Positions 1 to 64,000 of a stretch of 64,000 nucleotides of DNA are shown here, one piece after another (position 1 is the stretch's first letter; each line of letters starts with the position of its first letter). The notes beneath the pieces are model-generated. The model did no database searches, was not told the origin of the DNA, and was given only the letters and a program-made list of their open reading frames with translations. This stretch comes from Isoetes taiwanensis (taxonomy: Eukaryota; Streptophyta; Lycopodiopsida; Isoetales; Isoetaceae), in contig JAJEKV010000060.1 in NCBI GenBank assembly GCA_021234155.1, positions 6,284,323 through 6,348,322 of the forward strand, in the 5' to 3' direction. A program made the position numbers and the translations under genes.

Positions 1-1590
1 GGACTCGGTGAGGATTGATTGGCGGGTGGGCCTCAAGAGATCCCAGACCGAAGTCTTGGCATGGCGTTGGCGGCATAGAACATCGGCTAGGGTTGTCCAC
101 TCCATCCGCCCCCCTCGTGTGCACACTTTGCGGATGGGTCAATTCATGCTATGGCTTCGCTATAGCCAGGGAGACGCAGGTTCAAGGGATCACCCTTTTG
201 AGCCCACTCCGGGTTCATGACTCTGGTCCGATGAGGCAGGTCGGGAAGCGTCCCCTTCCGAATCACAAGAGAATACGTGCGCATCGGCGACCCCCAGCAT
301 CCGTGCGGACTTACTCACCTAAATCTACTCAAAGTGCAAGATGCTCCATACGGATCACACCTCTACTCCCGGGGAGTGTCGGGACCCATACCCGCCCTCA
401 CGTGGCCCGGCTATCAGGGCCTAGCCCTTTGTAGGAGTCTCGGGGAGCCTTGTATGCTCGTGCAAGACCCCACCCCTCATGTCACCCTTGTGTTCCTTGT
501 GCGGTGTTAAGCGGACCATAGCATCTAGGACCCGGTGGGCTCTTGTGCCTGAGCCGCAATTAATGGGACTCTACAGGCTATCTAGGAGCAAACTACAATA
601 CACGGTTCAGAGGTCTCTACCCCGTAATCCCCCGTTTGAGTCGATTAAACAAAGAACTAACAATCCATCCTTTCAGAGTAAGAACCAGAATTGAATATAA
701 AGAGAACTTGCTTGTACAATCAAGGGTTAGTTTCTATGATTGCATCACAAAGAGAACAGAGAAACGGACACAATCAAGCGTTATCTAGAATCCACATAGC
801 CACCTACCTGAATTCTGGCTAGACTCGTTTCCATGGGGCGCCTCCATCTCCTGAGAGTTGAGAATTCAGCTGTTGATTCACAGGGACGACTGGTATGGTG
901 GCTCTCTGCTGGTGTATGATGGCTCTCAGCTCCTGGCCTTCCTTGGTCGATCTTCAGGAGTCAATCAGAGGGATAGGGGTCAAGTTGGCATCCTAACTTG
1001 GCAACCCCCATGCTGCCCAATCGATTGGGGCAGGTGGCACCTTCCCAAACAGTAATTAGCCTAATTAAGTTATTATCTTTAATGTATTAAATTAGCATAG
1101 CTAATTTAATCCTTTTAAGAGTAACCCCCATGGTTACAATTAAGTTCCCGTACCCCCATGGTGGCGTACCTTTAGGGGGGTGACGTGCTTGTATTTGTAC
1201 ATGTCCCGTATGAATGCGTGACGTAGACCGTATAAATACGTGGAACGTCACACTTTGGGACAATGTATCTTTGTCTACAAGTGATAGATTGAACCAAAAA
1301 GTCTATTTTTTGGATACCTTGAGGTATCATCTTTCCAATGATATATTTTTTAGCTTTATTGGACATTGAGTTAATTAGAAGATTGCGAATCGATCCACTT
1401 TTTTCTCTTCCTCGTGAACCATGCAGGGGAGGGGCTTCTTTCTATATGGATAGACAATTCTGACGTTTTTCATTCTCCTCTTTTCATCCTGGTCTGGTTG
1501 TTTAGATTGAGTCAATTCTCTTTTGTCCTTCGCGATTCTTAAAAGTTAAGCAGAGTTCTCTTCTTATCGGCAGTTTTGGATGCATGATGC
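1..1590. other. Region without a recognised gene
   Basis: The first 0.6 kb is GC-rich and the next 1 kb AT-rich. Several short open frames overlap in different frames with no recognisable domain, so none is accepted. A TATAAAT box at 1231-1237 could belong to a promoter or an LTR, but no paired LTR is visible. The GC-rich start may be the end of a repeat that continues to the left of the window. Confidence 0.4.
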
Positions 1591-2098
1591 GAGTCCTCAT
1601 GAGAATGGGGATCGATCCACTTTGTAGGATCGAGATTCTCAGGAGGAGGAGCATGCATGCATGCATGCATGTTTTGCATACAATTTTGGACCTCTGGTTT
1701 AGGTTTTTATGGCATGGGTCTTCTTCAGTTTCTCAAATCGGCGTCTTTGTCTCAGCAGTTTCCTTTTCTCTTCCTCTTGAACCCACCCTCCCTCTCTGTT
1801 TTAATTATGTATAATTAGTTAATTCTCTCCTTCTCTCTTTATTTATGTTTTGTTTATTATTTTGCGTGGCAGACATGGCCAGCCCTTTTTATTTTGAAGT
1901 TTTTTTAGTGTTTATGTTGTGCAGGGATTTAATTAACACGCACTTTCTGGCTTTTTTCGATATTCATATTTTTTGGGAACCCTTGTAGTAGCCTGAAGAT
2001 TGTCCAAGCCCCTTGCTGCGGGCCTATCACTAGGGTTTTTCCTTGAAAATCCAAAAGAACATGGTTTTTTAATCCTAGTGATAAGCCTTCAACGAGTA
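1591..2098 (+). mobile_element. Two-hairpin element, copy C
   Basis: The left hairpin (1591-1652) pairs GTCCTCATGAGAAT with ATTCTCAGGAGGA around an inner CGATCC/GGATCG stem, and GCATGCATGC repeats follow. The right hairpin (about 2010-2098) pairs CCTATCACTAGG with CCTAGTGATAAG around a conserved loop resembling TTTTCCTCGAAAACCC. The same layout recurs at 12209-12680 and 13362-14119. No coding frame is convincing. The family is unnamed here; a non-autonomous transposon or structured retroposon is inferred. Confidence 0.6.
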
Positions 2099-3054
2099 CA
2101 TCATCCAACATCTCATCATACTTTGTAATTTTAACAACTCCATCGAGGAGGAAATACTAACTTAGCCATCTCATTCAGGTTTCGATCGTTTGCAAGACAA
2201 ATCAAATGTCGGTGTGGACAACTCCAGGTAAATCATTAGCTAATGCCTCACAAATTACTAAGCCTACTTCATTGGCTCATTTGCAAATTTCTAATGTATT
2301 ATCCAGACCAGTAACTCATGGGAACTCAATTGCAGCACCTTACATTGGTCATTCATCAAGTTAGTTTCATCAAGGTCATTATCTTCTTTTGTATTTTTTG
2401 TTGATGTCTTGCTGCAAATTGCCTCTTCCTCAAGTCTGGCTCCGAAAATGTTAGGTTTTCAGAAGCATTGTATGGTTTCTAAAAGAAAGGTAAGAAATTC
2501 CTTATGTTTTCTAGCTTTGGTCTAGGAAATTAACACTAAATTCTTACTAGCTAAAACACTTACATAAGCTAACATTCTTTGCATGGATTGTTGTTGCAGA
2601 GATTCTTAAAGTTCCATACCATGGCAATCACCTTCTTTAAAGCTTGCAGCCGCTAATAGATTTGTTCCAAATTCTAGTTTCTACTTTAAGATTTACGGAA
2701 TAAAAAAAGGGGGGTTTATGCGACCATAGCCCTGTACATGCACATACAGCTTGTTCATAAAGACAGATAGTTTCGTGCCAAATTTGCACTTACACTGGAT
2801 GTGTTTACTCTGAATGTCCAAGTCAAGCTCCTTTAGTGGATTCGGGAACTTGGCTTATTTAAATTCTTCAAAAACATTGTAGGTTAGTTTAACATTATGG
2901 TCCAATAATTCTCATGGAGTTGTCTAGGGTTCAAATCCCTAGGGAGATACAATAAATATCTCCAACAAACTGCAGAAGCTTAAATATAATATTTTAAGCT
3001 GATAATTTATTATGTGATATATTATCCATTATCTGCAAAATATATTAGTTATTG
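2099..3054. other. No gene; tRNA-like T-arm only
   Basis: This is AT-rich sequence without a supported gene. At 2924-2943 a B-box-like GGGTTCAAATCCCT with flanking pairing looks like a tRNA T-arm, but a D-arm and acceptor stem are not convincing, so it may be a decayed tRNA-derived SINE. Confidence 0.4.
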
Positions 3055-3082
3055 ACTAGTAAATTGCCCACCTTCGGTGGGT
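3055..3082 (-). mobile_element. Helitron 3' terminus, second family
   Basis: Read on the minus strand, a short GC hairpin (CCCACC/GGTGGG, loop of three bases) is followed by AATTT and ACTAGT, that is, a hairpin about 6 bp before CTAG|T. This is the diagnostic Helitron 3' end. The hairpin sequence differs from the GCCCAGC family used by the two neighbouring Helitrons, so it marks a separate element whose body and 5' end are not identified. Confidence 0.55.
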
Positions 3083-3665
3083 AGTCAATGTGGTTGCATG
3101 GAAATATCATGTGAGGTTCATGTTGTAGAAGCAGCAGACTAAATGCACAACCTGTCCAAAAAGATTAAATCACAGCATAAAAGATAGTAAGGGTGCCCAG
3201 CGTTGCTGGGCATAATTTTGGAAGCTATAAATGTTGGGAACTTGTGCATTTGCATATTCAGTAACTTCTAGACCATTGGAACTGTGCACGTGCATACAAT
3301 AACTTTTAAGCCATTGGATCATTTAGGGAGCCTGTAAATTGCAAGTAGCCATGTCTATGAGATGTTGATGTCTATGGGTTGTTAATGTCTATGCGTTGCT
3401 GGGCATATGTTGGGATCAAGAAGGACTCCATTAGGCAGGTACTCTAGAACATGCAATCTGAAAGCCTACATGTTGCATAGACCTAAATATCTCGAATGAG
3501 TTCTTTAAATAAAAGACGAATGGCATCATGACCATGCCGTGTCAATGATGTGTGATCATGTTTAGGCATTCTGCTATATCTATGGGCTCCACATTTCCAT
3601 ACATGCTAATAACTTTATTGCAATTAACACGTATAGGTCACAACTATTTTGTACAATGCTTTCAT

Positions 3666-4169
3666 ATATATGCTTACCCTTTGGCAAAATTGCAGTGCAT
3701 GCATCAAACATGACCATGTAAGTTGGTTGTGTATATGCTTACTGTTTGGCAAAATTGTAGGGCATGCATCAAGCATGACCATGTAAGTAGGTTCGATGTA
3801 AGTTGGTTTTGTTGGAACTATACTTTCTAAGCATTTCTTGAAGAAGAAGTTTGTGCATTATGAGTTTGCCTTGTCATACTTTAAATTTCCACATCTGTAC
3901 ATATTTGTGAGTGCGGCACCAACAAAAAGATCTACCTCTAAGCCGTCAAATGTGATGGATGGCTTCATGTACTCTCTTGCCCTCAGCAAGGGGCTTCATG
4001 TATTTTCTTGCCCTTAGCAAGGTTTTCAAGCCCTGGTCAAGGTTTTCAAGCCCTGAACATGTACCAAGGAAAGTCATGCCCAGCCTTACCATACAACTTT
4101 ATGAGATTGTTCCCAATTTAACATCCATATTACTTTATGAGATTGTTCCCAATTTAACATCCATATTTA
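3666..4169. repeat. Cluster of short tandem duplications
   Basis: Three neighbouring duplications occur inside Helitron 2. A roughly 65 bp unit is repeated at 3666-3731 and 3732-3797. Units of about 30 and 22 bp are repeated between 3960 and 4045 (TCTTGCCC...AGCAAGG and GGTTTTCAAGCCCTG). A 36 bp unit beginning CTTTATGAGATTG is repeated exactly at 4098-4133 and 4134-4169. The exact copies imply recent duplication. Confidence 0.7.
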
Positions 4170-7100
4170 AGTTGTGCTTTTTGTATTGTGCTTTTTGTGT
4201 TATTTCCATAAGCCAATGTTTATAATCCATAGGTTAGAAAGTAATATAGGGCAGCTCAATTTCTGCCATGCATTCACTATATCTTTCCTCTTACATAGTT
4301 ATTTGGGGTCATGCTCACTTTTTGCGACTCCAATTTTGCTATCCTAGAATCCTGCACAGTATTTTTCTCTTTCTCTGTTGTAATTTTCTAAACTTTGGGT
4401 TATGAGATTGAAATAGCCAAAAAGGGTACTTGGAGTTATTTTGGGCGCAATTTTAGATTATCTTAAGGTAGATGCTGCTTCTTAGATGCATATGCTCTGT
4501 TTAATGATGTGTGATAGCCAACACAGATGTTTGCGGTGATTAAATCTAGTTAAATCTATCTTGCTTCCAGGGAAATGCATTATCATTTGGACATCATAGT
4601 TTAGTTGCTCAAGTATAATCAATTAATATAACCAAACTGATGTAGATCATAGCTTGAACAACTTATACACTTCTATTATTGATGCTAATAATAGTGGAAA
4701 TCAGGAGAATGGAAGAAAGACCCTATAAAGCCATGCACCTCTTCTTAGAAGTAAAATTAGTCTACGATAGAATTTCGCAAAGACATCCTCACAATAATGC
4801 TCGGAATTTCATGAGCCAAATCAAAATAGTTTAAACAAAATTCAGCAATACATCCTCAAAATAATGCTCGAGTCTTGGTGTGGGCAAGCAGAATAATTTA
4901 GAGCCTTACATTTGTGACACATGCCCAACATGTTTTTTTAATTTCATCAATCACTTGCTTTGTAATGACCGCTTTGCCCGGGTTTGAAAACCGGATATGG
5001 ATGCACACGTTTAGGAACCGGATTCTCATGTCAACATGCCTTTAAACTTTAAACCCTTCGTCCTTGTAGTTATAAAATAACCAATGAAAAAACAGAAAAT
5101 AAAATGCTCAAACTTTCTACGATAACGAAATGATTAGATTCTCACTTAATTAGCAAGGTCCTTTAGCATGAAAAATGGCATTTAAGCTGGAGTGCAAAAC
5201 ATGGCCAGCAAGAATATTCTATATTCATCACGCTTCTTCGGCGCCTATGAGTCGATCGCATTAAAGCGGGCGAAAAAAATGACACGTTAAAAGAAAGAAC
5301 ATCTTTGGAACGATTGACCCAAGAAGGGGACTCTCATTCCTTTTTTGTTCAATCAAGGAAATAGGTAAGGATCGACGGGTTGTTTGTTTTCGTGATAAAA
5401 AGAAACAGAGCTGTTACACGTTTAATTGATTGCTTCGGATGCCTTGTACAATCACATGATGACATGCATGTCCCGGTCCATATAAAAGTTGAAAGAGATA
5501 CAAAGGACTTTTTATAAGGCGAAAGCAACTAACTTTGTATGCGTATAGCAACAAGTAGCAATTTTAATGTCATGTTATGTCCGGCATGGCGTAAAAATGA
5601 CGTAGTGTAGCCAAAAACATTTACAAACCTTGTTGATGTCCTTGCAAGCATGGCTTTACCTGTAAGTCAATATAAAAGAAAGATTAATTTTCACCAATCC
5701 ATGTCTTAGAATCCATTTTTGACTCTTGCCTAACATTTATAGAATGCAATTTTTCCATCAATAGCACATTGTTTTCTCCAATCTACACCACATGAGAAGG
5801 CCCCAAAGAAAGCCACTAAAACTATGCTTTTTTGGCGTTAGGACTAAGATTGCCAAGCTTTGCAACTAAGAGTAACCAGTGTCATGCTCCCTCTTTTTGT
5901 AAGAAGAATCATGAGTAAGGCGAAAGCGGCCTTGGCTTACCTTACCTCACAAATTTCGACTGTTAATATTAGTAGGCATGGAAATTAAAGAGAGATGAAG
6001 GTAAAATATCATGCAGGGCATTCACCTTAAGATTCTCGGGATTGAGTAGTTTACTTAAATGGCCCCCGCACCTTTTATCCCCGAAATTGATTTACGATTC
6101 TTGCAAATGGTTAACTTTTGCATAAAACAACAGATGCAACTAAGGCATTATTTCAAATGCATCATGCAAGAAGATATTACGACGATTTCAAATGCACAAA
6201 AACATCACGACTCCAACTAATGGAATCACGTGCTATCACTCGGATTCGAACTGGAACCATCGAAGCGATCCTTCCATTATGCGAGATCCTCTAACCTTGC
6301 CAAATCCAAAATTTTACGTTGCGCTTGATGATCTCGCTTAACCGCGCAGGTTGCTTGCATGAGCAACTAAAATAGGTCTCACCATAAAATACTACTAAAC
6401 CCTAACTGCCAGCCTATTCTTATGATTATCGACATTGCTCTTCTTATGATTCCTTGCTAAACCCGCCACGATCCTCCGAAAGCTACCATAATGGGCTGGC
6501 CAAAACCAAACCAAATAAAACGGGCAGGGGAAAAATCCCAAAACGCCCATAGTGCGGAGCAAGATCCGTTGCTTGCTCTGGGTTGAGGGCCCAACAGCCG
6601 ATTCTGGCCGAGCCATGAGAGCCGCCTTAGGGATTCGTCTCGAGGAGGTGCCGAGTAGCCGCTCCTTCGGGCACCGCCATGGATACCGCTGCAGAATCGT
6701 CGCCGCCTCAGCCGCCCTCGCTAACCCTAGCAAAAAAAAAACCTAAGTTTTAAGAATATGACGTGGCATCATCTCCTCCATTGGCTTGATCAAATCTGGA
6801 GCGTCCAAATTAGGGCTGGGTCCAACACTTACACAATAACATTATTATATAACTAGTAATGGTGCCCAGCGTTGCTGGGCATAAGTTGGTTGTATATTGA
6901 CTTCTTAAAAACTCTTGTATGAACGTCAAGTTGCAACAAATGTTGAACATTATGAGGGGCGGTTAATCATTGCTATGATCATTAAGTTACCTACAAAGTT
7001 TACGAAAATTGATGTGTATGGATTTGAATCTTTGCTTATTGCATATTTCATACATATTTTATAAACCTCATATGCAAAATTGTGACCAACAGTTAGGGTT

Positions 7101-8240
7101 TGAGATGTATGTGAAATGGGATACAATATGCCTAATAAGGTTACCAATTTTAATGTAAGAGTGATGCACAACATCATAGTGATATGATGTTGGTAAAACT
7201 GACATTTTGCATCTTGGTATGATTACTTGGTGTAGTGTGGATGAATGAATCTTGTTCAACATCAAACTAATGCAAGTGGCATTATATTCCTTCCTCTATG
7301 ATGCTACACATAACATGCTATTCTCAACATTGTCGTTATTGCTATGCTATTTGAAGTTCTATATTTAGTATAACCACGATTTATTTTCAAAAATGTGATA
7401 ATACAATATTTGGGACGAAAATTTGTTGCCACTTCATCCATCGTACAATAGAATGTCAAAGGATAAAACTATTTTTTGAGGTCCTTTTTTGCATGCAACA
7501 AATTCCATCAAATCCAACGTCTCCAGTATTCTCTTAACAAACGATAGCAAGATCTACGGCCTGTAGAATGTGAAATTACAATGTATAAGCTTCTCTTAGT
7601 TATCTGACAAAAACTACCTTAGAAGTATCTAGAACGTTGAACAGATGTTAGATGTTGGAAGTACTTTCCATGACATGGCCCCCCACTCACGAAGAATAAG
7701 GTTGTGGCATAAAACTCCTCCCTTCTCTGTTGGGTTGTTATTTGCACACAGATGCAAAGAAAGTAGAGTGTGTACATTCAGAGTGCCAGAATATTAGCTG
7801 CCATTTCCAAAGCAAACAAATCCTCATGTGTCATCATCATTCATCCTCTTCTCTAGTCGATGCATAAAAATGGAATAAAAGACAACATTACTTACTATAA
7901 AAGTTTGATTTGATGTAAGAGCATCTAACTGCCTTCAATATGTACTATGTTAGTGGAAAAGAAAGGAGGAATCAATGAAGATGCAAGATAGACTTCTCAA
8001 TATCCAACGGTCAAAACTTCAAATGTATGAAAAAAATTTAAGGCCACTCAAGCATGTGGTTCTAAGACCATAATATAAGGTTGTGAAAGTAGTATTGGCA
8101 TGTAAAGCATTAATATCTTATTTGGTTGAGATCACAGCACAATTCAGGAATGAATTCAGGAGTGATATCAGTCTGGGAGCACCAAAAGCAAGAACAATCA
8201 TTCTTTTGATAGACTTATTAGGAAAGGTGCTACTCCTAAC

Positions 8241-9144
8241 CTAGAGCATAAGCAACCTAAGCATGGGACTTAAGCAAATCATTGTCAAAGATTTATCAAA
8301 TGCTGATGAAAGGGCTTCTGGATGTGCCTTCATGTCAATATGCCCAAGGACATTTGTGAGTATTTTAGCAGAGCGCCTTCTTATCTTCATGTCTTTATCT
8401 GACAACAGATTTATAAACTTACTAAGATTATTTTTGTCATATCCTGGCATGTTCCCTAGAATCCTGCACCAATTTTTATTCATCCTATGAGGTTGAGACA
8501 AAATATACAGTGCATCTCCTGCATATTGCCTTACTTTGCGTGAATTTTTCACTCTCTTTTCATTTTCAGATTGAACCACATCTTCTACAAAATATAAGTT
8601 GCACAAAGTTGGAATTATGTAACCATTGCTTCCTATTTTATCTCTTTCCTTTGCATCCATGGCCAAGCTTGTTAGTATACAAATTATGAGCTTCTTCAGG
8701 AGAAAGATCCACTTCATTTCTTACCATGCTACAAAGATTTTCCATGGCATATTTTGAGATCTGTTTTCTTGTGCTCTGTTTCACCAAAACTTGTTGAGTA
8801 ACCTGCAATGCCTTTTTCTTGCTTTCAAACGGTTCACCATGGCTTTCTTCTAGATATTACGAAAGCCTTTTTATCAAGTTATGAACAAAGCCTATTTTTA
8901 ATATATTCCTTGGATTCTTAGCCATGTCATTTAACGGGGATAGAAGCAAGTGTGTAGCAGGATGTTGGGCACAACTTAACAACCTGAAGAAGTATCTCTG
9001 CAGCTTTCTGTCTTGCCTCAATGACATCCTCGATGTGAGCATAACCGCAAGTGTCCAGGAAACGATTTCCAACAAAGACTGAAAAAAAACTTTGATTACC
9101 TCTAGGTTATATCTTTTCTCTAAAATATTCTCCATGATTAGCAC
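8241..9144 (-). pseudogene. ARM/HEAT-like helical-repeat protein fragment
   Basis: Open stretches at 8241-8717 and 8857-9144 show amphipathic helices of the armadillo/HEAT kind, with the pattern INLLSDKDMKIRRRSAKIL in the first. In the second, a different frame around 9000-9070 gives a plausible helical segment (EARQKAAEILLQVVKL), so the reading frame is broken there. Only part of a protein is present, and splice sites are not clear. It lies in Helitron 1 downstream of the FtsZ1-like exons and on the same strand, which points to a separately captured gene. The exact family is not recognised; this is a weak assignment. Confidence 0.4.
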
Positions 9145-9637
9145 AATCTTTGTCTTTGTTCAGTCATGTATATCGATGATATCTTCATAAATGTAAAATC
9201 TAGGAGAGTGAAGTGGGTACCTTCAAAGATGCTGGAATCCATACATTTACAGTAGACATAGTAAGCATACTGATTTAGAAAGTATTTATGCTTCAACCAA
9301 GGCAAGCGGTGGCATTTTTAGACTGCTTTTCTCCTAGATGAAGCCTAACTTTTGTAAATGGGAAATCTTTGAATGCCCTCTTACTTAAGCAAGTCGAGAA
9401 TAAAATAGTTGCTTCCAACAAAAGCCTTAATCCCCGAGCACTGGAATGCAATCCATGGCAGAAAGGCTTTTAGGGTCCAGTCATAAGCATGCAACTCCAA
9501 GTGATCCCAAGCATTTGTAGGCACAAATCCGACCAAGTTTCACCAAGCTTCAGCCTCTACGACCAAGGTTCAACTTTTGTACCATTTTGCATCTCATTTT
9601 TCCTGTAAAACCATGCAAAACCATGTACTCCAACTAT

Positions 9638-10280
9638 ACATTTACCAAACCTGGAATCTGCAAATAGAAATTTCTTACTACGGTGTATTATAGAAATATG
9701 ACCTAGGAAACTGATGTTAGCCAGACCATCTAAACAAAGGCCCAATCGATCGATAGCAATGCAAAATCTAGGATATAAGATAGTAGAAGGCTGGTTACAT
9801 ACAATAATGATATCGAAATTCCCCGCACGCCTTTGGCGAAGCACATCATCTGCAAGAAGGAAGGCTCTGTTGTAAAGGAGTCTCGTTTCTTGCACAACAT
9901 CCAAATGACCTATCATTTGGAATAACAATGAGGGTATCAACACTTTTTCGCAATTGTTCAATTGCCTCAAGAGCCTGCAAATGCAATTGCCGTGATGTCA
10001 CTTTTTGTGTAAAAGCTCCAAAGTGAGAAATATAATTCACCTGCTGAGCTCTCCGCCGGCCTTCGAAGGTGAAGGGATAAGTAACAACTCCAACTATCAG
10101 CTGGCCTATCTCCTTAGATAGGCATGCCACAACTGGCGCTGCACCAGAGCCTGTATCTCCTCCCATACCCGCTGTTATAAACACCAGATCTGAATCAGCC
10201 ACAGCCTCCTTAATTAAATCTTGACTCTCCTCTGCAGCTTGTTCACCAAGATCGGGATTTCTACCTGTGCCTGAGGACAG
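9638..10280 (-). pseudogene. FtsZ1: FtsZ1-like plastid division gene fragment
   Basis: FtsZ is the tubulin-like GTPase that forms the plastid division ring. Three exon pieces are readable on the minus strand. Exon a (10280-10041) covers the GTP-binding core, with SDLVFITAGMGG and then a signature loop GGDTGSG. Exon b (9974-9803) follows a 66 bp intron (GT..AG) and holds EAIEQLRKSVDTLIVIPNDR and, after a frameshift near 9908, AFLLADDVLRQ. Exon c (from 9657) reads IPGLVNV and then loses similarity. The wording GVVTYPF..FEGRRR and QALEAIE favours FtsZ1 over FtsZ2. The N-terminus and most of the C-terminal half are missing. The loop has Asp where family members have Gly (GGGTGSG). Being inside a Helitron, it is a captured, non-functional copy. 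Confidence 0.85.
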
Positions 10281-10507
10281 CTAAAACTAACCTAGCAGTG
10301 TCGTTCCACCTGTGGCGTGCATGTGGATACTGGAGGAATGCAGCAGGCGCCATAGGCGCCCTCGCGAACCCTAAAAAAAACTCAAAACTTTGTGACGTGG
10401 CATCATCATCGCCATTGGTTTGGTCGAATCTGGGCCGTTAAAATTAGGGCTGGGTCCAACACTTACACAATAACATTATAATATAAGAAGATTATAATAA
10501 TATAAGA

Positions 10508-11859
10508 TTATGGAATTCATGGAACCCTACTATACTTGGACTATGGCTTTGAGATATTGTGAATGCTAGAGATATGCTTTATTTGAGTGCTTTCAATAAA
10601 TGTGTGTTTTTTAGTGTATGGGTCTCTCCTTTAATGTTCCTTTATCGGTATCAAACAGTTCAATTGGGACTCCTACAAACTCAAGAGATTGCACATATGC
10701 TCCCATTGATACATATGTCATGCACATATGCCCCCATTGATACCTATATCATGCTCTGACAATTGTTTATCTCTACGATGCTCATGCAATTGCTTATGTT
10801 CATTACAATAGTTTCACCTATTAAATTGAAAAAATAATTATAACCTAAATTTTTGTGATTTATGATCCCTTATTATTGTATTTCTATATTTATTCTCTTT
10901 TTTTGGACAAAACTTTTGAATCATTTGAACACAAGCCATTACGTCCAACATTTTTTAATTAAAATCCGCCTGAAATCCCCTTTGATTTGGTGCATATTCG
11001 CACAGGGGGTGACGTATGACAATGAGAACCCCTTTTGTACTCTCTAAAACCATATAATACATGTATAAAATCAACACCATTAAATACATTGGCTCAAAAT
11101 TTATAGTATTTTGCAAACCTCGTTATACACTATACCAAAACTTATACAGCATATGCCAGAAATGAGGATCACTATCTACGGTCTAGATCTAGGAATAACT
11201 AGCAAATATTTCCATCCAATAGCTCTCGATGCCTGGAGTCACCCCCGTGCTAATATGCACCCAAACCAAAGGGGTTTTCAAGGGGATTTTAATTGTGAAA
11301 TAATTTCAACCGCCTTCCGTTCACATATTTATCCATATATGTCACAATAACTGGGGGTTTTAAGGGGTTTAATATGGATGCATAAATTACCATTCTAGAG
11401 ACCATAGATCATACCCATAAAACAATTGATTGGGTTATCATTAAAAAAAAAAAAGGTTTAATTTACAAAATAAGCAGGTTAGCTCGTTGTTGCATTAGTT
11501 AAAGCATTTTCAAAAGGATATTGAATTATTTTGGTAGAGGTCCAAATCTCCCTATTTCGTATTCTCGAGATGTCTATGTATTTCATATTTCAAAACTTTA
11601 AGTGAATGTGTAGATGATCCAATACAAACAATTTTCTAATGGCATAAGTATTCAAATGAAATACAAACATCCCTGCTTCTAGATGCTGCTAAGCATTGCT
11701 TCATGTCACAATGCAAATCTATGATTTGCAGCCTTATCCCAATGCTTCTCCCTTTTTAATGGGATTGTCCCTAGTGTACAGTCAAAATTTTATTTTACAT
11801 CAGCCCAACCGCGTGTGCTCAACTGACTGCACCTTGTTGGTGGATTCCCCTGGGTGACA
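10508..11859. other. AT-rich region without a gene
   Basis: No frame here has a recognisable domain. There is low-complexity A/T sequence, including an A-run near 11445, and nothing that could be tied to a promoter, RNA gene or element end. Confidence 0.5.
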
Positions 11860-12050
11860 ATCCCATCGATCCGAGACATCGGATCGCCATTCTAGAATGG
11901 GTTGAGCATGCATGTTTTGCATGCATGCGGGCGGCGCATGCCCGTTCTGGTTGGGAGTTCGCTATTTTAGGCGTTTACGCCCGACTTCTCATCGGGCGCT
12001 TCCTCTTCTCTCTCAGTGATACCTTATTCTCTTTGAATTGTTTCCAGGTG
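11860..12050 (+). repeat. Partial duplicate of the two-hairpin element
   Basis: This repeats the first part of copy A (12224-12385) almost exactly: CCCATCGATCCGAGACATC, the GCATGCATGTTTTGCATGC block and the following T/C-rich run. The left arm of the opening hairpin is missing (CCCTGGGTGACAA in its place), so the outer stem cannot form. It is a truncated or duplicated copy about 360 bp upstream of copy A. Confidence 0.7.
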
Positions 12051-12208
12051 GGGGAGGGGCTTCTTCCCCGCCCTGGTTTGGCTAATTTGGTGTTTCTTTC
12101 ATCTTTGTCCGTTCTCGGCCTTTAGCCTTCATCCTGTGACCTTCGTCCTCGATCCTAGTTTGTTAAGGAAGTCCTTTGGTATTCGGGCGGTTTGTTGGTT
12201 TCATGCGA

Positions 12209-12680
12209 GTCCCATTCTAGAATCCCATCGATCCGAGACATCGGATCGCCATTCTAGAATGGGACGAGCATGCATGTTTTGCATGCATGCGGGCGGCGCA
12301 TGCCCGTTCTGGTTGGGAGTTCGCTATTTTAGGCGCGTTTACGCCCGACTTCTCATCGGCTTCCTCTTCTCTCGCCAGCGATACCTTATTCTCTTTGAAC
12401 CCACCCTCCCCTTCTTTGTTATTGTATTTTTATCGCGCGTGGCAGCGTAATCAACCCTCCACTCACGGGAGGTTTGGTTTGTCTTGTTGTTTTGTTGGTG
12501 ATGTGCAGGTACAGGTTAGCGAGCGGCATCTGTTTCGACTTTTTCATTCGTGGGTTTTGGGAGCGATTTTTATGCCTTACGTTTGTCCAAGCCCCTTGCC
12601 GAAGGCTTATCACTAGGGTTTTTCCTCGAAAACCCAAAAGGGCGGGGTTTTTTAATCCCGGTGATAAGCTTTCGGCAGGT
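12209..12680 (+). mobile_element. Two-hairpin element, copy A
   Basis: The left hairpin pairs GTCCCATTCTAGAAT (12209-12223) with ATTCTAGAATGGGAC (12251-12265). The right hairpin pairs CCTTGCCGAAGGCTTATCAC (12594-12613) with GTGATAAGCTTTCGGCAGG (12661-12679). The loop holds TTTTTCCTCGAAAACCC and GGGCGGGGTTTTTT, which can also pair with each other as alternative hairpins. Compared with copies B and C the stem sequences change on both sides while the loops stay the same. Confidence 0.65.
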
Positions 12681-12689
12681 ACACTAGCC

Positions 12690-13361
12690 CGGTCTCTATT
12701 AGCATTGTATTTTGTTGGGGTCCAAATGATATAATTGGATTTTCCCTTTATTTTTTATGGGTAGTTCGCATGTGGGCGGCTACCCACTACCCACCATTGT
12801 AGAAAATCTGCTGAGATGAATGAGAAGCAAGTCTAAGTTGCGCTGCTGCCGTCCAGTCGGGGCACTTCCTTAGATTTGTCATCGGGGCGGCGTGCTTTTC
12901 TTTTCATTGTTTTTTCTCTAATATCCTTTCCTTTTTCAGGTCATTGAGCTGATATCGTCTAAATTTGGTGTTTTAGGCTCTTCTTCTTCGCTTTGTTTTT
13001 TCTCTCCCACGGCTGCTTTCGTGGCCTTTGGTTTTTTCGTCGATCAATGTGTAGTTTTCTTCTCGCTTGAAACCGGACTCTTGGGATCACGGTTTCCTTT
13101 CTTCCCCGCAGCTTGCCTTCATTCGCATGCCCTGCCACTATCCTTCAACGCCTCATTTCTACCGGTTCCTTTCATCTCCTCGCTACTCCGTCTGGTGGCC
13201 CTATTTTTCGTTCCTCTCTTTTTTCTCTGCGTCCTGTCCCACTGCTCGGGGGTGGTGGCGGGAGTGTCTTCTTGCTATCGGTTTAAGCTGAAGGTTTTTG
13301 GCTGACTAGGCTTATAGTTGAGGAAGTCCTTTGGTAGTCGGCGGTTTTGTGTCTCTCATGA
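12690..13361. other. No gene between element copies
   Basis: T/C-rich sequence with accidental open frames and no domain. The last 50 bp (AGGAAGTCCTTTGGTAGTCG and onward) match the sequence just before the left hairpin of copy A, so copy B may extend upstream of its hairpin. Confidence 0.45.
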
Positions 13362-14119
13362 GTCCCTTCCCGAATCCCATCGATCAGGAGCCATCGGATC
13401 GCCATTCTGAAGGAAGGGACGAGTTTCTATATTAGGCCATTTCATTACGGCTCGATTATCGGCGTCTTCTCACAGCAGCTCTTCTTATCCTCTCGTAGCT
13501 TCCCTCCCTTCCCGCCCTGTTCACGGTGGCGCATGCGTCTTTTTCATTTGTATTTTTTTGTTGTTCATGCCTCTTTGTTGTTCTCCACCTGTGAGTGTTG
13601 CTATTCTTATATTATGCTGTTTATTTCCACCTCGAGGGTGATGCATATTTTTACATAATGGTTCTCCACCCATTTGGGTGATGCTATCTTTTTCGTTATG
13701 TTCTTTTTCCTCTGTTTTCATTTTGGACCTTCTTGGTGCGGCTTGTGCTATTTATTTTCTCGACCATTTACGGGTGTTCTTTTGGGAGTTTTGTTGGTAT
13801 TGCTTGCGGGATTCCGCCGTTTTTACGCCGTCTGGCTGGGGTCTTGCTCTATTTCGTTAGCCATCACCCCTCTCCTTTGGTTCTCCATGGATACATGCGG
13901 GAGGCTTTTTTTGCCGTTCTTTGGGGTCGTGCTCTATTTTGCGTTAAGCCATCAACTCGTTTTCTTTGGGGGTCGTGCTCTATTTGCGTTAAGCCATCAA
14001 CTCGTTTCTCTCCGTTCTCCAGGCAACACATTCAAGGTTGTTGGCGACCATTTCTCATTAGAGTTTTCCTCGAAAACCCGAAAGGGCGGGGTTTTTTATC
14101 CCGATGAGAAGTTGTCGCC
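13362..14119 (+). mobile_element. Two-hairpin element, copy B
   Basis: The left hairpin pairs GTCCCTTCC (13362-13370) with GGAAGGGAC (13412-13420). The right hairpin pairs GGCGAC...TTTCTCAT (14043-14058) with ATGAGAAGTTGTCGCC (14104-14119). The loop is conserved with copy A (TTTTCCTCGAAAACCCG, then GGGCGGGGTTTTTT), while both stems have different sequences. The internal part is longer than in A and C and holds T/C-rich short repeats, for example GCTCTATTTGCGTTAAGCC twice near 13935 and 13980. Confidence 0.65.
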
Positions 14120-14329
14120 ATTACCCTTTTATTTTGCCTTGGCACATTTCTTTTTAGGGGGTAGTCCGATATTGTTCCTATGGTCGGCTATCCCCTCTCT
14201 CTCCCTAGTTTTCCACACATTGTATACTGCTGCTGTGATGAATGACAATGCACCACTTTGCCTTCTATTGACTCAAAGATATTGGAAAATGACTGGAGTC
14301 TCAACCATTGCAGCATAATATTACTCAGG

Positions 14330-15157
14330 TCATTTGTTCACGTGGGAGGTTTTTCAGTTAACGCTTTTGTTGGGGCGATGGGACAGAGCTCTTTGGCAGA
14401 TAGTTGTTGATTATCTACAGCCTATTCTGCCACAACAAGGAGATATTTTGGTGTGGGTGTGTCATTACGAGGTTAAGGAATGCAGATTTGTGAACTCTAT
14501 TTATAAAATGCTGCTTGATACTAAGCCCTTTCAATTCCCTCCTCATAATGGTGGCAGATGTGGACTTGGGCATTAGGTAAGCTATTTCATCCTAAAGTGG
14601 CAGTACTTGGTGGCAGATTCTTCACAGATGTCTTCGGGTTCATGTGCTTGAGAGGTTGGCCCTAGAATATCAGATCTATGTCCAGTATGTACGCAGTTCT
14701 GAGACCATTAAGCATTGATTTTTCATGTGTGGCCACCTTAGATATGTATGGGATTGATTGTTCTCTCTTTTTCAAGTCTCACTATCAAGTCAACAAGTGC
14801 TTTTGGCAATTTATCCAAATACCTGGAGGAAGTTACAAAGATAAGCTTTCATTTAGCAGTAGGCTGGTTGTTATGGACTATCTGGGAAAGACGGAGACTG
14901 GTAGTCTTCAAAGGTCTGTATGTGGCAGATGATCGTGTTCTCCAAGATGTGCAAGGTATCATTGCTAAGCCATTCCATTGTTCTTTACTTGTCCCTCGTA
15001 CGAGGCGCTTGATCTTTGAGGAGTATTTGGATGTGTAGTCTTATGCATAGATAGGTAGTTTTGCTCAGTGGGTCCATGCTTATCCTCTGAGACTTTATTC
15101 TCATCCTTGCATCTTTGCTTGTGCTTGACTTCCGATTAAATAACTTCAACAAAAAAA
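14330..15157 (+). pseudogene. 5'-truncated LINE, ORF2 C-terminus and A-tail
   Basis: Plus-strand pieces match the C-terminal zf-RVT region of plant L1-type LINEs: a W.W..LGKLFHPKV segment at about 14560-14610, a broken CPVC zinc-knuckle region near 14680, and WLLWTIWERRR near 14870, which parallels WLLWSIWERRR in LINE 1. The 3' end has an A-run at 15151-15157. Several stops and frame changes show it is dead. It is a typical 5'-truncated insertion; target duplications could not be placed. Confidence 0.7.
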
Positions 15158-15680
15158 GCAATGCAAATCCAAGGGATTACCATGCAATGGTTGGTATGAT
15201 GGAGAATGCAATGCTAAAAGGAAAGAACTACATAATGCAAGCAATGAAGCGAGTATATGCTTTAGAAAGGAATACTGCAAGCTTGTCAAGATAAAAAAAA
15301 AGTTACTTGCAAGAGGCAAGAAATTTTGGATGAGATGGTTGAAACCCAAGGAGATTTTAGGCACGCGTAAAGCCTAGGAAGCACCAAGCATGTGACCTGG
15401 ATATAGGTGACATCGTGGAGCAGCTACATAGATTGTATCGCATAAATGATATTGATGGAACCATGCCTAAGAATGAGGCAAAGCTAGAAATAACATATGA
15501 TAAGATCATCTCAGAATAAAGAAGCTTTTCAATGGAAAGGTTGTAGATACCATATGTTTAGTTGCAAAGATGACCAAATGGGACGATTTCACGATTTTTA
15601 GCAAAATCACAAAGATGTTAAATGATGCATTGATGAGTGGCCTTCCTACCATTTGGAAAGTGAATAGAATGACTCCAATT
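15158..15680 (+). pseudogene. LINE 3 relic, pre-RT and RT start
   Basis: The remains of an older plus-strand non-LTR retrotransposon read WYDGECNAKRKEL and KLVKIKKKLLARGKKFW (15190-15340), the linker before the reverse transcriptase. Then comes the RT entry motif WKVNRMTPI at 15650-15680. After two younger insertions the frame picks up at 17496 and again at 42042 (NYRRILVGHDFAKYL). It is therefore the host of both the 1.8 kb retroposon and LINE 1. It is fragmentary and not functional. Confidence 0.6.
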
Positions 15681-17482
15681 GGGGCTTGCCTTTATGGAAA
15701 CCCTAGGCGCAGACTAGGGCGGCGGCGGCGGCCGCCCGTTCCTTGTAGGATCAAGAGGCACGGCTCTGGCTGGAAGAGCAGCAATCTTGCTGCTACTGCT
15801 TTGGCCAAATCCATGGAAGTTCTTAAAATGGCTTTTCTTTCTAAGTCTTTTGCAACGGGAATGATACGCTGGAGTATGGCCACTACTTCTGCAATCTGCC
15901 CTCTTGGATGGTTGTGACTTGGGTAAGACAAGGTATTTTCAGTTCGAACTTATGCGATTTGATGATCTTTTAGAAGCACAAGCTCCCGATATAGCTCAGA
16001 TTCGTCTTTCAGTTCCAACTTTTATAGTTTGGGGCTTTTGTGTTGTGTTCTTTGCTTCTATCGGGCTTGGAGGGGATTTCTGGGCAGATAATATGCTTTC
16101 AGTCTGATGGGTACGACATGGATGTATGCTCTGGCTGCGGTTCTTCATGTATGGTTGCAGCAATAGGTCCTTTTGGAGGAAGTTAAGGCTTTATCAACAT
16201 GAACGAGCTATGTCTGGGTGCTAGTCCTTGTGGTATGTCACTTACTTCTGTGCATATAGATGGACTCATGGGCGTTCAGATATATACCCTGGCTTTCTGT
16301 ATTTCATTGGAAAGGCTTATGTGTGCCTATAGAGATTGCCCTCGTTTTTTAGATATGAAAAAAGCAGTATCCCTACAAGATTCAGATCTTAGTGCTCAGG
16401 TTCGATGTGGATGAGCAGGGCAGTAGTATTACATTGTAATCATTCAAGATTAGCTATTTCACTTAGTCTTGTCTCAGGATACAACCTATTGCTTTGGCTC
16501 TAAGTATTTGTGGTCACAAAAGAGCGCTCTAGATTTATTTAGCCGGCATCTGGGTGCTTCCATGTTATTGCTTCTACCAAATGGCCAGGGAAAAGTTGGA
16601 TTGTAGTGATTTTCTTGTTGCGGCCCACTCTGTGTGAAAAGTTTCGGGAGAGGGTTTAAGGGATCTAGAGGTGGTGGTGTGGGATCTAGAGAAATCATAA
16701 TGAAGGGAGGCCAGAAAAAGTAGGAGATCTATTAGCCACTTGGTACGGGAGGACTAAGTGTCTTGCTATTGCCTGCAATGACTAGCTGGTAGATTAGAAG
16801 GAGGACGATACTCAAGCAAGAGACTGAAAACAGGTGCAAAGGATGTGGACCGCCCATTTGGGAAGGGCCTTAAAACAATGTTTTGGAGAAGATGATGAGG
16901 ACACCTATACATAGTATACTGTTGGAAAGTAGTGGTGTTCTCCTTTTAGTATCTGATGCATGTGGGGTGAAGGTCCAAGTTAACGCGCGGAAGGAAGCTC
17001 CTTTGGTCTTGTTTCTTATCTTGTATCTTTGGGGTGGAGCATCAGACAGTGGTGTTGTCCTCAGATGTCACTTAATTTCCTGCTTTGTATGGCCTTATGG
17101 AGCTATGTTATTTCTGTTCCTGCACTTGGGTTTTCACAACAAAGGGTAACTCCATATCTGATCTATAAGAGATCATTAGGGGCTGCAACATCTAGTTGGA
17201 AGCAGGTATATGATGATTTTCTTTGGAAATGCAACAAGCTTTCTTCTGTAGTGCTCTTCTTCTGTTTGTGAAGAGGAAGAGATCAAGGTTGCTTTGACCA
17301 TAGTACAAAGACATCATCTTATGATGGCTTCCAGCATGGTGATTGCTTCAAATGTGCTAATTCTTCCTACTTAATCCATTCGGGATTCTGTGGTAAAATT
17401 CTTCCTATCAGACCTATTGTGGAGCCTCAAATAAATGTAATCCATTTACTATTAATATAAAAATCTTACCCTCAAAAAAAAA
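15681..17482 (+). mobile_element. Retroposon, 1.8 kb, 13 bp target duplication
   Basis: It is flanked by exact direct repeats AATGACTCCAATT (15668-15680 and 17483-17495). The 3' end is an A-run (17474-17484) and the 5' end is GC-rich (GGCGGCGGCGGCGGCC near 15719), both usual for LINE-mediated insertions. The interior has a short basic open stretch (15690-15917) and no RT domain. It is either a non-autonomous LINE derivative or a processed copy of an unrecognised transcript. Confidence 0.7.
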
Positions 17483-17511
17483 AATGACTCCAATTCGTAA
17501 GTCAGGAGATA

Positions 17512-17529
17512 CACATAATTCTGGCAATT
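17512..17529. repeat. LINE 1 target duplication, 3' side
   Basis: CACATAATTCTGGCAATT lies directly next to the T-tract that is the LINE 1 A-tail on the minus strand. The same 18 bp occur at 42024-42041. Confidence 0.85.
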
Positions 17530-17660
17530 TTTTTTTTTTTTTTAAGGACAAAAGCCAAAAAGTTTATTAATCAGATAAAATGTACAAAATTTACATGTCT
17601 TATCTAACTGTGCAAGCACAAAAAGATGCCACAAGAACACGATCTTGGAGCACAATGTGC

Positions 17661-20600
17661 TTACTCCAGAATAGGAGAGTAACGATAAGAATCAATTCGA
17701 AGATACTGAATCCAGATGCGTTCTATCATTTCAGATTCAAGGGAGGAACACTCGTAGGCTGTCAAGATCTTTTTCTGGGCCACTGTAATAACACCGCGTG
17801 CAGATGAATTAATGGCCTGAAAGATGTGGTGTCTACGACGCTCCCATATCGACCATAGGAGCCACCTGGAACCAAGATGGAATGCCTTTTGTTTAGCTGG
17901 AGGCCATGCGTTGGGATAGGACGCCAAGAGGATGCATCGGCAGTCCAATGTACTGTTAAACAAACCTTGTAGCCAGGACCACGCTGGTTGAACCTCAGGA
18001 CAATCAAAGAGACAATACTCAAGAGTCTCAACGTCTGAAAGACAGAGCGGGCATACTGCAGATATGCGAGGATCATAGCAATGTCGAAAGGCATTAACCT
18101 GCAGGCACCTGTGGATAACCTGCCACCACAGTACAGACTTTAGGGTGGAGAAACCTAGCCCAAAGCCATCGCCATATACGACACAAAGTGGGCTGTGGAA
18201 TCGGTAGGTGCCACCCATCTGGCAACTGGAGGGGCTATGGTGCTAAAAGAAGGCGATATACTGATCTGACAAAGTGCTTGCCTTTGTGAATATTTTCATG
18301 ACAGTCCCATGGCACCCTTTCAGCAACACCAACTTACACTATAAGAGGCAAATTTTCTGCAACCTTCTCCCATAGAGACACATCCCAACGAGAGAGCAGG
18401 AACTTTGCCTGAAATTCAGGCCAAGACAGTAGGCGACCAGCTTCATACCATGCTTGAATAGAGACAACACTTGCAAGAACCCATTGTCTCTGTGTAAGGG
18501 GATGAACTGATCTGCCAATGGAGGTGCTGAGGGGTCTAAAGGCAGTGATGTCCACCACCATGGAGTGTCCAATAGGGTTGGATAGAGGGGCATGGCCAGA
18601 AAAGATATCCGACTGCCTCCCATACTGTCAACAAGCCACACAAAAATGGAGAAGCACTTGGAAAAGGCTGCAAAGTATGAAATAAAGCCCAAGGGAGGAC
18701 TGGTTTGACAGCCTTCTTGCCTAGAGGGATACAGTGACCAAGAGCTTGTCTAAGAGGGTGTGAACCAGGAGAGTCATCCTCACCATTCAGGAGTCTCCAA
18801 ATGAACTTTGAAATAAGCATTTTGCTCTGCAGTAAGAAGTCCATCATACCCAGACCACTTGCCCATTTTGGAAGGATGCACTTCGACCAAGCCACCTTAA
18901 CCACAACACCTTCCTCGATACCCGCCCAACTAAAAGTTCCGAACTATTGCAATGAGCTCACGCACTTTGATCTGTGGTGCTAGCAGTAAGGACGCCATAT
19001 AAACATGGGTACTACTAAGGACTGACTTGGCCACTGCAACGCGACCCACAAGAGACAACTTTGCGGTGGAACACCAAAACAAGTGCTTCTCCAAACCCCT
19101 AATAATCTCCTCCCATGCAGCTCCCATAGTAACATGGATGCCAACTGGAATCCCTAACAACTTGATGGCATGTCCATGCGCAAAGTAATTTCCATGGATA
19201 ATCATGAACACATGCCGGAGCCGGAGTATCCAATGTCCACAGAGCTGTAAACTTCTGCCACCCCACAAGGACACCGGAAGCCAGTAAAAAAGTATCTAAG
19301 AGCATTTTGGCAGTAGCAAGATTCTCAACATTAGTGATTAGGAAGAGGAACGTGTCATCCGCATATTGATTGCAAACCTCTTGTGTGCCGTCCTCCGTTG
19401 CAAGAGCATGGAGAAGTCCCTCTGTGGTTGCAATGGTGAATAACTGCGACAAAGCCTCTGCAACAATTGTGAAAAGCAATGGTGCTAAAGGGCATCCCTG
19501 GCGAATACCACGACCGAGTGAGGGCATCTGACGGCTTACCATGGAACATAACAGTCGCCCAAACAGAGATATGCAGCTTCATAATATCTGATGTGAATTG
19601 TTCCCCAAATCCCAGCCTTAGCATACATTGACACATGAATTTCCAGCTGACACTGTCATGAGCCTTTGCAAAATCAAGCTTAAGGTATACACCTGGAAGG
19701 TTTTGCTTACGTGCCCAATAAATTCCCTCGTAAGCAGCAGCAACATTGTTCAGAATGCACCGTTTTTGGAAGAAAACCTAACTGGGTTGTTGAGATGGAC
19801 TCTGCCAAGATGTCCTTTACCCGCCCTGCAAAAGCTTTGGCGAAAATCCTATATACGGATGACAATAAGGTGATGGGCCGCCAGTCTGAAATAGTCTGAG
19901 GATCCTTGACTTTGGGGATGAGTGAGATGGCACCTGTGTTTAGAATTCTATCCAAAGCAGTGGACCGCCGAAAGTCACAGAAAGCATCATATACATCTAG
20001 CTCCAGTCATTCCCAATACTCCCGGAAGGACTCAATTGGCAAACCATTCAAACCTGGGCATTTGCCTTTTTTTAGTTCAAAGACTGCCGAAACTAAATTA
20101 TCAGTTGTCATAGCCACCTCTATTGACTCGCGCTGCTCATCAGAGATGATGGGGGAAATCCTAGATAAAATAGCATCTCGCATTTCTGATTGAAAGCGAA
20201 GATGTTTCTCAGCGAAAAAAGTCTGGAAGTGGTTATGCAGATGTTGCTTGAGTTCAGTTGGATCTGTTAGCACCGAACCATTCGGCAAAAGCAATGAGGA
20301 CATGGTTGATGTCATGCGACGCCTCTTAACCTCACGGAAAAAAGAAGCCCGTACAACGGTCCCCATCACGAAACCACTGCAGACCTGCCTTCGTCTTTGC
20401 CTGCTGAATTTGCTCCTCCTCCAATGCTTGGATTTGTGCCAAAATATCACGATCATGAATACCTGGAAGACGTCCTTGTCGAGAATGGAGCAGGTCCTGA
20501 TACAAGGTGTCCAGTAAAGCACGACCTGTTGCTGCAGACTCTCGACCCCACTGTTTGGCAAAACCTTTGACTGCCGCAATTGCATCCACTATGCCAGTCA

Positions 20601-21232
20601 TGCCTCGATGTCGGTTGAAGGCAATTGTCCAAGTATTCTTGCAATCTTCTTGAAAGTCAGCATCCTTAAAGAACTTCATGTTCAAGCAAAAACACGTCCG
20701 TCTAGACCGCCGCTGCTGCAGGGGCTCGTCTGAAATGAATTGCGGATGGTGGTCTGAAACTGAGTTGTCTCTGAGACAGAACAAAAAAGGACCTGGAAGT
20801 GCCGCAACTGCATCAACATTCCAGTAAGCTCTATCTAACCGAGAGCTTGCGCGACCCCACCAACTTGACCATTGCACCAAGTAAAGGCACCTTCACCATC
20901 AATCTCCGAGAGGTTGCAGTCATGGAGTAGACGGAGCCACTGCTGGCGTTCAAAACCAGACACCACTGTAGAGGTTGCCCCTAACTGATCAGACTCCATT
21001 TTCACCACATTAAGATCCCCAACAAGAAGCCATGAAATGTGTCAGCCCAAGCTGAGCATCTTCCCTCGCAAAGAGGCCCACGATGAAGCTCTCTGATGGG
21101 GCCTGTTATGGGCTAAACATTAATTAGACCATATTTAACCCCTTGTTCCTGCCATACAATTAGGGCCCACTGACCAAAACGATCAGCCTGAGTAAAAGAT
21201 GACTGGCAGGGAAAAGCATAATTTTATTAATT
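17661..21232 (-). pseudogene. LINE 1 ORF2: endonuclease, RT, zinc knuckle
   Basis: ORF2 encodes the nicking endonuclease and reverse transcriptase that copy the RNA at the target. Visible in order on the minus strand are: an APE-type endonuclease segment with LLVGDLN (about 21010), SVSDHHP (about 20755), an RT linker (AGLQWFRDGDRCTGFFF), RT blocks with ISLIPKVKDP and SDWRPITLL (about 19900), QGCPLAPLLF (about 19500), the catalytic YADD (19351-19365), KLLGIPVG (about 19160), and a C-terminal zinc knuckle CPLC...C..C (about 18050). The frame shifts several times. The 5' continuation lies at 31774-32018 beyond insertion I. Confidence 0.9.
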
Positions 21233-21450
21233 GGAGAAAATAATGCAATTTTGAGAATTTTAAGCACACCTAATTTGCTCGAGCACCAATACTTTCACCT
21301 AGTTCTCGAGCCCAAGATACATGAGGTCACAAACATACACATATCCATACAAATTATGTGTTATACTTGTACGTGTACGTGATACTTGTACAAGGTCAAT
21401 AATGGCCTTACAATCTACACCAATAATGAACATCAATAATTTTACTTCAC

Positions 21451-21457
21451 TATAAAA
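21451..21457 (+). promoter_or_regulatory. TATA box of small gene 1
   Basis: TATAAAA lies 43 bp before the ATG at 21494, in the context TTCACTATAAAAGCAGCTC. The same context and the same 43 bp spacing occur at 22187 before the second copy. Confidence 0.7.
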
Positions 21458-21493
21458 GCAGCTCCATTCGGTGGTAGAGGTCATTCATCTTCC

Positions 21494-21736
21494 ATGGCTT
21501 CCTCTCCTCCTTGTCCGGAGCACATCCGATCCTTCAAGTGCTACTTGAGCTACAACGATCTGTGTGAATGCTATAGAAATGGTGTTAATCTTGATCCATG
21601 GCTCCAGTCCAAAGCAGATGGCCCTGCGAGTGCTTGCAGGAAGCTCACTCGTGTTGTGGTCCACCTTTATTGGCTTCCTGATCAGGAGATCTTTGAGCTG
21701 ATTGGCATCACCTTAGCAGGTGTTGATGATGAGTGA
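21494..21736 (+). CDS. Small 80-residue protein, unknown function
   Basis: The ORF encodes 80 residues (ATG 21494, stop 21734-21736) without a signal peptide, membrane segment or zinc site. The centre reads LSYNDLCECYRNGVNLDPWL, and the end is acidic (VDDE). It has its own TATA box and a tandem copy 736 bp downstream, where the first 39 codons align (SYNDL, LDP, SKA) before a frameshift. Conservation of promoter spacing and coding start in both copies supports a real gene. The family is not recognised. It lies inside insertion I, so it is either a transposon accessory gene or a passenger. Confidence 0.6.
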   Translation: MASSPPCPEHIRSFKCYLSYNDLCECYRNGVNLDPWLQSKADGPASACRKLTRVVVHLYWLPDQEIFELIGITLAGVDDE

Positions 21737-21746
21737 ATCGTTGAAG

Positions 21747-21926
21747 ACTTGTGTACCTGCCAAGGATATAATAATGATATACGAGCACCTTCTATAGTAT
21801 GTACTTAGGATGTAATAAGCATAATCAATGTTATCAGTGATGACTACTGTATCTGTTAAGGATATAATAATGATATGAGCACCTATGAACTATGTAAGGA
21901 TGTAATAGCACAATGAATATTATCTG
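21747..21926 (+). repeat. Tandem duplication in the 3' region
   Basis: Two imperfect units of about 90 bp follow the stop codon of small gene 1. Both contain AAGGATATAATAATGATAT, GAGCACCT and AGGATGTAATA. They are probably within the 3' untranslated region. Confidence 0.65.
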
Positions 21927-22186
21927 ATGTATCATACCTGAGTATAGTGTAAGATTGTGCTCTTCGACCTCCACTTTATTTGCAAGCAGTCCCTAATTTC
22001 AATCACACCTAAATTACTCAAGCACAAATACTTTTACCTTAGTAAAATCCATAAAGCATGTTTTCACTTGATACACATATCCATACAAAATATGCATTAT
22101 ACTTGTACGTATACATGAGTCTTATATATGCTCAATAATGGCGCTACAGTCTACCCCAATAATTAACATCAATAATTTTACTTCAC

Positions 22187-22193
22187 TATAAAA
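22187..22193 (+). promoter_or_regulatory. TATA box of small gene 2
   Basis: TATAAAA in the same context as at 21451, 43 bp before the ATG at 22230. Confidence 0.65.
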
Positions 22194-22229
22194 GCAGCTC
22201 ACTTCGGGGCCAGAGCTCATTCATCTCCC

Positions 22230-22468
22230 ATGGATTTTTCGCCTTCTTCTGTTCACCACATCGAGGCGATCAAGTGGTCAATGAGCTACAATGATCTTGT
22301 CGCTTGCCTAGATAGGGGTATTCTTCTTGATCCCTACTTGCGATCCAAAGCTATGGCGTGAGATTTTTATACAGGCTAATTCGTGTTATGATCCATCTCA
22401 TTTGGCTTCACGGTTTAATAGCTATGAGATATCGGGGATCACTTTCGTGCGGTATTGATGATGAATGA
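22230..22468 (+). pseudogene. Broken tandem copy of the small gene
   Basis: This is a copy of the 21494-21736 gene. The first frame runs 43 codons to a TGA at 22359-22361. Beyond it, nucleotide similarity continues in other frames to the matching end (GATGATGAATGA at 22457-22468). The upstream 250 bp are also duplicated (AACATCAATAATTTTACTTC and the TATA box). It is probably inactive, although a 43-residue peptide remains possible. Confidence 0.65.
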
Positions 22469-22841
22469 ATCACTGTTCAACATTGTATAGTGTAAGAGCT
22501 CTTGTGTTAAGATGAAAAATGCAGAGCGTAATGAATAATAACTAGTCTATTGTACCTTGCATGTTATATATGATATAGTAATTATGTAAAAGAGCATTGC
22601 ATACCTCAAGAGTTCTCATCATCGTCGTTAGCTTCTTTAGTCACTAATTCTTGTAAGCGAGCCCCCACACTCACGGGGATCACCACCGACAACGGGCCTG
22701 GTCTCTACTGGCCCAACCGCTTTGATCTATTGTTTTCAAATGTTGGTAGCGTGGCGGGTCATTAGGATTGGGTCTCCAATTCTTGCTCCAAAGCAATCCC
22801 TATCTTGCATTGCATATGAGGTTCCTTTTAAACCTTGAGGC
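22469..22841. other. No gene recognised
   Basis: Spacer between the small gene pair and the end of the DUF7869-type gene. No frame or signal is supported. Confidence 0.5.
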
Positions 22842-25755
22842 TCAAACCAAGAGACAAACACCTCTTAAGTAATGTGGGAGATTAGGGTCCTCTATTGGGT
22901 CCTCTTCGGCAAAAGCCATCCACATTGGGCAGTTATCATGTGGTCTGATTAGCAAGAGCATTCCTTTCTTGACATCTTGGTATGGGTCGAATATTTCAAC
23001 TGGGTTCTTGGGTCTAGCCGAGAAAGGCCCTACATAATGAGATGCTTCAATGTGCTCATCCACAAACACGTTTTCGGGTTCTTCCAATGCATTTTGCACG
23101 GTTTGGGTGAAATCTGAATGGCGGCTCTGCACGGGCTGAGCGTCCCCAAGCTTTTCGCAACAAGGTGGACCAGTAGTCAATAACTTCATTCATATATGTG
23201 TTGGACCATGAATTATCACCAGCTCTAGAAATAGCTGCCCAGTGCATCATGTACTTGGCAATAGAAGCTCCCAATGCACCTATATCTTTCAAGCTCCCAT
23301 ATGGCTGCATACCCTTAGGTGACCCTCTCGGAATCATAGGTAAACCTTGGGCATCCTCCTTCCACATTCTGATTCCCTTTTCCGGGGAGCCACTCCCTAT
23401 GCCACGGCCTCATCTTGTAGAACATTAGTGGCCATCCATCCTTCATCACGAGAACTTGAAGAGTAGAGGTTTCAAATGACCACATAAATGGTCCTTCTTA
23501 TCGAGGGGATAAAACCTTTCACGAATTCCTTCCAATTAGGAACATCGACACAAGGTAAGGTGAAGGAGACTTTGAACTACACTTTGCACGAAGAGTTGCA
23601 TAAGCTACGGAATAGTCAATGCATCGATCTTCTCATTAGAGTCAGATGGTTTCCAAAGAGGGCATCTATGTCATCGTGGGTGTGTCCAACCATCATGAAT
23701 CCCAGCTGCACTTGATCAAAGACACCTAACCAAACCAAGTATGACAAGTAAGAGAAAAGATATCTATTCTTATTTTGACCTGAGCAATTATCTAGCTGCA
23801 AGTAAAGCCTCCTAGGCAACATGTTCGGTACCATAGGGCCCTTCACAGGAGGCATAAAATCATTTCTACTGCCATTTACCATTTTTGTCCTAAGGGCATC
23901 TGTGTTTAAAATTGCTCCACCCCAACAGCTTTCATGGCGATCTGTATCTCTCAAATGGCCCCAATTATCCTCAGATTTATTCTCCAGTGTCTTCAAGGTA
24001 TGATTCAAGGATCCCACATGAAAATTAGAATCATCAAGCCAGAGGTCCAGTGAGAAGTGGCCCAAAGCACCTATACCATGCCCGTGCATGAGAGCACCTG
24101 TAACACTCACCTTCAGTCGTTCACCCCTCCACACAGACTTTGCTAGCTTTTCTAGACGAGGGACCATGGTCTTATTCTGATCCATCTTGTCATGTATAAT
24201 GGTTAAAGCGTGCTCAAGAGATCTATGAGACAAAGCTCTCCAAGACCAGTAAAGGCTCCTACATGAAATCTGGGCCGTCATATGTGATTTTCTCTCCATT
24301 GCAAGTACCCTTCTTTCATTTGGATCTCTGGTCTTAGCAAGCTTTTCCTTTATGACAATACAGGTGTTACACTTAGAAAATGTTATCCTCTTAGCTATTG
24401 CCACCTCTGAATGATTCTCGTTTCAAGCGGGCGAGAAAGGGCGAAGGAGAAATATGCTTTTGTCATCTACGTAGCGGTAATATCTACTTCTTGGTGTATA
24501 TCCTTCTTAGTCAAGACTGAAGGTAGCCTCTTAACATTTTATGCGCTACCCTCGCTCGTAATTTTCGGCGGTGTGGCATCGTCTCTGCATTTTCATCTAT
24601 GAACATAGATAGCCAGGCAACGGTAATGAAAAAACATTGCCCGACCAAAGTATGAGACCTTGGCTTCTTAGAACCACTATTTTCGTGCTCAGCAATTCTG
24701 TGGCCATCATTGAAGAGCTTCTTCCACTTGTAAAAAGTGGAAATGTGTATGCCATAGGCTTTATGCCATGTTTTCATGCACACCTGTTTGTTATTCAACA
24801 TCAGGTTGCGGACTACACCATTTTCAGAGCAAAGATCTAGCATGTTATATGCAAAGGTTGTGCGCTCCGAGGACTTCATGTTCCAGTAAAAGGTTCTCAT
24901 GCAAGCTATCTCCTTAGATGTAAAATTTGCACAGCATCTTTTCATGCAGCACAGTGATGACCTGAAGTCTAAAATAGCCTCAGCACTAGTTTTTCTTTCA
25001 CATTTGGTCTGTGTTGGACGTGTCCTGGGTCTCCGATTGACCATGTGGTAAGGTCTCTTTTTTGTGATGCCAATTTCTGGTCTAATGGAATAAGGTTCAT
25101 TCTCCACATCCTTCTCCTTCACTGCAACCACGAGAGTAGAAACTGGAATGTTATCAACGAGCACGAAGGCGATGGGCCATCTTACAAGGTCATGCAGCTG
25201 GGGCATTTCTGCACAGACTTGGCAGCGCATAGAGATCTTTTCAGGCATTGGAAATAGGCTCATGATAGTAGCTGCTATCGAGCCTTCCCCTGACTTCACG
25301 TCAGCAACAGCATGGTTTGGGTCGACAAAAACGATAACACCACACCCGTAAGCCATGTGGCAGCATTCATGCATGAGTGTGCAAGCCTTCTCAATTAACT
25401 CATCTCTAGAAAGCCCTTGCACATGATTCGTCTCATTATTGCCTAATCTCTCATTGCCTCCGACCTGCCAGTTTATGCGTTTAATCTGTCCTGGTGGCGT
25501 GCAAACTTCTTCCTCTCTCACAAGCTGACCAGCAATGTCCTTCTTGTACCACAACACAAAACTCCCCACAACTTCACCAAGTTTTTCTATTTCCAGCTCG
25601 GGAATTGGTAGTGGCAGCTGTCCATCCAAAACATTCACAACCGAAACAACCACCATACCCTCCGGGACAATCGAATTGTGATGGCGCTCGAAATTGTGGA
25701 CTCTTCCTTCTGCCACCTTTTTCCCCAGCAAATAAAGCAAGATTACATCCGCCAT
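22842..25755 (-). pseudogene. DUF8039/DUF7869-like transposon protein
   Basis: The start is ATG at 25755, and the first frame runs 414 codons to 24511. The N-terminal part (residues 1-75) resembles the DUF8039-type domain of plant transposon proteins (VVVSVVNVL, PLPIPELE, VVGSFVLWYKK). Residues 270-390 have a Cys-rich CCMKRCC start and a WHKAYGIHISTFYKWKKLF segment. After a break near 24450, a 262-codon frame (24404-23616) carries the DUF7869 core: CNTC zinc pair, KMDQNKT, LQLDNCSGQNKN and GHTHDDIDALFG. The D..C and GHTHDDID motifs suggest an RNase H-fold transposase. The tail continues at 23367-22842 in other frames. Breaks near 24450, 23600 and 23150 could be introns but look like frameshifts. 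Confidence 0.7.
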
Positions 25756-25775
25756 CCTACAAACAAGACATCGTG

Positions 25776-25795
25776 AACATCGCGGCCGCGATGTT
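25776..25795. promoter_or_regulatory. Perfect 20 bp CG-rich palindrome
   Basis: AACATCGCGGCCGCGATGTT is a perfect palindrome 20 bp upstream of the DUF7869-type ATG. At least ten variants with the same ATCGCGGCCGCGAT core lie between 25.8 and 31.6 kb, at 26073, 27410, 27511, 27575, 27621, 29290, 31410 and 31560, among others. This makes it a candidate binding or methylation site of the element. Confidence 0.6.
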
Positions 25796-25889
25796 TGTAA
25801 GCAAATAGAGCTCTGTTTTAAAAGTTCTAGTACAAAACGACAATTGGGAACTAAAAAATGCTAAGGACTTTCGCCACCGCGATCTTATC

Positions 25890-26115
25890 GAGCATTGGCA
25901 AGAACGCGGTCGCGCTTTCTGTAAGCATCCACACTAGCTGTTTAGTTAAGAACTCGGATATATCTTTCTCTCGGAGTCGAAAACACATGTCGAGATTAGC
26001 ATGTGGTTTCGACTCATATTGATAAATATATCGGAGTTCTTAACTAAATAGCAAGTGTAGATGGTTGAAGAAATCGCGACCGCGATCTCGTCGAGCACAA
26101 GAGTTAAAGCAGTGA
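25890..26115. repeat. Foldback inverted repeat, about 225 bp
   Basis: Arms of roughly 100 bp face each other across a spacer of about 10 bp near 25990. The left arm contains TTTAGTTAAGAACTCGGATA (25941 onward), and the right arm its complement (TATCGGAGTTCTTAACTAAA near 26030). The outer parts carry a CG-rich site on each side (GCGGTCGCG and ATCGCGACCGCGAT). It sits in the divergent promoter region and is either a MITE or a regulatory hairpin. Confidence 0.65.
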
Positions 26116-27142
26116 CTTCCACACTAAAGCATTACTCTTACCTCACAGGTCTCGAAATGGTGGCGTCAACGTCTCCTTGTAGCCAATGACCCGTCAGAAA
26201 CTGCAGTGCCACCAAAACATGTTTTGTATCATCCACAAGCAGAAAGAAAGCATATATTTGAAACACGTGAACATTGTATAATAAACACAGCAGAGTGCAC
26301 ATGTTTGCTGAGAACATCTATTTTTAAATATTCTAATCCAAATTATCAGCAGGTATCTTATCAATCCATACATTAAATAGTGTTGTTTCAGTAGAATCAA
26401 TTCAATGCCGAGAACCCTGTAAGGAAACATTCTTTAAGGATGAATTATGTATTATTGATCATCAACTATCAGCACATTCTTAACAGGTAGTAGTTATCAA
26501 TGAAATTTATTGGATCATTAACTTCCAGTTCACTTTACTGAGAGATAGGCATCAGGATAGCCCTTTTACCTCGCCCAAAACACTAAATTCGATGCAGTGG
26601 AAGAAATCGAAATGTATAGTGGCGCAGTGCAAGCGGATTATCAGTGCCCTTGTCAGCGCCTTCAATTGATGCGGGATTCTGCAGCAAAACCTTGGGAGAA
26701 CATGGCACAGCTTAGGTGCAGCTCGAGCGTCTCCGAGATCTTGTAAAACAAACAAATTTGAATTGGCTTTTCCCGCTTTCACTCTAAATGTTTGTTACCA
26801 AATTCAAATTTTCATGTCGCTGTCCATCTGTAATCTAGTGTCTTTTTCAGGCCTTTTGGCCGCTTAACATGTCAGGTTCATTTAATTAACTGACTGTACG
26901 CGAGAAATTTGAACGCGGACGTCCAAGTCGATGAAGAGCTCTCGTACGGATTGCGTGCTTTTTTTGTTGGGTATTTTCGCACGGACGCATTTATGGCCGT
27001 TAATCAATACAGCCGGCCAGCCGGTAATTAATACAGCCGGCGTGTAATTAATGCGCCCGCACGTACGGCGTCATTACGGCTGGCACGACAATCAACGCAT
27101 CATTATGATTGGCGGGCATTTAATTTTCGCGCCCGCGTTTCT
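26116..27142. other. Divergent intergenic region
   Basis: No gene is seen. The last 150 bp (26990-27140) are CpG-rich with repeated CAGCCGG and TAATTAAT blocks, and they lead into a TATA box. They are probably the promoter of the ParB/methyltransferase-like gene. Confidence 0.45.
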
Positions 27143-27149
27143 ATATAAA
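27143..27149 (+). promoter_or_regulatory. TATA box of the ParB/MTase-like gene
   Basis: TATATAA in the context TTTCTATATAAATTT, about 145 bp before the likely first ATG at 27290. Confidence 0.55.
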
Positions 27150-27289
27150 TTTACTGTCGGCCATATCATCTCAGAGAATTTCCAGTGCCCGCGAATTCTT
27201 CAAGCGCCTAGCGCCTTCGAGCTTTCAGTGGCTTAAAGAACCTCCCTTAAACAACCCGATTTTCGTACTCAGCCAGCTCCCGCGATCCC

Positions 27290-30200
27290 ATGGCACCTAA
27301 GGACTCCCTCAGAGAAGGTAAATCCTGATATTTCAGCTCAGCAAGATCGCGGCAACGATCTTGCTTATTAGATTTTGTTATGTTTTGATTGTTGTAGCTG
27401 CTCATCAAGATCGCGGCCGCGGTCTTGCTGAGCATAGGTTTTCTTTTCTTGCCCTGCTTAGCTGCCACACAACAACGTGGCCGCGATGGTGTGGAGTAGT
27501 AACTCGGCAGGATCGCGACCGCGGTGTTCATGAGCAGTGATTTTGTTTTCTTGCCCTGCTTAGCTGCTACAAAACATCGCGGCTGCGATAGTATGGAGTA
27601 GTAGTATAGTTGCTTGGAAGGATCGCGGTCGCGGTCCTCTTGAGTAGTTTATATTTTTCGTTGTATAACATTATGCAGCCTATCAAGCACTCACCAGAGG
27701 CTTTTGTTTACAGCCCTCGATCTGTTTCGTGGACCGGATGTCGAACCCATCCGTATTATAACCCCCTCTAATGAAAGGAAATGGTGTATAGAGATTGCAC
27801 AAGCAATACCACACATTCGTGGCGACCGCAGAAAGGACCTGTGCCTGTTCCTGCGCACTGGAAAGAAAGCTGAGGACGTTGAACAAGTTGGCATAGTGGT
27901 GGCAATGTGGGAAGGCACGAAGAACAATGTGCAAGATGCTATCATATGCAGCATCGAGGACACACACCAATTGCAATTCCTGAAATACATTCTGAAATGG
28001 CGCAATTATGATCCATCTATGATGACAGCCAGCAAAATGAACAGGCCAGCCACAGGGAAAAACGTCCCAACATCAGTTAAGGGTTATGGCTGGGTGTTGC
28101 CATCTTACGAATCTCTCTCTTTGTCAGGTATAAAGGGAAACAGAGACATCTTGGTAGGGTTCTCGGCATGCAGAAATGGTTTGTCCATAGACAAGAAGCC
28201 TCCGAGCAGTGCTTTGAAAGCAGTTCGGGACGAGAAAATGCCCTCGGTGATGGACACCAATTGGCTCAGAGCCGTGGCCAAGAAAAGAAGTGTGAAGCCA
28301 ATTGCTACTTTGGGAGAGCCTTCAGCATCAAAAAAAGTTGTTGAAGAACCACAATCCACCATAAACCCCTCCGGTATTATTAACCCTACTCTTCTTCTTG
28401 CTTTAAAGGCCCCAGATAGCACTACCTGTGGTGGATTTATTCCAAAAAAAATTACTACTTTCAAAATAAACCTTCGAAATCTGAGCACTGACGATAGCCC
28501 GCAGCCCAGCAATTCTCAAACCACCCCATCTGTTACGGAAGCCTCTTCTACTAAGTTGTTGACATGGCCACACGCACCTGCCATTCCAATCGAGTTGAAG
28601 TTCAATCCGGAAGAGGAACGCAAGATGGCAGAGCAGACCACTCAAAAGCTTGGACAGTTTAAACGATTTTGCCCCTTAGAGGTTAACTGGTTTACCAAGA
28701 TTTCTATTTTTGATTGTGAACCTGCACCAGCAAACCTGACACACCGAATGCGCTCAAATGACCATGTTCAAACTCTGGTTAAAAGCTTCAAGACATACCC
28801 AACAGAGGTCCTCACGCCTGCTGACGTCGTGCCATTTGACACCATTACCAGGTAACTGATTCTTTATCTTTTGGACATTCGTTGTTTAGATATGACTTGA
28901 TGGTTGTCCATTTTTTCAGGAGGAGGGTGACATGGAGCAATCCAGAGGATTTAAAGGGCAAGAAATTTTACATTATTTCTGGCAACCACAGTATTTGCGC
29001 GGCACAACTCCTTTGTTCGGTCGTCGGCCAGTTGGAGCAGCAACTAGAATTTGCTAAAGGATATGCTAGAAGATCGAGTGTGCTCAACGGAAATCTTACA
29101 GACAAGGAATATATAGAGTTGAGCATTCAATGCAACAAAGTAATTGCAAATACCGTCTCTGACTAGAGCCACTAATTGGCTGCAACAACCGGTCATCGGC
29201 ACAAGGCTTATGGTTGTCCTCCACAAGGACCGATAGGGATCCTTCTGAGTTCAGCTTGGAAGGTATTTCTTCATTTTCTACTCACCAACATCGCGGCCGC
29301 GATCTTGATGACCTTTGCTTCTGCAGGATTTCCATGAAATTGCAACCACCACTTTGAAAGTGCAGGATCTTAAAGATGAAAAACAATTCATCTTTATGGA
29401 TGAGAAGGTTTTCAAGAAGTTAATGGAAGTTGCCGGTTGTGGGTGAACCGTAAGCTCGGTGATGACCATGGTGAGTTTCAGGACAAGCCGATCAAAGACT
29501 TCTTTAACAAGACGGCTCCGGTTGCTACGAGGTATGTCGAATGGAGAGGTGTCACCGTTTGCTTTCGATGAAATAATAGAAGGCAAGAGGCGTATTTAAA
29601 GGTGCGGTCGGGGTATAGCGGAGATTTGATTGCAAACAACGGGCAACCGACATCAGAACCCTCACTTTTATGAGGCGAAATTTTATCTTATGCCACAAAT
29701 TTCTTTGCAAAAGGATTTGATAGCTTCGGAGGAATTGCTTCCGGGCTTTTCCCGATTTGTGACAGAGAATACTTGATATATCGGATCGATACGAGTGCGT
29801 GAAGGCTAACTATAACAAGGATCATACACTAGGTAACCTACCTGTAGCCTTTCTGGAGCCAATCAGAAATATTTTAAAGCCAGAAGAGGCTAGAAAAAGA
29901 AAAGAAAAGAAAAATATTGTCATAGCAGTGACAAAGGATGGCATCCCTACTTCCTCCCCAGTGTCAGAGAATGCCACATTGATATTTATTGACATCCGAG
30001 GGATGAACAAGGTATGGGATTGCAAGAAATACACAGATCTTTTTACAAGGATAGCTATCATGACTACTGCAAAAGTTTATCACTTGGTTATTATCATGCG
30101 CTCTGTGAATTTGCCCAATTGCTTGTACAGTCAGAAGCAAATTCAGGGAGGTGGCCACCTGTCTTTGGGTTCTTATGAAGAAATGGGTTGGGAGAGCAAA

Positions 30201-31293
30201 CGAAGGGTGAAAGAATATCAGTATTATATTAGTCATATGTGCATTAACAGGAGTGACGTTCGTGTAGCACATGTGCAACCTGAGCTGGAGCTTCGTCTAT
30301 CTCCACACAGCAAGGCTCCTAAGCAAACACCATTGCCTCCAATGCCGCTAACAGGTAATGAGGATGCCGATGACAAGATAAAAAAGAAGTTTCAAACTCT
30401 TTTTACAGGCAAATCAAGATACAAATGGGCAGCAATGGAAGGAGATCTTGTATTGAAATGCCAGCTGAAAACCTCATATGCCTATTATATTGTTGATCAG
30501 CTGGTGCCCACCGACGGTTGCGTCCTGGATTTCTTTTCGGCTGGGACAGCTTCTCGTGTCGCTCTTATGCAAGGCAAAAAGAGCGTGCCCTTTGAAAGTT
30601 CAGGTAAAGTGTGCCATTTCCTCAGGTCCTTCTTGGAAACGCTTGAGAAAATGGCCAGTCAAACTACTGGGGGATCTGAAGAAGAGGAGAAAGCAGAGAA
30701 TGCAGAGGCTAATCCTTTGCTGCCCAACATCAGTATTACCCAAAACACAGATATATTAGGGTTGGATGCCATTTTGGATAACCTCGATGCTAAAGGCTAC
30801 GAGGAGAGAATGCAAGAAACAAAGCGCTTGCTGGAATCGACGGAAAAAGGTATTGATGCACTAGAACCTACTTTCCAAAAACTAGAGGCACTAAACCAGA
30901 AGCTTGATGTGTACATGCCATTCTTGACAGGCGAACATAGGTTTGAATACATTGGCGTACATCACATGGAAACAGACCAAGATGATTCTGTTGGGACACA
31001 AGAGCATCAGGTACCCTACAAGAAGCCGAAGATCTTTCATCCACACGAGATTGCTACTGAGTCGGAGAAGGAATTTATAGGCGTGATCAGCGCAGGCGAT
31101 AGTGGAAATGTGGAGCCTGATTCACGTGGAGCGCATCGCAAATGCCATGGGCGTTGAGATTCCAGAGGTCACAGGTTATTCAGAGATGGACACAACACAA
31201 GCTATGGAATTGGGTAGAGCGCATGTCATCCGCATTGCCAATGAATTGGGTGTGATACCTGATAGTGTATCTGAAACACAATCACAAGAATGA
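27290..31293 (+). CDS. Multi-exon ParB-like/methyltransferase-like protein
   Basis: Exon 1 (27290-27317, MAPKDSLRE) joins in frame across a 396 bp intron (GT 27318, AG 27713) to exon 2 (27714-28851), then exon 3 (from 28920). Exons 2-3 encode a ParB/Srx-like fold: ISIFDCEPAPANLTHR, LVKSFKTYPTEVL, and KFYIISGNHSICAAQLL in place of GERR..A. A later exon (from 29766, after an AG acceptor) has an N4/N6 amino-methyltransferase-like C-half, LVPTDGCVLDFFSAG.ASRVALMQGK (30500-30570), matching the VLDPF.G.G motif I but degraded. No clear DPPY is seen. An acidic linker and coiled coil follow (30660-30910). An in-frame TAG (29164) and frame changes near 29440 and 31100 may be unresolved introns or damage. 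ParB+MTase pairs are known from phages and mobile DNA; the role here is unknown. Confidence 0.55.
27341..27642. repeat. CG-palindrome cluster in intron 1, 102 bp duplication
   Basis: Within intron 1 there are six CG-rich near-palindromes at about 27346, 27408, 27478, 27511, 27575 and 27621, for example GATCGCGACCGCGGT and GATCGCGGTCGCGGTC. A 102 bp unit starting near TTTTCTTGCCCTGCTTAGCTG is present twice (27439-27540 and 27541-27642, imperfect). The sites are conserved at the same place in both units. Confidence 0.65.
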
Positions 31294-31766
31294 TAATTGC
31301 ATCCCTATTGTACATTACATCCTTCAATGGAAATTTTTGTTTCAGGAATATGTTTTACCATATCTTTTTGTCTTTACTATTACTTGGTGCATGTTTAATA
31401 TTGAAAATAATCGCGGCTGCGATCCTCTGTGGCAAATACATAGCTTTAAATAGTGAAATGTTTGTGCTATGCCTACTCCACTGCGTCTTTCCAGTACGTT
31501 ATGCTCTCATATGGTGTTAATAAAAAGCTCATTATTTTGTCTCTTTTCAACTGCGAAAGATCGCGTTCGCGATTCTTGCGATAACATCGAGCATTCCATA
31601 CTACTACATTCTACTCACGATGGACCTTTGCATGAGCAGTAAAAACTGTATTTCTGAACAACGCCGAATCATTGGTAGAATTTGTACTAAAAAACGCCAA
31701 CTTTTACTCAGTTGCTAGTAGTTTCTGCACTATATGGCTAACCAAGAACCTGAATTCCAAATTTCT
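31294..31766. other. 3' flank of the ParB/MTase-like gene
   Basis: No gene. AATAAA at 31518-31524 may be a polyadenylation signal. Two further CG-rich palindromes (AATCGCGGCTGCGAT at 31409 and GATCGCGTTCGCGATT at 31559) lie here, close to the right end of insertion I. Confidence 0.5.
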
Positions 31767-31773
31767 CTAATTA

Positions 31774-32018
31774 ATTAATTCATGCTTGGAAGGAAGCCAT
31801 GCTATCACCACCCCTGCACTGGCAGAATCAGCTGCTGCGATAAGGGCATTAAACCTTCGACCAATCATGTCTGCAAGCTTTGATACGTCTCCTTTACGAC
31901 ACTTGTGCTCTTGAAGACATACAAACTGAGCATCCAATCTAGATAAGTAGAAAGAAATGCGACTCCGCTTGAGGGGGGAGGAGGCTATCCCCTGAATATT
32001 CCATAAGACTAACCGCAT
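31774..32018 (-). pseudogene. LINE 1 ORF2 start, endonuclease N-terminus
   Basis: The ATG at 32018 opens the APE-type endonuclease: MRLVLWNIQGIASSPLKR, then QFVCLQEHK (the metal-binding E) and GVVIAWLPSKHE. The frame leaves LINE sequence at 31774, where insertion I begins. The next endonuclease residues are found at 21232 and below. Confidence 0.85.
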
Positions 32019-32020
32019 TA
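32016..32020 (-). promoter_or_regulatory. TAATG stop-start overlap of ORF1 and ORF2
   Basis: On the minus strand ORF1 ends ...GAT TAA and ORF2 starts ATG CGG, overlapping as TAATG. The same overlap is used by some LINEs (BmSART1) to translate ORF2 by termination and reinitiation. Use of that mechanism here is inferred. Confidence 0.65.
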
Positions 32021-32554
32021 ATCTTGTGATGGGGCCAATTCAGATGAGTACGCTAGTGTCTCAAGGGAATTTGAGGATGTTTCATAAGCATCTGGCATGG
32101 CAGTAACCTCATCAACCAAATCAGCCCACTGAAGTGGATTAAAGCGACCACAATGGGATGCAATGGGAGGTAGTGCTACCTGAAGTAGGAACTGAGGGTT
32201 GGGATGCAGAGGAATTAGATCCCTTAGCTGATTTTCGTAGTTGATGAAGAGCCGGTGGATGTTTTGGTGGTGGGTGGATGCCACGCCAATCAATATCCAT
32301 ATACTGTCCACGAGCCTCTTCAATTTGCTCTTGCGATTTCTGGATTTCAGCCAGTCTCAACATTTGGTGATCCAGAGACTGATGGGGGAGCTGCAACTGG
32401 AAGAGCGGGGGAGCAGTCACAGGCATAGAGATGTGAGAGATATCCATTGAGGTATGAGCTGATCTAGGAGCATGGAGTGTCGGAGGAGCAGATAGAGGAT
32501 CCTGTTGGTGAATCCTACGATATTGAGCAAAGAGAGGGGCTTCGGGAAATATAC
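32018..32554 (-). pseudogene. LINE 1 ORF1, C-terminal part
   Basis: This is a Gln/Pro-rich C-terminal tail of the LINE RNA-binding ORF1 protein, read in more than one frame. It starts directly at the insertion II boundary and runs into the ORF1 stop (TAA overlapping the ORF2 ATG). It has no zinc knuckle or other domain. Its position between ORF1 N-terminus and ORF2 fixes its identity more than its sequence does. Confidence 0.65.
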
Positions 32555-32875
32555 TAAGTTAGATATTGGGGTACAAAAGCACCCGTCCGGACGCGCTGCT
32601 TTTCGTGCTTGGTCCGCTGTGCTTGGAGGTGCTTGGAGAGCGGGAACGCGATGATCCGTTTTTAGTAAATTGCTTCCGGATCGATGACATGGCTACCCGC
32701 AAAATCAAATTCGGTACAGAATCAATTTGGCGGGGTTGTTGTGAGATGGCGTGGAGAGTGAATAGGATTTGGCTATGGCAGGAAGCATGATCCGGTGTTG
32801 TACCCCTGAACAGAATTTTCTTTGTGCAGCATGGTTTCTCTGTACAACACAATTCTCTGTACAACACGATTCTAA

Positions 32876-35802
32876 ATGGATCAATCAGCATCAGATTTAG
32901 ATGAAGAAAAGCGACTTCAAATTTTTCGGGAAATTCAAGCCGAGAGAAGAAGGCAATCTAGACAGAGGAAAAGAGATAGGGAGAGGGAGAAAGAAAATAT
33001 CCAACCTCAAGTTGACAGCGGCTTGAGTGCGAGAAGGCTTCAAGAATTGTCCAAGAGTTTGGACGATTATTTCAATAATATCACAAAGCCTTTGAAAGAA
33101 GGGGATAAGGCACTGGTGGTGCACAGATTTGTGAAGAGAGTGAAGAAGAAATTGCCACTGGAGGTGGATTTTGTTGATCATGATCAAAGCAAGATCATGA
33201 AGAATGTAATTAGAAATGTTCAAGAGACACTCAGTCAGCAAAAGAAACTAAGGAAGACAGATATAATGCAAGCAAGAAAGTCCACATTGCAAATGGTATC
33301 TTCAACAGCAAACAAAACCAACCAGTCTGCGGTTGCCGCGCCTCCTTCATGTATCAAGAAAATCTGTTATTGCGGGAAGAGTAAGAAGAGTAATGGCGAG
33401 AACAAGAATGTGGTCCGTGGTCAATGTTTTCAAGGAAAAAGAGATCGGATGCAATAACCCGATGAGGTTAAAATTATTTTACAAGTTTCGGGCGAGAAAA
33501 ACACAAGAGTCTCACCATACAGGAAGCATGTGAGAAAGTTTGTTACAAAAGATGGTGAAAAAATTGATCATCCAATACAACTGTTTGAAATTTCTCAGGT
33601 AATTATTATGCTCTATATGTTTTACCGCTTGTTCTGCTTTACTATATTGCTGCTTTTAATTTTTTTTGGAACTCTGTATTTCTGCTTTGTTTATAGTTGC
33701 AATTTTACATGGCCTTCAAAAAGGAATTCAATGAAATGAAGATTTCACAGCGCACATTTGAATTGCCGAAGCCATCTTTTGTGAGGCGTTTAAAAGAAAG
33801 AGAGACCTGTTGCTACCAATATCACATGCACTTTGAGTATGTGATGCAAGCACTCAACAAAATCAGAACAGATCCAAATGGGGTGCACAAAGAATGCAAT
33901 TGTAATTGTGCTGTTTATGGTGATGGTAACTTCTGTAGTGCCAAGAACCATGTTTATAAATCCACTAGTGATTTTTGGAGGCAAATGGTCTGCTAAAGAA
34001 GATGAAGAATGGCACAAACATCAATGTCTGCAGTTGGCATGCAAAGATTGTGGGCTGAAAAGGTACTCTTAAGTTTGTCTCTTCAATGTTATAATGTTTA
34101 AAGATATTACTGCCCAGTAACTTTAATTGTGGTGTTATAAACAGGTTTGCTTTTTGTCCTAAGGAGAAGATGGAAACTGATTACAAGGTGGAGTGGAAAC
34201 AGTTTGAAAAGGTATTCTGTTTGACTTAATTAGATTGTGCTCGTGTGACAAGCTTTTTAAACAAACTGCAAACTGACAGAAATGTTCATGGTATGAAATC
34301 AGCAATAAGTTGGATACATGAAGGAGACTACCAAGAAAAAAATGGGAGGGAGGAAACCAGCACAAATAACAAGACTCGCATACAAGAACGAGAGTCTGCC
34401 CCAGTTCATGAAGCATGCCTCCAAGACAATGGTACAATTTGTCACACACAATTATGTGGCACACTGGCAGGCAAAGCAATTCAGGACGTGTTTGGATACC
34501 TTTCCTGAAGATGCAATTGTCTCTGTAATTGACTTTGCTGAAAATTACAGTTTTAAAATTCAGAGGGAGGCACAATCTTGCCACTGGCACACGGACCAGG
34601 CCTCAATTCTGGTTCATATCACATATAGACATGCAACCCAAGCTGAGATAGAGGAGATGGAAGTTAAAGAGGCAGAGCAAAGAGAAGCAGAGCGGGATAA
34701 GCTGAAAAGAAAGAAGAAGACAAATCAGGAGACTATCAGCACTAATCAGAGGAGAATTATAAAGGAAGTGAATTTTATATTTCAGATGACAGGGAGCATA
34801 GCACTGAGTTTGTACATCATTGCTTGAAAGTACATGCTATAGCACAGAACATTGAGTACAAGAAACATATTTTTTGGAGTGATGGTTGCACATCGCAGTT
34901 TAAAGGAGCAAGGCCTTTCTAGTATTTAGGAAGGAACTATGTGTGTAGTGAAGGAATTGAGTATGAGTGGAATTTCTTTGCCAGTTCTCATGGCAAAGGA
35001 GAACATGATGGACAAGGTGCAATATTGAAAAGGGTTTTGGCAAGAGAGCAATTGAAGTATGAGTCCTGGAAATTGGAGCGTGCCAAAGACATTGTCGATT
35101 TCATGAACTGGTACATGATGAACAATCCACCAGACCCTCATATAAGAAGGTAAATTCTTGTTTTTTCTTAGATTTTTCTTAGATTTGAAGTTGCATGAAT
35201 CTGTTTTATATTGCAGGTTCTTTTGGCATATTGATCCCCAAAGTGTAGACAAATCTGAAAGGAAGGAGTGGAAAACACTATGTGGGAGCTCTAAACTTCA
35301 TTGCATCAGACCATGTGACAAAAAGAACCCTACAAAAGTTTCTTACAGGTGCCTCTCTTGCTATTGTTCCTATTGCTTTCATGGTAAAAGGGATGATTGC
35401 ACGAACAAAGCACGTTTGGGAGCATGGCTCACAATAGAACTGAAACCAAAGATGAATTCTGTTGCTGGAGAAACATCCACAGCAATTAGTCAGGGGGAAG
35501 AAGAAGAAGATGAAGAAGAAGAAGATGAAGAAGTAGATTACCTTAGTTCTCTTCTAGAAGTTGGAGATAACTTTGCTGTAAATGCACATCCAGAAGATGA
35601 TGAGGGAGTTGACTTTTATGTTCTTAGGTGTACAGGGACTAAACACACATTGTTAGATACATATGAAGATGCTTGGGGTACTGCATTTGGTGTAGGAGAA
35701 GTTATAGTTTCTGGCCATTACTACAAGCAAACAGATGCACTCCAATTTGAGTTGCTATTGGACAAGCCAGTTGCTAGTTTGTATAGCCACCTTGTCAGAT
35801 AG
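32876..35802 (+). pseudogene. Transposase-like protein, RNase H-fold type
   Basis: The start is ATG 32876. The N-terminus is highly charged (MDQSASDLDEEKRLQ, then many Arg/Lys/Glu). A Cys-rich part (CNCNCAVYGDGNFC near 33900; HQCLQLACKDCG near 34030) may bind zinc. The core has VSVIDFAENYSFK (34522 onward), WSDGCTSQFKG (34874 onward) and ASSHGKGEHDGQGA (34982 onward), spaced like a DDE/DDD transposase. After an intron (about 35150-35216) a second Cys cluster, an acidic run and a conserved-looking C-terminal domain follow, to a stop at 35800. Frameshifts near 33450, 33995 and 34330 and an in-frame TAG at 34920-34922 inactivate it. The superfamily is not named with confidence. Confidence 0.7.
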
Positions 35803-36012
35803 GTGAAGTTTGATATGAAGAATCTTGGTAACAACAGTTTCAAGATGAGTGAAGAGACATGCCAAAAAGTTATGGCATCCCTTCTAGTAGAGTGCTAATT
35901 CTGCTGCCCGTTTTTTCTGCTTTTGCCTCGAAGAAGCAGAAGTTGAGTTTTTAGATGTACACTGGCTCTTTCCTGCCATATTCTTTCTTATACTCTTTAT
36001 AATTTGTTATCA

Positions 36013-36228
36013 ATGAAAACTAACAAATTCTTTGCTGCACAAATGTTCCTTGTCCTCACAGCTTTAAAAGAAAAGCTGCTAGGTCTGCTTTTCATACTTA
36101 TGCTTTGTCTGCTTACATGCTTTCTGTTATCAGTTAACTATTACAGACTTGATGAACTTCTGGAAAACAGACTTGATGGACATGGAAAACAGATTGCAAG
36201 TTTACAAATGAACAAAGTTTACAAATGA
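36013..36228 (+). CDS. Small ORF with one membrane helix, doubtful
   Basis: The ORF has 71 codons, starts at ATG 36013, and contains a strongly hydrophobic segment (LLGLLFILMLCLLTCFLLSV). A Lys/Asn/Gln-rich tail is partly encoded by a short repeat (AACAGACTTGATG). It lies downstream of the transposase-like gene on the same strand. Nothing supports expression; it may be a chance frame. Confidence 0.25.
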   Translation: MKTNKFFAAQMFLVLTALKEKLLGLLFILMLCLLTCFLLSVNYYRLDELLENRLDGHGKQIASLQMNKVYK

Positions 36229-36404
36229 TGATCTGCACAAGTGTAGGTAAATGCCTGAAACCTTGAATTTACATTAATATCCGTTCTGTTACAAAAGTGT
36301 ACAGCTATGTACTCATATCCAGTCTTCAAAAAGAAACAGCTGTTATATCTTAAGTTTCATCTTAAGTTACATGAAGTTCTTATTTTACATCTCAAAGTCA
36401 GTAT

Positions 36405-36540
36405 CTTCAATGTGGGTCTGATCTTGTGTTATTTCTTCTCTTGCGGTTTCCTCCCCGTTTTATCGGTATCTTCAATGTTGGTGCGATTCAGTATCTTCAA
36501 TGTTGGTCTGATCAGGCTCTTCAATGTTGGTCTGATCAGT
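36405..36540. repeat. Short repeat array, TCTTCAATGTTGGTCTGATC
   Basis: TCTTCAATGTTGGTCTGATC and close variants occur five times. On the minus strand they encode repeated DQTNIE, possibly the C-terminal tail of the FCP1-like gene. Confidence 0.55.
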
Positions 36541-36674
36541 ATGGAGAATCTGTGTTGTTTCTTCTCTTGCATGTTCATCCTGTTCATTTACAACAATATC
36601 AGCTGCAACACCAACAATATCTTTCACCAATTGCATGCTTCCCTCAATTGCTACTTTCCATCTTGCAAGTTCTT

Positions 36675-37885
36675 TCAAGTGGTCAACAATGAAAGTTTGA
36701 GTATGTTGATGTCTACTTCCTTGACCACATCAACATGAAGCTGCTTTGGTGCAACCACTTTTGAGGATTCTTTGAATGAAGCCAAGTGTGCAAACATGCT
36801 TTTTATGTAGTTGAATACCTTATCATTTTCCTCATTGTCAAAGCTCTCAACTATTAAGCATGTGTCCGGTGGGGACAAGAAAGTCTTGTACAAAAGAGTC
36901 ATCCACAAGCACAACATCCGTACATCATTAAAAGCATTATGTAAACTTTGACAATGGGCTTCATAAATCTTTTGGTTTGGTTACCACCGCCGGAAACATG
37001 AAAGGCGACACCTCACATTCATTTCGACCCCAAATGAATTTGAATTTAGCAATGTAGTGTCTTTGGCGAGAATCTTTGTTAAGGATTTCTATGATGTTGT
37101 GCTTCATCGTGCGAGACCAAATCCCAACTTCAAATCTTTCAAAACTCCAATCCAAGAACTCTTGTAAAAAGGTGCGCAAATAACCACTTTCCCTGCCGTG
37201 TAATACTTCTTGAGCCACCGGTGGAATCTTTACTCTTGCTCTTTTTTTGGAAGGTGTTGACCATAACTCTATTAATGTCTAAGATGACAAGTTTTTCTTT
37301 TCTAAATCCTCCTGCAACATTCATAAAAAAAGAAACTTAAACATCAACATGACTTAAACATGAATTAAAAGAAGTCATTAATTAAAGTAAACAGAATTAC
37401 AATATTCAAACAATGTTCTCAAACAACATAAAACAATTAAAAGCAAGATTTCACATACACCACAATATGTTATGTTCTGAAACTAACTCAATGACTTGAT
37501 ATCTTGAGAAACGGAACTGAACTACCATTTAACATTTTCACAATAATATCAACTTGATCACCTATTTGCTTTGGTCTTTGGAGGTGGCGGCTTCTTTGAG
37601 GGTCTCCCAATCTTCCTTTTGACTTTTGTTGTTGCTACCTCCATTTCAAGCTGCTTTGCTTCACCCTTACCCTTACCTTTCTCAACAAAGCATCTTCAAC
37701 ATCTTGACATCTTCATTTGCTTGTTCTTCATCATTGTTTCACGTGAACATCCGCATGTGCAGCGATGAGAACTTTCTCCCTGCAGTTGCACTCCTCAACC
37801 CCGGTCTTTATGCCAATTGCGGGAACCTTTTGTACGGGTTGTTCATAATATTCTTCAATCGCTCTCAACAACACGTGAACGTTTT
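36675..37885 (-). pseudogene. FCP1/NIF-like HAD phosphatase gene
   Basis: FCP1-like proteins of the HAD superfamily remove phosphate from Ser/Thr, classically on the RNA polymerase II tail. The N-terminal part (37885-37555) has Cys-rich ECNCREKVLIAAHADVHVK and a basic AT-hook-like KRKIGRPSKKPPPP. The HAD domain begins at 37300 with KLVILDINRVMV (motif I as D-x-N, where the classic form is DxDxT). After a frameshift near 37220 comes LRTFLQEFLDWSFERFEVGIWS (motif II region). A third piece (36917-36675) has FLSPPDTCLIVESFD. The introns are not fully resolved. It is carried by insertion II and is probably inactive. Confidence 0.6.
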
Positions 37886-38222
37886 ATCCTTTTTTTTTTG
37901 GCCCCTTACTAAAATTTGAATTCTGAGAACTTTCTTTGCTTAGAACACAAATCAATTTAAATGAGATTAAGTTAGTGAAAAACACAAATAAGAAATATCA
38001 AAGCCTTACCTTCGCAAAGCTTCTCTGACTTTCCTTCTTGGACTTGGTGACACTTGAGCTGATCATTTTAGATACAACATTTTTGGTGACTCGAGCGGGT
38101 GAAGCCACAGGGTGCCTGTGTGCTTTATTAAATAATAAAGCGGGTGAAGCCACAGGTGAAGCCACAGTGTGACAAGATTGAAAAACTTATCGGGTGAAGC
38201 AAATGCACTACTAGTGCCTACC

Positions 38223-39653
38223 TCAAATGCCTTTAATCTTGAATCTGCAAGTCTTCTTCACTGCAACCTCTAGACCAAGTTCCACAAAAACTTCCCTGGG
38301 AACTTCCTTCAAACACCTGAAGCATGTCTTCATTTCATACAAAAGCATGCAGCATGCCAAGTGATAGACATGTTCACATGGTAATGCCATACTCAATTTA
38401 TATTTTGGATTGAAGACCAATCCACATGCAGCACATGCATCTTCCATGAAACCAGGCAACCTGCTTTTCATAGTTATGATAGACATTTTTGATATATCTG
38501 AGTCCATCAATTGTCTACCAGCTTCTAAGTATTTCCTGCTTTCCTATAAGGGCAAAAGTATGCTGGTGGGTATCAAAAGCAGGCGTCTGGACACATGCTG
38601 ACAGCACTCATATAGCACCCCATATGGCAGCTTGTTTAAGGTGTTACTGGTACTAGCACACGGTAATTAGATAATCAATAGAAATATGTAACAACTCCAA
38701 TTAATAACAAGTGAAATACTATGATAGAATAGTACATCCAGGGTGCTGATCTAAGTGCTGGGGCCGCGTTTTTTTGATACCCACTAGCATACTTTTGCCC
38801 ATAATCTGAATTCCAGTGAAGTTTTTGATCTTTCCTTCTTTTCCTTCTCCTGTAATGCTTCAACACTAACCTTTGGAAGGCAAGCCTCCAGTTTAGAGCA
38901 AAAATATATTTCACCACTTATTTTTGCCTTTAAGTCTTCAATCTGCTTCAGGTCTCCATCATTCTTGTCTACTTTGGCATTCAAAGCAGACAACTCATTC
39001 TCCATTCTTGCTATCTCGTTCCTTCCATGCTCAATCATCCTCTCTTCCCTTGCTAAAGAGTTCTTATCTACCTCAATGGTACTAATTATTTTTACCAGAT
39101 CAGTTGTACAGTTGTCTAAATCTGCTTCCAACTTACTAACCTCCTCTTCAATCAAAGAAATGTTGAAACTTAAATTGGAAGCAGAAAACTCAGAAGACTG
39201 ACCTGCTTTCCCCTTAAATTCAAGTTGAGGTGTTGATCTGCCTGAAGCTAGAGGTGTACTTTGGCATGAAGGAACTGTAGTTTTGATCCTTTTAATATCT
39301 TCTTTTTTAACATCAATGTCATCCCTTTTTCTCCTGGACCAAACATTGACCTGTTTCTTGTAAGCATCCCAATCAACCCGATGAGCCTCAGGGTTATGTT
39401 CTGCCCGACTACAGTTTTCCCATGCAAATGATAATGCTACTAGCTTCCTCAATTCATTATTCGGGATACCTCCATCTCCAAACAAGAAATCAATCAAGCC
39501 GTCCAATTTCTGCTTCAAATGAGGGCGAACATAGTAGATTTTGATTTTGCCTGAAACCATTGGCTCAGACCAAACACTGTTCCAGTCATCTGCAGTGACA
39601 TTTTCCGCCAGCCATTTCAGCTTTTGTTGTGGAATGATTCCTTCACCAGTCAT
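38223..39653 (-). pseudogene. Coiled-coil/RING finger gene split by a MITE
   Basis: The start is ATG 39653. Residues 1-100 are a folded-looking domain (WLAENVTADDW, FLFGDGGIPNNELRKLVALSF), about 165-260 is a long coiled coil (SLIEEEVSKLEADLD onward), and after the MITE (38550-38800) a RING-like zinc finger follows (C-x2-C, then C-E-H-x2-H-x2-C, then CFRC at 38450-38310). The MITE plus its duplication is 255 bp, a multiple of three, so both parts share one frame, which supports a single original gene of about 390 residues. An in-frame TAG lies at the repaired junction. By its RING it would be a ubiquitin ligase-like protein. It is carried by insertion II. Confidence 0.65.
38550..38800. mobile_element. 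MITE, 251 bp
   Basis: Terminal inverted repeats of about 28 bp (GGGCAAAAGTATGCTGGTGG on the left, near-complement on the right) are flanked by direct repeats ATAA (38546-38549, 38801-38804). It has no coding capacity. It lies inside the coiled-coil/RING gene of insertion II. Confidence 0.8.
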
Positions 39654-39959
39654 GAGAAAAGAAGATACTTAAAAAAAAAGCAGCAAGAAACAAAGAAGTC
39701 GGAGTAAGCGCCTTGAAGAGGATGCTTCAATTTGTAAAATGCAGGAATCGAAGTGCAATCGGGGAGCAAATTGGCCTGTACAATTCAATTAGTAACAATG
39801 GGCGTGAATAATTACACCTCTGACAATCAAAATCATTGTTCGCCGAAAAGGCGCGCGGAAATCGAAAAGGTGCGTCGGGCGCTGCTTAGCGTGCTTTCTC
39901 GCTTCCGCTTCTCGCGCTTTTTTGTACCCCAATATCTAACTTAGACCCGAGAGCTAGCT

Positions 39960-41458
39960 CAAGACCATTCAACAAGGAAACGAAAAGAACATGGGCTCGC
40001 TCTGGACAACAATTGTTTGAGGCAAATCACGATGAATGGGCCTTGCCACACAAATCTTGGTGATGCAATTGGTTATGGAGTGTTGCAAATGGAGTCCAGT
40101 CTCATTAGCAATGGCAGAAATGAACTTGGAATCCTGTAACTCTAGGAAAATCTTCAATGGCAAACCAGAAAGACATCTGGTTTAGCTGGAAAGGATCCAG
40201 AAACATACTGCTAATAGAGCAAGAAGTGTTTCCAAAGAGGATCAACATCTCGATCTATGAGTTGAGCAGCCGGCTCAGGAGATTCAAACATCAAAAGAAA
40301 GCAACGTTGATCTTTTGCCACAAGCTTGATACATTGATAAGCAGGAAGCCCTAGCTGTGAAGGTGCCCAGGTAGCCAAGATCCCACGTGCTTCAGATCCA
40401 AGAAAGGGCTAGTGAAGTGGCAGACCACGGAACATGCAACCAACTGCTTTACATGTCGTCGATGATTCTCATGGCTAATCTGCACCATTGGAGCCCCAAA
40501 ATGCTCAAAAGTTGCCCTGCACTCTTGAATCTCATAAAAAATTTCGTCTAATGGAAGCTGGACATCCATAGAGTCTTGCTTGCCAATTGCTAGAGATAGG
40601 ACACAACTTCTTTCCTGTTATTATCCACCATGGTGGCAATGGCCTTTGAGACATGAGCCGAGGTGGCGAGAGTCGTCAAGCCCTTGCAAATGCCACTCAG
40701 AGAACCACACACCTGTAACTCGAGTGACTGTGTCAGATGATCTCCAAAGTGTGGTCAATGCAGCTCAAGGGATGGAAGAGGATGTCGCCTCAGGCTGCCG
40801 TGGGGAAAGAGGGGGAAACTCCTCCTGCCCTGAGGAACCTCCAACGTGTGTTGGACGTACCACTTGCCCTGTGGGTACACCAATTTGTGGAGGTTGCACC
40901 ACCATCCGAGCACTACCACTAGGAGTAGTCCGTGCCAAGGAACTTCCAACCTGTATTGGAGGCGCCGCCTGTGCAACACTATTAGGTGAAGCCTGTCCAA
41001 AGGAGCACTCTACAGGCACATGAGGCCTGAACTGACATGAGGGACTTCCAACCTGTGTTGGAGGAGCTAGTAGCCTAGCAGCAGGGTCTTGCCTGAACCC
41101 CAAAACCTCCAACGAGTGTTGGAGGCACTAATTGGCCAGAGCACATCACCTGACCCGAGGAACCTCCAACGTGCATTGGAGGCGCGACATTCTCAGAAGT
41201 GTTTCCCAATTGCACATATTCAACACGGCTTCTAGTCTCACCAGACGTATGGGCAGCAACATGAATTGTAGTTGTGGCAACTACAGTTGGAGTAGACACT
41301 AGAGCAAGTAACTGAGAAGAGGAAAAAGATGGAGCTCCTGTCTCAATTGAGGCGGCCGCACTCGTGCCATTAGAAGACATATTGGGCAATACTAAAGGAT
41401 TGAGGTGCACATAAGAAACTAAACTCTCAGGAGCCGAAAGAGCACCCTCGCGAGCCAT
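39960..41458 (-). pseudogene. LINE 1 ORF1, N-terminal part
   Basis: The start is ATG 41458 (MAREGALSAPES). The first 250 codons are Pro/Gly/Ser-rich with a degenerate repeat PPxxVGxxxGQ seen at least six times (PPMHVGGSSGQV, PPTLVGGFGVQ, PPTQVGSPS, PPIQVGSSL). Downstream, 40163-39969 matches the RRM/DUF4283-like fold of plant LINE ORF1 (LPLKIFLELQDSKFISAIAN, then GLHLQHSITNCITKICVARP). The protein would coat the LINE RNA. Frames change between pieces. The C-terminus lies at 32554-32018 beyond insertion II. Confidence 0.75.
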
Positions 41459-42023
41459 TTGTGTGCATCACGTACACTTATTCTGGGAGAATCTGCAGCA
41501 TATTTTTTTCCAATTCCAACATGAAATATGGTAGAAGCAAAAGAAGCACGTTTTGGCAGGCTGCGACTGGATCTTGTCATCTCCACCAAGAGAGGGGAGC
41601 CAAAGTTTCAGAGCTAAACAGTCTTTCCCAACAGGCAAATCTCTGAAAAGGTTAAGCACCACTAGATGAAGTGCTTAAAGAGCTTTCCAACAAGCCCAAA
41701 CATGCCCAAGACTGCCACCAGATGCAGAAGTTATAGCCGAAAGAAAACTGCAGCCAAATTCCCTAGCACCGCCAAAAGAGGGCCGGGACTGTCAAGCGGA
41801 TTCCTCCGACTAAAACAGAGGAAACACCATATAAATCATAAGTGATGAAAAGGTCGTTCGACAAGCTTTCCAACGAGCCCAAGAACACCTGAATCTGACA
41901 CCGAAATCCCGAGTTATGAGCAAAAGAGCAGGGCTGAAACCCTAAACGCCATCATGAGCACCTGTAACGTGCAGAGGCCTTATACAAGAAGGATTGGGGT
42001 CCAAGATAATGCTTATTTAAGAT
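41459..42023 (-). other. LINE 1 5' leader
   Basis: This is the sequence between the ORF1 ATG and the 18 bp target duplication. No gene is present. It is presumably the 5' untranslated region with the internal promoter, although no promoter motif is identified. Confidence 0.55.
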
Positions 42024-42041
42024 CACATAATTCTGGCAATT
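42024..42041. repeat. LINE 1 target duplication, 5' side
   Basis: CACATAATTCTGGCAATT, identical to 17512-17529. LINE 3 sequence resumes right after it. Confidence 0.85.
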
Positions 42042-42871
42042 ACAGAAGGATCTTGGTAGGTCACGATTTTGCTAAATATCTAGCATAATAACAGGAGATT
42101 ATGTTAGTATTTTTGTACACTTTTCAATATGGTTCTTCTATGATGCCATATCACCAAAATTAAAGCCAGTTCACATGTAATAGTGGCTAGAGAGGGTCCT
42201 CTTATACCATGTGCAATTTGGTGCACATAAAATATTATTAGAAGGTGGTAAACATGGGAGACACTCGTCTTTCAAACCTCGTCTATACATTGGTTTAAGT
42301 CCATAACATGTTAAATGTTGCGGAAGGAGAAGCGAGTTGGTTCTCTACATGGAATGTGCAAGAACAGGGGTGCATATAGATGCCAAGCAATGAGGTACAC
42401 AATTGCCTCAAGTAGTATCTAGACACTTGCTTTCTTACTAAGCTACAAAATGTTAGTGCTCTTGAGCTGGTAAAGACATCACATTATAAAAGCCAAATCA
42501 CTACCACGCTTGCCAGAGGTCCAAAGCATTGAGCAGTACCCATTAACACATTTGTCTATAAAGAACCGCACGAGGATTGCGTCAATTCGAATTGTGGCAC
42601 AAGGCGGACAGATGGGCCGAGATAAGCGAGAAAAATAGAATCTACCTATGCTTCCAAATGAAGGTAATTGAATATAAGTGCCACACATCATTTAGAATTA
42701 CTTAGCATTTGAAACTACGTAGGCACGATATACAAGGTTGATTACACCTAATCATGTGTATACCTTCGCTAATGACTAGCGTCATATAGCCAAGAGATGC
42801 TAGACATACAAGCACAATTGTGTCCCTCACTACACTAACATGCACATCTATACAACTTATCAACGAGCTTA
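42042..42871. other. LINE 3 remnant, then no gene
   Basis: The first 60 bp continue the LINE 3 RT frame (NYRRILVGHDFAKYL). Beyond about 42100 the sequence is AT-rich, with chance frames only. Confidence 0.5.
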
Positions 42872-42955
42872 TTACTACTTTCGAACTTATTACTACTTTA
42901 GTTTTCTCTCGAAAACCTTTCCAGGCAGGGCTTTTTAAATCCTTGATATTAGTAG
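42872..42955 (+). repeat. Decayed copy D of the right hairpin
   Basis: TTTTCTCTCGAAAACC and GGCAGGGCTTTTTAAATCC match the conserved loop of copies A-C, and TTGTTGGGTCCCAT after it matches the sequence downstream of copy A. The stem is poorly paired and no left hairpin is found. Confidence 0.45.
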
Positions 42956-45530
42956 GGTTATTGTATTCTTGCTTTCTTTTGTTGGGTCCCATACGTCTCT
43001 TGGTCTTCGTGGACGATAACATTTAATCCAGTTCACTCCAATTCAATTCTCTTGCAAACCTAACATCTCAATATAAACATCAATGACGTTCTTTTGGGTG
43101 TTGCTCTGGGTGTTGCTCCAAGGTTTGTGCGTTGCCTACGGTGCATCGGATTTAAATATTGAAGGTGACTCAAAGCTGCAATCCTAGAAGGAGGAATCTG
43201 TTCTCTCGTCATTATATATATGCACATCAGACTTTTCCACATAATCTTACGAGAACGGCAGGATTTTTTGGGATCCGCAGAAGCTGGTTTGGATGAAGAA
43301 GGAACTGAAGCCAATGGTAAAGGAACCTCCTCCAGATGTGGCTCCATTAGGGTATGGCATTTTTGTTTCAGTTTTGATTTCCTTTTATCCCTACATCAAA
43401 AGAGCTTCTTTCTGCATCCTAGGTCTTCCCCTCTGTATCTTAACTCAAAGCATTTTTAGCAAGCCTAGGCCTAATATCCTTTTTGCTTAATAGTTAGATC
43501 GTGAATTCCAGCCTCACCACCAGTGACAAAACAATTTGAGTGTTTGTTTCGTGATTGGGACAATTTTGTTTGTTTCATTTTGAGGGGGATCTATAATTTC
43601 ATATAGGGCTAGTGCTCAATTTGGGAAACCAAATTTCGGCAGACAATTGGGATTTTGCTCTAATAAGTGGGTGAATGATGGTCTTTTAAAATTTTGGATG
43701 GCAATAGATGGTTCCTATCTGTTGTGCTATGTTGGATATGATGAATCAGGAGCAACTTATTCTAATGATGGGATCTAAACCAATTCTCAGCAATAACTGC
43801 TCTAAATCTTGGAATCTCTGTTGATAACAATCAATCTTGTTAATTTGGAATTTTCCGGTCTGGTGAAAAATGTTTTCGGTTTATTTTTTTAATTTTTTCT
43901 GAATGTCTTATTAAGGACTTTGGGAGCCGGAATAAATTTCCGGCATTCCAAAAATCGGGAGAATTTTTTTTGTATGATTTTACGGCTTCTATTTTCCAAT
44001 CGTTCCCTCCTTGACGATTGCAACTGGCGATCAGCATGACTGCCACGACTACAATTGTCCGAGGTTAGCTTCGAAAATCATTTCTTATCTTATGTGTTAT
44101 ATACTTTGTGTTACATGCGGATGATGTTTCAGACTCGCCCTTCTTGCCATTCCAGATAATGTTTTTTATTGTAGAAAGCTTGATCAGACTATATCTGAAT
44201 GCTCCTTTGAAAGACATGTCTTCCTTTTTGCCGGGTGCATGCTGCCCAATGTATATCCAAAGTGTTACCTAAGCTTTGAATTCCTTATTTTTATGTTTTA
44301 CAGGCATTATTGCGATGATAGCGTCTGATCCAGGGTTCTCCTTCTCCAATCTGTCTTTACTTATTATTGAGGTATAATCTGGATGCTAGCTTAGTGCAAT
44401 TAAATGCACGAATGTGATTTCTACTTTGATTTGCAGAGATGATTTAGACAATTTAGACAATTGAAATCTGGTTTGCTATGCACTTTGGGAGAATATATTT
44501 TTGGGTAGAATATTTTGAGAATGCTACAAATCTACTCATCATTAACTGATTCAATTAACCAATTCAAGGTATGACTCCATGGATCCACGTTAAGATAAAT
44601 TGTGTCGATTGCTCAGAATCATGGCTGCTTGGTAATTATGGACAGTCATGCAATCTTCTAATGTCTCTTGGGCTGATTTGTTGCAGACATATATTTCAGT
44701 AATGTCTGCAGTATATTCTTGGGGAAGAGCATATGGTCAATTGATAAGTCCGTTTCATTTTCCATTTAGAAAATCATATTCAATTGTCTAGGCAGCTTTG
44801 TTTGGCCATCTATACTATTTCTACTTCCCAAAAATACATGTCCAATATGGCATATAATCCTTATTATTAATGCCATCTTAATTTTGGCATCTTGCTTCTT
44901 TCATTCGTTTGATGTTTACTTCTACATCTCAATTAAATGCCATACAAAGGATATCCATTTGTTATCTTAACTGCAGTTTTTTAACTTAAACTATTTCTAT
45001 CATGTAAATACAGGGTACCAGCATACATTGTCATGTGGTGCTTCCACGAAGTTCTCTCTTTGTTCTAATTTCTGGACCAACTTCCCTTCGCATTTGTGGT
45101 TACATGCAGCGTACCAGATAAATTAGCTCGAATGCAGTAAGCTTGAGTCCAGTAAAGCCCTTTTACTGTTCTGATACTTTATGGTGGCTAACACTAACCT
45201 GTTCTCTATTTTCGATCGGTCTTATAGTTTTGAGTAGGCACCACATACAACTCGACTGGCCTGAATAATATACAACTAATTCAACAGCATGGAACTAATT
45301 TCCCAATTCTTTGATCAAATTTGTGCAGCTCATTGTGTAGTCGACTGTGCTTACAGGATAGATGTCCTGGAATCCAAAATGTCTTGCCTTTATCCCAGGG
45401 TGTGTAATAAACTGATGATTATTGTTAAGCTTCTCCACTTGCACTTTAACATGCTCCAAGCCCATGCGAGGAGTCCGCTTGCACTTTATTTTAATGTTGG
45501 GCCCTTTCATCCTAGAGTGAGGTTCTTACA
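42956..45530. other. Region with possible isolated exons
   Basis: No gene is recognised. Two short open blocks have splice-like borders: about 43281-43353 (AG before, GG|GTATGG after) and 44305-44372 (TTTACAG before, GAG|GTATAA after; IIAMIASDPGFSFSNLSLL). They could be exons of one decayed gene, but no family is recognised. The rest is AT-rich. The left part of a copia LTR probably lies near 45300-45530. Confidence 0.3.
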
Positions 45531-46020
45531 ATTAACATCTCCTCTGAAATTGAACTCTACTCAACTTTGTGAATTGAAACTAAGTTTTCTTTTAAACTCC
45601 AAGTTGTTGTCTCATATGTTTGAATTGGATCAGAGCTTCTTATCAGCCAACCATTTTGTGGTGGAAGAATATTGTACATCTATCAATGTATGATCCTGCA
45701 TAAAACATAATTGAATATCAAGATATTTGACCAAAGGATGATATTTATGATCTCTGGTTAAAGAAATGGCGCCTGAATTTGGCACCGAAGCTTGCAAGAT
45801 ACAATGACCAGACATCTTATAATCTATCCTTACTCGTGCATATCTCTTTTGGTCATCTGTATATGGAAGCCCCAACACAGTGCATACATCATGGCTGGGT
45901 TGAACCATTTCAGAAAACTCTGGATGCTTATATGGCAGGGCGTGGATGTGTAGTTGGCAATGGCAAGTACTGTTTTCTTCTTGCAGGTTTTGTTGCAAGG
46001 GCACTTTTGAGAAAGTCACC
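45531..46020 (-). pseudogene. Ty1/copia RNase H end and 3' LTR start
   Basis: On the minus strand VKYLDIQLCFMQDH, VQYSSTTKWLADKKL and, after a frame change, FKHMRQQLGV match the end of the copia RNase H domain, which degrades the RNA strand during reverse transcription. The purine-rich AGAGGAGA next to TGTTAATTGTAAG (45537 leftward) looks like the polypurine tract and the first bases of the 3' LTR. The upstream part is replaced or decayed. It is a fragment only. Confidence 0.65.
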
Positions 46021-48584
46021 ATATAATAGCTTTAAGGCCCATTTTAAGGTTCAGTTTGGAGCTTGGTGGCATCTAGAGATATGTCTTCCAAAGAATTTGA
46101 TTTGCATCGGCAAGGTCACCCCACCCAAATGGCATGGTACGTTTGTGGCCACGATTTTGCACATGGCATGTTTGTGGCCACGGTTTTGCCCCAGGTAATT
46201 TGCTAGAACTTTAGGACAGTTGTGCCATTTAGAAAAGGAAGTTCGTATGTTTTCATCTGTATGAGTGTCACATAGAGTTTATGTATTTGTGCAACTATTT
46301 AATTTTCTATCATTCTCAGATGTAAATGTCATTGGCATTATTTTCATGTTTGTTCAAACATGTTGGCTGACACATCCTTTTAATGGTTGTCCCACCAGTG
46401 TCCACATCGCTTCTCTAATGAAGGTCTTCTGGCATAATATGAAATGGGTAGATGCATGCATGCTGGAACTGCTTGCCACAAGGTTCAGGAGTTCTATCCC
46501 TGCATTTATTGTTTCAGAGTTCATGCTTCCTTTATTTGGGATGATAGCATTTGCCAAGGTCTTCTAATAATGTAACATGTTCTATTGTGGATTGCTCCAG
46601 CTCATGTTTGAAGAAGCCACTTCATATACTTATGCATTCAACATTCAAAGATGTAGCAGTTGTGGAGGAAAAGGTCAATCAAGTTTATGAGACAAAACAA
46701 ATGGCCTTTGGAAGTTCTTTCTAGGTGCAATTTGTGTAATACTGAATATTGTATTTTCGAGATAAGCTGATAAACTAAGTGTCATCAAATGCATATACGA
46801 TGTGCCAGAATGGAATAATTTGGTCCTGCGACTTCGTTAGATCAATAGTCGTGAACGAGAATTGGGCATTTTACTAATATGATAGACTTTGCGATGAACA
46901 AATATGGTTCAGACATTGTAGTTTGCAAATACTCATTTGTTTAGATGCATTTGCAGATTTCTACATGTTCAACCTGTAGAGGCAAGATTTCTGAGTATTG
47001 TTTCAAGTGTTGTGGTAAGGGGTGCAAGTAAGTACTAGGGAGCAACCAATGACACTGTAATTGAGGTTCCCAGTCAGGGACATTAGGCAAAATAATGTCT
47101 CTCGACTGCTGCCATATGCCTGGGCATATACCCTCACATATTACTCCCATTGACCCTCACATATTACTCCCATTGCTGGGCATATACCCTCATTCTAGCC
47201 ACGTTTGATGTAAACCCCTCCTTTGCAGATGTTGCCTTTGTTCCACTATTTGAGAGCGTGGCTTGGAAACTATGGCAGGGATTTGAGTTTAAAACATTTG
47301 CTGCTGACTTTTTATGATTCCAATAGCAACTAATTCCCTGTATTTCAAAGCTCTTAATATAGGTTCTCAAGTTTTCGCATCTTTGATTTTGACATGGAGC
47401 TCACTCATCCTTTATGATGGGTGGTATAGCAACCATCCTTCAGTTTGCACACATCAACATAAGACGATTATGAACAGGTTATTACTATTTGCAATAATTA
47501 CGATGTTTGTGTTGGTACACATTGTACAAATTCTCAAAATATAGATGGGCTTTGGTAATATTACCATCATCCTACCTGTATTCCTACAAAATGCTTTACG
47601 TCTGCACCAAAGTTTCAATCTTTGTAGTTATTATGTAATGTATGCATCTGACATTTTACTCATTCAAATTCAACACAAGGTGGACAAAATTAATAATGTA
47701 AATGAAAATAAGCTCATCTTCTATCTTCTATGTTGACATTCCTCTACAACTATCGATGGTCATTTCTTACAAAAATGCATATGTCAAACCACTCACTTCT
47801 AAATAGAACTACAATGCCCATCATTACCTCCATGAGGATATGCACTCCCCTACTCCTACACAACGAGGATAGATTGGTACCTCCACCAAAACATAACACG
47901 GCGATCCCTTCCTATTACCTTCACTTTACTTTGTAATTTATCTTTATCTTAATCTTTTAATCATGGGGCGTGAAGTTCAAAGAGGAAAGGATATACACCT
48001 ATAAATATTCTACATGTTGCATAAGCATGTCCAATCAAAAGGACCACACTTTTTGGATTGATTATATTCAGGATCAACATCTACATTTTCAAAAATAATA
48101 GAAGGATGTAGAACAAATATAGGCTCAAGTACGTAGGTGGTTAGGCCATTGGGATGGGGTAACCACCCAAAGGCACGAAAATCCATCGTCTACTATGGAA
48201 GTGAGAAACGTGACCTCGGCCACTGGTATCGACAAGCACCTAAAGGCACAAAGACCATCGGCTATCGTAGAGGTGAGAAAAGTGACTCAAAAGTAAAAAA
48301 TTGAGGATCAACTAGCTCGAGAATTTATGTACTTAAATGCATAGATTATAAGCATGTCTTGAGGAGCACAAAAGTGAGTTTGGTTATTAAGTTATAATGG
48401 CACATAGGTCACATTCGAAAAATCATATGCTCTCAAATCTGAATTTTAATTCCCTCAATTACTTGCATGTGAAAGCACAAAAGGGTTTCTATAGTACATT
48501 CAGGTTCAATGTTGGGTTGCAAGTATTTGTACCCAATATAACATTATCAAGTCTAAGTCCAATTATCCAAGTCCAATTATCCTT
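46021..48584. other. AT-rich region without a supported gene
   Basis: Scattered short frames share no domain. Local duplications are visible: GTTTGTGGCCACG-TTTTGC near 46140-46188, and CCCTCACATATTACTCCCATTG twice at 47130-47175 with CTGGGCATATACCCTCA on both sides. Confidence 0.5.
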
Positions 48585-49379
48585 GCCCCAGGCCACCAAA
48601 GAGGCGTGCTCCCGACTTCACCGGGGGCCGAACGCGGCTTTCGAACCGCTACCCGCCACAACCCCCCGCAGCAGGTACGCCCCGCTTCTTGCCCGCCCTC
48701 CGGCCACTCCCGCCATCCCGGCCACCTCCGGCCACTCCACACCATCCCGGCCACCACCACCACCCCCGGCCGGGGACCGGCCCTGCGCCCACTTTGACCC
48801 GCGAGGCTTGAGAACTCCGGGGGCCTTGGCCGGAGAGGCCACAATCACGGTAGTTCGAGGCATGCGAGCGGCGGGGAGAGTCACCGCCCACAACATCCGG
48901 AACACACATTCGTCCGGATGACATTCTGAGGGCAGTTCACATTTTCGAGCAGCGGGTCATTATGGGGCTCGGCGCCGTCGTCGTGACCGCATTGTCATAT
49001 TCGGTTTGCGGATGCAGTGCGTGATGCCATATTGCGCGGGGGCGGATCTTTGAAGGGGACATCCCTCAGACGTGGACCGGGACCTCACACCCGCGTAAAG
49101 GGGAGGCCTTGAGGCGGGGAGCTGGTGAGGGTCGAGGTAGGCATTCGCCACCGGGGGTGCCGCAGATTGGTTCGAGGCGGGATGCACATTTTTCCTGACA
49201 CACTCATCTTTGCAGGACCGCTGACCCCCCAACCTTATTTACCGCAGCGCCCCGCCCCTTCTCCTACCACGGCCCCTTCTCCTCGCTCCCTACTCCCTGC
49301 TCCCTCACGGCCCGCCCTCTCTGACCACATGCCTCTCCTCCATCTACTTCTCACTTTCGACCTGCTGCTTCCCATCCTC

Positions 49380-49912
49380 CCCACTTTCTCAGTGCGATAC
49401 CATCCCTGGCGACAAAATAGGAATTGTGTCTCCGGGTGGTCTCATGGCGGTGTCGAGGCTTCCCTTGGTGAGGGGGCGGTCGAACCTCAGAGGGCGGCCG
49501 ATATGGATCTCATCTTTCTCATGGAGACATGGGAGCATGCCGGGCACAACTGCTATCTGTAGGGTTACCAACATTTCTCGGTCTTCAATGCAATGCAGGG
49601 ACGGAGGGGTCATGGTGGAGTGGCTTGCTACTCACCGGACAACCTTGGCACATTCGTTTACCCTCGGACAGACGGACACAACCGGTACTTGTGGGTTCGT
49701 GTGCATAATACCGGTGGCAACCCTCTTTTACGGCGCTGTTATTTCCCCTCGCATGACAAGCGGCACCTTCTATCGCTGACCACCCGATGCGGATAGGATG
49801 GACCCTTATGTCGATCTATATGATGACATCTGGCCCGGCCTGTGATTTGGGTAGGGTCGTCCTTCTTGGAGATTTCAATGGACGAGGAGGAGTAAAGCCC
49901 ATGCGACTTGAC
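49380..49912 (+). pseudogene. LINE 2 endonuclease, N-terminal half
   Basis: This is an APE-type endonuclease read in shifting frames: ADMDLIFLMETW (49500-49530, catalytic E), YQHFSVFNAMQGRRGHGGVA (49565-49625), RYLWVRVHN, and GRVVLLGDFNGR (49850-49885, with the D-x-N metal site). Several single-base shifts and a TAG after NCYL show decay. The frame stops at insertion III and continues at 61391. Confidence 0.8.
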
Positions 49913-49949
49913 ACACTCACCCAGTTTTGGTCCCTTTGTTGAAAACATC

Positions 49950-50640
49950 CGGTTTTGGTAGGTCTACATGTCCTGTTTTTCAAAGAATCCTACATGTGGA
50001 TTTGTGAAGGTATGGTTTTGTTCGATAATGGTGTTCTTTTTTTTTCGATTGGACTAAAACATCCTTTGTTGTTTTGTAGTTTCTTCTATTGTGACATGTC
50101 ATTTTATAATACAATCCCTTTGTAGGAAAGAGTACTTGAATTTCATGTCTAATAATTCTATTGTCACATGTCTTTATAGATGTAGGAAAGAATATTTGAT
50201 TCTCTACATGTCCTATCGCTTCCATTCACATGTCTTTATAGTAGTAGGGCCAGTACTTTATTTTGCTAAGGCATTGTAGGAAGAATACATGAATTACGAC
50301 ATGTGTAATACTTCTATTGTCACATGTCTTTCTTGATTCTCTACATGTCATATGCTTCCATGTCACATGTCTTTATAGTAGTAGGACAGTACTTTATTTG
50401 CTAAGGCATTGTAGGAAAGAATACATGAATTACGACATGTGTAATACTTCTATTCTCACATGTCTTTATAGAAGTAGGAAAGAGTACTTGATTCTCTACA
50501 TGTCCTATCCTTCCATATCAGGGTCTTTATATTGGTAGGGCCAGTGCTTGATTTGCTACATGTGATGCGTTAATGCGATCACATGTTCTTATACTAGTAT
50601 TCCATGTAACACAAGTTACTTCAACTACTTCAATTACTTA
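49950..50640. repeat. Subterminal repeats of insertion III
   Basis: Units of roughly 60-130 bp are built from TCACATGTCTTTATAG, TCTACATGTCCTAT, GACATGTGTAATACTTC and TAGGAAAGA. ACATGT occurs more than ten times, which is the usual look of transposase-binding subterminal repeats in CACTA elements. Confidence 0.65.
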
Positions 50641-50654
50641 ACACCTATTTTTGC

Positions 50655-52245
50655 ATAACGTGGGCACCAACATGCCAAGGTGGCTCTAACATGCCACCTA
50701 GGCTCAAACATGCCAAGGTGGCTCCAACATGCCACCTAGGCTCCAACATGACAAAAATGGCTCCAAACATGCCACCTGGGCTCCAGCGTGCTCAAACATG
50801 CCATCCAACATGCCAAGGGGCTCCAACATGCCACCCTATGCTCCAACTTGCCAGGGTGGCTCAAACATGCTGCGTGGGCTCCAACATGCACCCTAGGCTC
50901 CAACATTCCTAGGTGGCTCAAACATGCCACATAGGCTCAAACATGCCATGGGCTCATAGGCTCCAACATGCCACCAACATGCCACCCTAGGGCTCCAAAC
51001 ATGCCAAGGTGGCTCAAACATGCCACCTAAACCAACATGCCACCTAGGCTCAAACATGCCGGTGGCTCAAACATGCCAAGGTGGGCTCAAACATGCCACC
51101 TAGGCTCAACATGCCACCTAGGCTCAAACATGCCAAGGTGGCTCAAACATACCACATAGGCTCCACCATGCCACCTAGGCTCCAACATGCCAAGGTGGCT
51201 CACAACATACCACCTAGGCTAAATATGCCAAGTTGGCTCGGACATGCCACCTAGGCTCCAACATGCCACCTAGGCTCAAACATGCCACGTGGGCTCCAAC
51301 ATGCCACGTGCCAAGGTGGCTCCAACATGCCACCTAGGCTCCAACATGCTCAAACATGCCCTTGAACTCCTAACATGCCACCTATGCTCCAACTTGCCAA
51401 GGTGGCTCAAATATCCACGTGGGCTCCAACATGCCAAGGTGGCTCAAGCATGCCACCACGGGCTCCAACATGCCACCTAGGCTCTAACATGGCAAGGTGG
51501 CTCAAACATGCCACGTGGTCTCCAACATGCCACCCTAGGCTCTAACATGCCAAGGTGGCTCCAACACCAAGGTGGCTCCAAACATGCCACCTAGGCTCCA
51601 AGCGTGCTCAAACATGCCAAGGTGGCTCAAACATGCCACGTGGGCTCCAACATGCCAAGGTGGCTCAAACATGCCACCTAGGCTCAAACATGCCAGGTGG
51701 TTCCACATGCCAAGGTGGCTCCAACATGCCACCTAGGCTCAAACATGCCAAGGTGGCTCAAACATGCCACCTAGAGAACAAGCCATGACAAAATGGCTCA
51801 AACATGCCACCTAGGCTCCAAGCGCTCAAACATGCCACGCCGGGCTCCAACACATACCACCTATGCTCCAACTTGCCAAGGTGGCTCAAATATGCCGCAT
51901 TGGGCTCCAACATGCCACCTAGGCTCCAACATTCCTAGGTGGCTCAAACATACCATCTAGGCTCCAACATGCCACCCGGGCTCAAACATGCCGGTGGCTC
52001 AAACATGCCAAGGTGGGCTCAAACATGCCACCTAGGCTCCAACATGCCAAGGTGGCTCAAACATGCCGCGTGGACTCCCAATGCCCCGTGGGCTCCAATA
52101 CGCCAAAATGGCTCAAACATACCCACCTAGGCTCAAACTTTATGCCAAGGTGGCTCCAACATACCATCGGGCTCCAACATGCCATCTAGGCTCCAACATG
52201 CCAAGGTGGCTCGGGCATGCCACCTAGTCTCAAGCATGCCACCTA
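50655..52245 (+). repeat. 19 bp minisatellite, array 1
   Basis: About 80 units have consensus ACATGCCACCTAGGCTCCA, alternating irregularly with ACATGCCAAGGTGGCTCAA and ACATGCCACGTGGGCTCCA. The central block (CCTAGG, AAGGTGG or CGTGGG) varies while ACATGCC and CTC are conserved. Open frames across it are repeat artefacts. Confidence 0.9.
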
Positions 52246-52390
52246 GGCACCCCAAGTGGTGACATGGCATGCCAAATAAGCAAGGTCAAGTTTTGACTAG
52301 GCCAAAAACCAAAGATGTCCATCTTTGGTCTTTTCGATGGTGATGTTGGCAAATTTTAGGTGACATGGCTAGATGATGGTGACATGGACC
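52246..52390 (+). repeat. Inverted flank, partner at 56790-56940
   Basis: AAGTGGTGACATGGCATGCC, CAAGTTTTGACTAGGCC, GATGTTGGCAAATTTT and GACATGGCTAGATG occur here and in reverse complement at 56790-56940. Each copy borders a minisatellite array, so the core between them is framed by inverted repeats. Confidence 0.75.
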
Positions 52391-52429
52391 TTGGAAGAGG
52401 CGGGCACCTCGGCGGCCCCTTTCTTGTGA

Positions 52430-53650
52430 AGGGGAGTCTCAGAAGGTATATATGCTGGTGCATTTTTCTCTTGCATTATCGGCGTCATCTTTGCACATCA
52501 CATAAGATTTCACCTTTTTTGAACCGGATTTTTATCTGTGCTTTTCTTTGTGTTTATGCTCGAAATTCATAATTAATGCATGGGGCGGGGAAAAATCCTG
52601 GTTTTCAGCCAGCTGGCTTGCCAAATGGCCCCGAGGTATAGGAAAATCCCGGTATTTCCGGATGAGTTTTAGACCCTCGATTTTTGATTGGGATGGCAGT
52701 GGTTGGCCCCGGACAAAGGTTTAGACCCGTTTTTTGATTTTGGGGCATGGATGAGGCCCCCGGATTGGCGATCCGACCTCGTGGCGTCGTCGAGGAGCGG
52801 CAAAATTACCCTAGGGGACAAGTTGCGGCGAGTTTTCCCATGGGATCAATCACTTACCCCTCACTGGGAGGTATTCAACATCCACCTCCATGCCAATTGA
52901 CTACAAGTGTGTAGTAAAGCGACCTACTTTGGCGTTTCTTGGAGAGGGTGGTCTTCTGCCCACAAAACTTGGTCTCCTAGGTAATGGGGATGTTCGGGTC
53001 CATTGGCGAGGCAGTTCACCGGTTACAGGTGGGGGGTCCGGAGTCCTCGGCCCAGCTTGGACTAGCCTGCGAGAACAAGATACTTGGGGTCACCGAGGAA
53101 GGGTGGTAGAAGATTGAAGTGAGAATAGCAGCACTAGGACTGCTAGGTGGTATACATGTGACCGCGAGGAGAAGCAAAGCTAGCTCCAACGCCCGATGGG
53201 GCGTTACCCAGGCCGGTGGCCTCAGGAAGGGGTTGGCTCTAGGCTTCGTCTCATGCCTGCGCTTGTGCTTCTATTGCGGTGCATTTTCTCTTGCGTGTGC
53301 GGCGTCATGCCGCACATCCTGCCAAGATTTCACCTTTTTGAGACCAGATTTTTTTATCTGTGCTTTTCTTTGTGTTTTATGATCCGGAAATTCATGATTA
53401 ATGCATGGGGCGGGAAAAATCATGGTTTTCAGCCAGCTGGCTTGCCAAGTGGCCCCAAGCGTCTGAGGAAAATCCCGGTATTTCGGGTGAGCTTTAGACC
53501 CTCGATTTTTGATTGGGATGGCCACCGTTAATTCCGGCGAGTTTAGACCACGTTTTTATTTTTGGGGCATGGAGGCCCGGATTGGCGATCGACCTCTCCA
53601 TGTCATCTGGAATGCGAAATTACCCTAGGGGACAAGTTCCACGACCCTCT
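52430..53650 (+). repeat. Tandem duplication, about 825 bp period
   Basis: Blocks at 52440-52800 and 53270-53640 match: TTATCTGTGCTTTTCTTTGT, TTAATGCATGGGGCGGG, TTTTCAGCCAGCTGGCTTGC and GACCCTCGATTTTTGATTGG. GC-rich sequence lies between them. The copies differ by many indels, and no coding frame survives. Confidence 0.7.
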
Positions 53651-54119
53651 TGATTAGAGGAGCATCCCCGAATGTAAAATCCTTTGGTAGGGTTTACATC
53701 TCGGCGTCAAGGAGGAGACTAACACATCCAGAAACTTTGCATGGAGTTCTCTTTGTGTATGCTGCAGGGGACCATGCCGGGAGATGGGGTCAAATCCCCT
53801 GGCAAGCATGCTTTTCTAGACTCCCCTTCTTTGAAAGGGGCTTGTGAAGGGAGTCTCGAAGGTATCTTTGCCAGAAATTTGGCTCTGTCTCCCGGTGCCA
53901 TGAGAGGACATGATGACTAGGACTTTATGCAAGAAATATGATAACCTTTGAAATTTTTGGTAGAGGAGTTTGGCAAGGAATAGAATAGAGGGATCGAAGA
54001 ACTTAATCTTGCCGACATACTTCCCCAACTTCGAACCGGGCCGGGACTTTGCTTGACTTTCTCACCGAGGGAGAGAGGCGGACCCACGGAGATGGATCTC
54101 GAAAAGGTTGTCGAGGAGA

Positions 54120-56090
54120 TGGAGCGGGGGTGGTCTTACGCCCACGAAACATGGTCTCCAAGGTAATGTCGATGTTTGAGTCCGTTGGCGAAGTCGAGAT
54201 CACCGATTCGGGGGTGGGAGAGTTGCCCCGTCGTGGCGGGGACCTTCGGAGAGGACCTTTGGGTGAGCTATACGGAAGGTTTTAGGGCTCGTCTTACGGC
54301 TTCAATGCCCTCCCACTACCTCATGACATTGTGCAAGATCTGGTCCAATCGACTAGGGTATGGCCTCCAAAGCGTAAACCCCACATTGCCTTGCCGGGTT
54401 ATTGTAGGGTTTACGTTATGGAGGTCGAAGTTTTATCCGATTGCACTTGAGACATGGTCGAGAAGCTGCGATTGAAAACAAGCAATAAGCCCGGCAAAAT
54501 GGGGTTTGGATTTACCGAGGTGGCTTTCCTACGGTGCTCCTCGGGAGGGGCAAATGCCAATGCCTCCCTTCCGAACCCGGTTTCCCTATCCGGACCGTTG
54601 AATCCACGCTTCAAGTAACTTGCCGAGCAGGTTCAAAAAAATTCAAGATCTGTCAGGAGAACATATCAAACCCCAAAGCGTCCCCGGCAAGGTGTAGAAA
54701 CCCAAGTGTTTTGTCATTTGGGCAATTACAAGGGCTCGGAATGGAGATTTGACTTAGCCATGTCATCGAAAACAGTGAAATTACCCGGGGACCAAGTTAC
54801 CGCGGTCATTTTTTGCAGCAAAAGAAACACGAACCCTCTACATGGCGTGATCTCGCACCCTCCGCTAAGGCCAATTCACTCTGACGTGTTGGACATGAGC
54901 TACTTTGGCGCTTCCTAGAGCGGGGGTGGTCTTCTACCCACGAAACTTGGTCTCCGGGGTAATGTCGATGTTTGAGTCCGTTGGCAGAGTCAGATCACAG
55001 TTCTGGGGTGGGAGAGTTGCCCGTCCGTGGCCGGGGGACCTTCGGAGAGAGGACCTTTGGGTCGAATCGCTTCGGAAGGTTTTAGGGCTCCGTCTTCTGG
55101 CTTCAATGCCCTCCCACTACCTCATGACATTGTGCAAGATCCGGTCCAATCGGCTAGGGTATGGCCTCCAAAGCGTAAACCACATGCCTTGCCGGGTTAT
55201 TGTAGGGTTTACGTTATGGAGGTCGAGTTTTATCCGATTGCACTTGAGACATGGTCGAGAAGCTATAGTTGAAAACAAGAAGCAATAAACTCCGGCGAAA
55301 TATGGTTTGGATTTACCCGGCGGGCTTTCCTACGGTGCTCCTCCGGGAGGGCAAATGCCAATGCCTCCCTTCGGGAACCGGTTTCCCTATCCGACCGTTG
55401 AATCCACGCTTCAAGTAACTTGCTTGGCGGGTTCAAAAATTCAAGATCTGTCCGGGAGAACATATCAAACCGCCAAAGTGTCTTGCGATCGATCGTGTAG
55501 AAACCCAAGTGTTTTGTCGTTAAAGGCAATACAAAGGCTCGGAATGGAGATTTGACTTCCGCCATGTCGTCGAAACAACGAAATTACCCGGGGACCAAGT
55601 TACGCGGTCATTTTTGCGGCAAAAGAAACACGAACCCTCTACATGGCAAGATACGCACCCCTCCCTAAGGCCAATTCACTACTGAACAAGCTACTTTGGC
55701 TTCACGGAGCAGGGTGGTCTTACGCCCCTGAAACTTGGTCTCGGGGTAATGTCGATGTTTCAAATCCGTTGGCGAGTCGAGATCACGGTTCGAGGGGTGG
55801 GAGAGTTGCCGTTCGTGGCGGGGACCTTCCGAGAGAGGACCTTTGGGTCAAGCGCCACGGAAGGTTTTAGGGCTCCGATCTTAGGCCAACGCCTCCCACT
55901 ACCTCATGACATTGTGCAAGATCCTGGTCCAATCGACTAATCTGGTATGACCTCCAAAACATAAACCCGTGCCTTGCCGGGTTATTGTAGGGTTTACGTT
56001 ATGGAGGTTCGAGGGCTTTGGTCCGTTGCACTTGGGACATGGTCGAAACTGCGTTTGAAAACACGAGGCGGTAGAAGCGCCACAATGGGG
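54120..56090 (+). repeat. Three tandem units of about 790 bp
   Basis: GGTAATGTCGATGTTTGAGT or a close variant recurs at 54161, 54958 and 55745. Each unit carries a GGGAGAGTTGCC..CGTGGC block, CTACCTCATGACATTGTGCA and a hairpin CCTCCAAAGCGTAAACC/GGTTTACGTTATGGAGG. A fourth partial unit is at 56260-56440, and an inverted piece is at 56590-56800. A diverged relative with an open frame lies at 58210-58522. Confidence 0.75.
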
Positions 56091-56789
56091 TTTGGATTTA
56101 ATCTCCTCCTAGTTTTGCAATTAAAAGTCTAGAGCACCTTATGCATTAGCAAAATTGTTTGGGATCACTTTCGGGTTCGCCAATAGATCGAAACTCTGTT
56201 ATTTCAGTTCTCATGGCTCCCCATGCATGTTTAGAAATGGTCCACCTAGTTATCAAAGAAGTCGACTACGTTTTGGCCTCCAAAGCGTAAACCTATCGTT
56301 GCTAGGTTATTGTAGGGTTCGTTATGGAGGTCGAGTTTATTCGTTGCACTTGAGGCATGGTGAAGTCATTAGGTTGAAAAAACAAGCAATAGAAAGCCCG
56401 GCGAAATGGGGTTTGGATTTATCCTCCTCCCAATGTCGCAATTAGAAGTCAAGAACACATTTTGTAGTAGCAAATTTTTCTGAAATGATTAGGGATCGCC
56501 AATAGATCCAAAAGTCTGTTATTTTAGGTTGCCATGGCTCTGCATGCATGTTCAAAAAGGTACACGGATCCCAAAGTGCAATTGACCACGTTTTGGCCTC
56601 CATAACGTAAACCCTACAATAACACGGCAAGGCCGCGGGGTTTTGCATTTTGGAGGCCATACCCTAGCCAGATTGGACCAGGATCTTGCACAATGTCATG
56701 AGGTAGTGGGAGGGCGTTGACGCCAGAAGACGGAGCCCTAAAACCTTCCAGTTCAAAGGTTATCATATTTCTTGCATAGAGTCCTAGTC

Positions 56790-56940
56790 ATCATGTCCAT
56801 GTCACCACCATCTAGCCATGTCATCCAAAATTTGCCAACATCACCCAATAAAAGACCGAGATGGGCATCTTTTCATTTTTGGCCTAGTCAAAACTTGGCC
56901 TTGCTTTCTTGGCATGCCATGTCACCACTTGGAGTGCCAC
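56790..56940 (-). repeat. Inverted flank, partner of 52246-52390
   Basis: This is the reverse complement of the flank after array 1, followed directly by array 2. The piece just before it (56755-56805) is in turn the complement of 53907-53955, which extends the inverted arrangement. Confidence 0.75.
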
Positions 56941-58215
56941 ATGGGCTTCAACATGCCACCTAACATGCCAACGTGGCTCAAACATGCAGCCGGCTCCAAC
57001 ATGCCACCTAGGCTCAAACATGCCACCTAGGCTCACACATGCCACCTAGTCTCCAACATGCCACATAGTCTCCAATATGCCACCTAGCCTTAAACATTCC
57101 ATTGTGGCTCAAACATGCCCGCGTGGGCTCCAACATGCCACCTAGGATCCAACATGCCAAGGTGGCTCAAACATGCCAAGATGGCTCCAATATGCCACCA
57201 CGAGGTTCCAACATGCCATCGAACATGCCAAGGTGGCTCAAACATGCCACCTTGGGCCCCTGGCCTCCACCTAGGCTCAAACATCCCAAGGCCACCTAGA
57301 AGCCAACATGCCACCTAGTCTCCAACATGCCACATAGTCTCGAACATGCCACCTAGGCTCCAACATGCCACATAGTGTCCAGCGTGCCATCTAGGCTCCA
57401 ACATGCCACCTAGGCCCAAATATGCCAAGGTGGCTCAAACATCCCGTGGGCTCCAACATGCCACCTAGGCTCCAACATGTCAAGGTGGCTCAAACATCCC
57501 AAGATTGCTCAAACCGCCACCTAGACTCCAACATGCCACCTAGGCTCCAACACGACACCTAGACTCCAACATGCCACCTAGGCTTAGACATGCCAAGGTG
57601 GCTCAAACATGCCACGTAGGCTCCAACATGCCACCTAGGCTAAAACATGCCAAGGTGGCTCAAATATGCCACCTAGGTTCCAACATGCTCAAACATGCCT
57701 GTGGGCTCCAACATGCCACCTAGGCTAAAACATGCCAAGGTGGCTGAAACATGCCACCTAGTTTCCAACATGCCACATAGTCTCGAACATGCCACCTAGG
57801 CTCCAACATACCACATAGTCTCCAACGTGACACCTAGGCTCCAACATGCCACCTAGGCCCAAATATGCCAAGGTGGCTCAAACATGCCACGTTGGCTCCA
57901 ACATGCCACCTAGGCTCTAACGTGCCAAGGTGGCCCAAACATGCCACATGGGTTCCAACATGCTAGCTAGTTGGCTCAAACATTCCAAGGTGGCTCAAAC
58001 ATGCCACAAGGGCTCCAACATGCCACCTAGGCTCCAACATGCCACCTAAGATGCCAAGGTGCCTCAAACATGCCACGCGGGCTCCAACATGCCACCTAGG
58101 CTCAAGCATGCCACCTAGGCTCCAACATGCCATCTAGGCTCCAACATACCACCAAGGCTCCAACATGCCTAGGTGGCTCAAACATGCCACCTAGGCTCCA
58201 ACATGCCACCTAAGT
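56941..58215 (+). repeat. 19 bp minisatellite, array 2
   Basis: About 65 units have the same consensus and the same orientation as array 1, with a higher share of the CCTAGG form and variants such as CACATAGTCTC. Confidence 0.9.
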
Positions 58216-58252
58216 CGATGTTCTGAGTCTATTAGAAGAGCCAATTTATGGA

Positions 58253-58522
58253 TTGCGGGAGATGCTCATTCGTTGCCAGGACCATATGGAGAGGACATTT
58301 GAGACAAACTACTTTCCAGAAGGTGTTAAGGGTCTGTCTTCTGGCGTCAACACCGTCCCTCTAAGTGATATACTATGCAAGATCATGTTCAAAACGACTA
58401 ATGATTGTCTACTTCCACACCAGGTCAAATTTGCATTTTATGCCCTTGAAATAAATGTGCACGAGCTTCATTTGTTATTATTCGACTTCCATATTAATTC
58501 ATATGATTCAGTTCCAAAGTGA
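58253..58522 (+). CDS. Gene-like remnant related to the tandem units
   Basis: This is an 89-codon open stretch with no ATG at its very start. Its sequence EGVKGLSSGVNTVPLSDIL aligns with the translation of the 790 bp units (EGFRA.SSGFNALPLPHDIV), and the continuation PHQVKFAFYALEINVHEL parallels PKRKPHALPGYCRVYVMEVE. Codon use here is ordinary, while the units are GC-rich and frame-broken. It may be the least decayed copy of a captured gene exon. The protein family is not recognised. Confidence 0.4.
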   Translation: MREMLIRCQDHMERTFETNYFPEGVKGLSSGVNTVPLSDILCKIMFKTTNDCLLPHQVKFAFYALEINVHELHLLLFDFHINSYDSVPK

Positions 58523-60479
58523 AGTTTGTAATGTGGAATAGGCCTGACTGCACCAATTTTACGCAAAATATGATAAACATTTATGAAATTATCTTGTTCA
58601 CCGCTTGAGGCGGTTAAACACGAGATCTTTGCAATATCGTAGTTGATCCTTGTGAATTTATTTCCTGCAGATTGTTCAAGAACACTTGTTTGAGGGCTGC
58701 ATCAAGGATTTTATCAAAACATAATGGAGATTTGAAGAGGATTATCATTGTAGATGATAATTCTTGATCTTAGAAATTGGTCATTTGTCGGTTTCAATTG
58801 AAAAAAGATGCCAACACATAGAGGTTTCGACAATCTCTACAAGTTAAATGAGCGAGTGATGCCGCTTCGACTATAAAGTTTTTAATAATGTCAATTCATT
58901 GGAGGAGTATGGAGTAATCCCTCCGTTTTTTGTTGCATCAAGGTCGATTCGGACATACTCTAGAACTCGTCCGTCTCCATCGCTTTTTTGCTTTCGTCAT
59001 CGGTTTGACGTTCGGGGGCATTTTCATAAGTATCAAGAAATATGGGACATTTTAAAACAATTTCCCTAGTATTTTTTGAGTTTAAATATGCATCCAAGCA
59101 GTAGTTTAACCAATGGCTTAGATGGATGGCATAGATGTTGATCTCCGTCCTATTCTCTGATTGGCCCTTAGAATTGACGGTGGAGATTGGCGGTGAGATC
59201 AATGGCTAAGATGTCGATCCATGTCTTGTAATTTCATTGGTTGCCTGAGATTAACACTGCGACTTGTGTTTTTCCTTTCCCTCCCGCCGCCTTGTGTTTT
59301 TCCTTTCCCTCGAATGGCTATGGCGCCTTCCAACATGGCCTTCAACATGCACCTACCGAATGGCTATGGCGCCTTTCAACGTCGCGCCGAATGGCTATGG
59401 CGGCCGGCATGCACCTTGTGCATCTTTGCCTTCGCTTTAGTGGTGATCCGACCCACGAGATCCGGTCCCCTCGGTCGCGGGCGGCCTCCCCGGATTCGAC
59501 CCGGGCCATATGCCGCAAATGAAATGCGACCTTGTAGCTCACACCGTATGAACATCGTATTGGCGCTCCTTGTTCCCCTCGGAAAAATGCCTGCAGCTTG
59601 GCTATGGCGATACCAAATCCGGCAATGGCGCTCGCCCCTGCGGCACATGGAGTAGAGTATGCTTTTGCGCCCATGAATACTCGCTAGTTCGTACGCCTGG
59701 ATTCATTATTTGAAAGGGAATATTATTGGAAACAACTGATTTGGGGCTGGATGAGGTAAGAGAATTCATTGAGCATCTGTCTTTGCAGTATACCGGGGAT
59801 TCTTACCATCTGATTACAAATAACTGCTGTTTAGTTACAAATAACTGCTGTTTAGGGTTTCAGCTTATCAACCACAGGCGATTCTTACCGGATTTGTGAG
59901 CTAAAAGTTCTTACCATCATCATCTTATCGTTGCAGCTGTCGATCCGTAAAGGGGAGTGTCAGCTGTCTAATCCTCTCGCCCATGATGATGGTATGCAAG
60001 AAGCAATTCAATCTAACAAGTTTCTCTCTCGGCAAGCTACTGATGATATGCAAGGATATCCAAATCTGTGAGTACAGAGGTCGCCTTGATTACAAATATT
60101 TTAGATTGTACTTGTTTTACCTGTCTTCAGTTCAGGACACAAATATCCAAATATTTGAACTGTGTCAAGTATTTTTTGCACGAATAAAGAATTTGAAGTT
60201 TGATCATATCGTCATTTCTGTTCTTGGCGTATAGAAACGCCGTTCAAGATAGCTCGAGAATTAAATGAACTCCTATATGCTCGGGGTTTCATATATAGCT
60301 AAATGCGCTACTCGGACGGGCCATCACTGTGTTAAAATTTTGATCTCAGAACTCTGTTAAATTTCGATGTAACTTCTATTGCAATAATAAATTTGATTGT
60401 AACTTCTGATTGTTTTTCACAACAATAATTATTGAAATTTGGCCTCTAAAACATGGGTTCAATTCTTAGCTGGATAGGC
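58523..60479. other. No clear gene; short repeats
   Basis: Exon-like AT-balanced sequence at 58540-58790 may belong with the remnant before it. At 59270-59400 CGAATGGCTATGGCGCCTT recurs three times and CTTGTGTTTTTCCTTTCCCTC twice. TTACAAATAACTGCTGTTTAG is repeated exactly at 59814-59834 and 59835-59855. A chance frame of 83 codons lies at 59983-60234. Confidence 0.4.
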
Positions 60480-61390
60480 TTAAATTGAATAAACAAGAAA
60501 GAATAATAAAATGATGGCTGATGTCATGTTTAAAATAAAATATGATTATATTGCCTTCTAGATTCTAGTGAATACTGGATTTTTTTTTTTTATTTTTTTT
60601 ACAATATATGCCACGTGTCATTACATAATTGGTTAGACATATTAAAAACAACATTTAATTTTTTTTTATATGTCATAATAATGCTTTTTTATTTAAAAAT
60701 AACTTTAGTAACTACATACCATATTGTGTAAAAACAATATACGAATTTTTTTCTCAAAAGACCATTGTGGATTTTTTTTTAAATTACCTATATTTTCATG
60801 AGGAAAACAATAATGGAAAACAATGGCACCTCTTAAAAACTACATATGGAGACAAGATATCAACATATAGAAAATTGGAAACATTTGAAAACAACAATTA
60901 TTTTTAAAATAATACATATGAATTTCTTGAAAATTACATATCCTTTTTTGGGAAAACAATATCGACTTTAAAAAACTACAAGTGGAGAAAACAAAACAAC
61001 ACAAGTGGAGATCACAAAACAACACATATTGAAAAGGAAAAAATAACTATTTTTTTTCGGTTTTTCACGTGTACTAATATTTAAACCTACATGTGTTTTT
61101 TGGAAGATAGACAACGCGTGGCTCCTTAAAAAACAACAAGTAAAGAAAAAACTACACGCGTCGAAAAAGTTCGAAGAAAACAATGAAAAAAAAAGGACAC
61201 GTTGACAAAAAACAAAAAGTGCCGGAAGAACCACCGTGGGATTTTTTCCAAAAACCACTTGTCTCTTTGTGCAAATCCGGATAAGCGGCCACGTGGACTT
61301 TTGGGGCCATTTTGGTGTTGTTTTTGGCATAAAACAACACTTCCGTACAAGTAAAAAACAACTGTGGACCAAAATTCGGGGTCAGTGTGT
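60480..61390. repeat. Right subterminal region of insertion III
   Basis: A/T-rich sequence with many AAAACAAC or AAAACTAC motifs spaced 20-60 bp apart, for example AACAACACATATTG, AAACAACAAGTAAAG and AAACTACACGCG, ends in the right terminal inverted repeat (61366-61390). It is probably the transposase-binding zone. Confidence 0.55.
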
Positions 61391-64000
61391 GACCCCTCAC
61401 GACGATGTCCCGGCAGCTACGCCCCCACAGAAGCAACCCGGCCACGAGGGTCGGATGGCGGCCAGTCGCTTTCGCTTTGCAGGCAGCTTGCTCTCGCTAT
61501 GTGGCATTTTTGACTTGATAATTTGCAATGGCCTTTCCGCGGTGGCCCGATTCTCCATGAAGTGCACATGCTGATGGGGACAATCAGGGGGAGGGTCTAG
61601 TGTGGTGGACTATGTGCTCGTAGTTGCGCAAGATATGCATCTCATCGGTCGTTTAGGGTGGGCAATGGGCGGTCGGGATGAGGAGGTCGACTCGGATCAC
61701 CTCCCACTTTATTTGGACTGGTTTGGCAAGCGCCGGAACCCCCACTATGCCAGCCCTCGCCAGTCCTTAGTTGAGACTAGATTATGAGCAGGAGGACTAC
61801 GCCGAGATGCTCATGGGCGCCCTCCGCAATTCGCAGAGACCTCCACACTAGAAGCGTGAACGGACCGGTGACTTAGCTATTACGGGATCGCGGCCGGACG
61901 AGTCTTTTTAAGACCCCAGCGTCGCGCTTCGGGGTCGACAACATTCAGCAGAACCGATGGTTTGATGCGAGTGTAAAGAACATAGCGGCAGCTTCGTCAC
62001 GATACGGATCGGGTACCGGCTTGCGGGGCCACCACACGATACCGCGCCCATCGAAGGACACAAAGGCGCGGTACCTTGCCGTGCATCGGGGAGATGTTCG
62101 GCCTGCTGGACACTCATCCTCGAACCTTTTGGCTAGAGTGCTTGAAGGCCAACCCACCCTCTGAGGGGACATCACACCCGGGCGGTGGGAGCGGTACTTG
62201 CGGCAACTCTATGACCCGCCCGAGGGGGCAGCAGACGCCCATACCCCCTGGGGATGGCCCCATTGGTTCGTGGACGAGGATGTTGAGGAGGGCACTGCGG
62301 TGGCTAATGGGAAGGCGGTGACCTCGATGGTATGCGGGCCGAGTTACTCAAATGGGCGGGGGCAACGTGCTTGTGCGGTCCCTCACTACTACATTCAGCG
62401 AGCATTGCGGGAAGGTCTCCCCCGACAATGGACCACAAGCGGGGTTGTTCCCATTCACAAAGGCGGGCGACCCACCTTTGTCCGGCCAATTACGGACGAT
62501 CATGGTCGATTCGAGATTTGCCAAACTGTTGGGCTGGCATTCTCGGCGGCGATTGACGGGCGGCGGCCGGATGATGCGAGCCCTCACACGGGCGGGCTTT
62601 AGACCCCGCCACTCAGCGATTGACCATATCTTTACACTGCGGGCGATTGAAGGCAGTACCGGAATCATCGGCCGCGACTTGTATTCTTTGCTTTGTGGAC
62701 TTAGCGAAGGCTTTTGATCTGAGTTCCCGGGGAAAAGGCGTAGGCTAGAGCTGCGTCAAGCGGGGCTCCGCTTGTCTGCGAATGCCATATCTGAGGTTGT
62801 ATGAGAGTTGTTTTGGCGGGGATCGGCCGGGCCAAGCATTCACCCGGTAGTATCGGTCCGGCGGGGGTTGCCCCCTCGCCAACACTTTTGGCCTCTACAT
62901 TGTCGGTTAGAGCCCGGCTTCGCGAGCATGGGGGATGGCATACTGCTTTTGCACGGGTCATCCGCCCGGCTCATCTATGCGGACGATGTTGGCCTGTGGC
63001 CCACACCCCGAAGCTATGCAGTCTCACTGGATGCCCTAGACACATTTTGTCGCTACAGACATGCTGGCGTCAATCGGCCAAGACCGGGGTGGTTCTCATA
63101 TCCTCTTCCGTCACCCCATGCCTCCCACACTTTCGCATATCGGGGGACGGCGTGGACGTCACGCCCACCTACAAGTACCTAGGGGGTGGAGTTCCCCTCC
63201 TCACTCTGTTTGGGGGCGTCTATCCGCTTGCGGGTGCCCAGGCTGGAAAGCGCTTTATGCCATGCGGAACAAGCGATCTGGCGAGCTCTATGATTGGGGC
63301 CATCGGTCACATCTGTTTAGGGCGGGTGAGCACTGTCATACATGCGGGTCGAGGTTTGGGGCCCGGTCATCTCTTTGGCGACTGGAATGACTTGGAGGCG
63401 GTGCAAAAGGCATTTTTTTGGCACGGGCACTTGGGGTGAAACATTCATTCCCCTATCGGATTCTGCTGCGAAACGGATTCTTGCCGCTTCGGGCAGCCCT
63501 TGATAGACACATCGTCTATTTTTGAAAGTGGTTACTATGGGTGATGCTTTCGGCTCTGCGACCGGCTTGCTTGTGGCCATGGGTCCGCGGCTTAGGCCTG
63601 TTGGAGGGGTAAGAGAGATCGGTGGTTCGCCCGGATGGAGCGTGCGAGGAACGCACAGCGTCTGGTGGGGCACGGGACCCGTCGTGGCGACTGCGGGGAG
63701 TACCTAGGCAGCTTGTTTCCTTGGCAAGCTCACGGGACCCCGGCTCTAGAGCAGGTCAAAATGGCCCATTACAAAGGAGCACATCAACCCCGTGTTAGCC
63801 CGGGGCCCACAGCTCTACCTGCGTTCCTACCGCCCACGAGAAAAAAGCCCGGACTCATTGCCTCCATTCCATACAGTGCCCACCATCTTAGCATCGAGGC
63901 GGGCGGGTGGATTGGGGAGCCCCGCCGGGGACGAGCTCTGTCGGTCTTTGTCAAGCGGGTGCCATTGAGGATGAGTCTCACAATTTCGAGTTGCCCGGCG
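61391..64000 (+). pseudogene. LINE 2 endonuclease C-half and reverse transcriptase
   Basis: It continues the 49380-49912 frame. Visible motifs are GSLLSLCGIFDLIICNG (61480-61535), SVVDYVLV and DSDHLPLYLDW (61595-61725, end of the endonuclease), WTTSGVVPIHKGG and FAKLLGW (RT palm entry, 62430-62540), FRPRHSAIDHIFTLRAI (62600-62650), the catalytic YADD (62976-62987), and TPTYKYLGGGV (thumb, 63155-63190). Frame changes occur every few hundred bases, so it is inactive. The C-terminal region past 63450 is unclear and leaves the window. Confidence 0.85.

Follow-up and report, generated by a model that had tools for sequence, protein, structure and literature searches.

By its published definition, a Sola transposon has a 4-bp TSD, TIRs of 11 to 1124 bp and a length of 2 to 9 kb, in some cases over 15 kb (PMC10741241). 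Sola1-1_Ec32, from the brown alga Ectocarpus, is 21.5 kb long and carries, on the strand opposite its transposase, a gene for a 1104-aa ParB-like and DNA-methylase protein, predicted to make 4mC or 6mA; self-modification by such algal transposon genes is only suggested (PMC12477816). In all eight phage ParB-DNA methylases that we compared, a ParB part is followed by a permuted amino-methylase with a DPPY motif, in single proteins of 392 to 445 aa (the seven annotated). Among plant elements, VANDAL21 of Arabidopsis is a Mutator-like transposon, and its protein VANC is not known to derive from a ParB or a methylase. VANC21 is an accessory protein of this DNA transposon, and its short, family-specific tandem motifs lie in introns and upstream of element genes (PMC5735166, PMC10398659).

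Here we describe a transposon of Isoetes taiwanensis found in the window, the 64-kb stretch of DNA that was analyzed as a whole. It pairs a DUF7869 gene with a divergent gene, gene 2, of putative ParB/methylase type. The original prediction took pairs of a ParB-like protein and a DNA methylase to be familiar in phages but not in plant transposons; the pairing itself is no first, as ParB-methylase genes are already reported from algal transposons (PMC12477816). Like Sola1-1_Ec32, our element bears a gene of this type opposite the strand of its probable transposase, but it is a land-plant element of 10.1 to 10.6 kb and its gene 2 lacks the methylase motif; the available parts of the Sola1-1_Ec32 description do not mention palindromes (PMC12477816). 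Gene 2 follows the phage proteins in the order of its parts, whereas it has four exons, encodes 1163 aa in copy K1 and has lost their motif. The element shares with VANDAL21 an accessory protein and the placement of family-specific motifs. Binding and loss of silent marks have been shown for VANC21 (PMC5735166, PMC10398659); the parallel examined here is that of motif placement.

Limits and gene content of the element

Comparison of the window copy with five other genomic copies gave common ends and placed the element at 21214..31787 (10,574 bp; 10,145 to 10,574 bp among the six copies). The element as predicted stands, with its limits moved from 21233-31773. It is flanked by a GGAA TSD (21210..21213 and 31788..31791), and each of the six copies has its own 4-bp TSD (GGAA, AATT, AATC, AAAG, AATA and TTTT). 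The imperfect 22-bp TIRs, at 21214..21235 (+) and 31766..31787 (-), read AAGCATAATTTTATTAATTGGA / AAGCATGAATTAATTAATTAGA in the window copy, with identity at 18 of 22 positions (18 to 20 of 22 among the six). TSDs and TIRs fit the published definition of Sola and the length falls between its two published ranges, the likeness being one of build (PMC10741241).

The element interrupts a minus-strand LINE. When the flanks are joined with a single GGAA, a reading frame continues across the junction of this empty site in an endonuclease-like peptide, with a stop a few codons beyond, and RT-like frames were read by eye further left in the LINE flank. The identity of the LINE is a by-eye reading, because three flank ORFs scanned against Pfam had no match at E <= 0.01. 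TSDs, common ends and the empty site together confirm the earlier claim that two divergent genes lie within one interruption of a LINE.

The DUF7869 gene (-) and gene 2 (+) diverge from a 1.5-kb intergenic region (25756..27289), and the same arrangement was found in all 29 pairs within 40 kb among the matches listed. The partner gene was present at 8 of 10 loci taken around gene 2 and at 6 of 8 taken around DUF7869. Separate occurrence of the genes, which the original prediction had named as evidence against a single unit, was seen only as a partner missing from the stretch taken (2/10 and 2/8 loci, respectively). For the pairing, one list of 106 rows counted as 91 places once 15 rows had been dropped as additional pieces of a place already represented, and the other two lists entered with 143 of 144 and 103 of 103 rows. 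These counts are lower bounds because the lists hold the best-scored part of the thousands of first-look candidate copies in the genome. Common ends, TSDs and co-occurrence tested in both directions support a single transposing unit.

The remnant of the DUF7869 gene spans 22842..25755 (-). Its domain (23619-24422, -) matches Pfam PF25273 at E 1e-31, with 110.4 bits against a cut-off of 26 (145.2 bits in K1), and the LQLDNC and GHTHDDID signature first noticed is present. Both main genes carry stops and frame breaks in the window copy; stop-to-stop frames of the DUF7869 gene are 849 aa in K1 and 1019 aa in K3. A profile search of the PDB gave no transposase match for this protein. The Asp of HDKMDQ, LQLDNC and GHTHDDID recurs in family B, another DUF7869 family of this genome (L042 and L043). 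We regard the protein as the element's probable transposase.

The earlier two-gene description holds for the main genes but is incomplete, as one or two small genes sit at the left end. The first, sA (21494..21736, +), encodes 80 aa without a Pfam match and has a TATA-like box at 21450. Its paralogue sB (22230..22465, +; TATA-like box at 22186) is broken in the window and is an open frame of 80 aa in K2, K3 and K5. For sA, dN/dS is 0.27 to 0.36 in four pairs, several rows of the table being comparisons of sA with sB or with broken copies.

Descent of gene 2

Gene 2 comprises exon 1 (27290..27317), exon 2 (27714..28851), exon 3 (28920..29261) and exon 4 (29327..31293), all on the + strand, with GT-AG junctions placed by eye. 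A ParB-like segment starts at about 28682 in exon 2; its second half, with SGNHSICAAQ, lies in exon 3, where the window copy has a premature stop (29164-29166). The methylase-like part occupies exon 4, which has frame breaks in the window copy, with FIDIRG at the place of motif IV (29985-30002, +) and VLDFFSAGTAS at motif I (30522-30554, +).

Pfam searches of gene 2, in the window and in K1, gave no family above cut-off. Neither PF02195 (ParB_N) nor PF01555 (N6_N4_Mtase), both suggested earlier for such a search, matched it. A genome search with PF02195 gave no match at E <= 0.001, which does not prove absence. Nothing credible was found for gene 2 in PHROGs, in the PDB by sequence or by profile, by phage tblastn or in viral contigs. 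Two matches were rejected: one in the PDB at E 0.00023, which adds up three weakly matching stretches of a triplicated cytochrome, and one to Cas9_PI at 0.0053, which is below its cut-off. Structure prediction of two window proteins without an alignment reached pLDDT values of 32.9 and 38.9.

Family B provides a bridge. At both of its widely cut loci, matches to DUF7869 (1.5e-51 and 1.1e-52) and, above the Pfam cut-off, to N6_N4_Mtase (2.1e-17 and 2.3e-18) lie in divergent genes, an arrangement shared with the window family, and its transposase is homologous to the DUF7869 protein of that family (1.9e-32). The methylase gene of family B aligns with phage ParB-methylases at an hhalign probability of 98% (E 2.1e-13, without a shuffle control); its ParB-like exon has a single Pfam match, to DUF6551, below cut-off. 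Family B differs in its mostly retained methylase motifs (D[LI]PYG, FSGSGTT), in its palindrome, and in the absence of an sA/sB match from the two stretches examined.

Gene 2 aligns collinearly with family B at three places, each weak singly and significant at motif I. The hhalign values are E 0.00057 and probability 29.5% at motif I (reached by 0/60 column shuffles), E 0.024 and 2.0% at motif IV (1/60), and E 0.037 and 1.4% at ParB (2/60). Other stretches did no better than shuffles (N-terminal 34/60, linker 26/60, tail 43/60). Compared directly with the phage proteins, motif I beat 250 of 250 column shuffles and so did the methylase region as a whole, while the first ParB half was reached by 5/250, the second by 50/250, and motif IV was misplaced (32/250). 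This direct comparison is a hint, and the question is decided by family B. The hhalign probabilities are low; homology is argued from the order of the three places, from the shuffle comparisons and from family B as a bridge. This suggests that gene 2, on the strand opposite the transposase, is a remote, collinear homolog of ParB-methylases. The prediction of a ParB/methyltransferase-like protein is thus supported via family B, though the Pfam, PHROGs and PDB searches were blind to it.

Palindromes and the changed methylase motif

A 16-bp palindrome recurs within the element, mostly in promoter regions and introns. In the window element, 13 sites lie within four mismatches of GATCGCGGCCGCGATC (mean 0.10 in 20 dinucleotide shuffles) and none in its 6,426 flanking bases; with up to three mismatches, all 10 sites in the 64-kb window are inside the element (chance mean 0.04). 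The six elements (62,150 bp) hold 62 sites, compared with 0 in 22,655 flanking bases and shuffle means of at most 0.15 per element. The count of 62 is identical with TSD-bounded limits and with limits up to 3 bases off. In the window copy, the intergenic region has four sites (25778, 25869, 25902 and 26072), gene 2 intron 1 (27318..27713, +) six (27345, 27409, 27473, 27511, 27575 and 27621), intron 3 (29262..29326, +) one (29289), and the region 3' of gene 2 (31409..31574) two (31409 and 31559). This bears out the palindromes that had been described as shared within the unit. The left 4.3 kb has no site: across the six elements, the distance between the left end and the first site is 4,345 to 4,564 bp. 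Family B has a 16-bp palindrome of its own, TGTATTCCGGAATACA, mostly in its intergenic region and introns, with 16 and 15 sites and zero of the GATCGCGGCCGCGATC kind.

Many plant transposons have two genes together with linked repeats that serve as binding sites. Gene 2 could accordingly be a second transposition protein, comparable to TnpA of En/Spm or to MURB, that binds the palindromes and so assembles or stimulates the transpososome. The sites would then be transposition enhancers and not anti-silencing targets, and their confinement to the element agrees with this. However, the palindromes do not occupy sub-terminal positions at both ends, four to seven per element lie within gene 2 introns, and methylase ancestry is unexpected for a part of the transpososome. 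We consider this explanation unlikely; end binding by the transposase, as the role of the palindromes, is itself treated as a rival because in 6/6 copies more than 4.3 kb separates the left end from the first site.

At the position of motif IV, in the register given by hhalign against family B, gene 2 reads D[IMF]R[SGR] in 20/20 readable copies; the family B counterpart is D[LI]PYG in 5/6 readable loci. Gene 2 thus departs from the catalytic motif of beta-class amino DNA methylases, [DNS]PP[YFW] or a close variant. Its domains are nevertheless constrained, with pN/pS of 0.11 to 0.21 for ParB and 0.19 to 0.33 for the methylase-like part in six copy pairs; on the other side, dN/dS of gene 2 is 0.42 to 0.53 in four less diverged pairs, decayed copies among them. 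A1 comprised 11 gene 2 copies, with L019 excluded, and the motif tables 22 copies. Because the catalytic motif is changed, yet the domain constrained, we infer a constrained pseudo-methylase that is probably unable to methylate.

The same constraint would also be expected if gene 2 were a DNA methyltransferase that is still active despite an atypical catalytic site, marking its own palindromes or the element promoters with 4mC or 6mA. The motif retained in the related family B and the self-modification suggested by the Ectocarpus authors (PMC12477816) point the same way. The tetrad of gene 2 argues against activity, and in rotifer N4CMT the change of SPPY to APPA abolishes 4mC addition (PMC8885841), which makes this explanation improbable. 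It is about as improbable that the palindromes act alone, as host transcription-factor sites, a CpG-rich boundary or RNA hairpin signals, with gene 2 in an unrelated role: the presence of sites in both introns and promoter regions would suit this, but a co-evolving element-encoded protein fits better because the two related families each have their own palindrome at comparable positions.

Proposed role of gene 2

The account that we favor, with confidence a little above even, is that of a Sola1-like cut-and-paste transposon with a DUF7869 transposase and a pseudo-methylase acting on the element's own palindromes, for anti-silencing and/or expression tuning. The transposase would insert the element with a 4-bp stagger. 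Gene 2 would descend from the ParB-DNA-methylase accessory genes of Sola1-like transposons, its methylase part having lost the catalytic motif and been kept as a constrained pseudo-enzyme. We propose that the ParB-like part of its protein binds the family's 16-bp palindromes, both those in the promoter region that the two genes share and those within the introns of gene 2 or downstream of it. Once bound, the protein may keep the element genes active against host silencing and/or tune their expression, as VANC does; the anti-silencing effect is proposed by analogy.

More tentatively, a captured bacterial-type ParB-methylase may have turned into a self-recognition protein that is sequence-specific but non-catalytic. 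Loaded on family-specific palindromes, whose form is parS-like, in the promoters and introns of a land-plant transposon, it would shield this element from host silencing, while a related family of the genome may still methylate. One genome holds a family with mostly retained methylase motifs beside a family with an apparently dead yet conserved methylase, each with its own palindrome. Comparison of the two could separate binding from methylation, making the role of ParB-methylase proteins testable. If the proposal is true, the element would carry an anti-silencing system whose origin is independent of VANC.

Limits and gene content of the element

We cut five other copies (K1 to K5) out of the genome and compared them with the window element, as the original prediction had suggested, and found abrupt ends common to all six. 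Each copy has terminal inverted repeats (TIRs) identical at 18 to 20 of 22 bases and a 4-bp duplication that is identical on both sides. These common ends and a reading of the empty site place the window element at 21214-31787, inside a minus-strand LINE, with a length of 10,574 bp (the others are 10,246, 10,307, 10,145, 10,451, and 10,427 bp). When the flanks are rejoined with one GGAA, an endonuclease-like peptide, read by eye, runs in frame over the junction, in keeping with the predicted LINE insertion; a Pfam scan of three flank open reading frames (ORFs) gave no match. From the TIRs, the target-site duplications (TSDs), and family resemblance, we infer that the DUF7869 protein, a probable transposase, would move the element by cut-and-paste. 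Sola elements, with a DDD transposase and 4-bp TSDs, are described as known from Physcomitrella and seemingly uncommon in flowering plants (PMC10741241). In the papers searched, with bioRxiv preprints and most subscription journals outside the scope, the term DUF7869 was absent and no land-plant ParB-methylase transposon was found.

The minus-strand protein matches DUF7869 in Pfam (1e-31 for the window exon and 2.3e-42 for K1), with stop-to-stop frames of 849 amino acids (aa) in K1 and 1019 aa in K3. Gene 2, encoding the ParB/methylase-like protein, lies divergently on the plus strand; its four exons, with GT-AG introns, were placed by eye, and its reading is open over 1163 aa in K1. Both main genes are broken in the window copy. 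The description as a two-gene element holds for the two main divergent genes but is incomplete, as one or two small genes lie at the left end besides. In the window these are sA (21494-21736, plus strand) and sB (22230-22465, plus strand), paralogous 80-aa genes that are about 40% alike and each have a TATA-like box. Such genes, one or two per element and some not open, occur in all six elements and at four further loci (L012, L015, L016, and L018), and had no match in a Pfam search. Between K1 and K5, the left 0.6 to 1 kb with the small genes is nearly identical (dS about 0 and 0.08), unlike gene 2 and the DUF7869 gene, which are saturated at synonymous sites, as though left ends had been swapped between subfamilies.

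Copy number and joint movement of the two genes

The genome containing the window (contig C1068) is 1.66 Gb long and has a full-length form I rbcL. It also has a large family of DYW-deaminase genes (701 candidates, with 150 of 150 scored matches above the cut-off), for which 14 prokaryote controls gave none; expansion of DYW genes is a mark of land plants, and the host is accordingly taken to be one. By rough, first-look counts of mostly unscored candidates, gene 2 has 4,242 to 4,295, DUF7869 has 12,490, and the left end has 2,159.

Among the matches listed, at least 29 of 91 gene 2 places have DUF7869 no more than 40 kb away. In all 29 it sits on the opposite strand and always to the same side, and in 25 the distance is at most 9 kb. 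Likewise, at least 24 of 103 N-terminal exons have a listed DUF7869 match in that range, every one on the opposite strand and one side, and at least 31 of 91 last-exon places have an N-terminal exon listed at most 40 kb away, without exception on the same strand. A less biased test started from 10 loci picked for gene 2 only, among them L012, which was already in a listed pair, and DUF7869 was present in 8; conversely, gene 2 was present in 6 of 8 loci picked by DUF7869, each without a listed partner. The missing partners (L013 and L020 in the first set, L024 and L028 in the second) may be losses or insertions. With the layout constant in all listed pairs, these counts bear out the claim that the two genes travel together.

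Remote homology of gene 2 and its altered motif

Direct family searches with gene 2 were blank. A genome search with PF01555 gave another high-copy family, family B (150 of 150 scored matches above the cut-off, 1,444 candidates), with the majority of matches spanning the motif I half only. Two of its loci, L042 (C1051:7267400-7277399) and L043 (C976:450000-459999), have the layout of the window family: DUF7869 on the minus strand (1.5e-51 and 1.1e-52) and, on the plus strand, a ParB-like exon (YVLGGNHSFKARRQL) and, after it, a methylase carrying ADLPYGF and VLDAFSGSGTT (2.1e-17 and 2.3e-18 against PF01555). Over its full length, the family B profile matched phage ParB-methylases (hhalign probability 98%, E = 2.1e-13, without shuffle control). 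The tetrad D[LI]PYG is kept in five of six distinct readable loci, L046 having DLRYG; L041 and L045 were unreadable there and left out. PPR-like ORFs, seen by eye, flank the L043 element on both sides, as if it had inserted into a PPR gene, and at L041 a SET-domain-like ORF (2495-3445, plus strand, by eye) adjoins a broken methylase copy.

Gene 2 aligns with family B as three distinct blocks, which follow one another as expected: ParB (364-426 to 34-95; E = 0.037, score reached by 2 of 60 column shuffles), motif IV (719-773 to 340-403; E = 0.024, 1 of 60), and motif I (884-945 to 495-557; E = 0.00057, 0 of 60). Each E-value is for one comparison, and hhalign gives low probabilities (1.4, 2.0, and 29.5%, respectively); three control stretches of gene 2 scored like their own shuffles. 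The ParB/methylase-like character predicted for gene 2 found no backing in direct searches and is supported through this ordered remote alignment.

The alignment places VFIDMRSF of gene 2 on VVADLPYGF of family B. All 20 readable copies of gene 2 carry D[IMF]R[SGR] as the tetrad; these copies are related rather than independent (22 rows, two unreadable there; L023 is readable in one of two tables, its frame differing between them). In many copies, motif I has shifted from FSGSGTT to FS[AG]GTAS. Across six copy pairs, pN/pS was 0.11 to 0.21 in the ParB part, 0.19 to 0.33 in the methylase-like part, 0.16 to 0.38 in the N-terminal part and linker, and 0.38 to 0.51 in the tail, values that are upper guides because synonymous sites are near saturation. 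Four less diverged pairs, decayed copies included, gave dN/dS of 0.42 to 0.53 for gene 2. We conclude from these sequence comparisons that the methylase part was conserved without its catalytic motif during the family's spread and that today's copies are partly decaying.

Palindromes and possible regulation

The six elements contain 13, 9, 8, 7, 12, and 13 sites within four mismatches of GATCGCGGCCGCGATC (62 in all), against shuffle means of 0 to 0.15 (20 shuffles per element) and none in 22,655 flanking bases. The sites fall upstream of the DUF7869 gene, in introns 1 and 3 of gene 2, and downstream of gene 2, with one borderline site immediately before gene 2 in each of K4 and K5. Measured from the left end, the first site is at 4,345 to 4,564 bp. 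Family B (L042 and L043) has no sites of this type and has its own palindrome, TGTATTCCGGAATACA, at 16 and 15 sites (three mismatches or fewer, without shuffle control), mostly intergenic or in apparent introns; one such site occurs in the K4 stretch.

VANC21 motifs are tandem repeats in VANC21 and VANB21 introns and upstream of VANA21 (PMC5735166), and VANC proteins bind noncoding regions and bring about the loss of silent marks (PMC10398659). VANC21 is the nearest experimental parallel to the regulation proposed here for the window family. Bacterial parS is a 16-bp palindrome. Because of the ParB link, palindrome binding is a natural prediction for gene 2, and we propose that its protein would bind the element's palindromes. 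Their placement fits regulation of both genes better than end recognition.
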